From Polaribacter haliotis (GTDB taxonomy: Bacteria; Bacteroidota; Bacteroidia; Flavobacteriales; Flavobacteriaceae), in the NCBI RefSeq assembly GCF_014784055.1, contig NZ_CP061813.1, positions 769,501 through 833,500 of the forward strand: a stretch of DNA of 64,000 nucleotides. The letters run 5' to 3'. The position numbers and the translations under genes were made by a program. Each line of letters opens with the position of its first letter. Positions within the stretch are counted from its first letter, which is position 1. Below are positions 1 through 64,000 of the stretch, one piece after another. The notes under the pieces are model-generated. The model was given only the letters and a program-made list of their open reading frames with translations. It did not search any database and had not been told where the DNA came from.

Positions 1-560
1 TTAATACGTTCTTGATAGTTCCCTTTTGCAGTATCTATTTTAATTTTATCACCTTCATTAATAAATAAAGGCACATTTACAGTCGCACCAGTTTCTACTG
101 TTGCTGGTTTTGTAGCGTTTGTAGCTGTATTTCCTTTAACACCAGGTTCTGTTGCAGTAACTTCTAAAATTACACTTGCTGGCATTTCCACAGAAAGTGG
201 CATATTATCTTCAGAATTTATAATAATTGTTACGATTTCTCCTTCTTTCATTAATCCTGGTGTGTCTAAAGCTGCTTCTAACAATCGAATTTGTGTATAA
301 TCTGCTTCATTCATAAAATGATAGAATTCTCCATCGTGATATAAAAACTGAAATTTATGAGTTTCTACACGTACATCTTCAATTTTTCTTCCAGCAGGAA
401 ATGTATTATCAATAACTTTTCCGTTTGTAACACTTTTTAACTTAGTTCTTACAAATGCAGGGCCTTTTCCTGGTTTTACGTGTAAAAATTCTATGATTTT
501 ATAAATATCGTTATTGTATCTAATACACAATCCGTTTCTAATATCTGATGTTGTAGCCAT
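1..560 (-). CDS. efp: Elongation factor P (3' end cut by window edge)
   Basis: EF-P binds the ribosome between the P and E sites and rescues ribosomes stalled on polyproline. The frame opens at ATG (560) and reads MATTSDIRNGLCIRYNND, followed by the conserved loop KPGKGPAFVR. Lys32 is at the tip of that loop and corresponds to the modified Lys34 of E. coli. The KOW-like N-terminal domain and the OB domains are all present. The frame runs to base 1 ending in NYQERI, so only one or two codons and the stop are missing from a protein of about 188 residues. It lies 74 bases after lpxA on the same strand, an order familiar from Bacteroidota, so it may be the last visible gene of the lipid A operon or have its own promoter. 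Confidence 0.95.
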   Translation of the reverse strand, partial: MATTSDIRNGLCIRYNNDIYKIIEFLHVKPGKGPAFVRTKLKSVTNGKVIDNTFPAGRKIEDVRVETHKFQFLYHDGEFYHFMNEADYTQIRLLEAALDTPGLMKEGEIVTIIINSEDNMPLSVEMPASVILEVTATEPGVKGNTATNATKPATVETGATVNVPLFINEGDKIKIDTAKGNYQERI

Positions 561-634
561 TTATAATGTTCTGTTTTTTTGTTTCAATAAAATTAATGTA
601 GGTCTATTATTTTGGTATTTTTTATGCTAATAAT

Positions 635-1420
635 TTAGCTAGCATTAAAATATCCTTTCATAATTCCTCTGTGTGAATCTTTTATAAATTGAATAATTTC
701 GTCTCTTTCTGGAGTTGCTTCCATTTCAGCCTCAATTATATCAATTGCTTGAGTGTAATTATAATTTTTTTGGAATAAAATTCTATAAATATTCTGAATT
801 TCTCTAATTTTTTCGGTTGTATAACCACGTCTTCTTAATCCTACTGAATTAATACCAACATAAGATAAAGGTTCTCTTGCTGCTTTTACATATGGAGGAA
901 CATCTTTTCTAACCAAAGATCCTCCAGTTACAAAAGCATGTTTACCTACTGAAGCAAATTGATGAACTGCAACCATACCTGCTAAAACTACATTGTCTCC
1001 AATTGTTACGTGACCTGCCAAAGTAGAATTATTCGAAAAAATACAATTTTCTCCTACAAAACAATCGTGTGCAATATGACAGTATGCCATAATTAAACAA
1101 TTGTCTCCAATTACTGTTTTCATTCTATCGGAAGTTCCTCTATTGATAGTAACACATTCGCGAATAGTTACATTGTCTCCAATTTCTACAGTGGTTTCTT
1201 CGTCGTCGAATTTTAAATCTTGTGGAATTGCAGAAATTACAGCTCCAGGAAAAATTCTACAATTTTTACCAATTCTAGCACCTTCCATAATGGTTACATT
1301 TGAACCAATCCATGTTCCAGAACCAATTGTTACATTGTTATGTATTGTTGTAAAAGGTTCTATTACAGCATTTCTTGCAATTTTTGCTTGCGGATGAACG
1401 TATGCTAAAGGTTGATTCAT
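635..1420 (-). CDS. lpxA: Acyl-ACP--UDP-N-acetylglucosamine O-acyltransferase
   Basis: LpxA makes the first lipid A precursor in the cytoplasm by moving a 3-hydroxyacyl chain from ACP to the 3-OH of UDP-GlcNAc. The 261 residues match the family length. The N-terminal two thirds are hexapeptide repeats forming a left-handed beta helix (many IGxNxxI turns). HIAHD near residues 115-119 holds the catalytic His (His118, equivalent to E. coli His125), and the conserved HQFASVG and GLRRRGY segments follow. The C-terminal helical domain ends KGYFNAS. ATG at 1420 is the natural start. It follows lpxC/fabZ by three bases, so the two are co-transcribed. Confidence 0.97.
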   Translation of the reverse strand: MNQPLAYVHPQAKIARNAVIEPFTTIHNNVTIGSGTWIGSNVTIMEGARIGKNCRIFPGAVISAIPQDLKFDDEETTVEIGDNVTIRECVTINRGTSDRMKTVIGDNCLIMAYCHIAHDCFVGENCIFSNNSTLAGHVTIGDNVVLAGMVAVHQFASVGKHAFVTGGSLVRKDVPPYVKAAREPLSYVGINSVGLRRRGYTTEKIREIQNIYRILFQKNYNYTQAIDIIEAEMEATPERDEIIQFIKDSHRGIMKGYFNAS

Positions 1421-1423
1421 AAT

Positions 1424-2815
1424 TTATTTTTTTCTTGCAATTTGTGCCATTAATTCTGCTTCTGCAACTAACTTACCATTTGCATAAGCGTATGCTTGCA
1501 TGTGACAAATTCCTCTTCTAATTGGCGTAATTAATTCACACTTAAATATTAATGTATCTCCAGGCAACACTTTTTGTTTGAATTTTACATTGTCCATTTT
1601 CATGAAATATGTTAAATAATTTTCTGGGTCTGGTACTGTACTTAAAACTAAAATCCCTCCACATTGTGCCATTGCCTCTACTTGTAAAACTCCAGGCATT
1701 ACTGGTGCTCCTGGAAAATGTCCAACGAAGAAATTTTCGTTCATTGTTACATTTTTCATTCCTACAACATGCTTGTCTGAAAGTTCGATAATTCTATCGA
1801 CCAATAAAAACGGAGGTCTGTGTGGTAAAATATCCATTATTTGATGAATATCTAATAATGGAGGTTGATGTAAATCGTATCTTGGAATATTGTTTCTTTT
1901 TTCCGCTTTAATAATTTTCGCTAATTTCTTAGCAAAATTTGTATTTACCAAATGCCCTGGTTTGTTCGCGATAACTTTTCCTCTAATTCGAGTTCCTGTT
2001 AATGCTAAATCTCCAATTACATCTAATAATTTATGCCTTGCAGCTTCGTTTGCCCAATGTAAGGTTAAATTATCTAAAATTCCATTAGGTTTTATTGAAA
2101 TGTCTTTCTTATTAAAAGCTTTTTTTAATTTTTCCATTGTACTTTCAGATAATTCTTTATCTACATATACAATAGCGTTATTTAAATCTCCCCCCTTTAT
2201 TAAGTCGTTTTCTAACAACATTTCGATTTCATGCAAAAAACTGAAGGTTCTTGCATCTGCAATTTCTTTCTTAAAATCAGAAATTTTATCTAGAGTCGCA
2301 TTTTGTGTGCCTAATATTTTTGTGCCAAAATCTACCATTGTTGTAACCTGATATTCGTCTGATGGCATTAAAATAATCTCACTTCCGGAAACTTCATCTT
2401 TGTAAGAAATAATTTCTTTTACGATATATTCTTCAACTTCTGCATCTTGTTCTTCGATTCCTGCCTTTTCTAAAGCTTCAATAAAAAACTTAGAAGAACC
2501 ATCCATAATTGGTGGTTCAGAAGCATCTATTTCTATTAGTAAATTATCTATATCTAAACCAACTGCTGCTGCTAAAACGTGTTCTGAAGTCTGTATTTGA
2601 ACTCCGTTTTTCTCTAAATTTGTTCCTCTTTGTGTATTTACGACGTATTCTGCTCTTGCCTCAATTGTTGGTGCACCTTCTAAATCTACTCTACTAAAAG
2701 CAAAACCATGATTTATTGGAGCAGGTTTCAAAATCATATTAACAGTATTACCTGTATGAAGTCCTACACCAGATAAACTAACTTCTTTTTGAATCGTTTT
2801 TTGTTTCTTACTCAT
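1424..2815 (-). CDS. lpxC/fabZ: Bifunctional UDP-3-O-acyl-GlcNAc deacetylase / 3-hydroxyacyl-ACP dehydratase
   Basis: One 463-residue protein joins two enzymes. Residues 1 to about 300 are LpxC, the zinc deacetylase that commits lipid A synthesis: SEHVLAA gives the first zinc His, and HKLLDVIGDLAL gives the His/Asp pair. Residues from about 315 are FabZ, the hot-dog-fold dehydratase of fatty acid synthesis: HRPPFLLVDRI, then GHFPGAPVMPGVLQVEA with catalytic His366 and the Glu in QVEA. This fusion is established in Bacteroidota and probably balances lipid A against phospholipid synthesis. The start ATG overlaps the lpxD stop by one base (TAATG), so the pair is translationally coupled. Confidence 0.97.
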   Translation of the reverse strand: MSKKQKTIQKEVSLSGVGLHTGNTVNMILKPAPINHGFAFSRVDLEGAPTIEARAEYVVNTQRGTNLEKNGVQIQTSEHVLAAAVGLDIDNLLIEIDASEPPIMDGSSKFFIEALEKAGIEEQDAEVEEYIVKEIISYKDEVSGSEIILMPSDEYQVTTMVDFGTKILGTQNATLDKISDFKKEIADARTFSFLHEIEMLLENDLIKGGDLNNAIVYVDKELSESTMEKLKKAFNKKDISIKPNGILDNLTLHWANEAARHKLLDVIGDLALTGTRIRGKVIANKPGHLVNTNFAKKLAKIIKAEKRNNIPRYDLHQPPLLDIHQIMDILPHRPPFLLVDRIIELSDKHVVGMKNVTMNENFFVGHFPGAPVMPGVLQVEAMAQCGGILVLSTVPDPENYLTYFMKMDNVKFKQKVLPGDTLIFKCELITPIRRGICHMQAYAYANGKLVAEAELMAQIARKK

Positions 2816-3852
2816 TATAATTCCTCTTTTTGAGACTTAAATTCTTTTTCTATATTGTTTATTCTGTTTACTATAGATGGTAATTTTTTAAAATATACAG
2901 AACTTCTATTATAATCTAAAGCTTTAAAAGCTGGCGAACCGTTTAAAATTTCGCCATCTTTTACATTTTTAGAAATTCCTGCTTGAGCTAGAATTTTAAC
3001 GTTATTCCCTATTTTTAGATGTCCAGCCACACCAACTTGCCCACCAATCATACAATTATTTCCAATTTTTGTGGAACCAGCAATTCCAGTTTGCGATGCA
3101 ATAACAGTATTTTTACCAACTTCTACATTGTGTGCAATTTGTATTTGATTGTCTAACTTAACTCCTTTTCTTATTATTGTAGAACCTAAAGTTGCTCTAT
3201 CAATAGTAGATGCAGAACCAATATCTACATTATCTTCTATAATAACATTTCCAATTTGTGGAATTGCTTTGTATTCTCCATCTTCATTAGGTGCAAAACC
3301 AAAACCATCTGCTCCAATAACGCATCCTGAATGAATTTTACAATTACTCCCAATTACGGTTTCCGAATAAATTTTTACTCCTGCAAAAATCGTAGTATTA
3401 TTACCTATAATTGAATTATCTCCAATATACGAGTTCGGAAAAATCTTTACATTATTTCCTATTTTAACGTTTTCGCCTATGTACGCAAATGCTCCAATAT
3501 ATTCGCTTTCTCCAATTGTAGCGGTTTCAGCAATAAAATGTGGTTGTTCTCTACCCTGTTTATTATTTTTTACTTCGTTGTAAAACTCTAATAATTTAGA
3601 GAAAGATTTGTACGCATTTTCAACTTGAATTAAAGTCGTATTAATTTCTTTTTCTGGAACAAAACTCTTATTTACAATCGCAACAGAAGCATTTGTAGTG
3701 TATAAATACGAATTATATTTAGGGTTCGATAAAAAAGTTAAAGAACCTTTTTTTCCTTCTTCAATTTTAGATAAAGTAGATACTTCTTCATTGGGATTCC
3801 CCAAAATATCGCCTTCTAAAATATCTGCTATTTGTTGTGCTGTAAATTTCAT
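2815..3852 (-). CDS. lpxD: UDP-3-O-(3-hydroxyacyl)glucosamine N-acyltransferase
   Basis: LpxD adds the N-linked hydroxyacyl chain to the LpxC product, the third lipid A step. It has an N-terminal uridine-binding domain ([16 protein letters not shown], then LTFLSNPKY), a long hexapeptide-repeat helix, and a C-terminal helix. [20 protein letters not shown] contains the likely catalytic His (about residue 241). A TTG nine bases upstream (3861) is also in frame, but the protein aligns from the ATG at 3852, giving 345 residues, so that start is preferred. The gene is first of the lpxD-lpxC/fabZ-lpxA run and lies 45 bases after the HD hydrolase gene on the same strand. Confidence 0.95.
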
Positions 3853-3897
3853 TAATCGCAAAAATATAAAAATAATACGGTTTTGGCTAATCTGATA

Positions 3898-5121
3898 TTA
3901 TTTTGGATAACAAATAAAGTGTTTTACTACTGGCTTTGTTAATGCTTGTAAATTTAATTGGTCAGATGCTTTGGCTATATCTTTTAGTTTGCCTTTTTTA
4001 TTCAATATTAATACTGGTTTCTCTAAATTATAAGCTTGATTTCTAATTTGCTGTGTAAAAACAAAGTAACGCGTTTCTTCTTTTGAAATGTTTAGTTTTT
4101 CGACTGCTTTTTGTTTCTTTTTGTCAATGTATGAATCCTCAAAAGCCTCTTTTTGCATTTCTATTCGTAATAAATTTCTATCGACAATCATTTTTGCTAA
4201 AAGTGATAATATTTTATCATCGTGGTTTACCCATTCTTTTATAGCTGATAAAATATCATAATCATCTAATTTAGAAAACATTTCTAACGTTTCTTCTGTG
4301 AAATTATTAGCATTAATTTGATTGTATAAAAAATAATGAAGTGCAGAACTCGAATACAACTCCACTCCTTTTTCTGCCAATTCTTTTGCTCTTTTTAAAA
4401 CATTGACTAAAATATTTTCTGCAACCAAACCTGTTTTATGCAAATACACTTGCCAATACATAAGTCTTCTGGCAATTAAGAATTTTTCAACGGAATAAAT
4501 TCCTTTTTTCTCGATAACTAATTCGTCGTTTTTAACATTCATCATTGCAATTAAACGATCTGATGAAATATTACCTTCTGTTACACCTGTGTAAAAACTA
4601 TCTCGTTTTAAATAATCTAATCTATCGATATCTAACTGACTAGAAATTAATTGACCTAAAAATTTACGTGGATTTTTGCCTTCGAAAATTTCAATGGCTA
4701 GTGTGAGCTCTCCACTGAATTCTTCGTTTAATTTCTTCATAAATTTTAACGAAATTTCTTCATGAGAAATTCCACTCACAATACTATGTTCCAAAGCGTG
4801 CGAAAATGCGCCATGACCAATATCATGTAACAAAATTGCCAAATACAAACCACATTCTTCTTTATCAGAAATTTCGACTTGTTTAAAACGTAAAACACGT
4901 ATCGCCTTCTGCATTAAATGCATACAACCAATGGCATGATGAAAACGTGTGTGATTCGCTCCTGGATATACTAAATTAGAAAAACCCATTTGTGTTATTC
5001 TTCGTAAACGCTGAAAATATGGGTGTTCTATAACATCAAAAATTAAAGAGTTTGGTATTTGTATAAATCCATAAATTGGATCGTTTAATATTTTAAGTTT
5101 ATTGGGTGTTGTTTTCTTCAA
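3898..5121 (-). CDS. HD-domain phosphohydrolase
   Basis: A 407-residue HD-superfamily protein of the YdhJ/SAMHD1-like type. Metal-binding residues are visible as HTRFHHAIGC, then LLHDIGHGAFSHALEH, with a later Asp in LDIDRLDYLKRD. Members hydrolyse nucleotides or other phosphate esters; the substrate here is unknown. The start is TTG at 5121: an in-frame TAA lies five codons upstream and the next ATG is deep inside the domain (ITQMG). The gene precedes lpxD on the same strand and probably heads that operon. The protein is soluble, with no signal peptide. Confidence 0.88.
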   Translation of the reverse strand: MKKTTPNKLKILNDPIYGFIQIPNSLIFDVIEHPYFQRLRRITQMGFSNLVYPGANHTRFHHAIGCMHLMQKAIRVLRFKQVEISDKEECGLYLAILLHDIGHGAFSHALEHSIVSGISHEEISLKFMKKLNEEFSGELTLAIEIFEGKNPRKFLGQLISSQLDIDRLDYLKRDSFYTGVTEGNISSDRLIAMMNVKNDELVIEKKGIYSVEKFLIARRLMYWQVYLHKTGLVAENILVNVLKRAKELAEKGVELYSSSALHYFLYNQINANNFTEETLEMFSKLDDYDILSAIKEWVNHDDKILSLLAKMIVDRNLLRIEMQKEAFEDSYIDKKKQKAVEKLNISKEETRYFVFTQQIRNQAYNLEKPVLILNKKGKLKDIAKASDQLNLQALTKPVVKHFICYPK

Positions 5122-5288
5122 GTTGATAAAAATTTATCTATGTTATGCAAAGTACAACATATTGCTACAAATGCACAAATTTTAATTTAAATCTAATTCA
5201 ATTTTTTGGCAATATTTTATCATTTTAAAACCAATAGAATTATAACAAATGGGTATTTTTAACGTTCAGAATAAAACGAAAAGATACG

Positions 5289-6836
5289 ATGAGCAACATA
5301 CAAATTTTATGGGTTGATGATGAAATTGAATTATTAAAACCACATATTCTCTTTTTAGAACGAAAAGATTATAAAGTTACAACCTGTACAAATGGTGCTG
5401 ATGCTATAGATTTAGTTGCCGAAACTAATTTTGATATTGTTTTTTTGGATGAAAATATGCCAGGTTTAACTGGTTTGGAAACGCTTTCTGAAATCAAACA
5501 AAAACAAGCTAACTTGCCTGTGGTAATGATTACCAAAAGTGAAGAGGAATATATTATGGAGGAAGCAATTGGTTCTAAAATTGCAGATTATTTGATAAAA
5601 CCCGTAAATCCGAGTCAGATTTTGTTGAGTCTGAAGAAAAATTTAGATCACTCACGTTTAATTTCTGAAAAAACGACTTCCAATTATCAGCAAGAATTTA
5701 GAAAAATTTCGATGGATTTAGCGATGGTAAATTCGTATGAAGATTGGATTGACCTCTATAAAAAACTAATTCACTGGGAATTAGAGCTAGAAAATATTAG
5801 CGACCCTGGTATGTTGGGTATTTTAGAAAGCCAGAAACAAGAAGCAAATTCGCAATTTTTTAAATTCATTAAAAAAAATTATGAAGATTTTTTAACTGCT
5901 CACGATAAACCTACATTTTCGCATACTTTATTTAAAGATTATATAGTCCCAGAAATTAAAAAAGACCAAAGTATTTTATGGGTTGTTATTGATAATTTAC
6001 GTTACGACCAATACAGAATTTTAGAGCCATTAATTAACAATCATTATAAAAAAGACGAAGAGTATACGTATTTTTCTATTCTGCCAACTGCAACTCAATA
6101 TGCTAGAAATGCCATTTTTTCTGGTTTAATGCCTTCAGAAATGGAGAAAAGACATCCTAATTATTGGAAAAATGATACAGATGAAGGTGGAATGAATTTG
6201 TTTGAAAATGAATTTCTAACGGCTCAAATAAAACGTTTAGGATTAGATATTAAACACGAATATTATAAAATTTCTTCGCTAAAAAGTGGAAAAGAATTGG
6301 CAGATAATTACAATGGAACGAAAGAAAACGATTTAACAGCCGTTGTTTATAATTTTGTTGATATTCTTTCGCATTCTAAAACAGAAATGGAAGTAATTAA
6401 AGAATTAGCTGGAGATGACAAGGCTTACAGAAGTTTAACCTTGAGTTGGTTTAAGAATTCTCCATTGTTTGAAATCATCCAAAAAGCGCAAAATTTAGGT
6501 CAGAAATTAATTATTACAACAGATCATGGAACCATTAATTGTAAGCATCCAACTAAAGTGATTGGCGATAAAAATATTAGTTCTAATTTACGATACAAAA
6601 CTGGTAGAAGTTTGTCTTATGAAGAGAAAGATGTGTATGCTGTAAGAAACCCGAAAGACATTTTCTTACCAACTGTAGCTATGAATAGTCCGTTTATTTT
6701 TGCCAAAGAGGATATGTTTTTTGCGTATCCAAACAACTTTAATCACTTTGTAAAGTATTTTAAAAATACGTATCAACATGGTGGTGTTTCTTTGGAAGAA
6801 GTGATTATTCCTTGTGCTGTTTATAGTCCGAAGTAG
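5289..6836 (+). CDS. porX: PorX: response regulator with PglZ-type effector domain
   Basis: PorX is the regulator, with PorY, of type IX secretion genes in Bacteroidota and can interact with the T9SS motor. Residues 1-120 form a receiver with the acidic pair in WVDDE and phospho-acceptor Asp54 in FLDENMPG. A helical linker follows. The C-terminal part is an alkaline-phosphatase-like PglZ domain: WVVIDNLRYDQYR, TATQYARNAIFSGLMP, ITTDHGT and QHGGVSLEEVIIP carry the metal and substrate residues. The length of 515 is normal. The gene is divergent from the HD hydrolase. In relatives porX is commonly beside tsaE and ald, which lie about 1.9 kb downstream here. Confidence 0.93.
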   Translation: MSNIQILWVDDEIELLKPHILFLERKDYKVTTCTNGADAIDLVAETNFDIVFLDENMPGLTGLETLSEIKQKQANLPVVMITKSEEEYIMEEAIGSKIADYLIKPVNPSQILLSLKKNLDHSRLISEKTTSNYQQEFRKISMDLAMVNSYEDWIDLYKKLIHWELELENISDPGMLGILESQKQEANSQFFKFIKKNYEDFLTAHDKPTFSHTLFKDYIVPEIKKDQSILWVVIDNLRYDQYRILEPLINNHYKKDEEYTYFSILPTATQYARNAIFSGLMPSEMEKRHPNYWKNDTDEGGMNLFENEFLTAQIKRLGLDIKHEYYKISSLKSGKELADNYNGTKENDLTAVVYNFVDILSHSKTEMEVIKELAGDDKAYRSLTLSWFKNSPLFEIIQKAQNLGQKLIITTDHGTINCKHPTKVIGDKNISSNLRYKTGRSLSYEEKDVYAVRNPKDIFLPTVAMNSPFIFAKEDMFFAYPNNFNHFVKYFKNTYQHGGVSLEEVIIPCAVYSPK

Positions 6837-7099
6837 ATTTAGTTGGCAGTTATTAGTTGCAGTAGCAGTAAAACTTTGTTTAATATGTACCTATTCCTCG
6901 AGATATTGTTTGCTAGAATTTAGATTAGGCAATTATACACATTGGAATTAGTAGTAAACAAAATTCTAAAGACCAAAAATGTTTTATGTTTTTACATAAT
7001 ATAGTTGAAGGACAAGTTTTAGAAAATTGTTTATTCGATTTTAATCTTAAAGTACGTTTTAAGATTATAAAATTAAGGTAATCTTATCTAAAAACATTT
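6837..7099. other. Intergenic region with one weak hairpin
   Basis: These 263 bases lie between two convergent genes and hold no plausible coding frame. The start resembles degenerate short repeats (TTGGCAGTTATTAGTTGCAG). A hairpin with 9-bp arms (AATCTTAAA and TTTAAGATT, 7043-7066) could serve as a terminator for porX or for the luxR-type gene, but it is AU-only and lacks a clear T run. Confidence 0.4.
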
Positions 7100-7792
7100 T
7101 TATAACAATTCTAAAACCATAGAAAACCTTATTAAATCTGCCAATGAAGAAGCATCTAATTTATTGCTGATATTTTTTCTATGTGTTGCAACAGTATGTA
7201 TAGAAATACATAACTGTTCTCCAATAACTTTGCTATTATTCCCATTTGCAATTAAATGTAAAATTAGTTTTTCTTGTTTTGTTAAACTTTGGAAACGTTG
7301 CCAGTATCTTAAAGTATAATTTGACTCTGGCAAAATCATTCTAAATAATTTAGCTAATGTATTTTGTTGATTTAGAAAAACAGTCGTATTTAATGTAAGT
7401 TCATCATCAATTAAACATTTATTCGTATAATAATGAGTCATTTTTTTATTCAAAGAAACGCACTGTAAATAAGAACAAATGGAATCGTAATCATTTAATA
7501 AGCTAAATTTTCTTGCTTTATTAATGGCATTTTTTAAAAGAAAAGGTTCGGAAATGGTAGGCAAGTATTTTCCTCCTTCTAAATATAGATTTTCAATTTC
7601 TTGTCCATAACTAAAAAAAGAATCACTAAAAAACTGATAATCAAATGTTTTTCTACAATTTACATACATAGGAAAAGGTAAATAATCTACTATCTCATAA
7701 AAGAGATTTCTATTCTCTTTATATAAGTTTTTTAAACGAAATGTGCTATGCTCGTTTTGAATTAAATATTCCTTTTCTGTATATAGCATCAT
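7100..7792 (-). CDS. LuxR-type transcriptional regulator without a receiver domain
   Basis: A 230-residue protein. Residues about 165-230 form a LuxR/GerE helix-turn-helix: LTKQEKLILHLIANGNNSK, then ISIHTVATHRKNISNKL and a terminal helix. The first 160 residues show no receiver Asp and no recognised family; they are probably a sensory or dimerisation domain, in the general style of PAS-type LuxR proteins common in flavobacteria. The start overlaps the stop of the upstream hydrolase (ATGA), so the two are one operon. The pair sits on the opposite strand between porX and tsaE. The target genes are unknown. Confidence 0.8.
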   Translation of the reverse strand: MMLYTEKEYLIQNEHSTFRLKNLYKENRNLFYEIVDYLPFPMYVNCRKTFDYQFFSDSFFSYGQEIENLYLEGGKYLPTISEPFLLKNAINKARKFSLLNDYDSICSYLQCVSLNKKMTHYYTNKCLIDDELTLNTTVFLNQQNTLAKLFRMILPESNYTLRYWQRFQSLTKQEKLILHLIANGNNSKVIGEQLCISIHTVATHRKNISNKLDASSLADLIRFSMVLELL

Positions 7793-8565
7793 ATAAAAAC
7801 ATTTTTAGAAATGGTATTTATAGCATCTAAAAATTCGTTTGGCTTTTCTAAACTTGCATAATGCCCACAATTTTCAAATGGAATTATTTCACAATAATGT
7901 TCACAATCTTTTTGAACTTGGCTTAAGTATGTTGAGTTTACTGATGGGTCTTTATCACCCACAATTATAAATTTAGGAACTTGCAATTTTGTAAAAATCT
8001 CATGTTCGTTGGCTAAATTATTTCCTAAAATATCTTCTGCAACCTTCTTTCTAACATTTGAATTTGTATTCTTAAAGTCCGAAATAATAGTATAAACACA
8101 TTTTTCATTTACAACAGCAACATTAGCTGCAGCTTCTATTTCTGAATTAGAAGGGTTTTCTGTAAGAAAGGTTTGCAATGCAGCAACTGGCAAGAAAGCT
8201 TCTTCAAAATTAATTGGTTTTTTTAAAGGTGGAGTTCCAAAAATTAATAAACCTTTTAAATTATGAATTTTATTTGCGATTTCAATTGCTAAATGTCCAC
8301 CTAAAGAATTACCAACCAATAAAATAGAATCCTCAATTGAATTTATATACTCTATTAGTTTTTCAGTAAAAAAATCGACCGTAAAATCTTCATGATTTTT
8401 ATATTCTTCAATACTATTACCATGTCCTGGTAAATCTATTGCAATTTTTGTCTGCTGAACCTCATCTGAATTTAAAATATGATTGAAAACTGAACTTGAT
8501 GATGAGCTTGCATGTAGAAAAATAATTGCACCTTCTTTCTTTCCTTTTTTGATTATTTTTTTCAT
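7789..8565 (-). CDS. Alpha/beta hydrolase
   Basis: A 258-residue soluble alpha/beta-fold hydrolase. The nucleophile elbow is VGNSLGGH; the likely acid is the Asp in VGDKDPS and the His is in CGHYASLEKP, giving a complete Ser-Asp-His triad. IFLHASSSSSSVFNH near residue 16 replaces the usual HG oxyanion motif. Substrates of such MhpC/BioH-like enzymes cannot be told from sequence. It is the first gene of a two-gene operon with the LuxR-type regulator, suggesting that the hydrolase makes or removes a ligand of that regulator (inference). Confidence 0.85.
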   Translation of the reverse strand: MKKIIKKGKKEGAIIFLHASSSSSSVFNHILNSDEVQQTKIAIDLPGHGNSIEEYKNHEDFTVDFFTEKLIEYINSIEDSILLVGNSLGGHLAIEIANKIHNLKGLLIFGTPPLKKPINFEEAFLPVAALQTFLTENPSNSEIEAAANVAVVNEKCVYTIISDFKNTNSNVRKKVAEDILGNNLANEHEIFTKLQVPKFIIVGDKDPSVNSTYLSQVQKDCEHYCEIIPFENCGHYASLEKPNEFLDAINTISKNVFI

Positions 8566-8677
8566 AGCTATTATAAAAAAACGATTTTTTTTTGTTTTTT
8601 CAAAAGAATATGTTCTGAAACTCTATTTTAAAGACACAAACAATACTTTTTTTAAACATTAAATTCATTTTCTTCAT

Positions 8678-8685
8678 TATTTTTG
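8678..8685 (+). promoter_or_regulatory. Predicted -7 box upstream of tsaE
   Basis: TATTTTTG fits the Bacteroidota -7 consensus TAnnTTTG. It ends only four bases before the tsaE ATG at 8690, so a transcript from here would be leaderless or nearly so. No convincing TTTG -33 box is seen. Confidence 0.4.
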
Positions 8686-8689
8686 CAAT

Positions 8690-9097
8690 ATGAACAAAAA
8701 CTATTCTTTAGAAGATTTATCTTCAATTGTTTCAGAACTTATTACATCAGTAAAAAACAAGACTTTGTTATTTTATGGTGAAATGGGCGTTGGAAAAACA
8801 ACACTTATCAAAGAAATTTGTAAACAATTGGGTGTTTTAGACAATATCTCCTCTCCTACTTTTTCTTTGGTTAACGAATATCAAACTTCAGAAAATAATA
8901 AAGTTTTTCATTTTGATTTTTATAGAATTGAAGACGAAAATGAAGCCTTAGACATGGGAATTGAAGATTATTTATATAATAACGATTGGTGCTTAATTGA
9001 ATGGCCAGAAAATGTCGAAAATTTATTACCTTTAGAATCTGTTGCAATTCATTTATCTACTTTAGAAAACGGACAACGTAACATTCAACTTAAATAA
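8690..9097 (+). CDS. tsaE: tRNA threonylcarbamoyladenosine biosynthesis ATPase TsaE
   Basis: TsaE is the ATPase that, with TsaB and TsaD, transfers threonylcarbamoyl to A37 of ANN-decoding tRNAs. At 135 residues it is family-sized. It shows the P-loop GEMGVGKTTLIKEI, SSPTFSLVNEY and the FDFYRI motif, and ends in the WCLIEWPENVE segment typical of the family. It is followed by ald seven bases downstream on the same strand, and the pair probably share a transcript. Confidence 0.95.
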   Translation: MNKNYSLEDLSSIVSELITSVKNKTLLFYGEMGVGKTTLIKEICKQLGVLDNISSPTFSLVNEYQTSENNKVFHFDFYRIEDENEALDMGIEDYLYNNDWCLIEWPENVENLLPLESVAIHLSTLENGQRNIQLK

Positions 9098-9104
9098 CCA
9101 AAAT

Positions 9105-10301
9105 ATGAGTTCATTTTCTCCATTTAGTAAAGAAGAGCTAATTCCTCAGGAAGAGATGTTAGAGATCAAAAAACAAAAAGGAGAATTATTTATTGGCTTA
9201 CCAAAAGAAACACAATTAAGCGAAAAAAGAGTTTGTTTAACGCCTGATGCTGTTGGTGCTTTAACTGCAAATGGACATAGAATTGTTATTGAAACTGGTG
9301 CTGGTGATGGCGCAAATTTTACTGATAAAGAATATTCTGAAGCTGGTGCAAAAATATCTTACAATGTAGAAGAAGCTTTTAAATGCAATATTGTCTTAAA
9401 AGTGGCTCCACCAACAGAAGAAGAAATTGAGTTTATAAATCCTAAGGCGATATTAATTTCTTCTTTGCAACTAAAAACACAGTCAAAAAAATATTTCGAA
9501 TGTTTATCTAAGAAAAAAATTACTGCAATTGCATTCGATTATATAAAAGACGACCATGATTCGTACCCAATTGTAAAATCGCTAAGTGAAATTGCTGGAA
9601 CTGCTTCTATTTTAATTGCTGGTGAATTAATGAGCGGCGTTAATAAAGGAAATGGACTATTATTTGGTAATATTGGTGGAGTTCCACCAACAAGCGTTGT
9701 TATTTTTGGTGCAGGAACTGTGGGAGAATATGCTGCAAGAACTGCTATTGGTTTAGGTGCAAGAGTAAAAGTTTTCGATAATTCTATTAGTAAATTAAGA
9801 AAATTACAAGATTGTTTGCATGCACCAATTTACACATCTACGATTCAGCCAAAATCCGTTTTAAAAGCATTAATGCGTTGTGACGTTGCAATTGGAGCCA
9901 TTAGAGGAAAAAATAGATCTCCAATTTGTGCCACAGAAGAAATGATTGAAAAAATGAAAGAAGGCGCTGTTGTTGTAGATGTTAGTATCGATAGAGGTGG
10001 TTGCTTTGAATCTTCAAATGTAACAACACATAAGACACCGACTTTTGTTAAACATGGAGTAATTCACTATTGTGTGCCAAATATTCCTGCAAGATATGCA
10101 AGAACGGCTTCAGTTTCTATCAGTAATATTTTTACACCTTATTTACTAAATATTGCTGAAGAAGGTGGTTTCGAAAATACTGCCAGATTCGATAAAAGTT
10201 TAAGAAACGGAATGTATTTTTATCATGGAATTCTTACCAATAAAACAGTTGCAGATTGGTTCGATTTACCTTTTAGAGATATTAATTTGTTGATTTTATA
10301 A
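9105..10301 (+). CDS. ald: Alanine dehydrogenase
   Basis: A 398-residue member of the alanine dehydrogenase / transhydrogenase-alpha family, converting alanine to pyruvate and ammonia with NAD. GLPKETQLSEKRVCLTPDAV is the N-terminal family signature with substrate-binding Arg and Lys. The Rossmann motif VVIFGAGTVGEYAAR lies near residue 200, and DRGGCFESS and the VPNIPARYARTASVS segment follow. The tsaE-ald order recurs in Bacteroidota. A membrane-spanning transhydrogenase beta partner is absent, which favours alanine dehydrogenase. Confidence 0.9.
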   Translation: MSSFSPFSKEELIPQEEMLEIKKQKGELFIGLPKETQLSEKRVCLTPDAVGALTANGHRIVIETGAGDGANFTDKEYSEAGAKISYNVEEAFKCNIVLKVAPPTEEEIEFINPKAILISSLQLKTQSKKYFECLSKKKITAIAFDYIKDDHDSYPIVKSLSEIAGTASILIAGELMSGVNKGNGLLFGNIGGVPPTSVVIFGAGTVGEYAARTAIGLGARVKVFDNSISKLRKLQDCLHAPIYTSTIQPKSVLKALMRCDVAIGAIRGKNRSPICATEEMIEKMKEGAVVVDVSIDRGGCFESSNVTTHKTPTFVKHGVIHYCVPNIPARYARTASVSISNIFTPYLLNIAEEGGFENTARFDKSLRNGMYFYHGILTNKTVADWFDLPFRDINLLIL

Positions 10302-10324
10302 GTGGTTATTTATCATTAAAAAAC

Positions 10325-10332
10325 TAACTTTG
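10325..10332 (+). promoter_or_regulatory. Predicted -7 box
   Basis: TAACTTTG matches TAnnTTTG and lies 17 bases before the ATG at 10350, so the small gene downstream of ald may be separately transcribed. No clear -33 element. Confidence 0.35.
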
Positions 10333-10349
10333 CAGTTCAAAATTCAACA

Positions 10350-10718
10350 ATGCTCGTAAAAAGAATTTTTTATTATTTAATTGGTTTAACCCTAGGTTCT
10401 ATTGGTGTTTATTTTTTCTGGCAAAAGAAAAATGCAACTTTCGATTATGGAATGGATGCAAGAACATTAAAAACCATTCGTATTAAAGAACGTTTATTTT
10501 CTGATGATGCAAAAAATGCAATGCATAAATTTAATATTGATACTTTAAAGATTTCTACAATTCTTACGAATGGAGATGTTGATTTTGGTAAAAGTGAACC
10601 AAGACAAAAACCTTGCGCAGAATATTATATTACTGGAAAAGATAGTTTGAAAAATGTGCATTTGTATGTTAAACGTTGCGATTCTACTTCAACTATAGAG
10701 AAAGTTATTGTTGATTAA
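10350..10718 (+). CDS. Small membrane-anchored protein (DUF4258-like)
   Basis: A 122-residue protein with one N-terminal hydrophobic helix (IFYYLIGLTLGSIGVYFFW, residues 6-24) and a periplasmic-looking remainder with two cysteines (PCAEYY and KRCDS) that could pair. The second half (a short strand series ending EKVIVD) resembles the DUF4258 proteins often found after alanine dehydrogenase in flavobacteria; that name is from memory and not verified. Function unknown. Confidence 0.7.
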   Translation: MLVKRIFYYLIGLTLGSIGVYFFWQKKNATFDYGMDARTLKTIRIKERLFSDDAKNAMHKFNIDTLKISTILTNGDVDFGKSEPRQKPCAEYYITGKDSLKNVHLYVKRCDSTSTIEKVIVD

Positions 10719-10728
10719 GTTAATGTCA

Positions 10729-10748
10729 TTCCTGCGAAGGCAGGAATC
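10729..10748. repeat. Short hairpin repeat (ATTCCTGC...GCAGGAAT)
   Basis: A perfect 8-bp inverted repeat with a GAAG loop, 11 bases after a stop codon. It is the short form of the hairpin repeats at 10787-10834 and 26442-26489. Confidence 0.7.
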
Positions 10749-10786
10749 CATAATAAGCTTTTAGAAAATTAACGAACCAAATAAAG

Positions 10787-10834
10787 ATCCCTACCGAAGT
10801 TTATCTTGAGAGAAGTCGAAAGGTAGAAATGACA
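10787..10834. repeat. 48-bp hairpin repeat, copy 1
   Basis: This 48-bp element is closely similar along its whole length to 26442-26489; both share TTTATCTTGAG, GAAGTCGAAAGG and a terminal ATGAC. Its ends pair (CTACC with GGTAG). A degenerate fragment (CGAAGTCGAAAGGCAGAAAA) follows near 10902-10921. These are dispersed REP-like elements with no coding capacity. Confidence 0.7.
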
Positions 10835-10936
10835 AACCGAAACTTATTTTTTTAAAACTCTATTATTTTAAAGCCATTTCTAGACTGCAGTTTACTTTAA
10901 TCGAAGTCGAAAGGCAGAAAATACAAATAGAAAAAC

Positions 10937-11530
10937 TTAACAATTCTTGTATTTATCATGTAATCCTGCTCCATTTAAAATCATAGGAATAATTTTTTCC
11001 AATCTTCTTAAACGCGTTTCTTCTCTTTTCGCTTCAGAAATATAATTTGCATATTCTCTTTTACAGCTATTAGAAAATGCTTTAAATTTCTCTTTAAAAT
11101 CTTTATTCGAATTTAATTCTTGCTGTAATTCTTCTGGAATTATAAGTTCTTTTTTAGCTCTGTCTGGTTTTATTTCTTTGCCTAACCTTACGTTTTCAAT
11201 TGCTTCTAAAACATATTCTTTTATTAAATCTTTATCGATTTCTTCTAATGAAGAAAAACGCCATTGCAACATCGCTTTCGTTTTTCCTTCTTGCGCGTTT
11301 ACGAATACTTTCTGTTTATCTTTAAGTAATGCTCCTTGAAAAAACCACAAACCACAGTAGCTTTTAAACGCAGCCAAACCAACTATATTTTTTCCTTCAA
11401 AAACATATGTTGGTGCACCCCATTTTATAGTTTCTACAACAGGTAAATTAGAAAATACAGAACGTAATAATTCCAATTCTTTTCGCCATTTTTCTTTTTT
11501 ACTGATGTATTCTTTTATTTTTTTATCCAT
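10937..11530 (-). CDS. YdeI/OmpD-associated, DUF1801-type protein
   Basis: A 197-residue cytoplasmic protein. The N-terminal part (ETIKWGAPTYVFEGKNIVGL, then KSYCGLWFFQGALL) is the DUF1801 fold, and the C-terminal part (IPEELQQELNSNKDFKEKF, then SNSCKREYANYISEAKREE) is the YdeI/OmpD-associated helical domain. Members are widespread but have no established biochemical role. It is last of a same-strand group with a VOC protein and trmH; the gap to the VOC gene is three bases. Confidence 0.82.
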   Translation of the reverse strand: MDKKIKEYISKKEKWRKELELLRSVFSNLPVVETIKWGAPTYVFEGKNIVGLAAFKSYCGLWFFQGALLKDKQKVFVNAQEGKTKAMLQWRFSSLEEIDKDLIKEYVLEAIENVRLGKEIKPDRAKKELIIPEELQQELNSNKDFKEKFKAFSNSCKREYANYISEAKREETRLRRLEKIIPMILNGAGLHDKYKNC

Positions 11531-11533
11531 AAA

Positions 11534-11947
11534 TTATACATTTTCAGCATTTGAACTTATCATCCATTGAACTCCAAATTTATCAACACAACTTCCAAAT
11601 TTTCCACCCCAAAAAACATCATTATAAGGCATTGTGATTTTTCCTTCTTCAGCTAAACCAGAAAAATAAGAATATGCACTTTCATTATCATCTGCTAAAA
11701 TTGAAACGTGAAAGTTGTTCCCTTTATTTAAAGGTTCATGAAAACTATCAGATGCTTTAATTTCACAATTATTACCAAATACCATTGTTGCATGCATTAT
11801 TTTATTTGCAATTTCTGGTGTACTAAATTCTGGTGGACCTTCTGAATAACGCATAGTAATTGTAATTTCTCCATCAAAAATATCTTGATAATGTAGCATT
11901 GCTTTTTCGCAATTTCCATTAAAAGTTAAATAAATTCCGCAAGTCAT
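11534..11947 (-). CDS. VOC family protein (PhnB-like)
   Basis: A 137-residue member of the vicinal oxygen chelate superfamily, PhnB-like branch. YLTFNGNCEKAMLHYQDIFD opens the first beta-alpha-beta unit, IMHATMVFGNN and the DSFHEP segment follow, and FWGGKFGSCVDKFGVQWMI ends the second unit. Such proteins often act as homodimers binding metal or small molecules; the substrate is unknown. It lies three bases before the DUF1801-type gene and is probably co-transcribed with it. Confidence 0.85.
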   Translation of the reverse strand: MTCGIYLTFNGNCEKAMLHYQDIFDGEITITMRYSEGPPEFSTPEIANKIMHATMVFGNNCEIKASDSFHEPLNKGNNFHVSILADDNESAYSYFSGLAEEGKITMPYNDVFWGGKFGSCVDKFGVQWMISSNAENV

Positions 11948-11983
11948 AATTTTAGTTTTAAGTTGGCTCTTTAAAATTACTAA

Positions 11984-12649
11984 TTATTTTTGATAATATC
12001 GTTCTTCAATTTTATCAACATTCTTAATGGTCTTTTTTACCCAATCAAAATATAAAAACTCTTTTTCTTTTTCTGAAAGTTGCCAATTCACATCAGAATT
12101 TCGAAGTTTTGTGGTTACATCTTGTAAAATAATTGCTGCTGCTACAGAAATATTTAAGCTTTCTGTAAAACCAACCATAGGAATTTTTAAAAAACCATCT
12201 GCTTGTTCTTTTACATAATTAGAAACGCCTTCTTTTTCTACTCCAAATACAAAAGCTGATTTTTTAGAAACATCAAAATCTTGTAACATACAAGAATTAT
12301 TATGAGGAGTTGTTGCTATAATTTGATAACCTTCTGATTTTAATTTATTTAAACAATCTTTAGTATTATCTCCATCTTCTCTATAATTAAACTGACTTAA
12401 CCATTTTTGAGAACCTTTTGCAACATGTCTTGACACTTTATTTGTGTATTTATTCTCTATTGCATGTACATCTTGCACTCCAAAAATATCGCAAGTTCTA
12501 ACTACTGCACTTGCATTATGTGCTTGATAAATATCTTCTAAAACAACTGTAAAATGTCTTGTTCTATCCTCTAAAATTCTTTTGAAGAGCGATTTTCTTT
12601 TATCTGTTAAAAAACCTTCGAAATAGGTTAATAATTTTTCATCCATCAT
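11984..12649 (-). CDS. trmH: tRNA (guanosine-2'-O-)-methyltransferase, SpoU family
   Basis: A 221-residue SPOUT methyltransferase that 2'-O-methylates G18 of tRNA D-loops. All three SpoU motifs are visible: QAHNASAVVRTCDIFGVQDV (motif 1 with catalytic Arg), AFVFGVEKEGVSNYV (motif 2), and IPMVGFTESLNISVAAAIIL (motif 3, deep trefoil knot). The start could be either of two adjacent ATG codons (12649 or 12646). It is divergent from the sirtuin gene. Confidence 0.92.
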   Translation of the reverse strand: MMDEKLLTYFEGFLTDKRKSLFKRILEDRTRHFTVVLEDIYQAHNASAVVRTCDIFGVQDVHAIENKYTNKVSRHVAKGSQKWLSQFNYREDGDNTKDCLNKLKSEGYQIIATTPHNNSCMLQDFDVSKKSAFVFGVEKEGVSNYVKEQADGFLKIPMVGFTESLNISVAAAIILQDVTTKLRNSDVNWQLSEKEKEFLYFDWVKKTIKNVDKIEERYYQK

Positions 12650-12709
12650 AAAAACAAACTTAAAACTATTATTTTTACTCTTAATACATTTTACAAAACA
12701 TTTTAATTG

Positions 12710-13396
12710 ATGAAAAAAATAGTTGTTTTAACTGGTGCAGGAATTTCTGCAGAAAGTGGCATTAATACTTTTAGAGATGCTGATGGTTTGTGGGAAGGAC
12801 ATGATGTTATGGAAGTTGCAACTCCAGAAGGTTTTGCCAAAAATCCTGAATTGGTTTTAGAATTTTACAACCAGCGTAGAAAACAATTATTGGAAGTTTC
12901 TCCAAATAGAGCACATTCTAACTTGGTTGAATTAGAAAACAATTTTCATGTTGAAATAATTACACAAAATGTAGATGATTTACACGAAAGAGCTGGAAGT
13001 AAAAATGTTACGCATTTGCATGGGGAATTATTAAAAGTAAGAAGTTCTATAAATGAAAATGCTATTTTAGAATGGAAAAAGGATTTAGTTTTGGGTGATT
13101 TATGTGGAAATAAAAGTCAATTAAGACCACATATTGTTTGGTTTGGAGAAATGGTACCCATGTTAGATAAAGCTGTAGAAATTACCCAAACTGCAGATAT
13201 TTTAATAATTATTGGTACTTCTATGCAAGTGTATCCTGCAGCAAGTTTAGTGAACTATGTAAAACCCTATACTCCAATTTATTTTATAGATCCTAAACCT
13301 TCTGTTTCTAAAAACGCTTTTAATAATCTAACTATTATTAAAGATGTTGCTAGTTCTGGAACAGATGAATTGTTGAAAATTTTAATTACAAAGTAA
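12710..13396 (+). CDS. cobB: NAD-dependent protein deacylase (sirtuin), zinc site absent
   Basis: SIR2-family enzyme removing acyl groups from lysines with NAD. VLTGAGISAESGINTFRD and ITQNVDDLHERAG are the NAD-binding core, and THLHGEL carries the catalytic His. The segment that normally holds two zinc-binding CxxC pairs has only one Cys (GDLCGNKSQLRPHIVWFGE), a feature familiar from Bacteroidota sirtuins. ATG at 12710 is preferred over the TTG one codon upstream, giving 228 residues. Confidence 0.92.
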   Translation: MKKIVVLTGAGISAESGINTFRDADGLWEGHDVMEVATPEGFAKNPELVLEFYNQRRKQLLEVSPNRAHSNLVELENNFHVEIITQNVDDLHERAGSKNVTHLHGELLKVRSSINENAILEWKKDLVLGDLCGNKSQLRPHIVWFGEMVPMLDKAVEITQTADILIIIGTSMQVYPAASLVNYVKPYTPIYFIDPKPSVSKNAFNNLTIIKDVASSGTDELLKILITK

Positions 13397-13442
13397 CTAA
13401 ATAATAACAGCCATTTAAATTTGATTAAAAGCCAGTAAACAG

Positions 13443-13517
13443 GTTTAGCCCTGATTGAAACGACATCCTTTTTGTTTTTTAACAAAAAGATATAGTGGAA
13501 AGCAGGAAATAGCTACT
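13443..13517. repeat. Dispersed intergenic repeat with stem-loop
   Basis: Starts GTTTAGCCCTGATTGAAACG, continues through a perfect 9-bp hairpin (CTTTTTGTT/AACAAAAAG, 13468-13489) and ends with TAGTGGAAAGCAGGAAATAG. Its tail is similar to 24954-24982. Elements of this kind are frequent between flavobacterial genes (general knowledge). It may also terminate the sirtuin transcript. Confidence 0.55.
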
Positions 13518-13541
13518 AAAAATAATTAATGATAATAATAA

Positions 13542-13568
13542 CAGATTGCTTCGTACCTAGCAATGACG
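13542..13568. repeat. Short REP-like hairpin abutting a stop codon
   Basis: CAGATTGCTTCGTACCTAGC followed by AATGACG contains the 6-bp inverted repeat ATTGCT/AGCAAT. It directly touches the stop codon of the minus-strand gene at 13569 and may act as that gene's 3' hairpin. Confidence 0.5.
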
Positions 13569-14036
13569 TTACGAAATCAACTGATTAATATACTCGAAAA
13601 TTTCTCCTTGAGAGATAGAGCTTCCTTTTTCTATTAAATCGAAAATCTCTGAATTTCTCTCGTTATTATAAGGTTTTGATCCTTTAAATATCTCCACAGA
13701 ATTATCCATAGGGTTTTGCATTAACCACTCAAATCCCTTTTGTTCTAATAAATTGATATCCCAATTTATTTTGATAGCAATTCTATGAATTTCTTCGTCT
13801 TCGCATTTAAAAAGATTCGCAGAAGTTTCTGAGAAATGTTCTACATATTTTACTTTGGTTAAAACGTCGTCCCAAACAACATCAGAAAAAACATTCATTT
13901 CTTCTTCTGCAACTTCTGGCTTTTCTGCCTTAATCTGGTTCCATTCTTTTACATCGATACTTTGTGATGCTAAAAAACGTGCAAATTCTTCGTGTAAATT
14001 TTCGAATTGTTCTTTGGTGAGTTGTCTGTATTTCAT
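13569..14036 (-). CDS. Conserved hypothetical protein (DUF6495-like)
   Basis: A 155-residue acidic cytoplasmic protein starting MKYRQLTKEQFENLHEEFAR and ending EYINQLIS. The pattern (FARFLASQSID, then VWDDVLTKVKYVEHFSE and WDINLLEQKGFEWLMQNP) matches what is remembered as DUF6495, a Bacteroidota-restricted family of unknown role; not verified here. No membrane segment or known catalytic motif. It is the next gene after rplI on the same strand but is separated from it by a tandem repeat and a strong terminator. Confidence 0.75.
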   Translation of the reverse strand: MKYRQLTKEQFENLHEEFARFLASQSIDVKEWNQIKAEKPEVAEEEMNVFSDVVWDDVLTKVKYVEHFSETSANLFKCEDEEIHRIAIKINWDINLLEQKGFEWLMQNPMDNSVEIFKGSKPYNNERNSEIFDLIEKGSSISQGEIFEYINQLIS

Positions 14037-14048
14037 TTGAAGGTTGAA

Positions 14049-14099
14049 GTTGGAAGTTTGTAGTTGGAAGTTTGTAGTTGGAAGTTTGTAGTTGGAAGT
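14049..14099. repeat. 14-bp tandem repeat, 3.6 copies
   Basis: The unit GTTGGAAGTTTGTA is repeated exactly at 14049, 14063 and 14077, with a partial fourth copy to 14099. It lies between the start of the DUF6495-like gene and the ribosomal-operon terminator. Such arrays can vary in copy number by slippage. Confidence 0.9.
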
Positions 14100-14100
14100 A

Positions 14101-14132
14101 AAAAAAAGCTCGTTATTTCTAACGAGCTTTTT
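14101..14132 (-). terminator. Intrinsic terminator of rpsF-rpsR-rplI
   Basis: A perfect 9-bp stem (AGCTCGTTA/TAACGAGCT) with a TTTC loop, flanked by an A7 tract on one side and T5 on the other. It can work in both directions, but it follows rplI by about 20 bases on the minus strand, where the A tract reads as a run of U. Confidence 0.85.
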
Positions 14133-14153
14133 ATAAAATAAATTTAAAGTAAA

Positions 14154-14600
14154 TTATTCAGAAACAACTTCAAAAGTAATGTCTGCTACAACTGCTCTGT
14201 GTAATCTTACAGAAGCTTCGTATTTACCTAATCTTTTAACAGAACCACCAACAACTTTAATAAATTTCTTGTCAATTTCTGTTCCTGCTTTTTCTATTGC
14301 TGCTGCTAAATCTATATTGTTTACAGAACCAAATAATTTGTCTCCTGAACCAGTTTTAGATGCAATTTTAATTTCGTATCCTTTAATTTCTTCTGCTATT
14401 TTATTAGCATCTTCAATTATTTTTGCTTCTTTATAAGCTCTTTGTTTTAAATTCTCTGCTAAAACTTTTTTTGCAGATGAAGTAGCTAAAACAGCTTGCC
14501 CTGTTGGGATTAAAAAGTTTCTACCATATCCGTTTTTAACGTCTACAACATCGTCTTTAAATCCTAAGTTTTCTACGTCTTGTCTTAATATCAATTCCAT
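14154..14600 (-). CDS. rplI: 50S ribosomal protein L9
   Basis: L9 binds 23S rRNA domain V near the L1 stalk and helps keep reading frame. The 148 residues show the N-terminal signature MELILRQDVENLGFKDDVVD with VKNGYGRNFLIPTGQA, a long connecting helix and the C-terminal domain (TGSGDKLFGSV). Last gene of the rpsF-rpsR-rplI operon, followed by a strong terminator. Confidence 0.98.
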   Translation of the reverse strand: MELILRQDVENLGFKDDVVDVKNGYGRNFLIPTGQAVLATSSAKKVLAENLKQRAYKEAKIIEDANKIAEEIKGYEIKIASKTGSGDKLFGSVNNIDLAAAIEKAGTEIDKKFIKVVGGSVKRLGKYEASVRLHRAVVADITFEVVSE

Positions 14601-14614
14601 GTCTTACGTCTTTA

Positions 14615-14911
14615 TTATTTTAGTAAATCTCCAACATAAGGCATTAACGCTAAATGACGACATCTTTTGATTGCCTGCGCTACTTTACGTTGATATTTTA
14701 ATGATGTTCCTGTTAAACGTCTTGGTAAAATTTTACCTTGTTCGTTTACTAAATACATTAAGAAATCTGCATCTTTATAATCGATATACTTGATACCTTT
14801 TTTCTTAAATCTACAGTATTTTGCTTCTTTTTTAGTGTCTATATCTAAAGGCGTTAAATATCTAACGTCAGCAGATTTACCACCTTTTGCTTGTTGTTCT
14901 ATTGTAGCCAT
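14615..14911 (-). CDS. rpsR: 30S ribosomal protein S18
   Basis: S18 sits on the 30S platform with S6. At 98 residues it has a longer N-terminus than E. coli S18 (75), normal for Bacteroidota. [20 protein letters not shown], then [20 protein letters not shown] and [13 protein letters not shown] are diagnostic. It lies between rpsF and rplI with short gaps (3 and 14 bases). Confidence 0.98.
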
Positions 14912-14914
14912 TTC

Positions 14915-15256
14915 TTATTTTTTTGTAGATTTAACACGTTCTCTTCTTTTTTCTGCCCAAGCTTCTGCATGTTTGTCTAGTCTTACAGTTAAATAACGCA
15001 TAACGCTATCGTCTCTTCTAAACTCTAATTCAAACGCAGTAATTTCTTCTCCAGAAATTTTAAAGTCAATTAAGTGATAAAAACCACTTTTTTTCTTTTG
15101 AATTGGATAAGCTAATTTCTTTAAGCCCCAATCTTCTTTTGCGATTATTTCAGCTCCTTTAGAAACTAAATAATCTTCGAACTTTTGTACTGTCTCCTTT
15201 ATCTGAGTATCAGATAAAACGGGATTCAAAATGAAAACAGTTTCGTAATGATTCAT
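14915..15256 (-). CDS. rpsF: 30S ribosomal protein S6
   Basis: S6 pairs with S18 on the 30S platform. The 113 residues start MNHYETVFILNPVLSD and include GLKKLAYPIQKKKSGFYHL and FRRDDSVMRYLTVRLDKH, the conserved ferredoxin-like core. First gene of the three-gene operon; a -7 box lies 34 bases upstream of its ATG. Confidence 0.98.
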   Translation of the reverse strand: MNHYETVFILNPVLSDTQIKETVQKFEDYLVSKGAEIIAKEDWGLKKLAYPIQKKKSGFYHLIDFKISGEEITAFELEFRRDDSVMRYLTVRLDKHAEAWAEKRRERVKSTKK

Positions 15257-15289
15257 AAATTAATTATTTAATGTTTATTTTTAAGGGTG

Positions 15290-15297
15290 CAAATATA
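15290..15297 (-). promoter_or_regulatory. Predicted -7 box of the rpsF operon
   Basis: On the minus strand TATATTTG matches TAnnTTTG exactly and lies 34 bases before rpsF. About 18 bases further upstream is a TTT that is only partly like the TTTG -33 box. Confidence 0.5.
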
Positions 15298-15359
15298 GTA
15301 ACTTTTTTGATATTTAAACCATCTTATTTACAATATTTTAAAAGCTTTTTCTAAAGTAA

Positions 15360-15404
15360 AACCAGTCTTACTAAAAATCAAAATAGACTTTAATAACACT
15401 GGTT
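15360..15404 (-). terminator. Probable terminator of the sigma-factor operon
   Basis: A 14-bp interrupted stem (AACCAGT plus a shorter extension, one mismatch and one G-U pair) with a 17-base loop, about 25 bases after the stop codon at 15428 on the minus strand. It is followed by TTTTACTTT on that strand. Confidence 0.5.
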
Positions 15405-15427
15405 AATTTTATTAAAAATTAAAACTC

Positions 15428-16525
15428 TTAATTTAAATCTAAACGAATTCCTAAAGAGATATTTCTTGTTTCTGTATCTTTAAACAAAGGATTTAAATCG
15501 TATTTTACATAAAAACTAGTAGATCTATAGCCTAAATAAGCACTTAAACCATAATTAACGGTGTTCATATTAAAATTGTCATATTCTACTTGTCTTGTTT
15601 CTACGCCATTGGCATCATTAAACTCTAAATATTGTCTTGTTCCTAATTTAAAACCAACAAACCCTCCAACTCCTAATCTTATAGATCTGTTTGTATTATC
15701 GTAAACAGAACCATTTTTATAAGTTCTATTTTTTGATAAATCCCACTCAATGTGTATTGGAAAATTTACTTGAACATGACGCAATCTACTTTCCTTTAAG
15801 TTTTCTGAAAAAGTTTGAATCTCTGTCATATCTCTATTTTTAACATGATACTGATTGTTATCTAATCGCAAGTTATTCCATAAAAAAGAAACTCCATATT
15901 TAAAATATAACTGAGAAGGTTCCTTAGAGAATCTTGTTTTCCAAGTAAAACCTAATTCATAAAAATGTGATTGCCATAATTTGTATTGAGAATCGCTTAA
16001 AGTTGAAAGTTTGTTATTTTGAAGTACATTATTAACTCCCATTGCGAATACAAACTGACTTGTAGACCTATTATTATAACTTCTTTTTCTCTTCTTTGTT
16101 GTTCTTTTTTTCTCTTTAGTTTCGTCTTCATCTACCGTAAAACGAAATACCTTACTTCCAATTGTAAATGTGTTTACTTCGTCTTTTGAAAGATCGCTTT
16201 CTGTAGCACTTACAATTTTTCCGTTCGTTTTGTCTTGCACCAATAATTGTAATAATCTTTCTTGTTCGCCAACTTTTTCTTCAATTTGTTTAGCATGATA
16301 GCTTGCAATTTCCTTTTTTAAGGTATCTGCTGTAGACTTTGTAATCTCTCCTCTTTCTAATTTTTTATCAATTTCTATTACCTTCATTTTTAAAGAATCT
16401 TTCTGAGTCTTTGTAATTAGATCTATTCTTTTAGAAATTTTTCGAACTTCTTTCTCGAATGTTTTTGTTTGTGCTGTGGTAATTGTTGTTACAAACAACA
16501 CCATTATTAGTACTATTTTTTTCAT
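15428..16525 (-). CDS. Putative outer-membrane barrel protein with coiled-coil N-terminus
   Basis: A 365-residue exported protein with signal peptide MKKIVLIMVLFVTTITTAQ. Residues 20-110 are charged and heptad-like (coiled coil). A strongly basic patch (EKKRTTKKRKRS) follows near 135. The last 200 residues alternate aromatic strands and turns and finish in SLGIRLDLN, suggesting an 8-strand outer-membrane barrel. It is the third gene of a sigma/anti-sigma-like operon and is therefore a candidate target or envelope sensor of that system. No precise family recognised. Confidence 0.65.
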   Translation of the reverse strand: MKKIVLIMVLFVTTITTAQTKTFEKEVRKISKRIDLITKTQKDSLKMKVIEIDKKLERGEITKSTADTLKKEIASYHAKQIEEKVGEQERLLQLLVQDKTNGKIVSATESDLSKDEVNTFTIGSKVFRFTVDEDETKEKKRTTKKRKRSYNNRSTSQFVFAMGVNNVLQNNKLSTLSDSQYKLWQSHFYELGFTWKTRFSKEPSQLYFKYGVSFLWNNLRLDNNQYHVKNRDMTEIQTFSENLKESRLRHVQVNFPIHIEWDLSKNRTYKNGSVYDNTNRSIRLGVGGFVGFKLGTRQYLEFNDANGVETRQVEYDNFNMNTVNYGLSAYLGYRSTSFYVKYDLNPLFKDTETRNISLGIRLDLN

Positions 16526-16546
16526 GATATTTTATGTATTATTTTT

Positions 16547-17398
16547 TTAATTATTTCTATTTGCAATTGCAGTTGCGATATTTGTAATTTTATTCTTTAA
16601 GGTATTTAAAAAGTTATTTTGAAAAGCATCGTCGCCAATATTTCGTTCTACTTCTGCTAAAATGGTTTCTGGATTCACTTTTAAATTCGATTTTTTGAGC
16701 TCATCTTTAATCGTTTTTAAAACATCGTCTTGAGTTACATTATGTTTAGCATAGTATCTTTTTACTTCACTTTCTGAATGTGTGACTGCATATAATAAAT
16801 CTTCGCTACTTACTTTTATTCTATTATTTGTGGTTTTTGAATTTGTTTTTGATGAATTCACTTTTATTTCAGGAACATTAGAATCAGAATTTACGTTCGT
16901 ACTATTTTCTTCAACCTTTGCAATTATTGATGAATTATTCTGACGTTTTTTTGATGATGGTTTTCTATTATCTAAAATATTTTTTTCTTTTTTATTTTCA
17001 GATTGCTTCACATTATTTGCAATAGCATTATTTTTAGTAACCTCTTTTTTTTCAGCCTTCTCCTCTACTTTATTATTTTTAACAATTGTTTTTTCTAAGG
17101 GAACTTCATTAAACATTTCATCAATTTTATTTTTTATTAAAATTGTATCTATGTTTTTTTCTACAATAATTTGGTTTGGAATCACCATTTCATCATCATT
17201 AGAAAATAAATAAATTCCTATAGAAATTACCGCCAAAATACTTGCTGCATAACCGATATAAAAAAACCAACCTTTCTTTTTTTGCTTTGGTTGCTCATCT
17301 AATTGTGTCGATAAACGTTCCCAAGCAGAAACTGATGGTTCTAAAGTTCTGTTTTCGAACTTCTTTTTTATGTTGTTGTCTAACTTATTTGTTTTCAT
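16547..17398 (-). CDS. Single-pass membrane protein, probable anti-sigma factor
   Basis: A 283-residue protein. The cytoplasmic N-terminus (KKKFENRTLEPSVSAWERL) is typical of flavobacterial proteins encoded just after ECF sigma factors. One membrane helix (IGYAASILAVISIGIYLF, about residues 48-65) is followed by a Lys/Asn-rich periplasmic region of low complexity and a helical C-terminus. It overlaps the sigma gene by 14 bases, so coupling is strong. An anti-sigma role is inferred from position and topology; no ZAS zinc motif is seen. Confidence 0.65.
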   Translation of the reverse strand: MKTNKLDNNIKKKFENRTLEPSVSAWERLSTQLDEQPKQKKKGWFFYIGYAASILAVISIGIYLFSNDDEMVIPNQIIVEKNIDTILIKNKIDEMFNEVPLEKTIVKNNKVEEKAEKKEVTKNNAIANNVKQSENKKEKNILDNRKPSSKKRQNNSSIIAKVEENSTNVNSDSNVPEIKVNSSKTNSKTTNNRIKVSSEDLLYAVTHSESEVKRYYAKHNVTQDDVLKTIKDELKKSNLKVNPETILAEVERNIGDDAFQNNFLNTLKNKITNIATAIANRNN

Positions 17399-17942
17399 GA
17401 ATTGTTTTATTCATTATCTTATAATTTTGTTGCAATAATTTACGTGCTTTAAACAATTGCGATTTCGATGTACTTTCAGAAATACCTAATTTGGTGGCAA
17501 TTTCCTGATGTTTATAACCTTCTATGGCGTATAAATTAAATACCATTTTGTAACCTTCTGGCAATTTATCTATCAGTTTTTGAATATCATCTACAGAAGT
17601 ATTTTCTAAACTTTCTGTAGCTGCATCGTTAAATACATACTCTTCGTCAGATAAATCGACTACATTTTTTTTTCGGAGGTAAGAAATACAAGTATTCACC
17701 ATTATTCTTCGAATCCAACCTTCAAAACTACCTTCGTGTTTAAACTTATGTAAGTTGGTAAAAACCTTTAAGAAACCTTGTAACATTAAATCTTCTGCAT
17801 GATGTAAATCTTTTACATATTGCCTACAAACTCCCAACATTTTAGGTGAATGCTGCTCAAACAATTGTTTTTGCGCTTCTCTGTTGTTGTCTGTCGCTTT
17901 TTTAATGAGCGACTTTTCGTTATGCAGTTTAATAATTTTCAA
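17385..17942 (-). CDS. RNA polymerase ECF sigma factor
   Basis: A 185-residue sigma-70 family protein. Region 2 includes GVCRQYVKDLHHAEDLMLQG and the DNA-melting segment GSFEGWIRRIMVNTCISYLR. Region 4 is KLPEGYKMVFNLYAIEGYKH, then QEIATKLGISESTSKSQLFK, a clear helix-turn-helix. The start is TTG (17942); no ATG lies between it and the predicted -7 box. It heads a three-gene operon with a probable anti-sigma protein and a barrel-like protein, suggesting envelope-responsive control. Confidence 0.92.
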   Translation of the reverse strand: MKIIKLHNEKSLIKKATDNNREAQKQLFEQHSPKMLGVCRQYVKDLHHAEDLMLQGFLKVFTNLHKFKHEGSFEGWIRRIMVNTCISYLRKKNVVDLSDEEYVFNDAATESLENTSVDDIQKLIDKLPEGYKMVFNLYAIEGYKHQEIATKLGISESTSKSQLFKARKLLQQNYKIMNKTIHENK

Positions 17943-17970
17943 GCCTCTTGGTTGCGTTTTTATTGCCTTA

Positions 17971-17978
17971 CAAATATA
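17971..17978 (-). promoter_or_regulatory. Predicted -7 box of the sigma-factor operon
   Basis: Minus-strand TATATTTG fits TAnnTTTG and ends 28 bases before the TTG start at 17942, which supports the short protein start. No clear -33 box. Confidence 0.45.
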
Positions 17979-18128
17979 TAGACTACCAAAGTTTAAAAAA
18001 GGTTGCTTGGTGGAAAAAAGTTTTTTTTGGAGATGCTTTCAGCAAGACAAACTAGGTGAATAAAAAATAATCCACAGAGTTAAACAAAGGAAACTCAAAG
18101 TTTCACAAAGATAAACGCAAGAGTGTTT

Positions 18129-18143
18129 CTTCCCTTTGGGAAG
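18129..18143. other. Small GC-rich hairpin after mqo
   Basis: CTTCCCTTTGGGAAG is a perfect 6-bp stem with a 3-base loop, 19 bases beyond the mqo stop. It could be a 3' hairpin but has no T run. The surrounding bases (CCACAGAGTTAAACAAAGG, GTTTCACAAAGATAAACGC) look like another dispersed intergenic repeat. Confidence 0.4.
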
Positions 18144-18161
18144 ATTAAGATGGACTTTTTT

Positions 18162-19634
18162 TTATAACTTCAAACTCCTCCTACTCTTCTCCAACTCTTC
18201 TTCAAATAATTCTTTAGTAACTTTTGTTTTATAAAAAGGAACAATTTCTTTTAACTTCTCTTTTCCTTTTTTAGAATTCACCAATTCTGGAAAAGCTTTT
18301 TCAATAACGTTTAACATTATTGAAGTTGCAGTGGAAGCTCCAGGAGAAGCGCCTAACAAACAAGTAATACTGCCATCTTTGCTAGAAATTACTTCTGTTC
18401 CGAATTGTAATTTTCCACCTTCAAATTCGTCTTTTTTAATAATTTGAACTCTTTGTCCTGCCAACATTACTTCCCAATCTTCACTTTTTGCATTTTTTAC
18501 GAATTTTCGAAGAGAATTCATTCTGTCTTCTTTATCCATCATTACTTGTTCTACTAAATATTTTGTGAGCGGTAAATTGTGCCAAAAAGCGCCTAACATC
18601 GAAGGAATATTATCATATTTAATAGATTTAAACAAATCTAAATTAGAACCTTCTTTTAAGAATTTCGGGCTAAAACCTGCAAAAGGACCGAACATTAATT
18701 GTCTTTTTCCATCTATATAACGAGTATCTAAATGTGGTGTAGACATTGGTGGATCTCCAATTCCTGCTTTCGAATACACTTTTGCATTGTGTTGTTTTAT
18801 AATTTTTTCATTTGTGCAAACCAACCATTCTCCACTTACAGGAAAACCTCCATAACCTTCTTTTTCGTTAATTTCTACTTTCTGTAACAACAACAAACTT
18901 CCTCCTCCTGCTCCAATAAAAACATGTTCTGCTTCTAATTGATGTTTCTCTTTCGTTTTTAAATTGGTTACTTCAACAGTCCAATCTAAATCTGTATCAG
19001 GATCTATATCTTCCACTTCCATGTTGCAATGAACTGGAGTATCGAATTCTGTTTTTAAAATATGGAATAATTTCTCTGTTAAGATACCATAATTCATTTC
19101 TGTTCCACGATTAATTCTAGAAGCTGCCATAATTTCATTTTCTGTTCTATCGTTTGCAATTAAAGGAAACCATTCTTTCATTTTACTGATTTCTCTTGTA
19201 AACTCAATAGAATCGAACATAAAATGGTCTTTCATTTCTTTGAATCGATTTTCTAAATAATTAGCATTTTCTTTACCTAACACCCAACTATGATGTTTTA
19301 CAGAAGCTATAAATTCATCTGGATTTTCAATCAAACCTTTGTCCGTTAAATAACTCCAAAATTGTTTTGAAATTTCATATTGTGTACAAATATCCACTGC
19401 TTTTTTAATAGAAATTTCTCCATCTTTTTCTGGACAATAATTCAATTCACACAAAGCTGAATGCCCTGTTCCTGCATTATTCCAAGCAGCAGAACTTTCC
19501 TGAGCAACTTTATCTAATCTTTCTAAAATTAAAATATTGGTTTTTGGCTCTAATAATTTAGTAATTAAGGCCAAAGTTGCACTCATTATACCACCACCCA
19601 CACATATTAAATCGTATTCTTTTTTGAATTCCAT
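18162..19634 (-). CDS. mqo: Malate:quinone oxidoreductase
   Basis: Mqo is an FAD-dependent membrane-associated enzyme oxidising malate to oxaloacetate and passing electrons to quinone, replacing or supplementing NAD-malate dehydrogenase in the TCA cycle. The 490 residues match the family. ICVGGGIMSATLALIT is the FAD dinucleotide motif; SSAAWNNAGTGHSALCELNY, SINRG-type segment (SRINRGTEMNYG), PPMSTPHLDTRYIDGKR and the C-terminal LGASPGASTATSIML are diagnostic. Isolated gene, divergent from the plug/TPR protein gene. Confidence 0.96.
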   Translation of the reverse strand: MEFKKEYDLICVGGGIMSATLALITKLLEPKTNILILERLDKVAQESSAAWNNAGTGHSALCELNYCPEKDGEISIKKAVDICTQYEISKQFWSYLTDKGLIENPDEFIASVKHHSWVLGKENANYLENRFKEMKDHFMFDSIEFTREISKMKEWFPLIANDRTENEIMAASRINRGTEMNYGILTEKLFHILKTEFDTPVHCNMEVEDIDPDTDLDWTVEVTNLKTKEKHQLEAEHVFIGAGGGSLLLLQKVEINEKEGYGGFPVSGEWLVCTNEKIIKQHNAKVYSKAGIGDPPMSTPHLDTRYIDGKRQLMFGPFAGFSPKFLKEGSNLDLFKSIKYDNIPSMLGAFWHNLPLTKYLVEQVMMDKEDRMNSLRKFVKNAKSEDWEVMLAGQRVQIIKKDEFEGGKLQFGTEVISSKDGSITCLLGASPGASTATSIMLNVIEKAFPELVNSKKGKEKLKEIVPFYKTKVTKELFEEELEKSRRSLKL

Positions 19635-19685
19635 AAAATGAATTTATATTTGATAAATATAGCCATAACAATTAATTTTAAGGTC

Positions 19686-19693
19686 TATTTTTG
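19686..19693 (+). promoter_or_regulatory. Predicted -7 box
   Basis: TATTTTTG matches TAnnTTTG, 43 bases before the ATG at 19737, in the 102-base divergent region with mqo. No TTTG -33 box at the expected distance. Confidence 0.4.
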
Positions 19694-19736
19694 GCATAGA
19701 ATTTGAGGATTAATCATAATTCTCTCAACCAAAACT

Positions 19737-21371
19737 ATGAAAAATAAATTACTCCTAATTATTTTATTTATTCCTTTTGTTTTATTCTCTCAATCGGAAA
19801 TTTCAAACAATTTAAAGACTATTTCTGGCTTTATAAATTACAAAAACAAAACCCTTCCAGGAGCTCAAGTAAAAGTAAAAAACACGAATAGAAATACCAA
19901 AACCAACTTTAAAGGTTTTTATAAAATAAAAGCAAAAGCAGGAGAAACTTTAATTTTTAATTATATAGGTTTAGAGGAAAAAACAATTTTAATTGAAGAC
20001 GTTACATCTACTCTTAATATAGATTTAAAAATTAAAAATGATATTCCAAAATTAAATATAAATAAAGATTTAAAATTAAGTGGTAGCACAATTGGTGGTT
20101 TACAAAGAGAATTCGAAGTAATTACTTTCGATGTAAAATATATAAATAAATACGCTCCTACAATTACAGAAGCTATTCTAGAAAAAGTTCCTTTTTTTTT
20201 TACCAAACAAAATAAGTTTGGTGAAAACCTAATTTACCTAAAAGGAAAAGAATTACAAGGTCCAGTTCTTTGGGAAATAGATGGTATTGGTTATGATATT
20301 CCTTTTCCAATATTTATGTATGAAATAAAAACTATTTTAATTCTAAACCCTAAAGGAAGTTCATGTGTTATTAAAGTAGGTACAAATATTAATTATAATA
20401 AGGTTAAAGATTTAGACTATAATAATTATTACTTTTCTAATGAAGATTATTATAATTATGATGCCATTCCATATGAAAATCAAAAAATATACGAACCAGA
20501 ATATTTGGATGGTTTTAAAAATATTTCTAACCCAAATGAAGCATTAAAAACATATATAAATCAATATTCAGAAAATAAAAACAAAATTAATTATCATTTT
20601 AATGTTCTAAATTACTTTCAAAAAAATTATAAAGACAAGAATATTTTATTAAAAGTACTTTCTGATTATGAGAAAATTGTAACCCATAATCCTGAAGATT
20701 TAAAAGGTATCGCTTATAAATATCAAGAACTAAACGAAAATAAAAAAGCGTTAGCACTATATAGAAAAATTGCAAATATTAGACCTAATTACGCACAATC
20801 TTACAGAGATTTAGCGAATTCGTTTTATGATTTAAAGAATTACAAAAACTTTTGGTTTATTTATAATAATTATTTTAACAAAGGATTTAAAATCGAAGAT
20901 AACGATATAGGAGATATTATAACCTCGGAAATAATTTCTAATTATAAGAATGATGAAAAAAATAATCATAAGTATCAAAGAATTAAAATAAATAATCCAA
21001 CAAAAATTACAGAAGCGGATGTAAGATTGGTTTTTGAATGGAATACTTCTGAAGCAGAATTTCTTCTCGATTTTGTAAATCCGTATTTGTTAACTTACAA
21101 AGCTGAAAACTCAATAGAAGAATATAACCAACTAATTTTAGATCAAAAAAAGAAAGGATACACTTCTAAAGAAGTAATTATTGAAAATTTAATGAAAGGA
21201 GATTGGTTTGTAAATTTTACTTATTTAGGAAATAAACACTATAAACCAACGATTTTAAAAGTAACAAGCTATTACAATTGGGGAAAACCGAACCAAACTA
21301 AAAAAATAAATGTTTTTGAATTTACTGTTGAAAATGTAAAAACACAATTATTAAAATTGGAAGGGAAATAG
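19737..21371 (+). CDS. Exported CarboxypepD_reg-like / plug-like protein with TPR region, no barrel
   Basis: A 544-residue exported protein: signal peptide MKNKLLLIILFIPFVLFS, then a carboxypeptidase-D regulatory-like beta domain (ISGFINYKNKTLPGAQVKVK, FKGFYKIKAKAGETLIFNYI) at about 28-100. Residues 115-215 resemble a TonB receptor plug (ITEAILEKVPFFF, then LYLKGK-like strand and LWEIDGIGYDIP). Instead of a beta barrel there follows a Tyr/Asn-rich linker and a TPR-like helical stretch (ALALYRKIANIRPNYAQSY, about 335-375), then a beta-rich C-terminus. Start and frame are clear; the function is unknown. Monocistronic. Confidence 0.7.
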   Translation: MKNKLLLIILFIPFVLFSQSEISNNLKTISGFINYKNKTLPGAQVKVKNTNRNTKTNFKGFYKIKAKAGETLIFNYIGLEEKTILIEDVTSTLNIDLKIKNDIPKLNINKDLKLSGSTIGGLQREFEVITFDVKYINKYAPTITEAILEKVPFFFTKQNKFGENLIYLKGKELQGPVLWEIDGIGYDIPFPIFMYEIKTILILNPKGSSCVIKVGTNINYNKVKDLDYNNYYFSNEDYYNYDAIPYENQKIYEPEYLDGFKNISNPNEALKTYINQYSENKNKINYHFNVLNYFQKNYKDKNILLKVLSDYEKIVTHNPEDLKGIAYKYQELNENKKALALYRKIANIRPNYAQSYRDLANSFYDLKNYKNFWFIYNNYFNKGFKIEDNDIGDIITSEIISNYKNDEKNNHKYQRIKINNPTKITEADVRLVFEWNTSEAEFLLDFVNPYLLTYKAENSIEEYNQLILDQKKKGYTSKEVIIENLMKGDWFVNFTYLGNKHYKPTILKVTSYYNWGKPNQTKKINVFEFTVENVKTQLLKLEGK

Positions 21372-21419
21372 AGTAATTTTGCTTACTGCAAACTTATCTA
21401 TTAAAAGTTGCAAACTATA

Positions 21420-23864
21420 TTAATAAGCATCCACATCTACAATAAAACGAATTGGCCTGAAATCTTTAACCGCTTCAAACGTATTTCTAATCTTGGTTAC
21501 TTGCGCTTTTGTGTTTGTTAAATTTTGTTTTGGCGGAATTTTAATTACTAAATTCTTAATATATTGATTCCTAATTCTTGAAACTGCAGGCGCAGTTGGC
21601 CCTAAAACATGTTCGCCAAAAGAATTATATAATGCTTTAAAAAGCCAATTGATTCCACTATCAACTTTGTTGTAATCTTTATGCTTTAAAGTGATTTTTA
21701 TCAATCTGTAAAAAGGTGGATATTTATATTGCCAGCGTTCTTGCAACTGCTCTTTATACATTTCTGTATAATTTGTTGTAGAGACTTGTTGCAATATTTG
21801 ATGATAAGGATTGTAGGTCTGAATTGCTACATTTCCTTGTTTTTTACTTCTTCCTGCTCTTCCAGAAACTTGCACCATTAATTGATATGCTCTTTCATGT
21901 GCTCTAAAATCTGGGAAATTCAACATAGAATCTGCGTTTAAAATTCCCACCAAAGTAACATTATCGAAATCTAAACCTTTAGACAACATTTGTGTTCCCA
22001 CCAAAATATCTATTTCTCTTGCTTCAAAAGCGCCAATTATTTTTTGATAACCGAATTTTCCACGAGTTGTGTCTAAATCCATTCTACCGATTTTAAAATC
22101 GGGGAATAATTCTTTTAATTCTAACTCTATTTGTTCGGTTCCAAAACCTTTGGTATCTAAAGTATTGCTTCCACAAGATCCGCAAGAATTTGGCATTGCA
22201 CGTTGGTAATTGCAATAATGACAACGCAATTCGTTTCTGTATTTATGATACGTTAGAGAAACATCGCAATTTGGGCATTGAGGTGAAATTCCACATGTTT
22301 TACATTCTACAACAGGCGAAAATCCTCTTCTATTTTGAAATAAAATTACTTGTTCTTTTTCGTCTAAAGCTTCTTGAATTAATTTGAGCATTCTGTCCGA
22401 AAAATGACCTTTCATTTCCTTTTTCTTGTGCTTATCTTTAACGTCAATTAATTCTATTTTTGGTAATTGCACATTTCCATGACGTCTGTTTAACTGGACA
22501 AAACCATACTTTTTTTGTTCTGCATTAAAATAGCTTTCCAAAGACGGAGTTGCAGAACTTAATAAAATTTTTGCTTTGTGAATGTTAGATAAAACAATGG
22601 CAGAATCTCTTGCATTGTATCTTGGTGAAGGCTCGAATTGTTTGTAGGAAGTTTCGTGTTCTTCATCTACAACTATTAAACCTAAATTAGAAAAAGGCAA
22701 AAATATAGATGAACGAGCTCCTAAAATTATTTGTGCTTTCGATTTATTTTCCAACACATTATTCCACACTTCTACTCTTTCGTTCATAGAATATTTGGAA
22801 TGAAATACAGAAATCTGATTTCCAAAATAAACCTGTAAACGAGTAATTATTTGTGTGGTTAATGCAATTTCTGGCAATAAGAATAAGACTTGTTTTCCTT
22901 CGTCTAAAACTTCTTGCATCAATTTTGTGTAAACTTCTGTTTTCCCAGAACTTGTAATTCCGTGTAAAAGTGTTACGTCTTTTTCTTTAAAAGTTTCTTT
23001 GATTTCTTTTAGCGCAATTTCTTGAAATTCGTTTAGCTTTTTTAAATCGTTTGTATCTCCTTTAAAACTAATTCTATCGGTTTTAATGTGATAAAATTCG
23101 AAGATGTTTTTATCAACCAAAGATTTTAATATTGAAGAAGAAACATTTGCTTTCTCTTCTAAATCTTTGGCTTTTATCGGCTTTTTAGTTGTTGATAATT
23201 GAAAGAAAGTTAAAACAGCATCTCGTTGTTTTTTTGCTCTTGATAATTCTTCTAAAAGTGAATTTAAAGATGCATCTGAACTATAATCTGAATGCAAACG
23301 AACATATTTTACCAATTTTGGTTTGTACTGTTCGTAAATTTCTTCTTTAATGTAAATGGCTGATTTTTTAATCAGTTCATTTACAATGGGCATTACTTTT
23401 TTCTTGCCTAAAATATCTGCAACCTGGTGTATTGTTAATTGCGATTGATGTTGTAATGCTTCAAAAATGAGAAACTCGTCATCTTCTAAAATAGTTTCGT
23501 CTGTAAAAGCTTCGTTTTTATAAACAATAGTTTCACTTTCTAATAAAAAGGCTGATGGCAAAGATGCTCTATAAACATCGCCTAAAGAACACATATAATA
23601 CTTAGCAATCCAGCTCCAATGTTTTAATTGTTGCTCATTTACCAAAGGTTTTTCATCTAAAATTTGGTTGATTTCCTTTGCCTCGTATAAAGTTGGTGCA
23701 GTTGTATGAATTTCATAAACCAATGCTGTGTACATTTTCGTTTTACCAAAGGAAACAGCCACACGCATTCCTTTCTGCAAGAAATTTGCTTCTTCTTCGG
23801 TTACAGAATACGTAAAAGTTTTCTGTAATGGAATTGGTAATATGACGTTTATAAAGTGGATAAT
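21420..23864 (-). CDS. priA: Primosomal protein N' (PriA helicase), non-canonical start
   Basis: PriA restarts collapsed replication forks. The frame has the helicase P-loop HGITSSGKTEVYTKL, VDEEHETSYKQ, and eight zinc cysteines (CKTCGISPQCPNCD through SCGSCG), with FGTEQIE and the SGRAGRS motif VI. The conserved N-terminal DNA-binding start (FINVILPIPLQKTFTYSV) is in frame upstream of the first TTG (23780), but between that TTG and the upstream TAA no ATG, GTG or TTG exists. The best start is therefore ATT at 23864 (or ATC at 23861), giving about 814 residues. A sequencing error is the alternative. Confidence 0.9.
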   Translation of the reverse strand: MIHFINVILPIPLQKTFTYSVTEEEANFLQKGMRVAVSFGKTKMYTALVYEIHTTAPTLYEAKEINQILDEKPLVNEQQLKHWSWIAKYYMCSLGDVYRASLPSAFLLESETIVYKNEAFTDETILEDDEFLIFEALQHQSQLTIHQVADILGKKKVMPIVNELIKKSAIYIKEEIYEQYKPKLVKYVRLHSDYSSDASLNSLLEELSRAKKQRDAVLTFFQLSTTKKPIKAKDLEEKANVSSSILKSLVDKNIFEFYHIKTDRISFKGDTNDLKKLNEFQEIALKEIKETFKEKDVTLLHGITSSGKTEVYTKLMQEVLDEGKQVLFLLPEIALTTQIITRLQVYFGNQISVFHSKYSMNERVEVWNNVLENKSKAQIILGARSSIFLPFSNLGLIVVDEEHETSYKQFEPSPRYNARDSAIVLSNIHKAKILLSSATPSLESYFNAEQKKYGFVQLNRRHGNVQLPKIELIDVKDKHKKKEMKGHFSDRMLKLIQEALDEKEQVILFQNRRGFSPVVECKTCGISPQCPNCDVSLTYHKYRNELRCHYCNYQRAMPNSCGSCGSNTLDTKGFGTEQIELELKELFPDFKIGRMDLDTTRGKFGYQKIIGAFEAREIDILVGTQMLSKGLDFDNVTLVGILNADSMLNFPDFRAHERAYQLMVQVSGRAGRSKKQGNVAIQTYNPYHQILQQVSTTNYTEMYKEQLQERWQYKYPPFYRLIKITLKHKDYNKVDSGINWLFKALYNSFGEHVLGPTAPAVSRIRNQYIKNLVIKIPPKQNLTNTKAQVTKIRNTFEAVKDFRPIRFIVDVDAY

Positions 23865-24000
23865 TACTGTTTTTGTATGAAACCAAAATTACGCAAAAAT
23901 TAAAGTTTATGGTTAAAAAGTAAAAAGAATACTTTACCAAATGTTTAAATATTTTTTTTTTATTTTCTTATCTTTAGAAAATTTATTAAATCATTTTCTA

Positions 24001-24870
24001 ATGAATAAGTATCAAATTATTTTAATTCTCTGTCTTTCTACTATTTTTTTGTCTTGTAAAAAAAATAATACACAAAAAGTTCAAAAACAAAAAGTTATGG
24101 CTAATCTTAATAGAGAAATACCTTTAGAAAATTTAAAAACTTATATACAAACAAACGACAATTATTATTCTAAGAAAATTTTAGAAAATGAAATTAAAGG
24201 AATACATGTTGTACATAAAGCAATTACTAAAAATTTTGAGGATACTAGAAAAGATGGTTTTAAAGTTATATATCTATTTATAAAGGGAAATGGAACAGTA
24301 ATAGCCAATAATAAAGCATTTGAAATTGTTCCTGAAACTATTTTATTGCCTAATAAATTTCAACGAATTTCTATAAATGTTAGTAAAAAAGATACACTTC
24401 ATTTTTTAAAAATATCTAGTAAATTAACAAAACAAGATGTATTAGATTTAAAAGAGTTTCCAAAAGAACATACAGAAAATGTGTATTATGCAAAATTTAC
24501 AGACTGTGAATCTTATACAGAGCCAATTAAAAGTCCAAATACAGTAAGTAGAACTATTTTACCCAATAAATACATACCAAGAATTGCTATGGGAACTGTT
24601 CAAACAAAGGGACCAGATAGAGTTGGTTTTCATGAACACCCAATGTTAGAACAGTTGTTTTTAGGTCTTTCTAAAAATAATTCTGTTGTATATGCAGATA
24701 AAACACAAATAAATTTTTCAGAATTTTCTGTGCTACACATTCCTCTTGGCTCTAGTCATTCTGTTTCTGTTGAAAAGGATGAAATAATGTACTATGTTTG
24801 GATGGACTTTTTTAGAGATAAAAAAGGTGAAGAATGGTTAAAAACTCATAAAACAAAAAAGGAAGACTAA
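24001..24870 (+). CDS. Lipoprotein with cupin-like domains
   Basis: A 289-residue lipoprotein: MNKYQIILILCLSTIFLSCK ends in a lipobox (LSC) before KKNN. An in-frame ATG 60 bases upstream (23941) would spoil the signal peptide, so ATG 24001 is chosen. The mature part has two cupin-like halves; the second carries a metal-type motif FHEHPMLEQLF with a Gly-rich return (HIPLGSSHSVSV). The first half has a matching INVSKKDTLHF strand but no His cluster. Substrate unknown. The gene is monocistronic and divergent from priA. Confidence 0.7.
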   Translation: MNKYQIILILCLSTIFLSCKKNNTQKVQKQKVMANLNREIPLENLKTYIQTNDNYYSKKILENEIKGIHVVHKAITKNFEDTRKDGFKVIYLFIKGNGTVIANNKAFEIVPETILLPNKFQRISINVSKKDTLHFLKISSKLTKQDVLDLKEFPKEHTENVYYAKFTDCESYTEPIKSPNTVSRTILPNKYIPRIAMGTVQTKGPDRVGFHEHPMLEQLFLGLSKNNSVVYADKTQINFSEFSVLHIPLGSSHSVSVEKDEIMYYVWMDFFRDKKGEEWLKTHKTKKED

Positions 24871-24953
24871 AAATTTAAATTTTTATTATTTGTTTCAAAG
24901 TCTATCAAATTATTTCAATTTGATAAAATAAAACAAACTTAGGCGTGATAAAA

Positions 24954-24982
24954 AATTATATTGGAAAGCGCGAAATAGCTCC
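24954..24982. repeat. Fragment of dispersed repeat
   Basis: ATATTGGAAAGCGCGAAATA (24957-24976), in an element ending GCTCC, matches the tail of the repeat at 13443-13517 with about three differences. Confidence 0.5.
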
Positions 24983-24992
24983 AAATAAAAAA

Positions 24993-25017
24993 GATTTCTC
25001 CACAAGGTCGAAATGAC
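24993..25017. repeat. 25-bp REP-like unit
   Basis: The unit begins GATTTCTCCACAAGGTCGAA and ends ATGAC; an identical copy is at 25087-25111 and further copies lie at 40718-40928. Its ends can pair with the companion unit seen at 40751-40787. It lies in the 250-base convergent gap before the rlmL-like gene, which otherwise holds only a 9-bp AU-rich hairpin (24903-24925). Confidence 0.7.
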
Positions 25018-25086
25018 AGCGAGGTTTTATTTTGGCATTTTGAGAGAAGAGAAACGAAGTCGAAAAATCTGACTTTTCAATTGTGA

Positions 25087-25111
25087 GATTTCTCCACAAG
25101 GTCGAAATGAC
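25087..25111. repeat. 25-bp REP-like unit, second copy
   Basis: Identical to 24993-25017, ending 10 bases before the stop codon of the minus-strand methyltransferase gene. The intervening sequence contains GAAACGAAGTCGAAAAATCT, related to the inverted partner unit. Confidence 0.7.
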
Positions 25112-25120
25112 AGGTGAATT

Positions 25121-26296
25121 CTATTCTTCTTCGTCAGTTTTACGCTCTTTAAATTTACGAGTTCCTTCATACAATTCGTACTTCACGAATTTACAGTTTA
25201 AATCACCATTTTTAAGTGCAATTCTTTTGGAAGTTCGCAAACCTACAGCCTTTAAAGCATCTGTATCTGAAGTGATTAACCAAGCCATAGAACCTGGGTA
25301 GTTGTGTTTTAAAGTATCGCCAATTTTCTTATAAAATTCTTCTGTATCGATATTTAAACGCTCGCCATAAGGTGGATTAAATATAATAGTCGTGTTTCCA
25401 AAAACTTCTTTTTTAGAGTTGAAAAAGTTTACATGATGTACACCAATAAACTCATCTAAATTTGCATTTTCGACATTCGCCTGCGCTTTTTGAACTGCAG
25501 ATGGTGCTTTATCAAAACCCATTATTTTAAAGTGAGAAGAACGAATTTTCTTCAATAAAGAATCTTGAATTATGAAATACAATTCCTCGTCATAATCTTT
25601 CCAATTCTCGAAAGCAAAGAGTTTTCTGTTAATATTTGCTGGAATATTATTGGCAATCATAGCTGCTTCAATTAAAATAGTTCCAGAACCACACATTGGG
25701 TCTATAAAATTTTCTTCGCCTGTATAACCAGACAATAAAACCATACCTGCTGCCAAAACTTCGTTAATTGGTGCAATATTTGTTGCAGTTCTATACCCTC
25801 TTTTATGTAAAGAATCTCCAGAGGAATCTAAAGAAACTGTTAACCATTCTTTGTGGATATGAATGTGAATTTTTAAATCTGGGTAATCTAAATCTACATT
25901 GGGTCTTTTGCTATATTTATGACGAAAATAATCGGCAATTGCATCTTTCGATTTTAAAGAAATATAATGCGAGTTAGAAGTAAAGTTCTTAGAATTTACT
26001 ACAGCTCCAATTGCAAAAGTACCTTCAGTTTCTAAATAATTTTCCCATTTAATTTTTTGAATTGCTTCGTATAAATCTTCTTCATCGTAAATTTTACAGG
26101 TTTTTATGGGTTTTAAAACACGAACAGCCGTTCTTAAAGCAATATTTGCTTTGTACATAAAACCTTTGTCGCCACGAAAAGTAACGCTTCTAATACCTTC
26201 TTTTATGTCTTGTGCTCCTAAATCTTTTAGTTCTTTTGCTAATACACCTTCTAAACCGAAAAGTGTGGTGGCCGTCATTTTAAAATCCTTGTCCAT
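25121..26296 (-). CDS. THUMP-domain rRNA methyltransferase (RlmL N-half type)
   Basis: A 391-residue class I methyltransferase with an N-terminal THUMP RNA-binding domain (residues about 55-165) and a Rossmann domain. DPMCGSGTILIEAAMIA is the SAM site, and FNPPYGERLNIDTEEFYKKI is the NPPY catalytic motif of N2-guanine methyltransferases. It corresponds to the N-terminal half of E. coli RlmL, which methylates G2445 of 23S rRNA; the RlmK half is missing, as in many Bacteroidota. A TTG at 26317 lies in frame, but the ATG at 26296 gives the usual short lead to MTATTLFG. Confidence 0.9.
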   Translation of the reverse strand: MDKDFKMTATTLFGLEGVLAKELKDLGAQDIKEGIRSVTFRGDKGFMYKANIALRTAVRVLKPIKTCKIYDEEDLYEAIQKIKWENYLETEGTFAIGAVVNSKNFTSNSHYISLKSKDAIADYFRHKYSKRPNVDLDYPDLKIHIHIHKEWLTVSLDSSGDSLHKRGYRTATNIAPINEVLAAGMVLLSGYTGEENFIDPMCGSGTILIEAAMIANNIPANINRKLFAFENWKDYDEELYFIIQDSLLKKIRSSHFKIMGFDKAPSAVQKAQANVENANLDEFIGVHHVNFFNSKKEVFGNTTIIFNPPYGERLNIDTEEFYKKIGDTLKHNYPGSMAWLITSDTDALKAVGLRTSKRIALKNGDLNCKFVKYELYEGTRKFKERKTDEEE

Positions 26297-26441
26297 ACTT
26301 GTAAAAATTGACTGCAAAAATACATTTTATAAATAGGAAAAATTAGTATTTGAAAAATTCATTTTTTCAGAAGTAAGATTTAATTACTTTTACCGTCTCA
26401 AAAATAAATTCTTTAGAAAAAAATTAGAGAATTTATTTTTA

Positions 26442-26489
26442 GATTCCTGTTGGAATTTATCTTGAGCGAAGTCGAAAGGCAGGAATGAC
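26442..26489. repeat. 48-bp hairpin repeat, copy 2
   Basis: Aligned end to end with 10787-10834 at the same length. Here the outer arms are ATTCCTG and CAGGAAT (perfect), while the other copy has CTACC/GGTAG; the substitutions preserve pairing. Confidence 0.7.
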
Positions 26490-26532
26490 ATTTTAAAGAT
26501 TTTTTTTTCAAAAAAAATCATTTTTCAAACTT

Positions 26533-27258
26533 ATGAAAACAAAAGATTGGTTTACAGAGTGGTTTAATACCTCTTATTATCACATATTATATAAAGATAG
26601 AAACGATTCTGATGCTCAGTTATTTATGAAAAATATAACTGAATTTTTAGCGTTGCCAAAATCGACACATATTTTAGATTTACCATGTGGAAAAGGACGT
26701 CATTCTGTGTTTTTAAATTCTTTAGGTTATAAAGTTACTGGAGGAGATTTGTCTAAAAACAGTATAGAATTTGCGAAACAATTCGAAAATGATACTTTAA
26801 ATTTTGAGGTTCATGATATGCGTAAACCTTTCAATAATAATTACGATTCTGTTTTTAATTTATTTACAAGTTTTGGATATTTTGAAGATGATGCTGAAGA
26901 TATTTTAATTCTAAAAAATATAAAAAACGGATTAAGCAAAGATGGTTATTTTGTCTTCGATTTTTTAAATGCTAATAAAGTGAAAGCAAATTTAGTTACA
27001 GAAGAAACTAAAATTGTAGACGACATTACCTTCAACATAAAAAGAGAAATAACAAATGGGTTTATTCTTAAGCAAATTTCTTTTTTTGCAGATGGAAAAA
27101 AACATTCTTATACTGAGCGAGTAAAGTTTTTAGATTTAGAAAAAATGACTTCTTATTTAAACAAAGTTGGTTTTACAATAAAAAATGTTTTTGGAGATTA
27201 TAGTTTGAATGATTTCGATCCTAAAACTTCCAATCGATTAATTTTAACGGCAAAATAA
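26533..27258 (+). CDS. Class I SAM-dependent methyltransferase
   Basis: A 241-residue soluble methyltransferase. ILDLPCGKGRHSVFLNSLGY is motif I, followed by VTGGDLS (acidic motif II), VHDMRKPF and SVFNLFTSFGYFED (motif IV region). Resembles the ubiquinone/menaquinone-like small-molecule methyltransferases; substrate unknown. Its stop overlaps the ATG of the ZIP transporter by one base (TAATG), so they are co-translated. Confidence 0.88.
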   Translation: MKTKDWFTEWFNTSYYHILYKDRNDSDAQLFMKNITEFLALPKSTHILDLPCGKGRHSVFLNSLGYKVTGGDLSKNSIEFAKQFENDTLNFEVHDMRKPFNNNYDSVFNLFTSFGYFEDDAEDILILKNIKNGLSKDGYFVFDFLNANKVKANLVTEETKIVDDITFNIKREITNGFILKQISFFADGKKHSYTERVKFLDLEKMTSYLNKVGFTIKNVFGDYSLNDFDPKTSNRLILTAK

Positions 27259-27935
27259 TGAGTTATATTCTTTTGGTTTTATCTGTTCTACTAGGTTCTA
27301 CTTTGGTTTTCGTTATAAAACCGAGTAAAAAAATTGTTCGGTTATTATTAGCTTTTAGTGGTTCTTACCTCCTATCTGTTACCATTTTACATTTATTACC
27401 AGATGTTTACACGATTAATTCTGATGCTACAATTGTAGGTGTTTTCATCTTGGTAGGAATTATTTTACAATCTGTTTTAGAATCGTTTTCTAAAGGTGCA
27501 GAACATGGCCATATTCACATTCATTCAGATGGAAAAAAATTTCCAACTTTACTTTTTGTAAGTTTATGCTTGCATGCTTTTTCGGAAGGTTTGCCAATAC
27601 ATCATGCAGATGATAATTTATTATGGGCAATTGTGGTGCATAAAATTCCAATTGCAATTGTGTTGACTACTTTTTTATTACACACGAATTATCCTAAGAA
27701 AACAGTTTTCCTATTTTTATCATTCTTTGCACTAATGAGTCCTTTAGGAATACTTTTAGGAGATAAAATTCCATTTTTTACTACTTATGCAACTGAAATA
27801 ACGGCTTTAATTATTGGAGTTTTCTTACATATTTCTACCATTATTCTTTTTGAAAGCACTGAGAATCATAAATTTAACTTGCAGAAGTTTATTGCGATTC
27901 TTTTGGGAGTTTTACTTACTATTTTTACTTTATAG
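27258..27935 (+). CDS. ZIP family metal transporter
   Basis: A 225-residue integral membrane protein with about seven helices. The ZIP metal-binding motifs are in the two central helices: LHAFSEGLPIHHADD and VVHKIPIAIVL. A His-rich loop (HGHIHIHSDGKK) lies between helices 3 and 4, and TILHLLPDVY is the conserved HLLP motif. Likely imports zinc or another divalent cation across the inner membrane. Coupled to the methyltransferase upstream. Confidence 0.9.
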   Translation: MSYILLVLSVLLGSTLVFVIKPSKKIVRLLLAFSGSYLLSVTILHLLPDVYTINSDATIVGVFILVGIILQSVLESFSKGAEHGHIHIHSDGKKFPTLLFVSLCLHAFSEGLPIHHADDNLLWAIVVHKIPIAIVLTTFLLHTNYPKKTVFLFLSFFALMSPLGILLGDKIPFFTTYATEITALIIGVFLHISTIILFESTENHKFNLQKFIAILLGVLLTIFTL

Positions 27936-27963
27936 ATTTTTACCTATTTTTAAGGAACGAATT

Positions 27964-27981
27964 ATACCTAATTGTAGGTAT
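27964..27981. promoter_or_regulatory. Candidate operator, perfect palindrome
   Basis: ATACCTA-ATTG-TAGGTAT: two perfect 7-bp arms with a 4-base spacer, 57 bases before the ATG at 28039. Variants of the same CCTA-N4-TAGG site precede three other genes of this locus (30546, 31066, 34554). A near-consensus -7 box (TATATTTTG, about 27986-27994) lies just downstream. Confidence 0.6.
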
Positions 27982-28038
27982 GTTTATATTTTGAATATTT
28001 ATGATATTTGGAGTATTACTAACTAAAACTATAAAACA

Positions 28039-28635
28039 ATGGTTGAAAAAAAAAATTTAACTACTTATGTAAACATTAACGATAATGAAAATTACCAACT
28101 CTTATACGCAACACAATCTTATTTCAGTTTTTTTTGTGTTTATGGTAAATTTAAAACTGAAATGGGTATTGACGAAAATAATAATGAAATTAAATTATTA
28201 AAGTCTATTGATTTTCATATTAAAAACTATAAAGGTTTTACTTATGAATTTAAAGATGTTAACCCTGACATATTAGAATATAAAGATAACACATTAAGAA
28301 TTGGATATAAGTTTACCATGCATGGTGGAATTAGAAGAGATAACACAGTAGATACATTCAAAGATATTACTGGAATAAAAAATATTTTCTTTTCAAGTGA
28401 TCCTGATAATTTTAGTGAAATGGATACATTAGGTTTAAAAGAATTAAAGGAAAGGTTTATTGATATCGAATATTATTCTAACATAAAAGAAGATAATAAT
28501 TTTTCAGCAAGTTTTTTAAAGGTAATTGAAGAATTAGAAGGCAGGGTTAAGGATGCAAACTACATGAAAACATTTTCTCCCTTAGCTGTCGGAGATAATT
28601 GTAGAAATTCGCTTATGATGGTTATAGATGGTTAA
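28039..28635 (+). CDS. Uncharacterised cytoplasmic protein paired with kinase 1
   Basis: A 198-residue protein without signal peptide or membrane helix; no family recognised. The central part is beta-rich (SFFCVYGKFKTEMG, IDFHIKNYKGFTYEF), the end contains a helix (ASFLKVIEELEGRVKD). It has a loosely similar counterpart in the protein at 32107 (a FxVxxKF strand followed by an xxNFKG/NYKG turn), which stands in the same position before kinase 2. Its last 8 bases overlap the kinase 1 start, so the two are co-translated. It follows the palindromic site at 27964. Confidence 0.7.
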   Translation: MVEKKNLTTYVNINDNENYQLLYATQSYFSFFCVYGKFKTEMGIDENNNEIKLLKSIDFHIKNYKGFTYEFKDVNPDILEYKDNTLRIGYKFTMHGGIRRDNTVDTFKDITGIKNIFFSSDPDNFSEMDTLGLKELKERFIDIEYYSNIKEDNNFSASFLKVIEELEGRVKDANYMKTFSPLAVGDNCRNSLMMVIDG

Positions 28636-30544
28636 GATTTATAAAATCTTAATTGTTTTTTTTGTTTCTCATCATTTTTACTCACAAGAAAATGATGGGG
28701 TTTTCTTATTTTTTGATGAAATACAAAAACTTAATTTCGCAAAATCTATTGAAATAGCTAATAAATTAGAAGATCCTGTAAAAACTAAGCTTATATTGTT
28801 ATCAAAAATAATTGAAGATGATAGACAAACTAAACTTGATCGTTTAGATATAAGTTACAAGTTTTTAAAATATAATTCAAAAGATAATTTAGATACTTAC
28901 TTTTATCATATAATAAAAGGATTTCAGTTTTTGAATTATACTAAAAACAGGTTAAAATCTTATAATAATTTTTTAAAAGCTTACGAAGTATCTTTAAATA
29001 TTGATTCAAAACAACTTTCAAAATTCGCTTTACAATCTACACTTATCTTCTACAGAAAAGGTATTTTACAAGGCACTAAAGATTACACAATATTTTTAAA
29101 GCAATATAAAAAATTATGTACATCTAATTTTGACTGGTTATATTATTATAGTTTTAAGTTTAATCTTTTGAGCCAAACTATTACATACAATGAAAAGAAA
29201 TCAAAAAATCAGATTCTATATAATAAAATTTTTGAAAAATATGATTCATTAATTGTTAATAGTAATAATTTAGGAAAATTAAAGTTTTTGTATTTTATAG
29301 ACAAAGGAAATCATATTATAAGAGAAAATCCCAAGCTAGCAAAACAATTTTTTATGAAGTCTTGGGCTTATTATGAGAATAGTAAATTTTTTAGATTTCA
29401 AAAATTTTATGGATTAATAAGTCTTTCTAGAGTCACAAGTTTATTAAATGAGCATAAAAAAGGGATAGAATATCTTAATCAAGCAAAGCAATATATAAGT
29501 TTTAATGATAGTTTATGGGATAAATATGATATAAGTGCTCACAAGGCAAATCATTTCTATCATTTAAAACAATATGATTCAGCTTACTATTATGAAAAAG
29601 ATGTACGGTTTTTAGGTTTTAAAATTAATTTTCAAAAAGAAAACCAACAAGTTTCAGAGCTAAAAGTAGAATTAGATACAGAAAAAAAAGAAAAAGAAAA
29701 CCTCCAATTAAAACAAAAAAACCTAGAAACAGAAGCAGAGAGTAAGCAAAGAAGAAACATGCTAATTGCTTCTCTTCTATTTATTTTATCTGCAGGAACA
29801 ATTGCTATTCTATTATTAAAAAACTCCAAAAGAAAAAGAAAACTTGCAGAACAACAAAAAGCTTTAGAAACTCAAAAAAACCTAACGTTACTTAAGGAAC
29901 AAGAATTAACTACCATAAATGCTATGGTAGATGGGCAAGAAAAAGAACGTAAACGAATTGCAGAAGATTTACATGATAATTTAGGCTCTGTTTTAGCAAC
30001 TTTAAAACTACATTTCGAGAATCTTCAAATTAATAAAGAAAAAAAGAAAATTAACCAAGAAGAACTATTTAACAAAACCGAGAGCTTAATAGATGAAGCT
30101 TATTTAAAAGTAAGAAGTATTGCGCATGCCAAAAATGCTGGTGTAATTGCAAACCAAGGTTTGTTAACAGCTGTGCAAATGATGGCAGAAAAAATATCTT
30201 CCGCAGATAAAATTAATATAGAAGTTATTCATTTTGGTCTTGATAAACGTCTAGATAATAGTTTAGAAATTACTGTTTTTCGAATTATTCAAGAGTTAAT
30301 TACCAATATTATAAAACATGCTGAAGCTAAAAATGCAACTATAAATATTTCCTTATATGATAAAAATCTAAATATTATTATAGAAGATAATGGTAAAGGA
30401 TTTAATGTGAAGAAGGTAAATCTAAAAGATGGAATGGGAATAAGCTCCATAAAAACAAGAGTAGAACATTTAAAAGGAACTTTTGAAATAGATGCTACTA
30501 TTGGCAAAGGAAGCTCTGTAATTATTGATATTCCTTTAGAGTAA
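28628..30544 (+). CDS. Sensor histidine kinase 1, TPR-like sensor, NarL-type core
   Basis: A 638-residue kinase: signal peptide MVKIYKILIVFFVSHHFYSQ, a periplasmic helical TPR-like sensor to about 340, a coiled coil, one membrane helix (MLIASLLFILSAGTIAILLL, 378-397), a second coiled coil, then HisKA_3 with phospho-acceptor His449 in RIAEDLHDNLGS, and a HATPase domain (QELITNIIKHAE, IIIEDNGKGFN, GMGISSIKTRVEHLKG). The catalytic half is almost identical, at DNA level too, to kinase 2 (32709-34550), whereas the sensors differ. No response regulator follows directly; the nearest is at 34615. Confidence 0.92.
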   Translation: MVKIYKILIVFFVSHHFYSQENDGVFLFFDEIQKLNFAKSIEIANKLEDPVKTKLILLSKIIEDDRQTKLDRLDISYKFLKYNSKDNLDTYFYHIIKGFQFLNYTKNRLKSYNNFLKAYEVSLNIDSKQLSKFALQSTLIFYRKGILQGTKDYTIFLKQYKKLCTSNFDWLYYYSFKFNLLSQTITYNEKKSKNQILYNKIFEKYDSLIVNSNNLGKLKFLYFIDKGNHIIRENPKLAKQFFMKSWAYYENSKFFRFQKFYGLISLSRVTSLLNEHKKGIEYLNQAKQYISFNDSLWDKYDISAHKANHFYHLKQYDSAYYYEKDVRFLGFKINFQKENQQVSELKVELDTEKKEKENLQLKQKNLETEAESKQRRNMLIASLLFILSAGTIAILLLKNSKRKRKLAEQQKALETQKNLTLLKEQELTTINAMVDGQEKERKRIAEDLHDNLGSVLATLKLHFENLQINKEKKKINQEELFNKTESLIDEAYLKVRSIAHAKNAGVIANQGLLTAVQMMAEKISSADKINIEVIHFGLDKRLDNSLEITVFRIIQELITNIIKHAEAKNATINISLYDKNLNIIIEDNGKGFNVKKVNLKDGMGISSIKTRVEHLKGTFEIDATIGKGSSVIIDIPLE

Positions 30545-30545
30545 A

Positions 30546-30563
30546 GTCACTACTAATAGGTAT
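30546..30563. promoter_or_regulatory. Candidate operator, degenerate left half
   Basis: GTCACTA-CTAA-TAGGTAT: the right half is identical to the site at 27964, the left half matches only partly (ACTA). It begins just after the stop of kinase 1, 72 bases before the gene at 30636. A TAnnTTTG-type box (TATTTTTG, 30584-30591) lies between them. Confidence 0.4.
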
Positions 30564-30635
30564 TTTAAATAGTTTTAAAATGCTATTTTTGATTTTAAGT
30601 AAACCAAATAAACTAATTTTAATTAAAATTTTATT

Positions 30636-30974
30636 ATGAAAAAATCTACTATATTTTTATTTCTATTTGGTGTTACTGTAATACTTGCAATAATAATTGT
30701 TATTAATTTAAAAGATACTTTAGATTTAAAGAGTGCAGAGTTTTGGGTTTATAGAGTTGTTGTTTCTTTAGGTGCTGCTGCAATTAGTATTTCAATTCCA
30801 GGAATGTTAACCATTAATTATACTCCAAAAAGTAATGACTACAATACTGAAGTATCTAAAAATAGTAACAGAATCTTTGAAACGTTAGCAGAAAAAGAAT
30901 CTGCTATTGTTGCTTCTGGTGGAATTGCTGTTTTTGTTTTAGTATATTTATTTAATCCTATAAGTATTTCCTAA
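30636..30974 (+). CDS. Small three-helix membrane protein
   Basis: A 112-residue inner-membrane protein. Hydrophobic segments are at about 5-25 (TIFLFLFGVTVILAIIIVIN), 38-60 (VYRVVVSLGAAAISISIPG) and 92-110 (ESAIVASGGIAVFVLVYL). Between helices 2 and 3 is a polar loop of about 30 residues. No family recognised. It has its own predicted -7 box and a partial CCTA-N4-TAGG site upstream. It stands alone between kinase 1 and the peptidase gene, so a role with that system is positional inference only. Confidence 0.7.
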   Translation: MKKSTIFLFLFGVTVILAIIIVINLKDTLDLKSAEFWVYRVVVSLGAAAISISIPGMLTINYTPKSNDYNTEVSKNSNRIFETLAEKESAIVASGGIAVFVLVYLFNPISIS

Positions 30975-31065
30975 ATTTTATTTATAGAGATTTATTGTTA
31001 TTGTTTTAGGGATTTTATTGTCCTTTTTACTTTATAGTTTTTTACTTATATTTAAAAAAGAAAAT

Positions 31066-31083
31066 ATACCTATTTGTAGATAG
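31066..31083. promoter_or_regulatory. Candidate operator upstream of the peptidase gene
   Basis: ATACCTA-TTTG-TAGATAG: left half identical to 27964, right half two bases off. 69 bases before the ATG at 31153. The 30 bases before it (ACTTTATAGTTTTTTACTTA, then a T/A-rich run) also resemble the stretch before 27964. Confidence 0.5.
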
Positions 31084-31152
31084 TTAAATCTTTCAAAAAA
31101 AGCTTTCTCTTTTTGAATAGATTTTAATCCTTAATTATTTATCATAAAATAT

Positions 31153-32103
31153 ATGAAAGTGTTTTATTATTTTGAAGATTTAGTTTATCAACCTCAGGTA
31201 AAATCAAAATGGTGCTGGGCAGCTTGTGGTTCAATGATTTCTAATTTTTACAAAAATCAAATTAATGATAATCAAAGTCATTTTGTTATTTCCAAATACA
31301 ATAGTTTAAAAAATAGATATATAAAAATTTCTGAAATAAACAATCTTTACAATAAATTTAATATAAAATGTATTCAAAAAGAGAAAGCTTTTATTCAAAA
31401 TTTTGAGTTAGTAAAAAACACTTTAATAGAAACCAGAAGTCCAATAATTCTTGGTGTGGAGATACGAAATAAGTTAAAACATTTAGTTTTAGTTGTTGGT
31501 TATGGAGAGTGTGATAGCAAAAATTACTTACTCATATATGACCCGAATTCTAATCAAATTTATAATCATTATGATAATAATAATTTCGAATATGATGGTA
31601 ATAAAATAAGCCATGTTTGGGTTACAGGAAAAAATAACAACTCAATAGGAAATCAGCTAAAAAAGTTAAGGAAAACAAATTCGATTAGTAATATTATACC
31701 TCAATTTAAAAGATATAGTCAAGTCCGTAAAATAAGTTTAACAACAAAATCTTTTTTAGGTAATAGTTTTATAGAAAATACTAAAGAGATGGCTTTTTTA
31801 GTGGGGAATAATCATTTTTTAACATATGACTTTAATGAAGGAATTGTATGTGAAGATAATATTACTTTAACACTAGCAAGTCAGGGAGATTTAAATAATA
31901 TTTTAGGAAGTATTATCAAAGATAATCTATTAGAGTTCACAAAATTTACGTTTTATTCTAATACCGGTGTTTTTATAATAGAATCCGAAATAAATAATAA
32001 ATTATACGAAAGAGTAATTAATATACCTCAATACGAATTAAATAATTTAGGCAAGCTTTCACAAATCAAATACGAAAAAAAATTTTTAACCAATAAAAAC
32101 TAA
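31153..32103 (+). CDS. Papain-like cysteine peptidase (C39/C70-like)
   Basis: A 316-residue protein. KSKWCWAACGSMISNFYK carries the nucleophile Cys21 with the Q..CW arrangement (Gln13 or Gln15), LKHLVLVVGYGE supplies His110 and LLIYDPNS supplies Asp130, giving a full papain-like triad in the first 140 residues, as in AvrRpt2-type or C39-like domains. Residues 170-316 are beta-rich and unrecognised. There is no signal peptide, so cytoplasmic action, or export by an unseen route, is possible. It is followed three bases later by the 199-residue protein and then kinase 2, so these three form an operon under the site at 31066. Confidence 0.82.
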   Translation: MKVFYYFEDLVYQPQVKSKWCWAACGSMISNFYKNQINDNQSHFVISKYNSLKNRYIKISEINNLYNKFNIKCIQKEKAFIQNFELVKNTLIETRSPIILGVEIRNKLKHLVLVVGYGECDSKNYLLIYDPNSNQIYNHYDNNNFEYDGNKISHVWVTGKNNNSIGNQLKKLRKTNSISNIIPQFKRYSQVRKISLTTKSFLGNSFIENTKEMAFLVGNNHFLTYDFNEGIVCEDNITLTLASQGDLNNILGSIIKDNLLEFTKFTFYSNTGVFIIESEINNKLYERVINIPQYELNNLGKLSQIKYEKKFLTNKN

Positions 32104-32106
32104 ACT

Positions 32107-32706
32107 ATGGCACATCATTTATTAAAATTTAACTTACAACCTAAAGTAATTGGAGAATGGCAACCAATTGTAGCATCTCAAGCTTTTGATACTTTCTATG
32201 GCGTTTTTGTTAAATTTGTAAAACACGAACTACCAACAGAAGATTTTAAACTACATACTTACTATTGTATGTATAAAATTCAAAATTTTAAAGGAGCAAT
32301 AAGTATGGGGTTTCATTCTGAACCAGACTTTCGAACTACTCCTGGTTTTGGAGAAGATGGTGAACCTTATGATTTTTCTTTTAGAATAAAATTATCTCCA
32401 TTTAACAGAGACTGGGAAACTAAAATAATAAAACATCATTCTGAAAATGATTTATCCATACCAAACAAAATTTTTGAATCTTTAGTTGATATTAAAAACC
32501 CTCCTAGTTTTATGTATAATAGCAATGAGCCAGATCAATCTCTTTATCTTCATCCAGACCAATATAAAAGAGATGGTGATTCTTATTTGAAAATTGAATA
32601 TAAATCGACATCAGAGGAATGTAATAATAATTTAAATATTGAAAATGAAGATTTGGTAGGAAGACATCCTTTTATTTGCGACATGACTAGATCTATAACA
32701 AGATAG
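32107..32706 (+). CDS. Uncharacterised cytoplasmic protein paired with kinase 2
   Basis: A 199-residue protein with no signal peptide, membrane segment or recognised family. FYGVFVKFVKHELP and YCMYKIQNFKGAIS form beta strands like those of the 198-residue protein before kinase 1. A loop rich in Gly, Pro and acidic residues (RTTPGFGEDGEPYDFSFRI) may bind a ligand or metal. The end has scattered cysteines. The gene lies three bases after the peptidase gene and two bases before kinase 2, so they are almost certainly co-expressed. A substrate or inhibitor of the peptidase is one possibility (inference). Confidence 0.7.
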   Translation: MAHHLLKFNLQPKVIGEWQPIVASQAFDTFYGVFVKFVKHELPTEDFKLHTYYCMYKIQNFKGAISMGFHSEPDFRTTPGFGEDGEPYDFSFRIKLSPFNRDWETKIIKHHSENDLSIPNKIFESLVDIKNPPSFMYNSNEPDQSLYLHPDQYKRDGDSYLKIEYKSTSEECNNNLNIENEDLVGRHPFICDMTRSITR

Positions 32707-32708
32707 CC

Positions 32709-34550
32709 TTGAAATTTATATTTATATTATTTTTTAGTATTCAATCACAAATAAATACTGTAATAAATTATTTAAAAGTTAATAATTTTAAAGGTGCTAA
32801 TGAGTTTATTTTAACAAATGATCTCTCTTATGAATTAAAAAACGACTTAAATACTTTAATGCTTTTAAATAAAAATATTGGTACTATATCTATTCCTAAA
32901 TTGTTATTAAAAGGAGATAATAAAAAATTAGAGTACAGATACTTATATTATTTGAACAAGGGATTAATTGAATATCATAATAATGATAATCCTCTTGAAG
33001 CTTATAATAATTTAATAAAAAGTTTAGAAATAGGTAAATCCATAAAGAATAGGGTTTTTATTTTAGAAAGCATTAGGAATATTTTGATCATTTATTGTAA
33101 TCAAGGCCATTTATTAAACGATAAATATTATAAGGATTTTCTCTTAGAGTATAAATTGAATATAATTAATAGTATTGATTTTGCGTTTTATAAATATTTC
33201 AGTTTTAAACTTAATTTAATAGAAAAACAATACAAAGATATTTCATATTCTAAATACTTAGATACTAAAACTTATATAAGTAATATAGGTTTTAATTATT
33301 TAAGTTCATTACAAAATATATCAAATGCAAGTTTTCAATTTCACATAAAAAAAAATATTGATAGTGCATTTCATTTTTTAACTATACCAAACTATTTAAA
33401 TAAAAAATTTCCAATAGAAAAATTAGTAATTGATAAAATCAATTTAAATAAGGCAAAATATTATTTAGAAATTGATTCAACTAAAGAGTCAAAAAGAATC
33501 TTAAATTTAGTACAGCTTCCTAAAAAAGGATATTTAAACAAAAATGCGCACATTTATTTTTTAGACAGAAAATGGAAACTTTTTGAAAAACTTGGAGATA
33601 GAGATAGTTCGTTAATTTACTCTAATAAGTACCTAAATAGTAGTTTTTTAGCTAAACACTATGAAACTCAACATTTAATTTCAGACTCTAAAACCAAAGA
33701 AAATACAGCCAAAAAAGAAAAAGAAATCTCAGAGGAGAAACAAAAAAACAAGCAAAAAGAAAATCTTTTAATTGCATCAATTATATCATTAATTTTAGGA
33801 ACCATAATAGCTCTACAATTTCTAAAAAACTCCAAAAGAAAAAGAAAACTTGCAGAACAAGAAAAAGAATTAGAAACCCAGAAAAACCTAACCCTGTTAA
33901 AAGAGCAAGAAATTACAACTATAAATGCTATGGTAGATGGACAAGAAAAAGAACGCAAACGAATTGCAGAAGATTTGCATGATAATTTAGGTTCTGTTTT
34001 AGCAACTTTAAAATTGCATTTCGAGAATCTTCAAATGAATAAAGAGAAGAAAAAAATAAACCAAGAAGAATTATTTAATAAAACCGAGAGCTTAATAGAT
34101 GAAGCTTATTTAAAAGTAAGAAGTATTGCGCATGCCAAAAATGCTGGTGTAATTGCAAACCAAGGTTTGTTAACAGCTGTGCAAATGATGGCAGAAAAAA
34201 TATCTTCCGCAGATAAAATTAATATAGAAGTTATCCATTTTGGCTTAGACAAGCGTTTAGAAAATAGTTTAGAAATTACTGTTTTTCGAATTATTCAAGA
34301 GTTAATTACCAATATTATAAAACATGCTGAAGCTAAAAATGCAACTATTAATATTTCCTTATATGATAAAAATCTAAATATTATTATAGAAGATAATGGT
34401 AAAGGATTTAATGTGAAGAAGGTAAATCTAAAAGATGGAATGGGAATAAGCTCCATAAAAACAAGAGTAGAACATTTAAAAGGAGCTTTTGAAATAGATG
34501 CTACTATTGGTAAAGGTAGTTCTATTATTATAGATATTCCTATTGAATAA
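32709..34550 (+). CDS. Sensor histidine kinase 2, paralogue of kinase 1
   Basis: A 613-residue kinase with TTG start giving a hydrophobic leader (MKFIFILFFSIQSQIN), a periplasmic helical sensor of about 320 residues unlike that of kinase 1, a coiled coil, a membrane helix (LLIASIISLILGTIIALQFL), and the same HisKA_3/HATPase core with phospho-acceptor His424 (RIAEDLHDNLG). The core DNA includes a 155-base run identical to kinase 1 (34080-34234 against 30074-30228), including synonymous positions. It is followed by the response regulator at 34615. Confidence 0.92.
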   Translation: MKFIFILFFSIQSQINTVINYLKVNNFKGANEFILTNDLSYELKNDLNTLMLLNKNIGTISIPKLLLKGDNKKLEYRYLYYLNKGLIEYHNNDNPLEAYNNLIKSLEIGKSIKNRVFILESIRNILIIYCNQGHLLNDKYYKDFLLEYKLNIINSIDFAFYKYFSFKLNLIEKQYKDISYSKYLDTKTYISNIGFNYLSSLQNISNASFQFHIKKNIDSAFHFLTIPNYLNKKFPIEKLVIDKINLNKAKYYLEIDSTKESKRILNLVQLPKKGYLNKNAHIYFLDRKWKLFEKLGDRDSSLIYSNKYLNSSFLAKHYETQHLISDSKTKENTAKKEKEISEEKQKNKQKENLLIASIISLILGTIIALQFLKNSKRKRKLAEQEKELETQKNLTLLKEQEITTINAMVDGQEKERKRIAEDLHDNLGSVLATLKLHFENLQMNKEKKKINQEELFNKTESLIDEAYLKVRSIAHAKNAGVIANQGLLTAVQMMAEKISSADKINIEVIHFGLDKRLENSLEITVFRIIQELITNIIKHAEAKNATINISLYDKNLNIIIEDNGKGFNVKKVNLKDGMGISSIKTRVEHLKGAFEIDATIGKGSSIIIDIPIE

Positions 34551-34553
34551 AAA

Positions 34554-34571
34554 ATCCCTATTTATAGGTAT
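34554..34571. promoter_or_regulatory. Candidate operator upstream of the response regulator
   Basis: ATCCCTA-TTTA-TAGGTAT: 13 of 14 arm bases match the perfect site at 27964. 43 bases before the ATG at 34615. A TTTG (34571-34574) and TATTTTTA (34593-34600), 18 bases apart, are a plausible -33/-7 pair, so the site would overlap the -33 region. Confidence 0.55.
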
Positions 34572-34614
34572 TTGAAATCTAATTTAAACACCTATTTTTA
34601 CTTAAAATATTCCT

Positions 34615-35256
34615 ATGATAACAATAATAATGGCAGAAGATCACCAAATGTTAATTGATGGTGTAAAATCTTTCTTTGAATATGACGATAATATCAATAT
34701 TATTGGTACTGTTAATAATGGAGAAGATTTAGTAAAGCTAGTTTCTTTAAAAAAACCAAAAATGGTAATTACAGATATTAGAATGCCAAGAATGGATGGT
34801 ATTGAAGCTACTAGTATTATAAAAAAACAGTTTCCGAATATTAACGTTTTAGCCATGACAATGTTCGACCAACCAGATGCCATTAAACAAATGTTAGATG
34901 CTGGTGCAACAGGTTATATTTTAAAAAATTCTGGAATAAAAATGTTGTCTAAAGCTATTGTAGCAGTTTCTAGTGGAGAAACATTTTTCGACCCAAATGT
35001 TGCCTTCAATTTTATGAATAGTTATATAGATGATAATATAACAATCGGAAAGACAGATAAAGTTGTTTTATCTAATAGAGAAAAAGAGATTTTACATTTA
35101 ATTGCAAATGGAAAAACTTCTAAAGAAATCGCATCAGATTTATTCCTAGCAAAAACAACTATAGATACCCATCGTAAAAACATGATACGTAAACTAAACT
35201 TATCTTCTGGTAGTGAATTAGTTAAATATGCTATTGATAAAAAATATCAGTTTTAA
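34615..35256 (+). CDS. LuxR-type response regulator
   Basis: A 213-residue NarL/LuxR-family regulator. The receiver has the acidic pair AEDHQM, phospho-acceptor Asp54 in VITDIRMPRMDG and LAMTMFDQPDAIKQML. The output domain is LSNREKEILHLIANGKTSKE with TTIDTHRKNMIRKL, a GerE helix-turn-helix. It is the only response regulator of the locus and the obvious partner of kinase 2, and by core identity of kinase 1 also. The palindromes in this locus are candidate binding sites. Its stop overlaps that of the convergent recQ. Confidence 0.93.
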   Translation: MITIIMAEDHQMLIDGVKSFFEYDDNINIIGTVNNGEDLVKLVSLKKPKMVITDIRMPRMDGIEATSIIKKQFPNINVLAMTMFDQPDAIKQMLDAGATGYILKNSGIKMLSKAIVAVSSGETFFDPNVAFNFMNSYIDDNITIGKTDKVVLSNREKEILHLIANGKTSKEIASDLFLAKTTIDTHRKNMIRKLNLSSGSELVKYAIDKKYQF

Positions 35257-37436
35257 TTCCCAACTTCGTTAATAAATTTAATACGCATTAAACGCAATTC
35301 CTCTTCGTCATAATCGCCATCAAATTCGTCTAAAGCATCTTGAATACTGTCGGATTCTGCCTCCATGAAATACTCGTGAATTTCCTCTTGTTGGTCTTCA
35401 TCCAATAAATCGTCCAAAGCATAATCGATATTTAATTTGGTTCCAGAATAAATAATTGCCTCCATTTCCTTAATCAAATCATTCATTTCCTTTCCTTTCG
35501 ATTTTGCAATGTCTTCTAAAGGTAATTTTCTATCAGTATTCTGAATAATGTAAAGCTTCATCCCTGAATTTACACCTGTACTTTTTACAATTAAATCATC
35601 TGGTCTTAAAACATCGTTTTCGTTTACATAAGTTTCAATTAATTTAACGAATTCTTTACCGAATTTTCTTGCTTTTCCTTCTCCAACTCCATGAACTTTA
35701 GATAACTCTTCTAAGTTTATAGGGTATTTTAAAGCCATATCTTCCAAAGATGGATCTTGAAAAATTGCAAAAGGTGGCACTCCTGTTTTAGAAGCCACTT
35801 TTTTCCTTAAATCTTTTAATATTTTTATTAATTTTTCGTCTGCAGCCGCTCCAGAAGATTTTGCATTTGAAACAATTGCATTGTCATTTTCAGCAGAATA
35901 GGAATGGTCTTCTGTCATCATAAAAGAAGTAGGTTTTTTTAAAAACTCCTCTCCTGCTTTTTCTAATTTTACAACTCCATATTGTTCTATTTCTTTTCGA
36001 ATAAAATTCACGACCAAAATCTGACGAATTAATGCCATCCAATAAGCAGCAGATTTATCTTTTCCAATTCCAAAAAATGGCTGTAAATGTGTTTTATGAG
36101 AAGTTAATAAAGCATTTTCTTTCCCAATAATTGTATTTACAACTTCCTTTGCTTTATATTTTTGGAGTGTATTTTTTACTACAGATAATATTTTTACAAC
36201 ATCGTCTTTGGCTTCGTGTTTTTTCTTTGGACTTCTAGAATTATCATCCATATCTGCTCCATCGCCATTAACTTCGTCGAATTCTTCTCCAAAATAATGT
36301 AGCAAGTATTTACGCCTGTTCATAGAAGTTTCTGCATAACCCACTACTTCTTGTAATAAAGCATGCCCAATTTCCTGTTCTGCAACAGGTTTACTCGCCA
36401 TAAATTTTTCTAACTTTTCTATATCTTTATAAGCATAAAAAGCCAAACAATAGCCTTCTCCATCATCTCTTCCTGCTCTTCCAGTTTCTTGGTAATAACT
36501 TTCTAAACTTTTAGGAATATCATGATGTATTACATAACGTACATCTGGCTTATCTATTCCCATACCAAATGCAATGGTTGCAACTACAACATCGCAATCT
36601 TCCATTAAAAACATGTCTTGATGTTTTACTCTCGTTTTTGCATCTAAACCTGCATGATAAGGGACTGCATTTATTCCATTAACTTGTAATATTTGTGCAA
36701 CTTCTTCTACTTTTTTTCTACTTAAACAATAGATAATACCAGATTTACCCATTCTTTGTTTTACAAAACGGATAATATCTTTTTCTACATCTGTAGTTTT
36801 TGGACGTACTTCGTAAAATAAATTCGCTCTATTAAAAGACGCTTTAAATCTATTAGCATCTGTAATACCTAAAGTTTTTAAAATATCTTCTTGAACTTTT
36901 TCTGTGGCAGTTGCTGTTAAACAAATTACAGGAACATTGTCTATTGCTTTAATAATATGACGCAAATTTCTGTATTCTGGTCTAAAATCATGACCCCATT
37001 CAGAAATACAATGTGCTTCATCAATCGCAACAAAAGAGATTTTTTGAGTACGTAAAAAAGTTACATATTCTTCTTTTATTAAAGATTCTGGTGCAACATA
37101 TAGCAATTTTGTAATGCCATTTGCAATGTCTTCTTTTACCTGAGCAACTTCACTTTTATTTAAAGAAGAGTTTAAAACGTGCGCAACACCATCATTTTCG
37201 GAAATTCCTCTTATGGCATCTACCTGATTTTTCATCAATGCAATTAAAGGAGAAACCACAATGGCTGTACCTTCTTTCATTAATGCTGGCAACTGATAAC
37301 ATAAAGATTTACCACCACCAGTAGGCATGATAACAAATGTGTTTTGATTGTTTGCAATACTAGTTATAACTTGTTCTTGTAAACCTTTAAATTTACTAAA
37401 ACCAAAAAACTTTTTTAAAGGACCATGTAAATCCAT
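35253..37436 (-). CDS. recQ: ATP-dependent DNA helicase RecQ
   Basis: RecQ unwinds DNA 3'-5' in recombination and fork repair. The 727-residue protein has Walker A (MPTGGGKSLCYQLPAL), a DEAH box (AIDEAHCISEWGHDF), motif VI (QETGRAGRDDGEG), a RQC region, a winged-helix, and an HRDC domain (about 525-600, PPFAIFQDPSLEDMALKYP). An extra acidic C-terminal helix-turn-helix extension of about 100 residues ends DYDEEELRLMRIKF, as in other Bacteroidota. ATG at 37436. Convergent with the response regulator, stops overlapping. Confidence 0.95.
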   Translation of the reverse strand: MDLHGPLKKFFGFSKFKGLQEQVITSIANNQNTFVIMPTGGGKSLCYQLPALMKEGTAIVVSPLIALMKNQVDAIRGISENDGVAHVLNSSLNKSEVAQVKEDIANGITKLLYVAPESLIKEEYVTFLRTQKISFVAIDEAHCISEWGHDFRPEYRNLRHIIKAIDNVPVICLTATATEKVQEDILKTLGITDANRFKASFNRANLFYEVRPKTTDVEKDIIRFVKQRMGKSGIIYCLSRKKVEEVAQILQVNGINAVPYHAGLDAKTRVKHQDMFLMEDCDVVVATIAFGMGIDKPDVRYVIHHDIPKSLESYYQETGRAGRDDGEGYCLAFYAYKDIEKLEKFMASKPVAEQEIGHALLQEVVGYAETSMNRRKYLLHYFGEEFDEVNGDGADMDDNSRSPKKKHEAKDDVVKILSVVKNTLQKYKAKEVVNTIIGKENALLTSHKTHLQPFFGIGKDKSAAYWMALIRQILVVNFIRKEIEQYGVVKLEKAGEEFLKKPTSFMMTEDHSYSAENDNAIVSNAKSSGAAADEKLIKILKDLRKKVASKTGVPPFAIFQDPSLEDMALKYPINLEELSKVHGVGEGKARKFGKEFVKLIETYVNENDVLRPDDLIVKSTGVNSGMKLYIIQNTDRKLPLEDIAKSKGKEMNDLIKEMEAIIYSGTKLNIDYALDDLLDEDQQEEIHEYFMEAESDSIQDALDEFDGDYDEEELRLMRIKFINEVGN

Positions 37437-37496
37437 TCGATATAAAAATCAATTATTTGTTAAACATTTAAAAACAAAATACAAATGAATATTCTA

Positions 37497-37527
37497 TTTG
37501 ATGTGACTAAATTTTATAGTAAATTTG
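37497..37527 (+). promoter_or_regulatory. Predicted promoter of the kdsD-tatC operon
   Basis: TTTG (37497-37500) and TAAATTTG (37520-37527) are separated by 19 bases, a full match to the Bacteroidota TTTG-N19-TAnnTTTG promoter. The leader to the TTG start would be about 55 bases. Confidence 0.65.
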
Positions 37528-37585
37528 CCTTGTTTTCTTTACCTAAAGATATAACTTTTTTTTATTCTGATAAAATACATCGCAC

Positions 37586-38554
37586 TTGAAAAATTCGAAA
37601 TCTATAATTTCTATTGCAAAAGAGACTATTCTAACTGAAAGTAAAGCTATTGCCAATTTAGCAAACCTATTGGATACTAATTTCGAAGACGCTGTTAATT
37701 TTATATTAAATTCAAACGGAAGAGTAATTGTAACCGGAATTGGAAAAAGCGCTAACATTGCAACTAAAATTGTGGCAACCTTTAATTCTACTGGAACTCC
37801 TGCAATTTTTATGCATGCAGCAGACGCTATTCATGGAGATTTAGGAAATGTGCAAGAAAACGATGTGGTTATTTGTATTTCTAAAAGCGGAAATACACCA
37901 GAAATTAAAGTTTTAGTTCCGTTAATTAAAAATTATGGAAATAAAATAATCGCAATTACAGGAAATGTAGATTCTTTCTTAGGTAAAAATGCAGATTTTC
38001 CTTTAAATACTTTTGTAGAAAAAGAAGCCTGCCCTAATAATTTAGCACCAACTACAAGTACAACAGCCCAATTAGTTATGGGTGATGCATTAGCTGTTTG
38101 TTTACAAGATTTAAGAGGGTTTTCGAGTAAAGATTTTGCAAAATACCATCCAGGAGGTGCTCTAGGAAAACGTTTATATTTAAGAGTTGCAGACTTAATT
38201 AAAAATAACGAAACTCCTAAAGTTTCTATAAATGATTCTGTAGTAAATGTAATTGTAGAAATTTCCGAAAAACGTTTAGGAGTTACTGCTGTTTTAGACA
38301 CGAATAAATTAGTAGGAATTATTACTGATGGAGATATTCGAAGAATGCTAACAAAAACGACAGATTTTAGCGATTTTACAGCTAAAGATATTATGGGTTC
38401 TAACCCAAAAACAATTCATAAAGATGCAATGGCGATTGAAGCTTTAGACAAATTAGAAAGCAATAGTATTACTCAAATTTTAGTGGTTGACGATAAAAAC
38501 AACTATGTAGGTGTAGTTCATTTACATGATTTAATTAAAGAAGGAATTTTCTAA
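37586..38554 (+). CDS. kdsD: D-arabinose 5-phosphate isomerase (KpsF/KdsD)
   Basis: Converts ribulose 5-phosphate to arabinose 5-phosphate for KDO synthesis. The 322 residues consist of a SIS domain (GIGKSANIATKIVATFNSTG, then ISKSGNTPEI) from about 30 to 170, HPGGALGKRLYLRV, and two CBS domains to the end (GIITDGDIRRML, VVHLHDLIKEG). The start is TTG (37586); an in-frame stop lies five codons upstream. Overlaps the next gene by one base (TAATG). Confidence 0.94.
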   Translation: MKNSKSIISIAKETILTESKAIANLANLLDTNFEDAVNFILNSNGRVIVTGIGKSANIATKIVATFNSTGTPAIFMHAADAIHGDLGNVQENDVVICISKSGNTPEIKVLVPLIKNYGNKIIAITGNVDSFLGKNADFPLNTFVEKEACPNNLAPTTSTTAQLVMGDALAVCLQDLRGFSSKDFAKYHPGGALGKRLYLRVADLIKNNETPKVSINDSVVNVIVEISEKRLGVTAVLDTNKLVGIITDGDIRRMLTKTTDFSDFTAKDIMGSNPKTIHKDAMAIEALDKLESNSITQILVVDDKNNYVGVVHLHDLIKEGIF

Positions 38555-39696
38555 TGGCAGAAAAACAAAAAGAAATGTCTTTCCTAGGACATCTAGAAGA
38601 ATTAAGATGGCATTTGGTAAGAAGTGCAGGCGCAATATTTATTATTGCAATATTATTATTTGTATTTCAAAAACAAGTATATGAATATTTTTTGTTAGCA
38701 CATAGAAAACCAGATTTTGTAACATATCAATTCTTCTGTGATTTCTTTAATATGCTTGGGATGGACAGTACTTTTTGTAATGTTACATTCAAAGATAATT
38801 TAATTAGTTTAAAGCCAACTCAACAGTTAATGAATGCCATTTGGTCTTCATTAATATTAGGTATAATTATCTCTTTCCCTTATTTATTATGGGAAATTTG
38901 GCGATTTGTATCTCCTGGTTTAACAAAGAAAGAAGTTAGTAGGTCTAGAGGATTTATTTTTATAGCTTCATTATTGTTTTTTCTAGGAATCGCTTTCAGC
39001 TTTTATGTAATTGCTCCGATTTCTATTCACTTTTTGTACAATTATCAAATTACAGATTTAATTCAGAATAACTTTACGATGGATTCTCATATTGGACTTG
39101 TTACCAATATGTTATTAGGAGTATCAATTTTATTTGAATTACCTGTTTTAATTTATTTTTTAACCAAAATAGGTTTGGTTACTCCAGAATTTTTAAAGAA
39201 ATATAGAAAACATGCTTTGGTTGTGGTGCTAATTTTAGCTGCAATTATAACGCCTCCAGATATTGCTAGTCAAGTTATTGTAGCAATTCCAATACTTATT
39301 TTATATGAAATAAGTATTAAAGTTTCGAAAATGGTGATTAAAAAACAAAAAAAGATGCACAAAAAAGTCCAAGAGTTTAATGATTATCGTCAAAAAATGA
39401 ACGATAAGATTTTAGCGAGTGATAATAAAGTTATAAAAAGAATATTTAATTTAGATACAAATGCTTTTGCAGAAGGGCATTTGCCAGTAAAAACCAAAGA
39501 GCTTTTAGGTTTAGTTGCTTCTGCTGTTTTAAGATGTGATGATTGTGTACAATACCATTTAGAGGCAGCAAAAAAGAACGGCGTTTCTACTGAAGAAATG
39601 ATGGAAACCATGTCTATCGCCAATTTAATTGGTGGTACAATTGTAATTCCTCATTTACGAAAAGCAGTTGAGTATTGGGAAGCTCTTGATGAGTAA
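38554..39696 (+). CDS. tatC: TatC fused to an AhpD/carboxymuconolactone-decarboxylase-like domain
   Basis: Residues 1 to about 265 are TatC, the six-helix receptor of twin-arginine export: EMSFLGHLEELRWHLVRSA, the conserved FxPF-like region, and TPPDIASQVIVAIPILILYE near the end. From Met268 the frame continues into a domain of about 110 residues with HLPVKTKELLGLVASAVLRC, Cys328-x-x-Cys331 (CDDC), and IPHLRKAVEYWEALDE, which is an AhpD-like carboxymuconolactone decarboxylase family protein. In relatives I remember these as two adjacent genes. ATG at 39355 could also serve as an internal start. Coupled to kdsD. Confidence 0.88.
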   Translation: MAEKQKEMSFLGHLEELRWHLVRSAGAIFIIAILLFVFQKQVYEYFLLAHRKPDFVTYQFFCDFFNMLGMDSTFCNVTFKDNLISLKPTQQLMNAIWSSLILGIIISFPYLLWEIWRFVSPGLTKKEVSRSRGFIFIASLLFFLGIAFSFYVIAPISIHFLYNYQITDLIQNNFTMDSHIGLVTNMLLGVSILFELPVLIYFLTKIGLVTPEFLKKYRKHALVVVLILAAIITPPDIASQVIVAIPILILYEISIKVSKMVIKKQKKMHKKVQEFNDYRQKMNDKILASDNKVIKRIFNLDTNAFAEGHLPVKTKELLGLVASAVLRCDDCVQYHLEAAKKNGVSTEEMMETMSIANLIGGTIVIPHLRKAVEYWEALDE

Positions 39697-39841
39697 TTTT
39701 TTTAGTTTTCAGTAACAAAGAGTTTCAGAATTCAAATGAAAAGTCTTAAGCCATAGGTTAATTAGCGAAGCAATCATTTGTAATATTAATTGAGGTAAAC
39801 CAATATCTTTGTTATAATACTTTTAAATAGCAAGTATAATC

Positions 39842-39947
39842 GTGTAATTGTGAGCAAGTTTATGAGGAAATTAAGAAGTAACCTAATTTAATTTTTTACT
39901 TTTACTCTATTAGAATGATTACAATTACACTTTTTAACAATTACACG
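39842..39947. promoter_or_regulatory. Repeated ACAATTACAC motifs upstream of lptB
   Basis: ACAATTACAC occurs at 39921-39930 and 39937-39946, and inverted (GTGTAATTGT) at 39842-39851; the outer pair extends by one base each (CGTGTAATTGT/ACAATTACACG) and could fold into a long-loop hairpin. Seven bases separate the last from the lptB ATG. The 257-base gap holds no coding frame. Confidence 0.4.
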
Positions 39948-39953
39948 TAAAAA

Positions 39954-40697
39954 ATGATTTTAAGAGCAGATAACATTCAAAAAATTTACGGAAGTAGAAA
40001 AGTAGTTAAAGGAATTTCCTTGGAAGTTCAGCAAGGTGAAATTATTGGACTTTTAGGTCCAAATGGCGCTGGAAAAACGACTTCTTTCTACATGATTGTT
40101 GGAATGGTAAAGCCAAATGCTGGTCATATTTATTTGAATGACGAAGAAATAACTGAAGATGCCATGTACAAACGTGCGCAAAAAGGAATTGGTTATTTGG
40201 CACAAGAAGCTTCTGTTTTTAGAAAGTTATCTGTGGAAGACAACATTATGTCTGTCTTACAATTTACTGGGTTATCTAAAAAAGAACAGAAAATAAAACT
40301 AGAGTCCTTAATAGAAGAGTTTAATATTGGTCACGTTCGCAAAAACAGAGGAGATTTATTATCTGGAGGAGAAAGACGTAGAACAGAAATTGCTCGTTGT
40401 TTAGCTTCTGACCCAAATTTTATTTTGTTAGATGAACCTTTTGCAGGTGTAGATCCTATTGCTGTAGAAGATATACAAAGTATTGTGGCGCAATTAAAAA
40501 ATAAAAATATTGGTATTTTAATAACCGACCACGATGTACAAGCAACTTTGGCAATTACAGATAAAACCTATTTAATGTATAATGGAGGAATTTTAAAAGA
40601 AGGAACTCCAGAAGAATTGGCTGCAGACGAAATGGTTCGTAAAGTTTATTTAGGAAAAGATTTCGAATTGAAAAAGAGTCGTTTTTTTAATAATTAA
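39954..40697 (+). CDS. lptB: Lipopolysaccharide export ABC transporter ATPase
   Basis: LptB drives lipopolysaccharide extraction with LptFG. The 247 residues show Walker A (LLGPNGAGKTTSFYMI), Q-loop (LAQEASVF), signature LSGGERRRTEIARCL, Walker B (FILLDEPFAGVDP) and H-loop (ITDHDVQATL). The DEPFAGVDPIAVEDIQ segment is typical of LptB. It is monocistronic here; lptF/G are elsewhere. Confidence 0.94.
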   Translation: MILRADNIQKIYGSRKVVKGISLEVQQGEIIGLLGPNGAGKTTSFYMIVGMVKPNAGHIYLNDEEITEDAMYKRAQKGIGYLAQEASVFRKLSVEDNIMSVLQFTGLSKKEQKIKLESLIEEFNIGHVRKNRGDLLSGGERRRTEIARCLASDPNFILLDEPFAGVDPIAVEDIQSIVAQLKNKNIGILITDHDVQATLAITDKTYLMYNGGILKEGTPEELAADEMVRKVYLGKDFELKKSRFFNN

Positions 40698-40717
40698 ATA
40701 ATCTAAAAAATCTCTAA

Positions 40718-40928
40718 GATTTCTCCACAAGGTCGAAATGACAATCCAATGTCATTTCGAGTGAAACGCAGTGGAATCGAGAAATCTTGCCATTTCAAAT
40801 CGCATTTGAGATTTCTCCACAAGGTCGAAAATGACAATCGTATGTCATTTCGAGTGAAACGCAGTGAAATTGAGAAATCTTAACAATCAAAATCGTACTT
40901 GAGATTTCTCCACAAGGTTAGAAGTGAC
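40718..40928. repeat. Cluster of REP/MITE-like palindromes
   Basis: Three copies of the GATTTCTCCACAAGG unit (40718-40742, 40810-40835, 40903-40928) alternate with two inverted partners starting GTCATTTCGAGTGAAACGCA (40751-40787, 40844-40880). Unit and partner pair at both ends (GATTTCTC with GAGAAATC; CGAAATGAC with GTCATTTCG), forming two 70-bp hairpins. The unit also occurs at 24993 and 25087. No coding capacity. Confidence 0.85.
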
Positions 40929-40930
40929 AA

Positions 40931-41302
40931 TTAGTTGAAATTTCCAATATGCCACAAGATACCTGAAGGATCGTGCAGAAAAAACTCATTTCCCCAATCG
41001 TTTACTACAATTTCGGAAAGCCTAACATTCGAATACTTTTCAGTTAGTTTTTTTGATTTTAATTCTGATAAATATTCTTTTAAATTTTCAATTTCTAGGA
41101 ATAACATAGAATTATCTACCCAATCTTTTACGTACGCTTTTTGAAGGTAAAAACCCAGTTTCTCATCAATCTTAAAATAAGACATGTTTTCTGATAAAAC
41201 GAGTTCTGTAAAACCTAAATCTTTATAAAAATTTTGAGATTCATCGAAATTTTTTGCGCCAATAAAACTTCGAACCGATTTAAACTGTTGCTTTATTTCC
41301 AT
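40931..41302 (-). CDS. VOC / glyoxalase-like protein
   Basis: A 123-residue vicinal oxygen chelate protein with two beta-alpha-beta units: FIGAKNFDESQNFYKDLGFT and EIVVNDWGNEFFLHDPSGIL. HDPSGILWHIG is the family's terminal motif with a metal-type His and Glu region. It could be a bleomycin-resistance-like or glyoxalase-like protein; substrate unknown. The start overlaps the end of pssA by 23 bases, so it is co-expressed with it. Confidence 0.85.
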   Translation of the reverse strand: MEIKQQFKSVRSFIGAKNFDESQNFYKDLGFTELVLSENMSYFKIDEKLGFYLQKAYVKDWVDNSMLFLEIENLKEYLSELKSKKLTEKYSNVRLSEIVVNDWGNEFFLHDPSGILWHIGNFN

Positions 41303-42008
41303 AATTACTAATTACTGATAAAATTACGTAAAGAATTATTATTAAAGGTATTGACAAATATTGAAGGGTAATTATCATCATTAAAGAAATCAATAAAAAC
41401 AAATACTTTATCACGTTGTTTTTAAAAGAATATTCTTTAAATTTTAATGAAAACAAAGGAATTTCAGCATTCATTAAATAAGTAAGAATAATTGTAATTG
41501 CAATTAAAAAATAATTGTTAGAAATTAAACTTTTAACAAACTCAAAATCTGTCGTTGTTTGAATTATTGGTAAAGAAATTACAAATAAACTCATAGCTGG
41601 CGTTGGCAAACCTATAAAAGATTCCGATTGTCTTGTATCTATATTGAATTTTGCTAATCTATAACAAGCTCCTAAGGTTAATATTAATCCAATTAATGAA
41701 AACCCTAAAATTGAATCATCGAAAAAAGAATGAGGTGTATTAAAAATATTAATTTGAAATAATTTCAACATAATAATTCCGGGCACAACACCACTTGTAA
41801 CCATATCTGCTAAAGAATCTAACTGTTTTCCTAATTCTCCTGAAACATTTAGTAAACGTGCAGCAAATCCATCAAAAAAATCAAAAAAGATACCTATTAC
41901 AACTAATAATCCAGCCAAACCAAAATTACCCTCTACTGCAAAGATTGTTGCAAGAACTCCACAAAAAAGATTACTTAGGGTTAATAAGTTAGGAATGTGT
42001 TTTTTCAT
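41280..42008 (-). CDS. pssA: CDP-diacylglycerol--serine O-phosphatidyltransferase
   Basis: Makes phosphatidylserine, precursor of phosphatidylethanolamine, in the inner membrane. DGFAARLLNVSGELGKQLDS extended by LAD matches the CDP-alcohol phosphatidyltransferase motif DGxxARxxxxxxxxGxxxDxxxD exactly. The 242 residues have six to eight hydrophobic helices, beginning with a short N-terminal LLTLSNLFCGVLATIFA helix. ATG at 42008; divergent from the YheT-like gene. Confidence 0.95.
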   Translation of the reverse strand: MKKHIPNLLTLSNLFCGVLATIFAVEGNFGLAGLLVVIGIFFDFFDGFAARLLNVSGELGKQLDSLADMVTSGVVPGIIMLKLFQINIFNTPHSFFDDSILGFSLIGLILTLGACYRLAKFNIDTRQSESFIGLPTPAMSLFVISLPIIQTTTDFEFVKSLISNNYFLIAITIILTYLMNAEIPLFSLKFKEYSFKNNVIKYLFLLISLMMIITLQYLSIPLIIILYVILSVISNYGNKATV

Positions 42009-42112
42009 TTTTTATATTGATTAGAGAGCTAAAATAAGAAATCATAATTTGGTAGTTTTCTAAAATCATATTTTTTTATGTATTTTTAAACAATCAACCA
42101 AATACCAACTAA

Positions 42113-43096
42113 ATGCCAATATTTAATTCGGACTTCTCTCCTACTTTACCATTTAAAAATGGCCATTTTAATACTATGTACAGACCACTTTTTATGAAAG
42201 ATGTTTGTACCTATAAAAGAAAAAGAATTACAACTTGGGATAACGATTTTATAGATTTAGATTTTTCTATTGTGGGTTCTAAAACCTTGGTTTTATTAAT
42301 ACATGGTTTAGAAGGAAGTTCAGAATCTAAATATATAGCATCAAACTCCAACTATTTAAATTCTAAAGGAATAGATACAGTTTGTTTTAACTTAAGAGGT
42401 TGCAGTGGAGAAGACAATTTGTTATTAGCCACCTATCACAGTGGAAAAACAGAAGATGTAGAATTCGTAGTTAATTATCTTTTGGAAAATTATAATTATA
42501 AAAATATCGTGTTAGTTGGTTTTAGTTTGGGTGGAAATTTAACTTTAAAATATTTAGGCGAAAACAATAAAAATTTACCTTCGGAAATTAAAGGAGGAAT
42601 TGCAACATCTGTTCCAGTTGATATTGCTTCTGCAGAAATAGAAATGGAAAAGTTAAAGAATAAATTATATATGGAAGTGTTCTTTAAAACAATGAAAAAC
42701 AAACTTTTAGAAAAAGCACATAAATTTCCAGAATATCAATTAGATAAAGACAAACTTTTTAAAGCTACAAAATTTAAACATTTAGAACATTTATATACAG
42801 TGCCTGTATTTGGTTTTAAAAACCCTCGAGATTATTGGGAAAAAGCAAGTTCAAAGCCCTATTTATCTAAAATAGATAGACCTACATTATTAATTAATGC
42901 AAAAGACGATACTTTTTTATCATTAGATTGTTATCCAAGAAAAGAGGCTTTAAAATCTGAAAAATTCTTTTTAGAAATTCCAAAATATGGAGGTCATGTT
43001 GGTTTTATGTCTTCTTTTAATGCTACTGAAAACAATTGGTTAGAAAAACGAATTGGTAGATTTATAGAAGAAAACATTCATATTGAACTCACGTAA
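42113..43096 (+). CDS. YheT-like alpha/beta hydrolase
   Basis: A 327-residue cytoplasmic hydrolase of the YheT family. LLIHGLEGSSESKYI is the oxyanion region, VGFSLGGNLTLKYLGE the nucleophile elbow, NAKDDTFLS the acid and YGGHVGFM the His. FNLRGCSGEDN is typical of this group. Such proteins are widely conserved but poorly characterised. Monocistronic; promoter shared region with pssA is 104 bases. Confidence 0.88.
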   Translation: MPIFNSDFSPTLPFKNGHFNTMYRPLFMKDVCTYKRKRITTWDNDFIDLDFSIVGSKTLVLLIHGLEGSSESKYIASNSNYLNSKGIDTVCFNLRGCSGEDNLLLATYHSGKTEDVEFVVNYLLENYNYKNIVLVGFSLGGNLTLKYLGENNKNLPSEIKGGIATSVPVDIASAEIEMEKLKNKLYMEVFFKTMKNKLLEKAHKFPEYQLDKDKLFKATKFKHLEHLYTVPVFGFKNPRDYWEKASSKPYLSKIDRPTLLINAKDDTFLSLDCYPRKEALKSEKFFLEIPKYGGHVGFMSSFNATENNWLEKRIGRFIEENIHIELT

Positions 43097-43165
43097 ACAA
43101 TATCTTTACAAAACAACTGTTATTTTAATAGTATTTCAGATATTTGTGGAACAAAAATAGCACTT

Positions 43166-44236
43166 TTGAAAAATAGAATTTTACTTTTTTTCTTATTAAT
43201 TACATCACTTTTAAATGCACAAGCATTTAGAAATTATTCTAATGAATTTTTAAATATTGGTGTAGATGCTGGTGCATTAGGTATGAGCAAATCTGTAGTT
43301 GCAACTACAAACAATGTAAATGCAATTTACTGGAACCCAGCAGGTTTAGTTGGCATACAAGATTACCAAGGTTCTTTAATGCATGCTTCTTATTTTGCAG
43401 GTATTGCAAATTACAATCATGCCGCTTTTGCAATGCCAATTGATAAAGAAAGCGCGATTGGAATTTCTTTAATTCGCTTTGGAGTAGATGATATTTTAAA
43501 CACAACCGAATTAATTGATAGCCAAGGTAATATCGATTATAATAGAATTAGTCTTTTTTCTGCTGCAGATTATGCGTTTAACATTGCCTATGCTCGAAAT
43601 TTAATTTTTAAAGATGTTAAATTTGGTGTAAATGCTAAAATTGTACGCAGAATTATTGGTGAATTTGCAAGTTCTTGGGGGTTTGGTTTTGATGCTGGAA
43701 TTCAGTTTGAGAGAAATGATTGGCATTTTGGAGTAATGGTTAGAGATATTACTACAACTTTTAATAGTTGGGCTATTAACGAGGAAGAGTACAATAAAAT
43801 TAAAGATGCAATTCCTGGAGAAAACCAAGAATTACCCCAATCTACAGAAATTACAAAACCAAAATTACAAGTTGGAGTTGCTAGAGAATGGAGAATTGGA
43901 CGTTTTTTTAATTTATTATCGGAAGTAGATTTAAATGTTCGTTTTGCAAAAACAAACGATATTTTTTCTTCTAAATATGCAAGTATAGATCCTGCAGCTG
44001 GTTTTCAACTAGATTACGATAAAATTGTTTATTTACGAGCTGGAATTGGAAACTTCCAATATATAACTGAGTTTGATAATTCTAAATCTATGTCTTTGCA
44101 GCCAAATTTTGGTGTTGGTTTTAACTATCGAGGAATTCAAGTAGATTACGCACTTACAAATATTGGGAGTGTTGGAAATGCACTGTATTCCAATATTTTT
44201 TCAATTACTTTCGATTACAACTTTTTAAGACCTTAA
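43166..44236 (+). CDS. PorV/PorQ-family outer-membrane protein
   Basis: A 356-residue barrel protein: signal peptide MKNRILLFFLLITSLLNA, then FLNIGVDAGALGMSKSVVAT and AIYWNPAGLVGI, the N-terminal signature of the PorV/PorQ (FadL-like) family, followed by alternating beta strands and a final Phe/Tyr-rich strand FSITFDYNFLRP. PorV and PorQ work in type IX secretion; which role this one has cannot be told. The start is TTG, but the signal peptide needs it. It is separated from the DUF4105 gene by six bases. Confidence 0.85.
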   Translation: MKNRILLFFLLITSLLNAQAFRNYSNEFLNIGVDAGALGMSKSVVATTNNVNAIYWNPAGLVGIQDYQGSLMHASYFAGIANYNHAAFAMPIDKESAIGISLIRFGVDDILNTTELIDSQGNIDYNRISLFSAADYAFNIAYARNLIFKDVKFGVNAKIVRRIIGEFASSWGFGFDAGIQFERNDWHFGVMVRDITTTFNSWAINEEEYNKIKDAIPGENQELPQSTEITKPKLQVGVAREWRIGRFFNLLSEVDLNVRFAKTNDIFSSKYASIDPAAGFQLDYDKIVYLRAGIGNFQYITEFDNSKSMSLQPNFGVGFNYRGIQVDYALTNIGSVGNALYSNIFSITFDYNFLRP

Positions 44237-44242
44237 TTTTTT

Positions 44243-45424
44243 ATGCAAAAAAGATTACTTCTTCTACTTATTTTATTTTCTTTCTCTAAAGTTTTTCAAT
44301 CTCAAGTAAAACTTTCTGTTTATTCGGAAGTTTCAATAGTAACAGCTGGACCTGGTAGTGAATTATATGAAGCTTTTGGTCATTCTGCAATTCGAGTAAA
44401 AGATCCTGTTTTAAAATTAGATAAGATTTATAATTACGGAATATTCGATTTTAATGCTCCTAATTTCTATAGCAATTTTGCACAAGGAAAAATGTACTAT
44501 AAACTGGAAGGATATGATTTTAAATATTTTCTAAGAAGCTATCAAATTGAAAAACGTTGGGTAAAACAACAAGTTTTAAATTTGAATCAGGCTGAAAAAC
44601 AAGCTTTTTTTATCTATTTAGAAAACAATGCACTTCCTGCAAATGCAACTTATTTATACGATCCTTTTTTTGATAATTGTGCGACTATATTAAGAGATAT
44701 TACAACATCAATATTAAAAGAAAAAGTCGATTTTAAATCTACTTCTCTCGAACCTGGAAAATCATTAAGAGAATTAATGAATATTGAAATACCACACAAC
44801 ACCTGGGGGAATTTCGGAATTAATTTAATAGCAGGAACTATTTTAGATAAAAAAAGAAAGATTACTGAATATATGTATTTACCAGATTATGTATTCGAAA
44901 ATTTTAAAAATGCAAAGATAAAAACAGCAGGAGAAATAAAACCATTAGTCGCAAAAGAAGAAACACTCTTAAACTTTAAAGAAATTGAGAGTAAAACCTC
45001 ATTTTTGAATCCGATTTTGGTATTTAGTCTTTTAGCTATTTTGGTGTTTTTTATAACTTATAAAGACATTTTAAATAAAAAAAGAACCCGAGGTTTAGAT
45101 TTTATTATTTTCTTTATAACTGGTTTAATAGGAATTATTTTGGTTTATTTATGGGTGTTTTCTTCTCATAAAACCGCACCTAATAATTTTAATATTTTGT
45201 GGGCTTTTGCTCCAAATATAATTGTTGCTTTCTATGTTTTAAAGAAAATTACAAAAATTTGGCTTCAGAAATATGTATTAATTTTAATAGGTTTTAACTT
45301 ATTGATTCCTATTCTTTGGATTACTGGAGTTCAATCTTTCCCTATTGCAGTAATTCCTTTATTGGTATTGTTTCTGGGAAGATATCTATTTCTCTATAAA
45401 TTCTTATTGACCTCTAAAAAATAA
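44243..45424 (+). CDS. DUF4105 protein, probable membrane-anchored
   Basis: A 393-residue exported protein: leader MQKRLLLLLILFSFSKVFQS, a DUF4105 domain (VTAGPGSELYEAFGHSAIRV, YNYGIFDFNAPNFYSNFAQG, NCATILRDI), then five or so membrane helices in the last 150 residues. AFGHSA and DNCATILRD contain a conserved His and Cys, reminiscent of NlpC/P60-like or CHAP folds, but the activity is unknown. It lies six bases after the PorV/PorQ-like gene. The last 21 bases overlap the opposite-strand sugar transferase gene. Confidence 0.85.
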   Translation: MQKRLLLLLILFSFSKVFQSQVKLSVYSEVSIVTAGPGSELYEAFGHSAIRVKDPVLKLDKIYNYGIFDFNAPNFYSNFAQGKMYYKLEGYDFKYFLRSYQIEKRWVKQQVLNLNQAEKQAFFIYLENNALPANATYLYDPFFDNCATILRDITTSILKEKVDFKSTSLEPGKSLRELMNIEIPHNTWGNFGINLIAGTILDKKRKITEYMYLPDYVFENFKNAKIKTAGEIKPLVAKEETLLNFKEIESKTSFLNPILVFSLLAILVFFITYKDILNKKRTRGLDFIIFFITGLIGIILVYLWVFSSHKTAPNNFNILWAFAPNIIVAFYVLKKITKIWLQKYVLILIGFNLLIPILWITGVQSFPIAVIPLLVLFLGRYLFLYKFLLTSKK

Positions 45425-46786
45425 AATAGTAGTTACTGTCTTAATTAGAATTTTAAAGTCTAGAAAAGCATTTCTTTCTTTAATATAATACAAATCGTAT
45501 CTCAGTTTTGTTTCTTGCTCTTCCATAGTATTTGCGTAAGGATAGTTAACTTGTGCCCAACCTGTTAAACCAGGTCTAATTACATGACGAATTGCATAAA
45601 AAGGAATTTGACTTTCTAAATCTTTTACAAATTCTGGCCTTTCTGGTCTTGGGCCAATAATACTCATATCTCCTTTTAAAATATTATAAAACTGAGGAAC
45701 TTCGTCTAATCTAGTATTTCTTAAAAATTTACCAAAAGTGGTTATTCTTGTATCGTTTTTCTCGGCCCAAATTGCTTTCCCAGTTTCTGCATTTTTTACC
45801 ATAGATCGCAGTTTAAAAATTTTAAAATGCTTTCCATTTTTACCTACTCTAGTTTGAGAATAAAACATAGATCCTCGATTTCCAAAAAGGTTGCTAATAA
45901 ATACAAATGGTATTAGGAGTACAAATATTATAATACCAAAAATCGAAACCAGAATATCAATAGCTCTTAACCCAAAAAGATAAAACCTATTTGTGTTATT
46001 TTTACTAAAATTAATATGATCATAAAAATTAGAACTTAAATACTCTCTTGGAACTCTTACGGTTACATCTTCGTAAAACTTACCAAAACTTACAATATTT
46101 ACTCCTTTTTGGAATAAAGTTATTAAACCTAAGTTTAAAGATTTACTAATATTAGCAGACAAACCTTCTTTAGAAACAATTACTTCATTTATATTTTCGC
46201 CTATCTCTAAATCGTTTAAATTAGTTTTAGAAATATCGTGGAAACCTTTAACTCCTTCTATTTCTTTGTCTGAAAAGTATGCTTTTATATTATGAAAATT
46301 ATCGTTATTAATTTGTTTTAACATCTTAGATATCTTATCTGAATGCCCAACAAAAACAACTGTTTTAAAATATTTTGGGGAAAAAATTGTTAGTATATAA
46401 ATAAATCTCCATAGTATAACAGGAACTGTAAGAACTAAGAAAAAGTAAACTATTTGAAGCCTATTTGCAGGTAATGAAGGTGAGAAAAAAGGTGTGAAAA
46501 TGTAAAAAACTGTTGTTGTAAAAGCAGTTAATACAATACTTCGAACGACTGTGTATCTATTATTAGAAACATTAATATTATAGAGTTGGAAAATTTCGCC
46601 AAATAAAATAAAATAAAGACTTAGTACAGATAACCAAAGGTAAATACTTTCTTTTGCAATATTTATATAACTGAAATCGAAATAAATAGATACAAAATAA
46701 ATACTACAGATAATTATTACTAAGTCTATAATTCTTAGTAATATTTTTCTTTCGGAAATATCTATATAACCTGATTTTCTTTTCAT
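45404..46786 (-). CDS. Initiating polyprenyl-phosphate sugar-1-phosphate transferase
   Basis: A 460-residue WcaJ/WbaP-like enzyme that loads the first sugar phosphate onto undecaprenyl phosphate. Four or five N-terminal membrane helices and a Rossmann-like middle region are followed by the bacterial sugar transferase domain: FYSQTRVGKNGKHFKIFKLR, FLRNTRLDEVPQFYNILKGD, MSIIGPRPERPEF and RPGLTGWAQVNYPY. It is the last gene of the minus-strand polysaccharide locus. Convergent with DUF4105. Which sugar it transfers is unknown. Confidence 0.92.
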   Translation of the reverse strand: MKRKSGYIDISERKILLRIIDLVIIICSIYFVSIYFDFSYINIAKESIYLWLSVLSLYFILFGEIFQLYNINVSNNRYTVVRSIVLTAFTTTVFYIFTPFFSPSLPANRLQIVYFFLVLTVPVILWRFIYILTIFSPKYFKTVVFVGHSDKISKMLKQINNDNFHNIKAYFSDKEIEGVKGFHDISKTNLNDLEIGENINEVIVSKEGLSANISKSLNLGLITLFQKGVNIVSFGKFYEDVTVRVPREYLSSNFYDHINFSKNNTNRFYLFGLRAIDILVSIFGIIIFVLLIPFVFISNLFGNRGSMFYSQTRVGKNGKHFKIFKLRSMVKNAETGKAIWAEKNDTRITTFGKFLRNTRLDEVPQFYNILKGDMSIIGPRPERPEFVKDLESQIPFYAIRHVIRPGLTGWAQVNYPYANTMEEQETKLRYDLYYIKERNAFLDFKILIKTVTTILFFRGQ

Positions 46787-46864
46787 TATTAAACTAAAAT
46801 AAAATTTAACATCTCAAAAATAGGAAGATTAAGTGGAGAAAACCTTAAAAATAAAAAAGTTTAA

Positions 46865-46935
46865 TTATTTTTCTTTTTTGGCTATACAAAACGTACTAAT
46901 ACCAAAAGGATAACTAATGTATTTTAAAAAATCTA
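46865..46935 (-). other. Out-of-frame C-terminus of the methyltransferase gene
   Basis: Just after the stop at 46914, another frame reads SYPFGISTFCIAKKEK then TAA (46865), the usual ending of this methyltransferase family. Joining it requires one T fewer in the minus-strand T6 run (46926-46931), which gives ENRFLKYISYPFGISTFC. Confidence 0.8.
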
Positions 46936-47603
46936 TTTTCTAAAGTTAATAAACTCAAAAGAGACGTATTTATAACTGGATTTATTTTTGATATATCTCC
47001 TGTGCTTTCTTTCTTACTTCCAATGTTATTACTTAAAAACCTATATATTGCTACTGCTGGTAATAAAGTAAAATTCCAATAACTTTTTTTAATAATTTTT
47101 AGATTGTTATTTTCTAAGAGATTTTTTAAATCTTTATTTATATAACGTCTATAATGCATATTCACCTCATCGTGGTTACTCCATAACCAATTGTATGCTG
47201 GTACAAAAACGATTAATTTACCATTATCTTTTAACAAAGAATTCCAATTTTTAATCGCTTTTTCATCATCTTTTAAATGTTCCAAGCAATCTGAAGCAAT
47301 AATAATATCGAATTTATTATTTAAACTAATATCTTGTGCATCCATAACAAAAGAATTATTTAAATTTCTTTTTTTACAGTTCTCTATTGCTTTTTCACTT
47401 ATATCTACTCCATAGAGATTTTCTTTTTTAAAACCTATTTCTTCTAAATCGAAAAGTAGATTACCAGAAGAACAACCAACATCTAAAATTGTTGCATCTT
47501 TAGATTCGTTTCTTAATAATGAAATAATATAATTTCTTCTCGATTTAAACCACCAGTGTTTCGACTCTAAATCGTGATATTTACTCTCAAATTCAGCCTT
47601 CAT
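46914..47603 (-). CDS. Class I SAM methyltransferase, C-terminus frameshifted
   Basis: A 229-residue methyltransferase of the polysaccharide-locus type. KYHDLESKHWWFKSRRNYI is its N-terminal signature, ILDVGCSSGNLLFDLEEIGF is motif I, SDCLEHLKDDEKAI and GKLIVFVPAYNWLWSNHDEV are later motifs. It ends FFKIH because of a T6 run; the expected tail is in another frame (46865-46935). The core is intact, so partial activity is possible. It may be a sequencing error, phase-variable tract or real mutation. It lies four bases after the GT2 gene. Confidence 0.88.
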   Translation of the reverse strand: MKAEFESKYHDLESKHWWFKSRRNYIISLLRNESKDATILDVGCSSGNLLFDLEEIGFKKENLYGVDISEKAIENCKKRNLNNSFVMDAQDISLNNKFDIIIASDCLEHLKDDEKAIKNWNSLLKDNGKLIVFVPAYNWLWSNHDEVNMHYRRYINKDLKNLLENNNLKIIKKSYWNFTLLPAVAIYRFLSNNIGSKKESTGDISKINPVINTSLLSLLTLENRFFKIH

Positions 47604-47607
47604 AAAA

Positions 47608-48561
47608 TTATATTTTTTCTTCGATTATAAATCTTGGTCTATGTTTTACTTCTGAATAAATTTTACCGACATACTCCCCTATAATTCCAAAACAAAATAA
47701 TTGAATTCCTCCAAGAAAATACATTGGCAAAACAGTTGACAACCAACCTGGTACAGTACTACCAATAACTAATGCATATAAAGCATAAAAAAGCATTATT
47801 ATACAAAAAATAAAAATTAAGAAACCTAAAGTAGAAACTAATTTTAAAGGAAAAGAACTAAAAGATGTAATACCATCCCAAGCAAAAGACAGCATTTTAC
47901 CTAACGTATATTTTGTTTCACCTGCACTTCTATCTAGCCTGTTATATGTAACTGTGTCGCTTTTAAAACCTATCGATGGGATTATTCCTCTTAAAAATAA
48001 ATTAGTTTCATTATAACCTTCTAAAGATTGTATAACTCTTTTACTACACAATCTAAAATCTGCGTGATTATATAGTAAGTTCACTTTCATTAACAGCATT
48101 AGTTTGTAAAATAACTGGGCAGTTGTTCTTTTAAAAAAAGTATCCGTTTTTCTTTCGTTTCTAATTCCGTAAACAGTATCTGCTCCATTTTTAAACTTTA
48201 CAATCATTTCTTCAATTACTTGAATATCGTCTTGTAAATCTGCATCAATTGATATTAAAGCATCTACATCATTATTAAAATTAAACAATCCTGCTAATAA
48301 TGCATTTTGATGCCCAAAATTTTTTGATAATTTTAAACCTTTGATTTTACTATTTTTATGAGCTTGTTCGTTTATTAAATTCCATGTATTATCTACACTT
48401 CCATCGTCAACTAAAATTAATATACTTTTCTCTGAAATAATATTTCTTTGAATTAAATCTGATAATAAGTTGGTTAATTTAGAAGCTGTAGATTTCACAT
48501 TTTCTTCCTCATTAAAACAAGGAGAAACGATTCCTATAATGGGTTGCTTAATTAAACTCAT
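47608..48561 (-). CDS. Polyprenyl-phosphate glycosyltransferase, GtrB/DPM1-like
   Basis: A 317-residue GT2 enzyme with a cytoplasmic GT-A domain (GIVSPCFNEEENV, ILVDDGSVDNTW, ALISIDADLQDD, KLSKNFGHQNALLAG) and two C-terminal membrane helices (LGFLIFIFCIIMLFYALYAL and YFLGGIQLFCFGIIGEYVG). It probably makes polyprenyl-phosphate glucose or a related donor for membrane glycosyltransferases such as its neighbour at 48558. The two genes overlap by four bases (ATGA). Confidence 0.93.
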   Translation of the reverse strand: MSLIKQPIIGIVSPCFNEEENVKSTASKLTNLLSDLIQRNIISEKSILILVDDGSVDNTWNLINEQAHKNSKIKGLKLSKNFGHQNALLAGLFNFNNDVDALISIDADLQDDIQVIEEMIVKFKNGADTVYGIRNERKTDTFFKRTTAQLFYKLMLLMKVNLLYNHADFRLCSKRVIQSLEGYNETNLFLRGIIPSIGFKSDTVTYNRLDRSAGETKYTLGKMLSFAWDGITSFSSFPLKLVSTLGFLIFIFCIIMLFYALYALVIGSTVPGWLSTVLPMYFLGGIQLFCFGIIGEYVGKIYSEVKHRPRFIIEEKI

Positions 48562-49895
48562 AATACCTTTTTTGATAATGATGTTATTCCCTTTCGTATA
48601 AAACCTATTTTGTATAGACCGGCTGCACTAATTAAATAAATAGCGACTCTAGAGGGAAATAAATATCTTGGCTCCATATAAGTAATTCCATGAAATATTA
48701 GTAATGCTACAATTATGGAAAAATAAAGCCAGTATTTTATTTTATTTTTCTCTCTAAATAAAAATATAAAAACTCCTAAAAGAATTATAATATTAACAAT
48801 ATTTATCAGAAATAGAAAGATAGTATATCCTATTCTACCTTTAAAAAATAGTAAATTAAACTTTTCTGGTTTAATACTGTTTATTATATAAATTTGACCG
48901 TAAAAACATTTTACGAAAAATTGTCTTGTAAATAGAAATGGATGTTCTAGAAAATCGTTAATTAAGAAATCTCTATAAACTTCTTTGTAAGTTCTTGGTG
49001 TATTGGCTACAATAGCATTTAATTCTTTAGTACTTTTTATCCAATTTTGATAATCTTTACTATCTGGTCTAATATCACTTTCCCAAAACCTAAAATCTAA
49101 AGGTTCTTCTCTAAACTCGAACCTACCTTGGTGTGCAACATAATACAATAATTCTTCTTGTTTTTTTTCTGATTTAGAGCCTGTAACAGATTTAGACACT
49201 TGTAAAACAGTAAAACTTAGACCACCAATCGCAATTAAAGAAAGAATAATTTTAAGTCCGAATTTGCGATAGAATTCTTTGTTTTTAAAATAGGTGTAAA
49301 AAACAACAAAAGCACTTATAGGAATAAATAAAATCGTGTTTGGTCTATTTAAAATTAGAAACATGCTTCCAACTATAAATAGAGTCCATCCTTTTTTGGT
49401 TTGTTTACTATTCGATATAAGTGTCCAACCAAACAACAAAATAGTCATAGAAAAAAATGCTGGAACCTCTGCTAAAATTCCCAAGGAATAATAAAAATGT
49501 ATGGGAAATAGAAAAAACAAAATGATACTTAGCAGTCCTATTTCTTTAGAAAAGAAAGAACTACCTATTCTAAATATTAAAAGCATACATAAAATAACTA
49601 TCAAAAATGTAAATACAACAGCAAATTTCCAATATAAATTGTCTGTAGCATTTTTTGGAACTAATAAATAAACAGGTGTATAAAAAAATATAGGACCTGG
49701 TGCTTTTGTAATTGTAACTTCTTTATAATCTATTTCTCCTTTTATAAATAATGCTAAATTTTTAGATTCTTTATGAAAAGTAATATCTCCAAAAGGCTTT
49801 GCTTTAAAAGGCAAATTCAAGACAATTAGCATTACTAATAAAGAAATGCTTATTATTATTACATCTATTTTTATGAATTTTGATTTATTTTTCAT
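48558..49895 (-). CDS. Membrane GT39/ArnT-like glycosyltransferase
   Basis: A 445-residue integral membrane protein with about 11 helices. The first periplasmic loop contains a conserved-type acidic stretch (FGDITFHKESKN, GEIDYKEVTITKAPGPIFFY), and ILAEVPAFFSMTILLFGW and RPNTILFIPISAF follow; this arrangement suits the GT-C (ArnT/GT39) fold, which uses polyprenyl-phosphate sugars from a GtrB-like partner. That fits its neighbour at 47608. The acceptor is unknown. It overlaps the GT4 gene at 49885 by 11 bases. Confidence 0.78.
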   Translation of the reverse strand: MKNKSKFIKIDVIIISISLLVMLIVLNLPFKAKPFGDITFHKESKNLALFIKGEIDYKEVTITKAPGPIFFYTPVYLLVPKNATDNLYWKFAVVFTFLIVILCMLLIFRIGSSFFSKEIGLLSIILFFLFPIHFYYSLGILAEVPAFFSMTILLFGWTLISNSKQTKKGWTLFIVGSMFLILNRPNTILFIPISAFVVFYTYFKNKEFYRKFGLKIILSLIAIGGLSFTVLQVSKSVTGSKSEKKQEELLYYVAHQGRFEFREEPLDFRFWESDIRPDSKDYQNWIKSTKELNAIVANTPRTYKEVYRDFLINDFLEHPFLFTRQFFVKCFYGQIYIINSIKPEKFNLLFFKGRIGYTIFLFLINIVNIIILLGVFIFLFREKNKIKYWLYFSIIVALLIFHGITYMEPRYLFPSRVAIYLISAAGLYKIGFIRKGITSLSKKVL

Positions 49896-51069
49896 TTTCT
49901 ATAAAAGTAATAACTTTTTTTAATTGATAATCTAATCTGTATTCTTTTGCATGTAAATCTAAACAATTCTTACTCATTTGAGTATATTCATCTTCTTTAA
50001 GGTTTTTAAACTTTAAAATGGTGTTTTTTAAAGATTCTGAAGTATTATTATAACTAACAAAACCAATATTATTACTTAAAATAATATCTGAAGCTTCTCC
50101 CTCACAAGTATATAAAATTGGGACTCCAAGTTGCATCAACTCAAATATTTTTGAAGGAACTGCACCTTGTATTCTATTTTTTAATGGAACAATAGCAACT
50201 TCATTCTCTCTTATTTTTTCTTTAACTTCTATTGCATCTACACTACCATGAAAGAAAATATTATTATTAGCATTTTTTGCATAGTTACAAATACTTTTAC
50301 TCTCCATTCCATCTCCATAAATATGAAATTCGACTTGTAGATTCTTAAAATCTACCGATTTACAAATGTTTAATATTCCCTGAGCATATCCTAAAAGACC
50401 AGCATAAACTATTTTAAGTTTTCCTTCTTTTTTGGTTTTTTGAGAATATTCTTTATAATTGGGTACATTTCTATACACCAAATTCTCTTTTTTAACAATT
50501 TTAGAAATATGCTTATTTATTTCTTTAGATTGACCAACTATTTTATTTGCCAATTTATAATTTGTATGCTCTAATTTTGTAAATATTTTATAGAAAAAAC
50601 CTTTGTTGATTACACCTAATTCCAAAGCAGATAAAGGCCATAAATCCGATACGTTTAAAACATTTTTTCTACCAATTACTTTACTTAACAATAAGCCAGA
50701 TAAAGCTACAAAAAGTGGTGGTGATTGAATTATAAATAATTTTGGCTTATTTCTTAATAAAGAAAAAATAGATGCCCAAATACTAATTGCTAAGGAAAAC
50801 ATGCTAAAAATACGAACAAAGCTATTTTTAGAATTGGAAGGAAACATCCAATATCTTTTAACTAATATTCCATTTTTATTTTCTACTACTTTAAATTTGC
50901 CTTTGTATTTAGGGAAAATTTCTCCTTTTGGGTAATTTGGTAATGGACAAATTACTGTAACTTCTTTACCAGATAATAATAAACCTTCTGCAAGACTTTT
51001 AATTCTATTTGCAGCAGCTCCCATTTCTGGTGGATAATAATTAGATATAATAACTATTTTCTCTTTCAT
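49885..51069 (-). CDS. GT4 glycosyltransferase, WbuB-like
   Basis: A 394-residue GT-B enzyme. YYPPEMGAAANRIKSLAEGL and VICPLPNYPKGEIFPKYKGK are the WbuB-type N-terminal domain, KIVYAGLLGYAQGILNICKS starts the second domain, and VPSKIFELMQLGVPILYTCE holds the EX7E-type nucleotide-sugar site. WbuB transfers N-acetyl-L-fucosamine in E. coli O26; the specificity here is unknown. It is followed (upstream in transcription) by wecB, six bases apart. Confidence 0.88.
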   Translation of the reverse strand: MKEKIVIISNYYPPEMGAAANRIKSLAEGLLLSGKEVTVICPLPNYPKGEIFPKYKGKFKVVENKNGILVKRYWMFPSNSKNSFVRIFSMFSLAISIWASIFSLLRNKPKLFIIQSPPLFVALSGLLLSKVIGRKNVLNVSDLWPLSALELGVINKGFFYKIFTKLEHTNYKLANKIVGQSKEINKHISKIVKKENLVYRNVPNYKEYSQKTKKEGKLKIVYAGLLGYAQGILNICKSVDFKNLQVEFHIYGDGMESKSICNYAKNANNNIFFHGSVDAIEVKEKIRENEVAIVPLKNRIQGAVPSKIFELMQLGVPILYTCEGEASDIILSNNIGFVSYNNTSESLKNTILKFKNLKEDEYTQMSKNCLDLHAKEYRLDYQLKKVITFIENEK

Positions 51070-51074
51070 AAAAG

Positions 51075-52160
51075 TTAAATACCAATTATGTGATTTATAA
51101 TTCTCTGAGAAGTTTTACCATCCCAAAATGCTGGAATTTCACCTTTTTTCCATTTTCCGTCAAAAATTTGCTCTAAAGAATCTTTTATTAGTTTAGGATT
51201 TGTTCCTACCAATTTATTTGTTCCAATGCTTATGGTTTCTGGTCTTTCTGTATTATCTCTTAAAGTTAAACAAGGAACTTTTAAATACGTTGTTTCTTCA
51301 GTTATACCTCCAGAATCTGTAATTACACAAAAGCAATTTTTCACTAAATAATTAAACTCTAAATACCCTAAAGGTTCGATCATAAATAAATTATCATATA
51401 CAAGATTTAGTTTTTTAATTATTTCTTTTGTTCTTGGGTGAACAGGAAATATAATTGGTAAACCTCTAGAAGAATTTACAATTTCTTCTAAAAATAACTT
51501 CAACTTTAATTCTTCATCAACATTGGCAGGTCTGTGCATTGTAAGTACGATATACTTTTTTTCTTCTAATGAAAATTCATTATAAATTTGTGGGGCTTTT
51601 AATCTTTTTATGTTGGCTATTAAGGTATCTATCATAGTGTTTCCTACTAAAATTATTCTTTCGTTAGAAAAACCAAGATTTTTTAAGTTTTCTATTGCAA
51701 AATTAGAAGTCACGTAAAAATAGTCTGTTATAGCATCTGTAACCATTCTATTAATTTCTTCTGGCATAAATAAATCGAAAGATCTAATTCCTCCTTCTAC
51801 ATGAACCACTTTAATTTGCATTTTTTTAGCGACAATTGCACACGCCATTGTAGAAGTTACATCTCCAACAACCAAAACAACATCACTTCTATTTTTTTGT
51901 AAATATTTCTCAAAAGCAACCATAATACCAGCAGTTTGCTCTGCTTGAGAACCAGAACCTATTTCTAAATTAACATTTGGATCTGGTATATTTAATTCTT
52001 CAAAAAAAGTACCACTTAGTTTTTTATCATAATGCTGACCAGTATGTACCAATTGAAAATTAACATCTATACCTTTTTCTTGTTGACGTTTAATCTCATG
52101 AATTATGGGAGCAATTTTTACAAAATTTGGTCTTGCTCCTGCTATTATAGTTATCAGCAT
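51075..52160 (-). CDS. wecB: UDP-N-acetylglucosamine 2-epimerase (non-hydrolysing)
   Basis: Interconverts UDP-GlcNAc and UDP-ManNAc, supplying ManNAc-type sugars to polysaccharides. The 361 residues show the N-terminal GARPNFVKIAPIIHEI, HVEGGIRSFDLFMPEEINRM, HRPANVDEELKLKLFLEEI and TDSGGITEETTYLKVPCLTL, all family signatures. A few bases separate it from the CapK-like gene. Its product may be dehydrogenated or epimerised further by enzymes outside the window. Confidence 0.94.
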   Translation of the reverse strand: MLITIIAGARPNFVKIAPIIHEIKRQQEKGIDVNFQLVHTGQHYDKKLSGTFFEELNIPDPNVNLEIGSGSQAEQTAGIMVAFEKYLQKNRSDVVLVVGDVTSTMACAIVAKKMQIKVVHVEGGIRSFDLFMPEEINRMVTDAITDYFYVTSNFAIENLKNLGFSNERIILVGNTMIDTLIANIKRLKAPQIYNEFSLEEKKYIVLTMHRPANVDEELKLKLFLEEIVNSSRGLPIIFPVHPRTKEIIKKLNLVYDNLFMIEPLGYLEFNYLVKNCFCVITDSGGITEETTYLKVPCLTLRDNTERPETISIGTNKLVGTNPKLIKDSLEQIFDGKWKKGEIPAFWDGKTSQRIINHIIGI

Positions 52161-52164
52161 TTAT

Positions 52165-53487
52165 TTATTTTTTTATATTATTTTCTATCATTTGAGGTTT
52201 CCCTGATTTGGAAGGAGCTATAAATTCTACTTCTTGGTAAATTATAGAAAAATTTGAATCTTTAATATACTTCTGTAGTTCTTTAGTTACTTTTTCTAAA
52301 ATTTCTTCTGTGAAGATATTCGATTTTATATATTTAATTGTTATAGAATCTAAATCATTTTGAACTACTTGAAATTGTTTTACCTCTGGAATGTATTCAA
52401 AAATTCCTGTAAAAGAATGAACAACCATATTTTTTCCATTAGGCAAATAGATAATATCTGTCTCTCTACCCACTATTTTTTGAAGTAATGGGTAATTGAA
52501 TTCTCTGTTTTCAGGATATTCGTTTCTTGGTAACTTAATGGCTAAATCACCTATTTTATAACGAATTAAAGGCATGGAAAAACAATCTAATCTTGTTACT
52601 ACAACATTTCCTATTTCTCCGTCTTTTACGGGTTTATTGTTATCATCTAAAATTTCTAAATAAACATGAGGAGACATAATGTATTTATATTCCAAATCTT
52701 TTTGGCTGGCAATTAAAAAACCTTCATTACATCCATAAGTATCCATAACATTGCAGTTAAATGCTTTGTTGATATTTTTTTTGTAATGATTAAAAAGTTT
52801 ATCTCCAAAACTAATTACTGACTTTAATTGAATATCTATCTCATTTTTTAAAACATATTCCGCAATTATATTTAAGGAGGAAGCATAACCAGCTAAGTAA
52901 AATTTATTTTTCTTCTTTTTTAATTTATTACATAAGACTTTTAGTTGTTCCTGAGAATGGCTAAACGCATTTATGTAAATTGTATTAAATAAAATGTCTT
53001 TTATCGTTTTTAAAAAACCTCTTTGGGGCGTAATTCCAGTTTGAGCAATTGGAGAACCGATTTTATAACCACTCCACTCCCACCAATGACTTAAAATTGC
53101 TCTTATGTTAGATTGTTCTTTTTTGTTCATATAAACTGATGCCTGTACACCAGAAGAACCACTGCTACTATATTTTACTAAGCCTTTTTTATTTGTATAT
53201 AGATATTTTTCTGAATTCGTTTTTAAATCTTCTTTGGAAAGAATTGGGAATTGATGAATCCAATCGAAAGGATTTTCTCCTGTTAAAGAAATATTGTTAT
53301 AAGCCGTTATATTTTTTGTTGAGAATTGTAAGATTTTCTCTAAATTTTCTTTCTGTAATGTTTCTAATTGATCTTCAGAAAACGAATCTAACTTTCTCCA
53401 ATATTTTAATTGTTCTAAATAGGTCGATTTATTAAAAAAATCGCCCAGAGGTAAAATTATATTTTCTAAAAAAACATTATAGCTCAT
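52165..53487 (-). CDS. CapK / phenylacetate-CoA-ligase-like adenylation protein
   Basis: A 440-residue adenylate-forming-like enzyme. KYSSSGSSGVQASVYMNKKE is the AMP-binding loop, NVMDTYGCNEGFLIA is motif A5, and DNDKPVKDGEIGNVVVTRLD-type segment plus RYKIGDLAIKLP form the rest of the domain; the final Lys is in SKSGKPQMIEN. CapK homologues are common in polysaccharide loci of Bacteroidota and other bacteria; the acid they activate, or whether they ligate at all, is unclear. Situated between wecB and a GT4 gene. Confidence 0.82.
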   Translation of the reverse strand: MSYNVFLENIILPLGDFFNKSTYLEQLKYWRKLDSFSEDQLETLQKENLEKILQFSTKNITAYNNISLTGENPFDWIHQFPILSKEDLKTNSEKYLYTNKKGLVKYSSSGSSGVQASVYMNKKEQSNIRAILSHWWEWSGYKIGSPIAQTGITPQRGFLKTIKDILFNTIYINAFSHSQEQLKVLCNKLKKKKNKFYLAGYASSLNIIAEYVLKNEIDIQLKSVISFGDKLFNHYKKNINKAFNCNVMDTYGCNEGFLIASQKDLEYKYIMSPHVYLEILDDNNKPVKDGEIGNVVVTRLDCFSMPLIRYKIGDLAIKLPRNEYPENREFNYPLLQKIVGRETDIIYLPNGKNMVVHSFTGIFEYIPEVKQFQVVQNDLDSITIKYIKSNIFTEEILEKVTKELQKYIKDSNFSIIYQEVEFIAPSKSGKPQMIENNIKK

Positions 53488-54498
53488 TTATTTTAGAATT
53501 TCAATCCATTGTTTTTTTACAACTTCCCAGTCGAATTGTTCCACTTTCTTTCTGGCGCTCTTGTTTAATTCTGGATGTTTTCCCTCAATAATTTCTATAA
53601 TGGCATTCGACATTTCAACAGCATTGTTTTTATTTACTAAAACTCCATCAATTTTATGATCTATTAAATAAGGCATTCCTCCAGCATTTGTGCTTACAAT
53701 TGGCAACCCAAGAGCCATTGCTTCAATAACACTTACTGGAGTATTATCGAAATTGGTTGTGTTAATAAAAACGTCATATTCTTCAGATTTTTTATGCCAT
53801 TCTTCCTTGGTTAAAACTCCTGTGAATTCTAAATTATCTATTATTTTTAAATCCTCTGCCAATTTTTTACATTCTAAATAAGTTTTATCATTATTAGGAC
53901 CAATCATACAAAGTTTAGCATTTTTGTATTTTTCTAAAACTAAATTTAGAACTAATATCGCTAATTTCGGGTTATAAATTTCTTTAAAAGACCTTACCCA
54001 AAGTAGTTTAGGTTGTATTAAATTTCTTTCTTTAAACTTATATTTTTTTAAAGGAATTGTATTAGGAATAAAAGTAGTATTGAACTTGTACTTTTTAAAT
54101 TCTTCCTTAAGAAAATTAGATGGAGCTATATTCTTATAAGAATTTTTAAATATTAAATTTGAATAAAAAATATTATTTTTTAATCTAAATGATAAATTTC
54201 CTCCCCTTAATATTGGAATATAATTAATTTTAAAAACTCTTGCTAATTGAGATGTTATAAGTACAAAATAAAAATTAGTTGTGCTAAAGGTATCTATTAA
54301 TATAAAATCGATTTGCTTTCCTAAAATAAGAATGCTTTTTATCATATCAAACAACCGTAAAACTTTGTTTTGTTTATCCGAAACTACTTTAATATTAAAG
54401 TTTTCTGACTTCAATAAATTAGACAAAATGGTTATAGAAATACTATATTTTGTTTTTTTTGTAAGATTGTTACCTATGTATAAAATTTTTTTAGACAT
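53488..54498 (-). CDS. GT4 glycosyltransferase
   Basis: A 336-residue GT-B enzyme: KILYIGNNLTKKTKYSISIT, YIPILRGGNLSFRLK, and in the second domain LWVRSFKEIYNPKLAILVLN, GVLTKEEWHKKSEEYDVFIN and TPVSVIEAMALGLPIVSTNA (EX7E region). It adds a sugar of unknown identity. The stop of the Wzy-like gene overlaps its start by 8 bases, and the CapK-like gene follows with no gap. Confidence 0.88.
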   Translation of the reverse strand: MSKKILYIGNNLTKKTKYSISITILSNLLKSENFNIKVVSDKQNKVLRLFDMIKSILILGKQIDFILIDTFSTTNFYFVLITSQLARVFKINYIPILRGGNLSFRLKNNIFYSNLIFKNSYKNIAPSNFLKEEFKKYKFNTTFIPNTIPLKKYKFKERNLIQPKLLWVRSFKEIYNPKLAILVLNLVLEKYKNAKLCMIGPNNDKTYLECKKLAEDLKIIDNLEFTGVLTKEEWHKKSEEYDVFINTTNFDNTPVSVIEAMALGLPIVSTNAGGMPYLIDHKIDGVLVNKNNAVEMSNAIIEIIEGKHPELNKSARKKVEQFDWEVVKKQWIEILK

Positions 54499-55831
54499 AC
54501 TCTCTACCTTCTATTTTTATTAAACTCATACCATATATAAAGGCTGGAAAAGCAATTCTCATGGCAGAATGATTAATGGTTAAAAACCAAAATATAAAAA
54601 ATGAAAATAAAAATGCTCTTTGATAAACATCTCCATTAAATATTGTATTTGTTAAAGGGGTAAAAAACAAAATTAATAAAGAAAAAACCCCTATAATTCC
54701 ATGTTCTTCTATTAACCTTGTAAGCTCGTTGTGTGAAGCTGCTGTAATTTTTTTTGCACTCATCTCTCTTTTATATTTACCATTACCTACTCCAATACCT
54801 AATATTGGTGAATCTAAAAAATTATTTAATTGATTTTCAAATAAAGCAATTCTTCCAGATGTTATATCTTCTTTTTTTACACCAATGGCATTTTTACCTG
54901 CATATCTATTATCTAGCATCCCTCCTGTAACTCCAGAAGTATAAAGCCAAGCACCAAAGACAAAAAAGCCAATCATGACAATATATTTCGCAAAACTTCT
55001 TATTCCTTTTTCACTATAAATAGTTATTATTAAAAATAAAACTGCTAAGCAAATACCTGCAGTAATAATACCTCCCCTAGAAAATGTAAGAAGTCCCCTA
55101 TAAATAAAATAGATTAAAAACAATGAATCTACGATTCTAGAACCTGTTAGCCTAATTTTAAAAAAAATAAAAACACCTAAAATAAAAATCCCATACCCTA
55201 AGACAGTAGCTACCTGATTTGGTCCAAAACCGCCAGAAGTATAATAATTTGCAGATCCAGTAAAAACAATCTCACTAAGATCTGGTGTTCTGTAGTACAT
55301 AAACATGACCATTGAGAATATTGGAAGTAAAGAATAAAATAATATTTTTTTTAAAAGATTGTTAGTAATGACTCTCTTATAACAATGTATAGCAACAATT
55401 CCTAAAGAAATAGGACCACTCAAGTTAAAACTAATAGCACCAGATAGAGATTCACCTTCTGGTATTCTAGTAAAAACAATTCCTAATAATAATAATAATA
55501 AATAAAAAACATAAGAAACATTTATAACGTTCTTAAATTTTTCAATTAAATAGCCTAATATTAAAAGTAATGATATATAAATCTTTCCTGTTTCGTAAAA
55601 AACAAGTGCGCCTGTCATTCTAATAAAAACCTCTGCTCCAACAAAATATGCTGACCACAAGAGTGCTTCATTGTTTGAGTTTTTTTTAGTAAACACATCA
55701 AAAAAAGCATAAAAAAGTATTGTAAGAAATATTAGCTTAGAGATTATTGGAATCGTACCCAAAAAACCAATTACTATATGTATACCAATCAATAATAATC
55801 TTTTGTTAATATTTTTTTTACTATTCAACAT
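54491..55831 (-). CDS. O-antigen ligase/polymerase-like membrane protein (Wzy)
   Basis: A 446-residue protein with 10-12 predicted hydrophobic helices and a periplasmic loop of about 60 residues near 310-370 (ENQLNNFLDSPILGIGVGNG, then SHNELTRLIEEHGIIGV), which is the hallmark of the Wzy/WaaL family. In a locus with several glycosyltransferases, an initiating transferase and wecB, it is most likely the repeat-unit polymerase. The gene end overlaps the GT4 gene at 53488 by 8 bases. Confidence 0.85.
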   Translation of the reverse strand: MLNSKKNINKRLLLIGIHIVIGFLGTIPIISKLIFLTILFYAFFDVFTKKNSNNEALLWSAYFVGAEVFIRMTGALVFYETGKIYISLLLILGYLIEKFKNVINVSYVFYLLLLLLGIVFTRIPEGESLSGAISFNLSGPISLGIVAIHCYKRVITNNLLKKILFYSLLPIFSMVMFMYYRTPDLSEIVFTGSANYYTSGGFGPNQVATVLGYGIFILGVFIFFKIRLTGSRIVDSLFLIYFIYRGLLTFSRGGIITAGICLAVLFLIITIYSEKGIRSFAKYIVMIGFFVFGAWLYTSGVTGGMLDNRYAGKNAIGVKKEDITSGRIALFENQLNNFLDSPILGIGVGNGKYKREMSAKKITAASHNELTRLIEEHGIIGVFSLLILFFTPLTNTIFNGDVYQRAFLFSFFIFWFLTINHSAMRIAFPAFIYGMSLIKIEGREYV

Positions 55832-55842
55832 GTTAAATAACT

Positions 55843-56991
55843 TTAGTTGATTTTAAAAATTTCATTTTTAACTCTATAATTGTAATATGAATATGTAAAT
55901 TTTTCTGCAATCTTATAATTTGAATCTACCCAATCTAAATAAATTTTCTCATCTAAACTTAAACATTCTTTAATAACATTTATCAAATTTTCTGAAATTG
56001 GCTTTTCTATTAAATAACCATTTTTATTCGTATTTATATATTCATTTATACATGAAATATTTGATACTATTGGTATAGCACCAAAATTCATGCCTTCTCC
56101 GATAACCTTAGGAAAACCTTCACTTTTAGAAGGCAAAAGTATAAAGTTTGATATTTTATAGATTTTTTTTATTTCATCTTTTGCCAAAAAACCATGAAAA
56201 ACAGTTTTATATGAAATTTCTTCAGATAATTTCATATAGTAATCCTTTAACTCACTATTTCCAACAAAATGAATTTCACCAATTTTTTTTGAACTTATAT
56301 TTTTAAATGCATTTAAAATATCATCTACACCTTTTTTAGAATTTAATCCTCCAACAAAACAAAAATTAACCTTATCTCTTAATTTTTTACTTTTTAATAT
56401 TAACTTTCCTAATTTCCTGTCTTTTTCATCCAAACATGGGTTTTCAAAAGATATAATATTTTTTTTATTTGAAAATTTACCATTTATGCTTACTACACTG
56501 TTTGATCTTAATTTTGATAATATAAATCTTTGCAATTTATAGAAAAAAGAAGCATGATCTATCCAACTGCCTGCATATTTATGCCAGAAAACTTTATCTA
56601 AATATAATAAAGATAAAAACATAACTATTATGCTTGGGTTTGAAGGTGCTCTAGAATGTATATATTTATGTTTTATGATCAGTTTATTAATTATTGAAAA
56701 CATCTTTGGGTATGAAATAATTATTTTTATTTTATCAAAAATAGTATTACCTCCTACTTCCTCTAGCAAAACAACTTTTATTCTATTATCAGAAATTTTT
56801 ACGTAGGATTTGTTATTAATTTGTTTTTTTCTATTAAAACCAATCCAAGTAATTTCATCAAATACATCTAATAAATTTTTTAACTCTTTAACAACAGGTC
56901 CAAAAGCTTTATAATTTCCATCTTTATCTAATACAATCCCTGTATCAGATACAACTAAGAGTTTAATATTTCTTTGTATATATTCAGACAT
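55843..56991 (-). CDS. GT4 glycosyltransferase
   Basis: A 382-residue GT-B enzyme. The N-terminal domain is LLVVSDTGIVLDKDGNYKAF, with IHSRAPSNPSIIVMFLSLLY; the C-terminal domain starts KVNFCFVGGLNSKKGVDDIL and includes FILLPSKSEGFPKVIGEGMN, the EX7E-type nucleotide-sugar site. The first 37 bases overlap the upstream GT4 gene (56955-57977), and a later in-frame start is not clearly better. Acceptor and donor unknown. Confidence 0.88.
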   Translation of the reverse strand: MSEYIQRNIKLLVVSDTGIVLDKDGNYKAFGPVVKELKNLLDVFDEITWIGFNRKKQINNKSYVKISDNRIKVVLLEEVGGNTIFDKIKIIISYPKMFSIINKLIIKHKYIHSRAPSNPSIIVMFLSLLYLDKVFWHKYAGSWIDHASFFYKLQRFILSKLRSNSVVSINGKFSNKKNIISFENPCLDEKDRKLGKLILKSKKLRDKVNFCFVGGLNSKKGVDDILNAFKNISSKKIGEIHFVGNSELKDYYMKLSEEISYKTVFHGFLAKDEIKKIYKISNFILLPSKSEGFPKVIGEGMNFGAIPIVSNISCINEYINTNKNGYLIEKPISENLINVIKECLSLDEKIYLDWVDSNYKIAEKFTYSYYNYRVKNEIFKIN

Positions 56992-57977
56992 TTTTGTAAA
57001 TATAAATTTGGAGCAAAGTTTTTATCATAAATTGATTTTAAATCAATATTATTTTCTTTTAAATTATTAATTTTTTCAATCCATTTTTGTTGTTCAAAAT
57101 TATTTATAAAAAAGTTAGGCAAATCTTTATTCAAAATAAGACTTATCTCGCCAGTATTAAAAGCAATAAAAGGTAAAGATTGTGCTACAAATTCAATTAA
57201 AACAAGCGGGCCACTTTCTCTAATTGAAGTACTTAATGCAAATTGAAAGTTATTTAATCTTTTTTGAACATTAAATTCATTATGAATAAAAGTTACTTTA
57301 TTTTGCAAACTTAATTTCTCTATTTCTCTTATTAAACTATTAAAGTAATCTATATCTTGTATTTGTCCTATAATAGTTAAACTAGTATTTAATTGTGGTA
57401 ATAATTGTATTGCAAATAACTGATTTTTATCGGGTTTAATATTTCCAACTACAACAGCTCCCTCCTTTTTTTTAACTTCATCACAATTATCAATACTTAC
57501 AACAACATTATGTAATAAAAAGCAAAATTTTTTTTGGATATTTAGAGTTGAAATAGCCCATTCTTTTAAATTATTAGAAACACCAATGTAATATTTAGGG
57601 CTTAAAAAAGAATTTAATAAAAAAGGGATTTTTTTTGTATTACTAGAATGATCATGAAGAATTATTTTAGTTTTAACATTAAATACTAAAGATACAACTT
57701 TTACATACCGAAAAACATGCCGCATATGAGTATGTATTATATCATAATTTTTTAATATTAACGAAAGCTGTTTTGCATTTTTAAAACTAAACTTAGATTG
57801 TCTTTGAAAATCGATAATATTTATTTTATTGTTTAAATCTTGTTGTAATTTCCCATTATTTATAAAAATCAAAACATCAACGTTTATATTTTTTTGAAAT
57901 AATAGATTCGATAGGGTTACAAAAATACGCTCTGCACCACCAACATTTAATTTGTCTATTACTTGTAATACTCTCAA
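56955..57977 (-). CDS. GT4 glycosyltransferase
   Basis: A 340-residue GT-B enzyme: RVLQVIDKLNVGGAERIFVT is the typical N-terminus, IIHTHMRHVFRYVKVVSLVF follows, and the C-terminal domain shows VVGNIKPDKNQLFAIQLLPQ and SIRESGPLVLIEFVAQSLPF. The start is TTG at 57977, supported by the family N-terminus and no ATG upstream. Low GC and Asn/Ile-rich codon use is like its neighbours. It precedes the gene at 55843 with a 37-base overlap. Confidence 0.87.
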   Translation of the reverse strand: MRVLQVIDKLNVGGAERIFVTLSNLLFQKNINVDVLIFINNGKLQQDLNNKINIIDFQRQSKFSFKNAKQLSLILKNYDIIHTHMRHVFRYVKVVSLVFNVKTKIILHDHSSNTKKIPFLLNSFLSPKYYIGVSNNLKEWAISTLNIQKKFCFLLHNVVVSIDNCDEVKKKEGAVVVGNIKPDKNQLFAIQLLPQLNTSLTIIGQIQDIDYFNSLIREIEKLSLQNKVTFIHNEFNVQKRLNNFQFALSTSIRESGPLVLIEFVAQSLPFIAFNTGEISLILNKDLPNFFINNFEQQKWIEKINNLKENNIDLKSIYDKNFAPNLYLQKCLNIYKEILNS

Positions 57978-57982
57978 TATAA

Positions 57983-59581
57983 TTAAAGGTTTTTTAGTGT
58001 ATTAGATTTTTCTCTATAAATATTCTTAGCGACTCTACTTCTTTTCAGTAGTATAAAAATTGTATTAGGTAAGATTAAAATCCCAATAAAAATTTTGACA
58101 ATTTTTCTAAAAGAACTACCTCTCACTATAAATGTACCTCTAATATTTAATAACAACTTCTTTTTAACTTGTTTTTTTGTAAAATGTTTAAAGTGAGAAT
58201 AAATTTCCGAATAATGCAAAAAACGTCTCTGAAACAAACTATTTCTAGAGGATGCAAAAGTTGTTTTACGAACATTATGGTTTCTTAAACCTCCTCTACT
58301 TGCTCTTAAATGTACAATTCTTAACTGATTATTTTTAACGTTTAATGCACCACTTTTTACACAACGCAAACCCAATTCTTCGTCTTCACTTTGGAGTTGA
58401 TCCATTTTTTCGTCAAAGCCACCGACTTTAATTAATAAATCTCTTTTAACCAAAACGTCGTTCGTTGGAAATCCGCTTGATAATTCTATTTTTGCAATAT
58501 CTCTGTTGATATAATTTGTACCAATCTCATCTGGAATTCCACAAGATATACCTGCATTTAAATTATAAATTGTTTCTAAATGCTTTTGTAGATAATTTAT
58601 AGGAATTTCTTCCATATCGTCATCTAAAAACCAAATAAACTTACTTTTTGCTGTTTGTATTCCTAGATTTCTTGCAGAACACTGCCCTATTTTTTCTATC
58701 TCTAAATAAATAATTGGTAAATCTGAAAACCCTTTTAAAAAAGTAGCATCTCTCTTTTCTTTTGGAGTTTGATCTACAATAATAATTTCATTTGGGGCAG
58801 GATTTAACTGCTGCAATTCCTTTAGTTCATTTTTTAAAACTTCGTAACGTTCTAAAGTTGCAATAACTATTGAAGTAGAAATGTCTTTATTTACTAAAAT
58901 ATCTTCTTCCTTAGAATGGTTGAAAACTATTAGTTCTTTCTTTTCATTTTTTGAAAATGCTTTGTAAAATGAAATTGGCGAAATTTTAAATAAGTTTGTA
59001 ATGTATGTCCAAATAAAAGCTTTTGTATCAAAATTATTTCTGATAAATAATAACTCTTCTTTTAATTTTAGTGACGCTTTTTTCTCAACAATATCTTCTG
59101 ATAAAATTACTGAATATCTTGTAATTACTCCAGATTTCATTGCTTTGTAACCAAAATCTAAACCTATAATATCTAAAGAATCTGAATATTTAGATAAATC
59201 GATAAAATCGAAGACACGTTTTTCTAGCAAACATCCTCTAAAAGTATTTTTCCAAGAACTGTGGTTTATTTTATGATTGATAGTTAAATGCAACATACTT
59301 GTAGGCTGAATAGCATCTAATAAATATGGTTTCTCACTTAAACCAATTTTAGACCCAATATGCCATAAATTGCCTTTTGAGTTTATCGTTTTTTCTAATT
59401 GGTTTTTGGTCGGCAAATTTCCAATAAATAAATCCCAAAATAAAATATGTGTAGCTTCTAATTTTAAAATGCTTTCTCTTGCATCCAATAAAGATTTGGT
59501 TGCATAAGAAATGGCTATTTTATGGCCAAATTCCCAATCAATATTATCTATATCATTAAAAACTACTAAAGTAATTTGCAA
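57983..59581 (-). CDS. Two-domain GT2 glycosyltransferase
   Basis: A 532-residue protein starting at TTG (59581). Residues 235-450 are a clear GT2/GT-A domain: TSIVIATLERYEVLKNELKE, IIIVDQTPKEKR, GQCSARNLGIQTAKSKFIWF, then Asp320-322 (LDDDMEE), and LVKRDLLIKVGGFDEKMDQL. Residues 1-165 look like a decayed GT-A module (ITLVVFNDIDN, THILFWDLFIG in place of DxD, IIGLDFGYKAMKSGVITRYS). The C-terminus is basic with one hydrophobic segment (FIGILILPNTIFILL). Donor unknown. Confidence 0.82.
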   Translation of the reverse strand: MQITLVVFNDIDNIDWEFGHKIAISYATKSLLDARESILKLEATHILFWDLFIGNLPTKNQLEKTINSKGNLWHIGSKIGLSEKPYLLDAIQPTSMLHLTINHKINHSSWKNTFRGCLLEKRVFDFIDLSKYSDSLDIIGLDFGYKAMKSGVITRYSVILSEDIVEKKASLKLKEELLFIRNNFDTKAFIWTYITNLFKISPISFYKAFSKNEKKELIVFNHSKEEDILVNKDISTSIVIATLERYEVLKNELKELQQLNPAPNEIIIVDQTPKEKRDATFLKGFSDLPIIYLEIEKIGQCSARNLGIQTAKSKFIWFLDDDMEEIPINYLQKHLETIYNLNAGISCGIPDEIGTNYINRDIAKIELSSGFPTNDVLVKRDLLIKVGGFDEKMDQLQSEDEELGLRCVKSGALNVKNNQLRIVHLRASRGGLRNHNVRKTTFASSRNSLFQRRFLHYSEIYSHFKHFTKKQVKKKLLLNIRGTFIVRGSSFRKIVKIFIGILILPNTIFILLKRSRVAKNIYREKSNTLKNL

Positions 59582-59589
59582 ACTTCTAT

Positions 59590-60972
59590 TTATTTTAAAA
59601 GTGAATTAAATATGCTAACAAATGTAAGTTTTTTATCTTTTTTTAACTCGTTTCCAAAAAATGAGTTTACCAAATCTTTTCTTTCCTTTTCCAAGTAACT
59701 GGAATCGTTTAAGTAATTTATAATTTGCTTTTCTAACTCTTCTGTATTCCTCACCAAACTTATGGCTCCACTTTTTACGATTGGTTTGTAATGATCGAAT
59801 TCGTAAATCTTCTCATAATCATTAGGATAAATGTTTTCATTTGGCGGATTAAATGCAATATTTATAACTGGTTTGTTTAAAACTGCCAAATCTAAAGACA
59901 CTGTAGATGCCACATTAATACCAATAGAACAATGATTCAATAAACTATTAAACAAAGAAATATCTTTTAAAGTTGGTGTTAAATGATTCAATTCCCAAAA
60001 ATGGTCTGGAACACAAATATTTAGGTTCGAATCTCTTAATTTATAATAAGCTGTATTATCGTCTTTCGCGTAAATTCTTACTACTAATTGAAGATTATCA
60101 TCTATTTTTCTTAATACTTTTTCTATTTCTTCAACAATTATATGCTCTTTTGGTGTGTAAAAAGCCATTCCTGTGGAATACAAAATGATTTTCTTTTCTA
60201 AAGGAATTTTCAAAAAACGATATAATTCTTCTTTAGAATCTATAAATTTTTCATTAAAGTGAAAATCGAATTGTGGTGTTCCTGTAACAAACACATTTTC
60301 TTCTTTTACGGTTGGATAAATTTTTAGTAAATCTCTTTTAATCTTATCATTCCACGTAAAATAAACATCGTAAGTCGGAATAATTCTACCTTGAGAAGTT
60401 AAATTATCCCAAGAAAATAGAAAAGTTGCCGTTTTTATTTTTAGCTTTTTAACAGCATACATTAAATTTAAAGAAATTAAATTATGAATATGAGACGTAT
60501 TAAATACCAAATCTGGTTCTATCTCTAATAAAACATTCTCCAATTCTAAAACTTTTGGGTTTTTAAAATTGGCACGTTCAAACCTTTCCGTTAATTTTAC
60601 TAAAGAACTTTCAGATTTATAAAAAGAGGCAATTAATTTCCTTAATTTTCTTACAATATTAGCGTTTATTGACTTTTTACTTAGTAAATCGTCTTTTACA
60701 ATTTTTAAATTTCCTGTTACCGAGTTTAATTTATTCAAATGCGCAATTTGAAGAATTTTCAACAACTCATTTGCATATTTATTTTGTTGATGCTCTTCTT
60801 CTAATTCATAAAATTCATCACATTTAGCAACTAAATATTTTTTAATTTCTTCATTAGGAACCACAGAGAAAAATATGATTTTATATTCTTCTCTTAATGC
60901 ATCTGTAATGCCAGAATACACAAAGTTTTTTATGGATTCTCCTCTTGGTAATATGATGATTAGTTTTTTCAT
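59590..60972 (-). CDS. GT-B-like glycosyl- or glycerophosphotransferase
   Basis: A 460-residue cytoplasmic protein. ILPRGESIKNFVYSGITDAL opens the first Rossmann domain, FNTSHIHNLISLNLMYAVKK follows, and VTGTPQFDFHFNEKF plus IILYSTGMAFYTPKEHIIVE start the second. SLFNSLLNHCSIGINVASTV and VSLDLAVLNKPVINIAF make up the nucleotide-binding end. This resembles CDP-glycerol glycerophosphotransferase-like and UDP-glycosyltransferase-type proteins of capsule loci; exact activity not determined. It overlaps asnB by one base. Confidence 0.72.
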   Translation of the reverse strand: MKKLIIILPRGESIKNFVYSGITDALREEYKIIFFSVVPNEEIKKYLVAKCDEFYELEEEHQQNKYANELLKILQIAHLNKLNSVTGNLKIVKDDLLSKKSINANIVRKLRKLIASFYKSESSLVKLTERFERANFKNPKVLELENVLLEIEPDLVFNTSHIHNLISLNLMYAVKKLKIKTATFLFSWDNLTSQGRIIPTYDVYFTWNDKIKRDLLKIYPTVKEENVFVTGTPQFDFHFNEKFIDSKEELYRFLKIPLEKKIILYSTGMAFYTPKEHIIVEEIEKVLRKIDDNLQLVVRIYAKDDNTAYYKLRDSNLNICVPDHFWELNHLTPTLKDISLFNSLLNHCSIGINVASTVSLDLAVLNKPVINIAFNPPNENIYPNDYEKIYEFDHYKPIVKSGAISLVRNTEELEKQIINYLNDSSYLEKERKDLVNSFFGNELKKDKKLTFVSIFNSLLK

Positions 60973-62681
60973 TAATTAGTATTATTGTCTAAAATTAATG
61001 CTAAACTTAACCATTGCCAAATATGAAAACTAGAATCGTTATCTCCTTCTAAATAGTTTTCCCATTCTTTTTTTAATTTATCAAAATCAAACCAATTAGA
61101 AAAACTACTTTTTTCAATTTCTTTTAATTTTCCAGAAACAAAATCTTTTAAATCATTCCCCAACCACTCTCTTTGTGGAGTTTGCAAGGGTCTTTTTGGT
61201 GCGTATGTAATTGAATCACTTAAAAATTCGGAAACAATATCTCTTAATACTTTTTTCTGAATTCCGTTTTTAATTTTATATTCTAAAGGTTGTGCAAACG
61301 CAAATTCAACCAAATTATAATCTAAAAAAGGTTCTCTTAATTCTGTGCTACTTGCCATTGAAACTCTATCGTTAAAACGCAAAGCTCTTGGTATTTTTGT
61401 ATAAAATAAATCTCTGTATTGTTTATTTAACAAATCGTCTTTAAATGGTTTTGGGTACTTTGGTTTTTCTGCCAATGCCAAAAATTCTTTCGATAAAACT
61501 TCTTTTTTAAAAGGCGATTTATTTACCCCTTGAATAATGTTTGCATCCTCTTTTTTAAGATAGTAATCGTAACCTGCCCATTGTTCGTCCATTCCTTGCC
61601 CATCTAACAAAACCAAAACATCCTCCTTTCTAGCTTGCTCGAAAATTTTAGCGTATGCCAAAGTTGGTATTCCCCCAAAAGGCTCATCTTGATGGAATGT
61701 TATTTTTTTGCTTAATTCTTCAACTTCATCAGACTTCAGAAGTACTTTAACTAAAGGATTTTTTGTAATCGAAATCATTTCTTCTACCCAAGTAAGTTCG
61801 TCATACCTTTTATCATCCGTATAAAACGTAAATGCTTTTATGTTTTCGCTGTATTCTTGTTCGTTTACGAATGCCAATAATGCAGAACTATCTAAGCCTC
61901 CACTCAAATTAAAACCTACAGCAACGTCTGCTCTAAAACGCAATCGAATACTTTGTTTTAAAAGATTAGAATATTTAGTTTTTACTTCTTCGTAAGAGTA
62001 TTTTTCTTGGTGTTTTTTAATCTCTTGTTCAAAGAAATACCATTTTTCAATTTTTAAATTCTTGTTTGAATATTCTAAATAATGTCCTCCTGATAATTGA
62101 GAGATATCTTGCCAAAAAGTTTCATTTGGCAATCCATAACTACCAAATGCAAAATAATTTGCCCAAACTTTTCTATTAGGAGTTTTTTGAATTCCAAAAG
62201 CGTGAATTGCCTTTATTTCTGATGAAAAAATTAATTTATTGTCAATTTGAGTATAAAAGAAAGGTTTTACTCCAAAACGATCTCTGGCTGCAAATAATTT
62301 TTCTTTTTTAGCATCCCAAATCGCGAACGAGAACATTCCGTTTAATTTATGCAAACAATCTTTTCCCCATTCTAAATAAGCAGCTAATAAAACTTCTGTA
62401 TCGGAATTTGTTTTAAAATTATAATTAAGTTCTTTTCTTAATTCTAAATAATTATAAATTTCTCCATTAAAAACTAATTGATATCTGTTTGAATTATCTG
62501 TAAAAGGTTGGTTTGATGTTGCTGTTAAATCGATAATTGCCAATCTATTATGTCCTAAAGCTACATTTTCTCCTTCCCAAACACCTGTATAATCTGGTCC
62601 ACGATGTGTTTGAGAAAGCAGCATTTTATGAATACTATCTTTCTCTATATTTTCTCCAACAACACCAGCAATTCCACACAT
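60972..62681 (-). CDS. asnB: Asparagine synthase (glutamine-hydrolysing)
   Basis: A 569-residue class II amidotransferase. MCGIAGVVGEN has the catalytic Cys2; GHNRLAIIDLTATSNQPFTD and LVFNGEIYNYLELRKEL belong to the glutaminase domain. The synthetase domain has the ATP loop VGFNLSGGLDSSALLAFV, LDGQGMDEQWAGYDYYL and the C-terminal RDLFYTKIPRALRFNDRVSM. In polysaccharide loci AsnB homologues often amidate a uronic acid or amino acid substituent, so the product may not be free asparagine (inference). Confidence 0.92.
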   Translation of the reverse strand: MCGIAGVVGENIEKDSIHKMLLSQTHRGPDYTGVWEGENVALGHNRLAIIDLTATSNQPFTDNSNRYQLVFNGEIYNYLELRKELNYNFKTNSDTEVLLAAYLEWGKDCLHKLNGMFSFAIWDAKKEKLFAARDRFGVKPFFYTQIDNKLIFSSEIKAIHAFGIQKTPNRKVWANYFAFGSYGLPNETFWQDISQLSGGHYLEYSNKNLKIEKWYFFEQEIKKHQEKYSYEEVKTKYSNLLKQSIRLRFRADVAVGFNLSGGLDSSALLAFVNEQEYSENIKAFTFYTDDKRYDELTWVEEMISITKNPLVKVLLKSDEVEELSKKITFHQDEPFGGIPTLAYAKIFEQARKEDVLVLLDGQGMDEQWAGYDYYLKKEDANIIQGVNKSPFKKEVLSKEFLALAEKPKYPKPFKDDLLNKQYRDLFYTKIPRALRFNDRVSMASSTELREPFLDYNLVEFAFAQPLEYKIKNGIQKKVLRDIVSEFLSDSITYAPKRPLQTPQREWLGNDLKDFVSGKLKEIEKSSFSNWFDFDKLKKEWENYLEGDNDSSFHIWQWLSLALILDNNTN

Positions 62682-62682
62682 T

Positions 62683-63612
62683 TTACAACTTATTTTTAAG
62701 TGTTTCTATTAATTTTTTTGTTCTTATTTTTCTTCCCTTTCCATTCAAGTGATAACTACTGTCGTAAAACAAATCTGCATCATATAAATAGTCTGTTGGG
62801 TTTCCAACAAATGTAAGATTGGTTTCCTTTCTTAACATATTTATATCTAGTAGAAAGCGATTATCAAATTGAGATTTTTCTAAAGGCGGAAAAGTTATAA
62901 TTAATTGAACGCCTTTCTGCTTACAAATAAGATTCATTTTTTGTAAAAAAGTCACAAATTTGCTACTAATTTCTTTACTTTTTAATTTTTGATATCTATT
63001 AATTTCTTCAGCTTTTATTTTTGAATCATTTATAGAGACCAAACTAATATTATCTCCTAAATAATTATAAGATTCTCTTTTATATTGTGTTGGAGCTGCT
63101 TCTTTTTTCTTTAATAAACTTATATAAAATTTTGTTGACAATCGAATTGCTTTCTTAAAAAAAGATTTCTTTTGAAATCTTGTAAAATCTTTAAAAATAG
63201 CTGGGGAATAAAAAAGCGTAGTATAAAGAAAATCGTCTCCATTTTCTTTTCCATAATAATATTCATATTCAGGAATATAAAGTATAACATCTCCTTTTGT
63301 TAGATAGTTTTTCGTTAAGTTTAAATGATATTTACTTCCTAAACTCATTGCCAAACTTGTGTTTATTACTGGCTTTAAAAACGTTTCTCCTAAAAGTTTA
63401 CTATTTATACTATAAGAAGAACTGGATCCACCAGCAATAATAATTTTAGATGTATTTTTTAAAGAGTCTAGTCTATTATATTTATTTATAATTGCTGCAG
63501 GATAATCAGTTTTATCATTATAATTGGCAAAGAATGCTCCTCCAACATACACAGTAATAAGTAGTAACAAAACACTTATTTTAATAGCAATATATTTCAA
63601 AAATTTATTCAT
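62683..63612 (-). CDS. SGNH-hydrolase-like protein
   Basis: A 309-residue protein with one N-terminal membrane helix (KISVLLLLITVYVGGAFFA, about 12-30) and a periplasmic domain. IIIAGGSSSSYSINSKLLGE has a GGSSS motif in place of GDS; YHLNGKGRKI near the end gives a DSSYHLN motif like the Asp-x-x-His of SGNH enzymes, and LIITFPPLEKSQFDN fits a third block. It may de-acetylate or transfer acyl groups on the polysaccharide (inference). It is separated from asnB by one base. Confidence 0.65.
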   Translation of the reverse strand: MNKFLKYIAIKISVLLLLITVYVGGAFFANYNDKTDYPAAIINKYNRLDSLKNTSKIIIAGGSSSSYSINSKLLGETFLKPVINTSLAMSLGSKYHLNLTKNYLTKGDVILYIPEYEYYYGKENGDDFLYTTLFYSPAIFKDFTRFQKKSFFKKAIRLSTKFYISLLKKKEAAPTQYKRESYNYLGDNISLVSINDSKIKAEEINRYQKLKSKEISSKFVTFLQKMNLICKQKGVQLIITFPPLEKSQFDNRFLLDINMLRKETNLTFVGNPTDYLYDADLFYDSSYHLNGKGRKIRTKKLIETLKNKL

Positions 63613-64000
63613 TAAAAGATAAATTATTTATGTCGTTTGCTAATTTTTTAGAAAAAAATTTTCCAGATGCTTTGTATAAATGATTGCCGTCTATAAAGGT
63701 GTAATTATTTGAATCTTCTTTATAATTTAAATACAATAAATTATTAAATCTAGTGTTAATAATTGAATCGAAATTTTCACATAATTCATTTTCAACTGCC
63801 AAAATTTCTTTATTAACTGGTATACGAACTAAAATTACTCGACCATGTTTTTTTAATAATTGTATAGTTTTATCTAACCAAAATATTCTTTTATCTGAAA
63901 TTTCATATATTTTTCCATTTTCTTTATATACTTCTATCTTAGATAATGTTCGTTTTCTTAAATCGTTTTTCTCCATATTTATATTTACTTCTAACCAGCC
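63605..64000 (-). CDS. SGNH-like protein, 5' end cut by window edge
   Basis: From ATG 63976 this is 123 residues, but the frame stays open (GWLEVNIN) to base 64000, so the gene probably begins outside. The end shows FIDGNHLYKASGKFFSKKLA, the Asp-x-x-His block typical of SGNH-fold enzymes, similar to the YHLNGKGR block in the next gene. VILVRIPVNKEILAVE resembles block III. It overlaps the next gene by 8 bases. Probably a paired polysaccharide-modifying protein; the family is not certain. Confidence 0.55.
   Translation of the reverse strand, partial: GWLEVNINMEKNDLRKRTLSKIEVYKENGKIYEISDKRIFWLDKTIQLLKKHGRVILVRIPVNKEILAVENELCENFDSIINTRFNNLLYLNYKEDSNNYTFIDGNHLYKASGKFFSKKLANDINNLSFNE

Follow-up and report, generated by a model that had tools for sequence, protein, structure and literature searches.

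Which genes of a compact signalling locus in the marine flavobacterium Polaribacter haliotis form one system, and what does that system take as its input? In the analysed window (the whole 64,000-nucleotide stretch of contig NZ_CP061813.1), seven open reading frames on the forward strand between positions 28039 and 35256 encode, in order, a small protein, a kinase, a membrane protein, a peptidase, a second small protein, a second kinase and a regulator (Table 1), confirming the compact one-strand arrangement of two kinases, one regulator and a peptidase described in a first-pass annotation. Its proposal of two sensors with interchangeable catalytic halves and a single regulator also agrees with the alignment, in which 230 of the last 238 residues are identical between HK1 and HK2.

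Table 1. Features of the locus and its left flank (window positions)
Feature	Position	Strand	Basis
ZIP-type transporter gene, fixed left flank	27258..27935	+	Pfam Zip; left of cassette in 60/61 loci
Operator-like site, 2 mismatches to TACCTA-N4-TAGGTA	27941..27956		Motif scan
Operator TACCTAATTGTAGGTA, exact	27965..27980		Motif scan
Promoter-like TTTTG...GATATTTG	27989..28010	+	Sequence, recurrence by eye
SP1, class-A small variable protein, 198 aa, near-invariant Cys near C-terminus	28039..28635	+	ORF, class assignment
HK1, sensor kinase, 638 aa	28628..30544	+	Pfam HisKA_3 + HATPase_c
Stretch like a kinase-regulator spacer, between HK1 and TM3	30545..30635		By eye + operator-like site
Operator-like site after HK1, 2 mismatches	30547..30562		Motif scan
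TM3 membrane protein, 112 aa	30636..30974	+	ORF; 55% identical relative in L046
ZIP 3'-end remnant + spacer (seam of second cassette)	30969..31082	+	DNA identity
Operator ahead of second cassette, 1 mismatch	31067..31082		Motif scan
PEP, papain-like (C70/C39-like) peptidase, 316 aa	31153..32103	+	Pfam, hydropathy
SP2, class-A small variable protein, 199 aa	32107..32706	+	Single-linkage BLAST class, alignment
HK2, second sensor kinase, 613 aa, TTG start	32709..34550	+	Pfam HisKA_3 + HATPase_c
Operator in kinase-regulator spacer, 1 mismatch	34555..34570		Motif scan
RR, NarL/LuxR-type response regulator, 213 aa, constant output	34615..35256	+	Pfam Response_reg + GerE

The core of the locus is a two-component system, with a HisKA_3 and HATPase_c kinase adjoining a Response_reg and GerE regulator (phospho-acceptor His 449 in HK1 and His 424 in HK2, Asp 54 in RR). 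HK1 comprises a signal-peptide-like start, a hypervariable helical sensor (residues ~20-378), a transmembrane helix (379-397) and a constant HisKA_3/HATPase half (400-638). HisKA_3 and HATPase_c were found in all 30 family kinases scanned with Pfam and TPR_12 in 16 of them, with no TPR match in HK1 or HK2; the sensor in the HK1 model is all-helical. The N-terminus is hydrophobic in 62 of 64 kinases and a single internal hydrophobic stretch precedes the kinase in all 64, and we infer that the sensor domain is periplasmic.

To place these genes in context, we read the locus in 61 of the 62 genomes (among 166 from the genus) that carry a regulator orthologue, leaving out G432. In the window and its relatives in the Polaribacter/Tenacibaculum clade the order is trmN, methyltransferase, ZIP, cassette, kinase catalytic half and regulator. 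The cassette begins at the operator, ends at the membrane helix of the kinase and holds a fast-evolving small protein (SP), in some loci a peptidase, and the helical-repeat sensor. The left flank is the same in 60 of the 61 loci, the remaining one ending at its contig edge. Mean pairwise identity among 64 kinases, with three short ones dropped, was 4-27% for sensor blocks (residues 1-340) and 61-90% for kinase blocks; across 28 loci it was 85% for trmN, 69% for the methyltransferase, 73% for ZIP, 83% for RR and 89% for recQ. These data show that strains retain the chromosomal site and the operator, along with the regulator and the catalytic half of the kinase, and that everything from operator to membrane helix is swapped between them; the architecture is very probably that of a two-component switch at a fixed site whose input cassette can be exchanged.

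The cassettes appear to move as units. On a quick-type tree of trmN plus methyltransferase, cassette class required 26 changes versus 28.6 after shuffling (as low in 32 of 200 shuffles), and cassette type looks nearly randomly distributed over the flanking-gene tree. SP classes, assigned by single-linkage BLAST with L038_1 and L049_1 placed in class A by hand, track the sensor tree: class A and class B each form one group (support 92 and 89) in a quick-type tree from which two truncated sensors were dropped and in which the long-branched joins L041/L179 and L050/L202 raised a program warning. The sister genomes L175 and L180 are 88.8% and 94.2% identical in their flanks and carry class B and class A, respectively, with zero DNA matches of at least 40 bases in the cassette interior. 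On this evidence, exchange of cassettes via the conserved flanks is shown, with SP class and sensor type moving together. SP and sensor share one exchanged block, and their linkage is compatible with a lack of SP-sensor contact.

Two-component systems often swap sensors as they evolve, and the locus could simply hold ordinary environmental sensor kinases whose niche-varying sensors are replaced by homologous recombination through conserved flanks, with SPs and peptidases as passengers or minor accessories. We consider this rather unlikely, since SP class matches sensor type, the operator stays unchanged across sensor types and SP-like proteins adjoin the kinase in other genera too. SP profiles point the same way, with matches at the locus in 51 of 52 cases: across the 166 genomes, 28 of 29 class-A and all 23 class-B matches lay within 7 kb of the regulator, although the profiles were built from these loci and match them by construction, so that the informative part is the absence elsewhere, which divergent copies could escape. 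The one exception came from G431, whose assembly is 86% complete, is split over 290 contigs and yielded no RR. The dedicated unit proposed earlier is borne out by this clustering, and SPs away from the kinases, named in advance as evidence against it, were otherwise absent.

The window itself is a tandem array of two cassettes, because the ZIP 3' end and operator are copied ahead of PEP (27922-27991 versus 31024-31093, 79% identity) and a spacer-like stretch follows HK1, two features absent from the first-pass annotation. The seam at 30969..31082 is 76% identical to genome positions 797366-797480 and 79-80% identical to the ZIP 3' ends of L036 and L037. TM3, which had no Pfam match above the family cut-off, has its relative standing first in a peptidase cassette. 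Two cassettes occur in only 6 of the 61 loci and a long ORF in only 12, which argues against the view that two kinases and a peptidase constitute the system. Catalytic halves were more alike within than between the genomes compared in five of the six arrays (the window, L042, L189, L203 and L206), and those of the L038 array were not homogenised. In one pair of genomes the sequences point to gene conversion between kinase halves, a process that would maintain the coupling of both sensors to the single regulator.

The SPs are the least familiar component. They span 141-363 aa (two kinase fragments left out); SP1 and SP2 had no Pfam match, SP1 had no PDB relative either, and hhalign found no homology between classes A and B. 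The SP1 structure model was poor (pLDDT 58.8) and matched no fold at E <= 0.001. Among class-B proteins, 21 of 22 end in GGGVIVxxP or a near variant, and the remaining one encodes a similar ending in a different frame; tail identity is 0.63 versus 0.24 for the body. Among 12 hand-picked pairs checked for positive selection, no full-length SP pair had dN/dS above 1, the sole such value coming from a pair with the frameshifted L044, which was left out of the tail statistics. In class A, SP distances correlated with sensor distances for both tail (Mantel r 0.55) and body (r 0.46; both p 0.001), and kinase distances did not (r 0.11, p 0.16). Within class B, co-variation of tail and receptor was tested for and absent (r -0.09, p 0.72).

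These features could also describe an exchangeable adaptor, whose conserved tail docks the sensor and whose rapidly diverging body engages some variable external ligand such as a phage, predator, glycan or competitor product, with cassette diversity tracking enemies or niches. The body is indeed the fastest-changing part while the tail is kept (L043 and L198 share 30% identity in SP and 84% in sensor, and both SPs end GGGGVIVRNP), lipoprotein-like SP forms exist and the sensor looks to be of the helical-repeat/TPR kind. However, only about 15 SPs carry an export signal by a crude hydropathy rule, none has a known binding fold and the signal-less peptidases are not accounted for by an adaptor alone; we regard this explanation as unlikely.

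The peptidase behaves differently from the constant parts. PEP matches Peptidase_C70 (E 6.7e-7) and C39_2 (E 4.6e-6) in Pfam, lacks a signal peptide by hydropathy and retains WCW (from residue 20), H110 and D-P-N (from 130), which we take to be the catalytic residues. Elsewhere the cassette peptidase may be C70 (papain-like), trypsin-like or S8 (subtilisin-like), and its type tends to go with sensor clade. An ORF of 286-504 aa precedes the SP in 12 of the 61 loci, the other 49 lacking one. In the same check for parts occurring without the kinases, peptidase matches occurred in 6 of 249 family genomes, in at least three of them beside RR. With so few genomes and changing folds, the peptidase was ruled out as a conserved core. 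Because its fold changes and its type tends to go with sensor clade, it looks like an interchangeable part of the input rather than the controlled output first supposed.

A stress or defence-like role had also been suggested. In such a conflict unit, which would recall the bacterial gasdermins that proteases activate, the SP would be an effector activated by the adjoining peptidase and switched by the kinase on envelope attack. Hypervariability, the changing peptidase folds beside the small protein and the shared compartment of peptidase and SP by hydropathy (12 of 12 long-ORF cassettes, both with signals in L178) would fit. Nevertheless, most loci lack the long ORF, an output effector would need no tie between SP class and sensor, and PADLOC had no match for SPs, kinases or PEP, making this role improbable. 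PADLOC returned a weak PycTM match for TM3 (E 0.012) and CARF3 matches for the C-terminal part of RR.

How the switch is controlled is suggested by its operators. Within the first 100 bp beyond ZIP, 56 of 60 loci match TACCTA-N4-TAGGTA with at most one mismatch, as against none in letter shuffles, and 41 of 53 kinase-regulator spacers match it within two (8 of 61, outside 30-200 bases, were dropped). In other genera the best spacer site was within two mismatches in 12 of 19 kinase-bearing loci, a raw count with no shuffle baseline. The promoter-like stretch ahead of SP1 is presumably of the Bacteroidota -33/-7 type. Exact sites averaged 4.29 per genome in 62 genomes with RR versus 0.84 in 104 without (backward motif, 0.37 versus 0.23), in raw means that count cassette sites and are uncorrected for kinship and genome size; a partial RR is present in G387, one of the 11 RR-lacking genomes with at least three sites. 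A T9SS-cargo (secreted-protein) gene, found in 14 genomes with and 14 without RR, has the operator within one mismatch in 13 of 15 and 11 of 14 copies, respectively. Because this operator persists where the regulator is missing, another factor reads the same sequence, and may do so here too; we claim no regulon from the operator scan.

We favour strain-private signalling, because in layout and in output domains the locus is like comQXPA of Bacillus. An exchangeable-cassette switch acting as a private channel is our best explanation, at somewhat less than an even chance. The regulator would bind TACCTA-N4-TAGGTA operators and turn on its own cassette in positive feedback, the SP would act through its C-terminal tail as the sensor's matched ligand or ligand precursor, and cassette peptidases, when present, would process the SP. 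Only cells with a matching cassette would then understand each other, as in comQXPA or agr pherotypes. Extra cassettes can be stacked at the locus, as in the window. The full version, a polymorphic private channel of Gram-negative Bacteroidota in which a C-terminal peptide ligand, peptidase and periplasmic helical-repeat receptor kinase are co-exchanged between species under a common self-activating operator, is more doubtful.

The likeness to comQXPA extends to the kinase (PF07730 and PF02518) and regulator (PF00072 and PF00196) domains of ComP and ComA, adjacent genes on one strand with a small gene before the kinase, and a variable kinase N-terminus joined to a constant cytoplasmic half (PMC4008528). 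In contrast, the SPs are 141-363 aa versus 52-73 aa for ComX, a helical-repeat sensor with a single transmembrane helix takes the place of a many-helix membrane domain, and the peptidases are optional and the host Gram-negative. No ComQ isoprenyl transferase gene was found among the window genes and cassette ORFs scanned, and no ComX (PF05952) Pfam match among 26 class-A and 21 class-B proteins (cassette ORFs of at least 60 aa). Against a private signal, hydropathy gives an export signal to only some 15 SPs, yet the sensor is probably periplasmic, and the class-B tail is the most conserved part of the protein, unlike the C-terminal signal of ComX, its most variable part (PMC4008528).

RRNPP systems (Rap, Rgg, PlcR), whose receptors are of the TPR type, likewise pair a helical-repeat receptor with an adjacent gene having a short conserved C-terminal stretch, the last 4-10 residues usually being the signal (PMC10075063); of the kinases scanned here, 16 of 30 have TPR_12, and HK1 and HK2 have no TPR match. 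RRNPP receptors are intracellular proteins of 250-500 aa from Firmicutes with exported propeptides of 10-100 aa (PMC10075063), whereas the repeats of the present locus form part of a membrane-bound histidine kinase and are predicted to lie outside the cytoplasm, and the longer SPs have few export signals. NarL-family systems with DesK-like HisKA_3 kinases are also close, in that the HK1 model best matches DesK and RR matches the MctR and NarL models at scores under their cut-offs, but the sensor and small proteins of the present locus are unrelated and its cassette is exchangeable.

Pherotype loci built in this way are familiar from Gram-positive bacteria, and no polymorphic sensor locus like this one in Bacteroidota was among the matches listed in open-licence PMC literature. 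Should SP and sensor prove to be ligand and receptor, the locus would make strain-private communication, or self-recognition, testable in marine flavobacteria, supply dozens of natural matched pairs for studying receptor specificity and give a rule for swapping sensors, with breakpoints at the operator and the membrane helix. Even if the SP is instead an adaptor for outside ligands, the locus is still a modular receptor unit that is diversifying strongly.

The seven open reading frames of the first-pass annotation were upheld, with Pfam identifying two HisKA_3 kinases (HK1, HK2), a Response_reg plus GerE regulator (RR) and a C70/C39-like peptidase (PEP); Pfam and further model scans, including PADLOC, assigned no family to the small proteins SP1 and SP2. 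HK1 and HK2 are identical at 230 of their last 238 residues and their sensor halves share little. SP1 and SP2 match by BLASTP at E 0.028 only and both join class A by single-linkage BLAST via relatives; as judged from sequence, their kinship is distant at best. The end of the ZIP transporter gene and the operator are repeated before PEP (79%), in a copy that is also 79–80% similar to the ZIP gene ends of L036 and L037 (L-numbers denote loci of relatives), and the stretch after HK1 resembles, by eye, the kinase–regulator spacer of relatives. Between HK1 and the regulator there is thus a second unit, extending from the ZIP side to a kinase. The window locus, read in this way, is a tandem of two cassettes, each running from operator to kinase membrane helix and comprising a small protein, an optional peptidase and a helical-repeat sensor. 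Two cassettes occur in 6 of the 61 loci read.

Positions of the locus and of neighbouring or related features
Feature	Sequence	Positions	Remark
SP1, HK1, TM3, PEP, SP2, HK2, RR	window	28039-35256	all on + strand
ZIP gene end and operator	window	27922-27991
Repeat of ZIP end and operator	window	31024-31093	before PEP
TM3, membrane protein	window	30636-30974	flanked by spacer-like stretch and ZIP remnant; relative in L046 (55%) opens a peptidase cassette
Block of about 5-6 genes between RR and recQ	L038, oriented coordinates	12118-16238	also L041, L054; some relatives only; in L038 one gene LpoB/FlgO-like, just below cut-off, one DUF6175
Operator palindrome about 72 bases before T9SS-cargo gene next to yebC	L236	1501-1516	also relatives; genomes with and without the regulator
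Three copies of TACCTAATGATAAGGA, spaced 1146 bases	window genome	2261076-2263383	near LRR-protein genes at L234, L241

The regulator was found in 62 of 166 genus genomes (E ≤ 1e-90) and 55 of 299 family genomes (E ≤ 1e-60), its close named bearers being Polaribacter and Tenacibaculum. Among the 61 of 62 regulator loci that were read, 60 share the left flank of trmN, methyltransferase and ZIP genes. Mean identity is 83% for the regulator and 61–90% for kinase blocks, falling to 28–49% in the kinase coil and membrane helix and 4–27% in the sensor blocks (residues 1–340). By small-protein class, the 67 cassettes divide into 25 of class A (two assigned by hand), 22 of class B and 20 others. In 20 loci from other genera, the kinase precedes the regulator in 19, and 17 carry an open reading frame of small-protein size (139–263 aa) before the kinase, 6 of which match SP1 or SP2 by BLAST.

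This locus very probably has an exchange architecture, in which the site is fixed and the input cassette is swapped. The sensor tree, built by a quick method from 65 rows, places class A in one group (support 92) and class B in another (support 89). When class is mapped onto the 60-row trmN plus methyltransferase tree, its three states require 26 changes versus a shuffled mean of 28.6 (32 of 200 shuffles as low), and class A alone requires 18 versus 18.4; class B requires 14 versus 16.9 (28 of 500 as low) and is therefore slightly clustered. DNA of L175 and L180 matches at 88.8% until 80 bases beyond ZIP, shows no match of at least 40 bases inside the cassette, and matches again from the kinase coil and membrane region (82.3%) and from the regulator onward (94.2%). 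This puts the breakpoints close to the operator at one end and to the membrane helix at the other.

Across the 12 genomes compared, catalytic halves are closer within than between genomes in the arrays of the window (93.5%), L042 (95.9%), L189 (93.8%), L203 (97.6%) and L206 (85.4%), and not in L038 (82.4%). Recent duplication could account for most of these cases. L042 and L189 have identical two-cassette layouts, yet the kinase halves of each still resemble one another more than those of the other genome, a pattern that points towards gene conversion. Kinase genes are shortened or split in the first L038 cassette, the L049 cassette and L208; some cassettes may be decaying.

The operator TACCTA-N4-TAGGTA, which resembles paired NarL heptamers and precedes a −33/−7-like promoter, lies within 100 bases past ZIP in 56 of 60 loci at ≤1 mismatch (letter shuffles: none at ≤1 mismatch, 0.7% at 2). 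Of 53 kinase–regulator spacers, 41 contain a site with no more than 2 mismatches (shuffles, 0.4%). In other genera the site drifts towards TACCCA-N4-TGGGTA, a trend seen without a shuffled control. We infer that the regulator binds this operator. Some genes for secreted proteins, such as that of a Por_Secre_tail protein by yebC, likewise have exact sites before them, and in regulator-less genomes 11 of 14 copies of this yebC neighbour keep a site at ≤1 mismatch; the palindrome therefore has a second reader.

TPR_12 was detected in 16 of 30 kinases scanned. A hydrophobic start (62 of 64 kinases), a lone hydrophobic stretch inside the protein, directly ahead of the kinase part (64 of 64), and the HK1 model, in which a helical array is followed by a kinase with DesK as best structure matches, argue for a periplasmic sensor. 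In a joint Pfam scan of 30 cassette and neighbouring open reading frames, pooled counts rather than assignments per member were Trypsin_2 7, C70 4 and S8 2; single scans gave a trypsin-like protein in L178, subtilases in L041 and L179, and no family in L202. PEP has BLAST matches in L038, L196 and L204, and also in two loci of other genera, L212 and L229. Peptidase type tends to follow sensor neighbourhood on the sensor tree: the sensors of L196 and L204 cluster with that of HK2 (support 91), and L041 groups with L179, a starred grouping for which the program flags long branches. We read the peptidase as part of the input cassette. An extra open reading frame of 197–212 aa lies between kinase and regulator in L044, L175, L176, L178 and L196; all five were within the 30-member scan, its matches being pooled.

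Class B small proteins combine a variable body (identity 0.24) with a conserved C-terminal end (0.63), which is GGGVIVxxP or a near variant in 21 of 22; in the remaining one an end of this kind is encoded in a different reading frame. All 26 class A proteins share an invariant Gln and 25 of 26 a near-end Cys, and smaller classes have ends of their own. Small-protein identity is below sensor identity in 10 of 12 sister pairs, or 9 of 11 once L044, which carries a frameshift, is left out. Across the 166 genomes, profiles gave 29 matches for class A, of which 28 lie within 7 kb of the regulator, and 23 for class B, all of them within that distance; since these very loci supplied the sequences for the profiles, the informative part is the lack of copies elsewhere. 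A hydropathy rule, used without a dedicated predictor, found export signals in about 15 small proteins. Among 12 cassettes with a long open reading frame before the small protein, 11 lack a signal on either protein and L178 has one on both. The SP1 model (pLDDT 58.8) is strand-rich at residues 20–90 with a low-confidence end, and structure searches gave it no fold match at E ≤ 0.001.

Searches of the open-licence PMC literature showed, among the papers listed, none on such a locus. PMC4008528 describes for comQXPA a layout, domain types and a variability profile like those of the window locus, where no ComQ or ComX was found among the open reading frames scanned; the idea of a repeat receptor with a C-terminal peptide signal, as presented in PMC10075063 on RRNPP systems, is likewise shared. 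Because of these likenesses we favour the tentative reading that the locus might be a private signalling channel with the small protein as ligand or precursor, and rank it above a bait model, ordinary environmental sensing and a conflict role.
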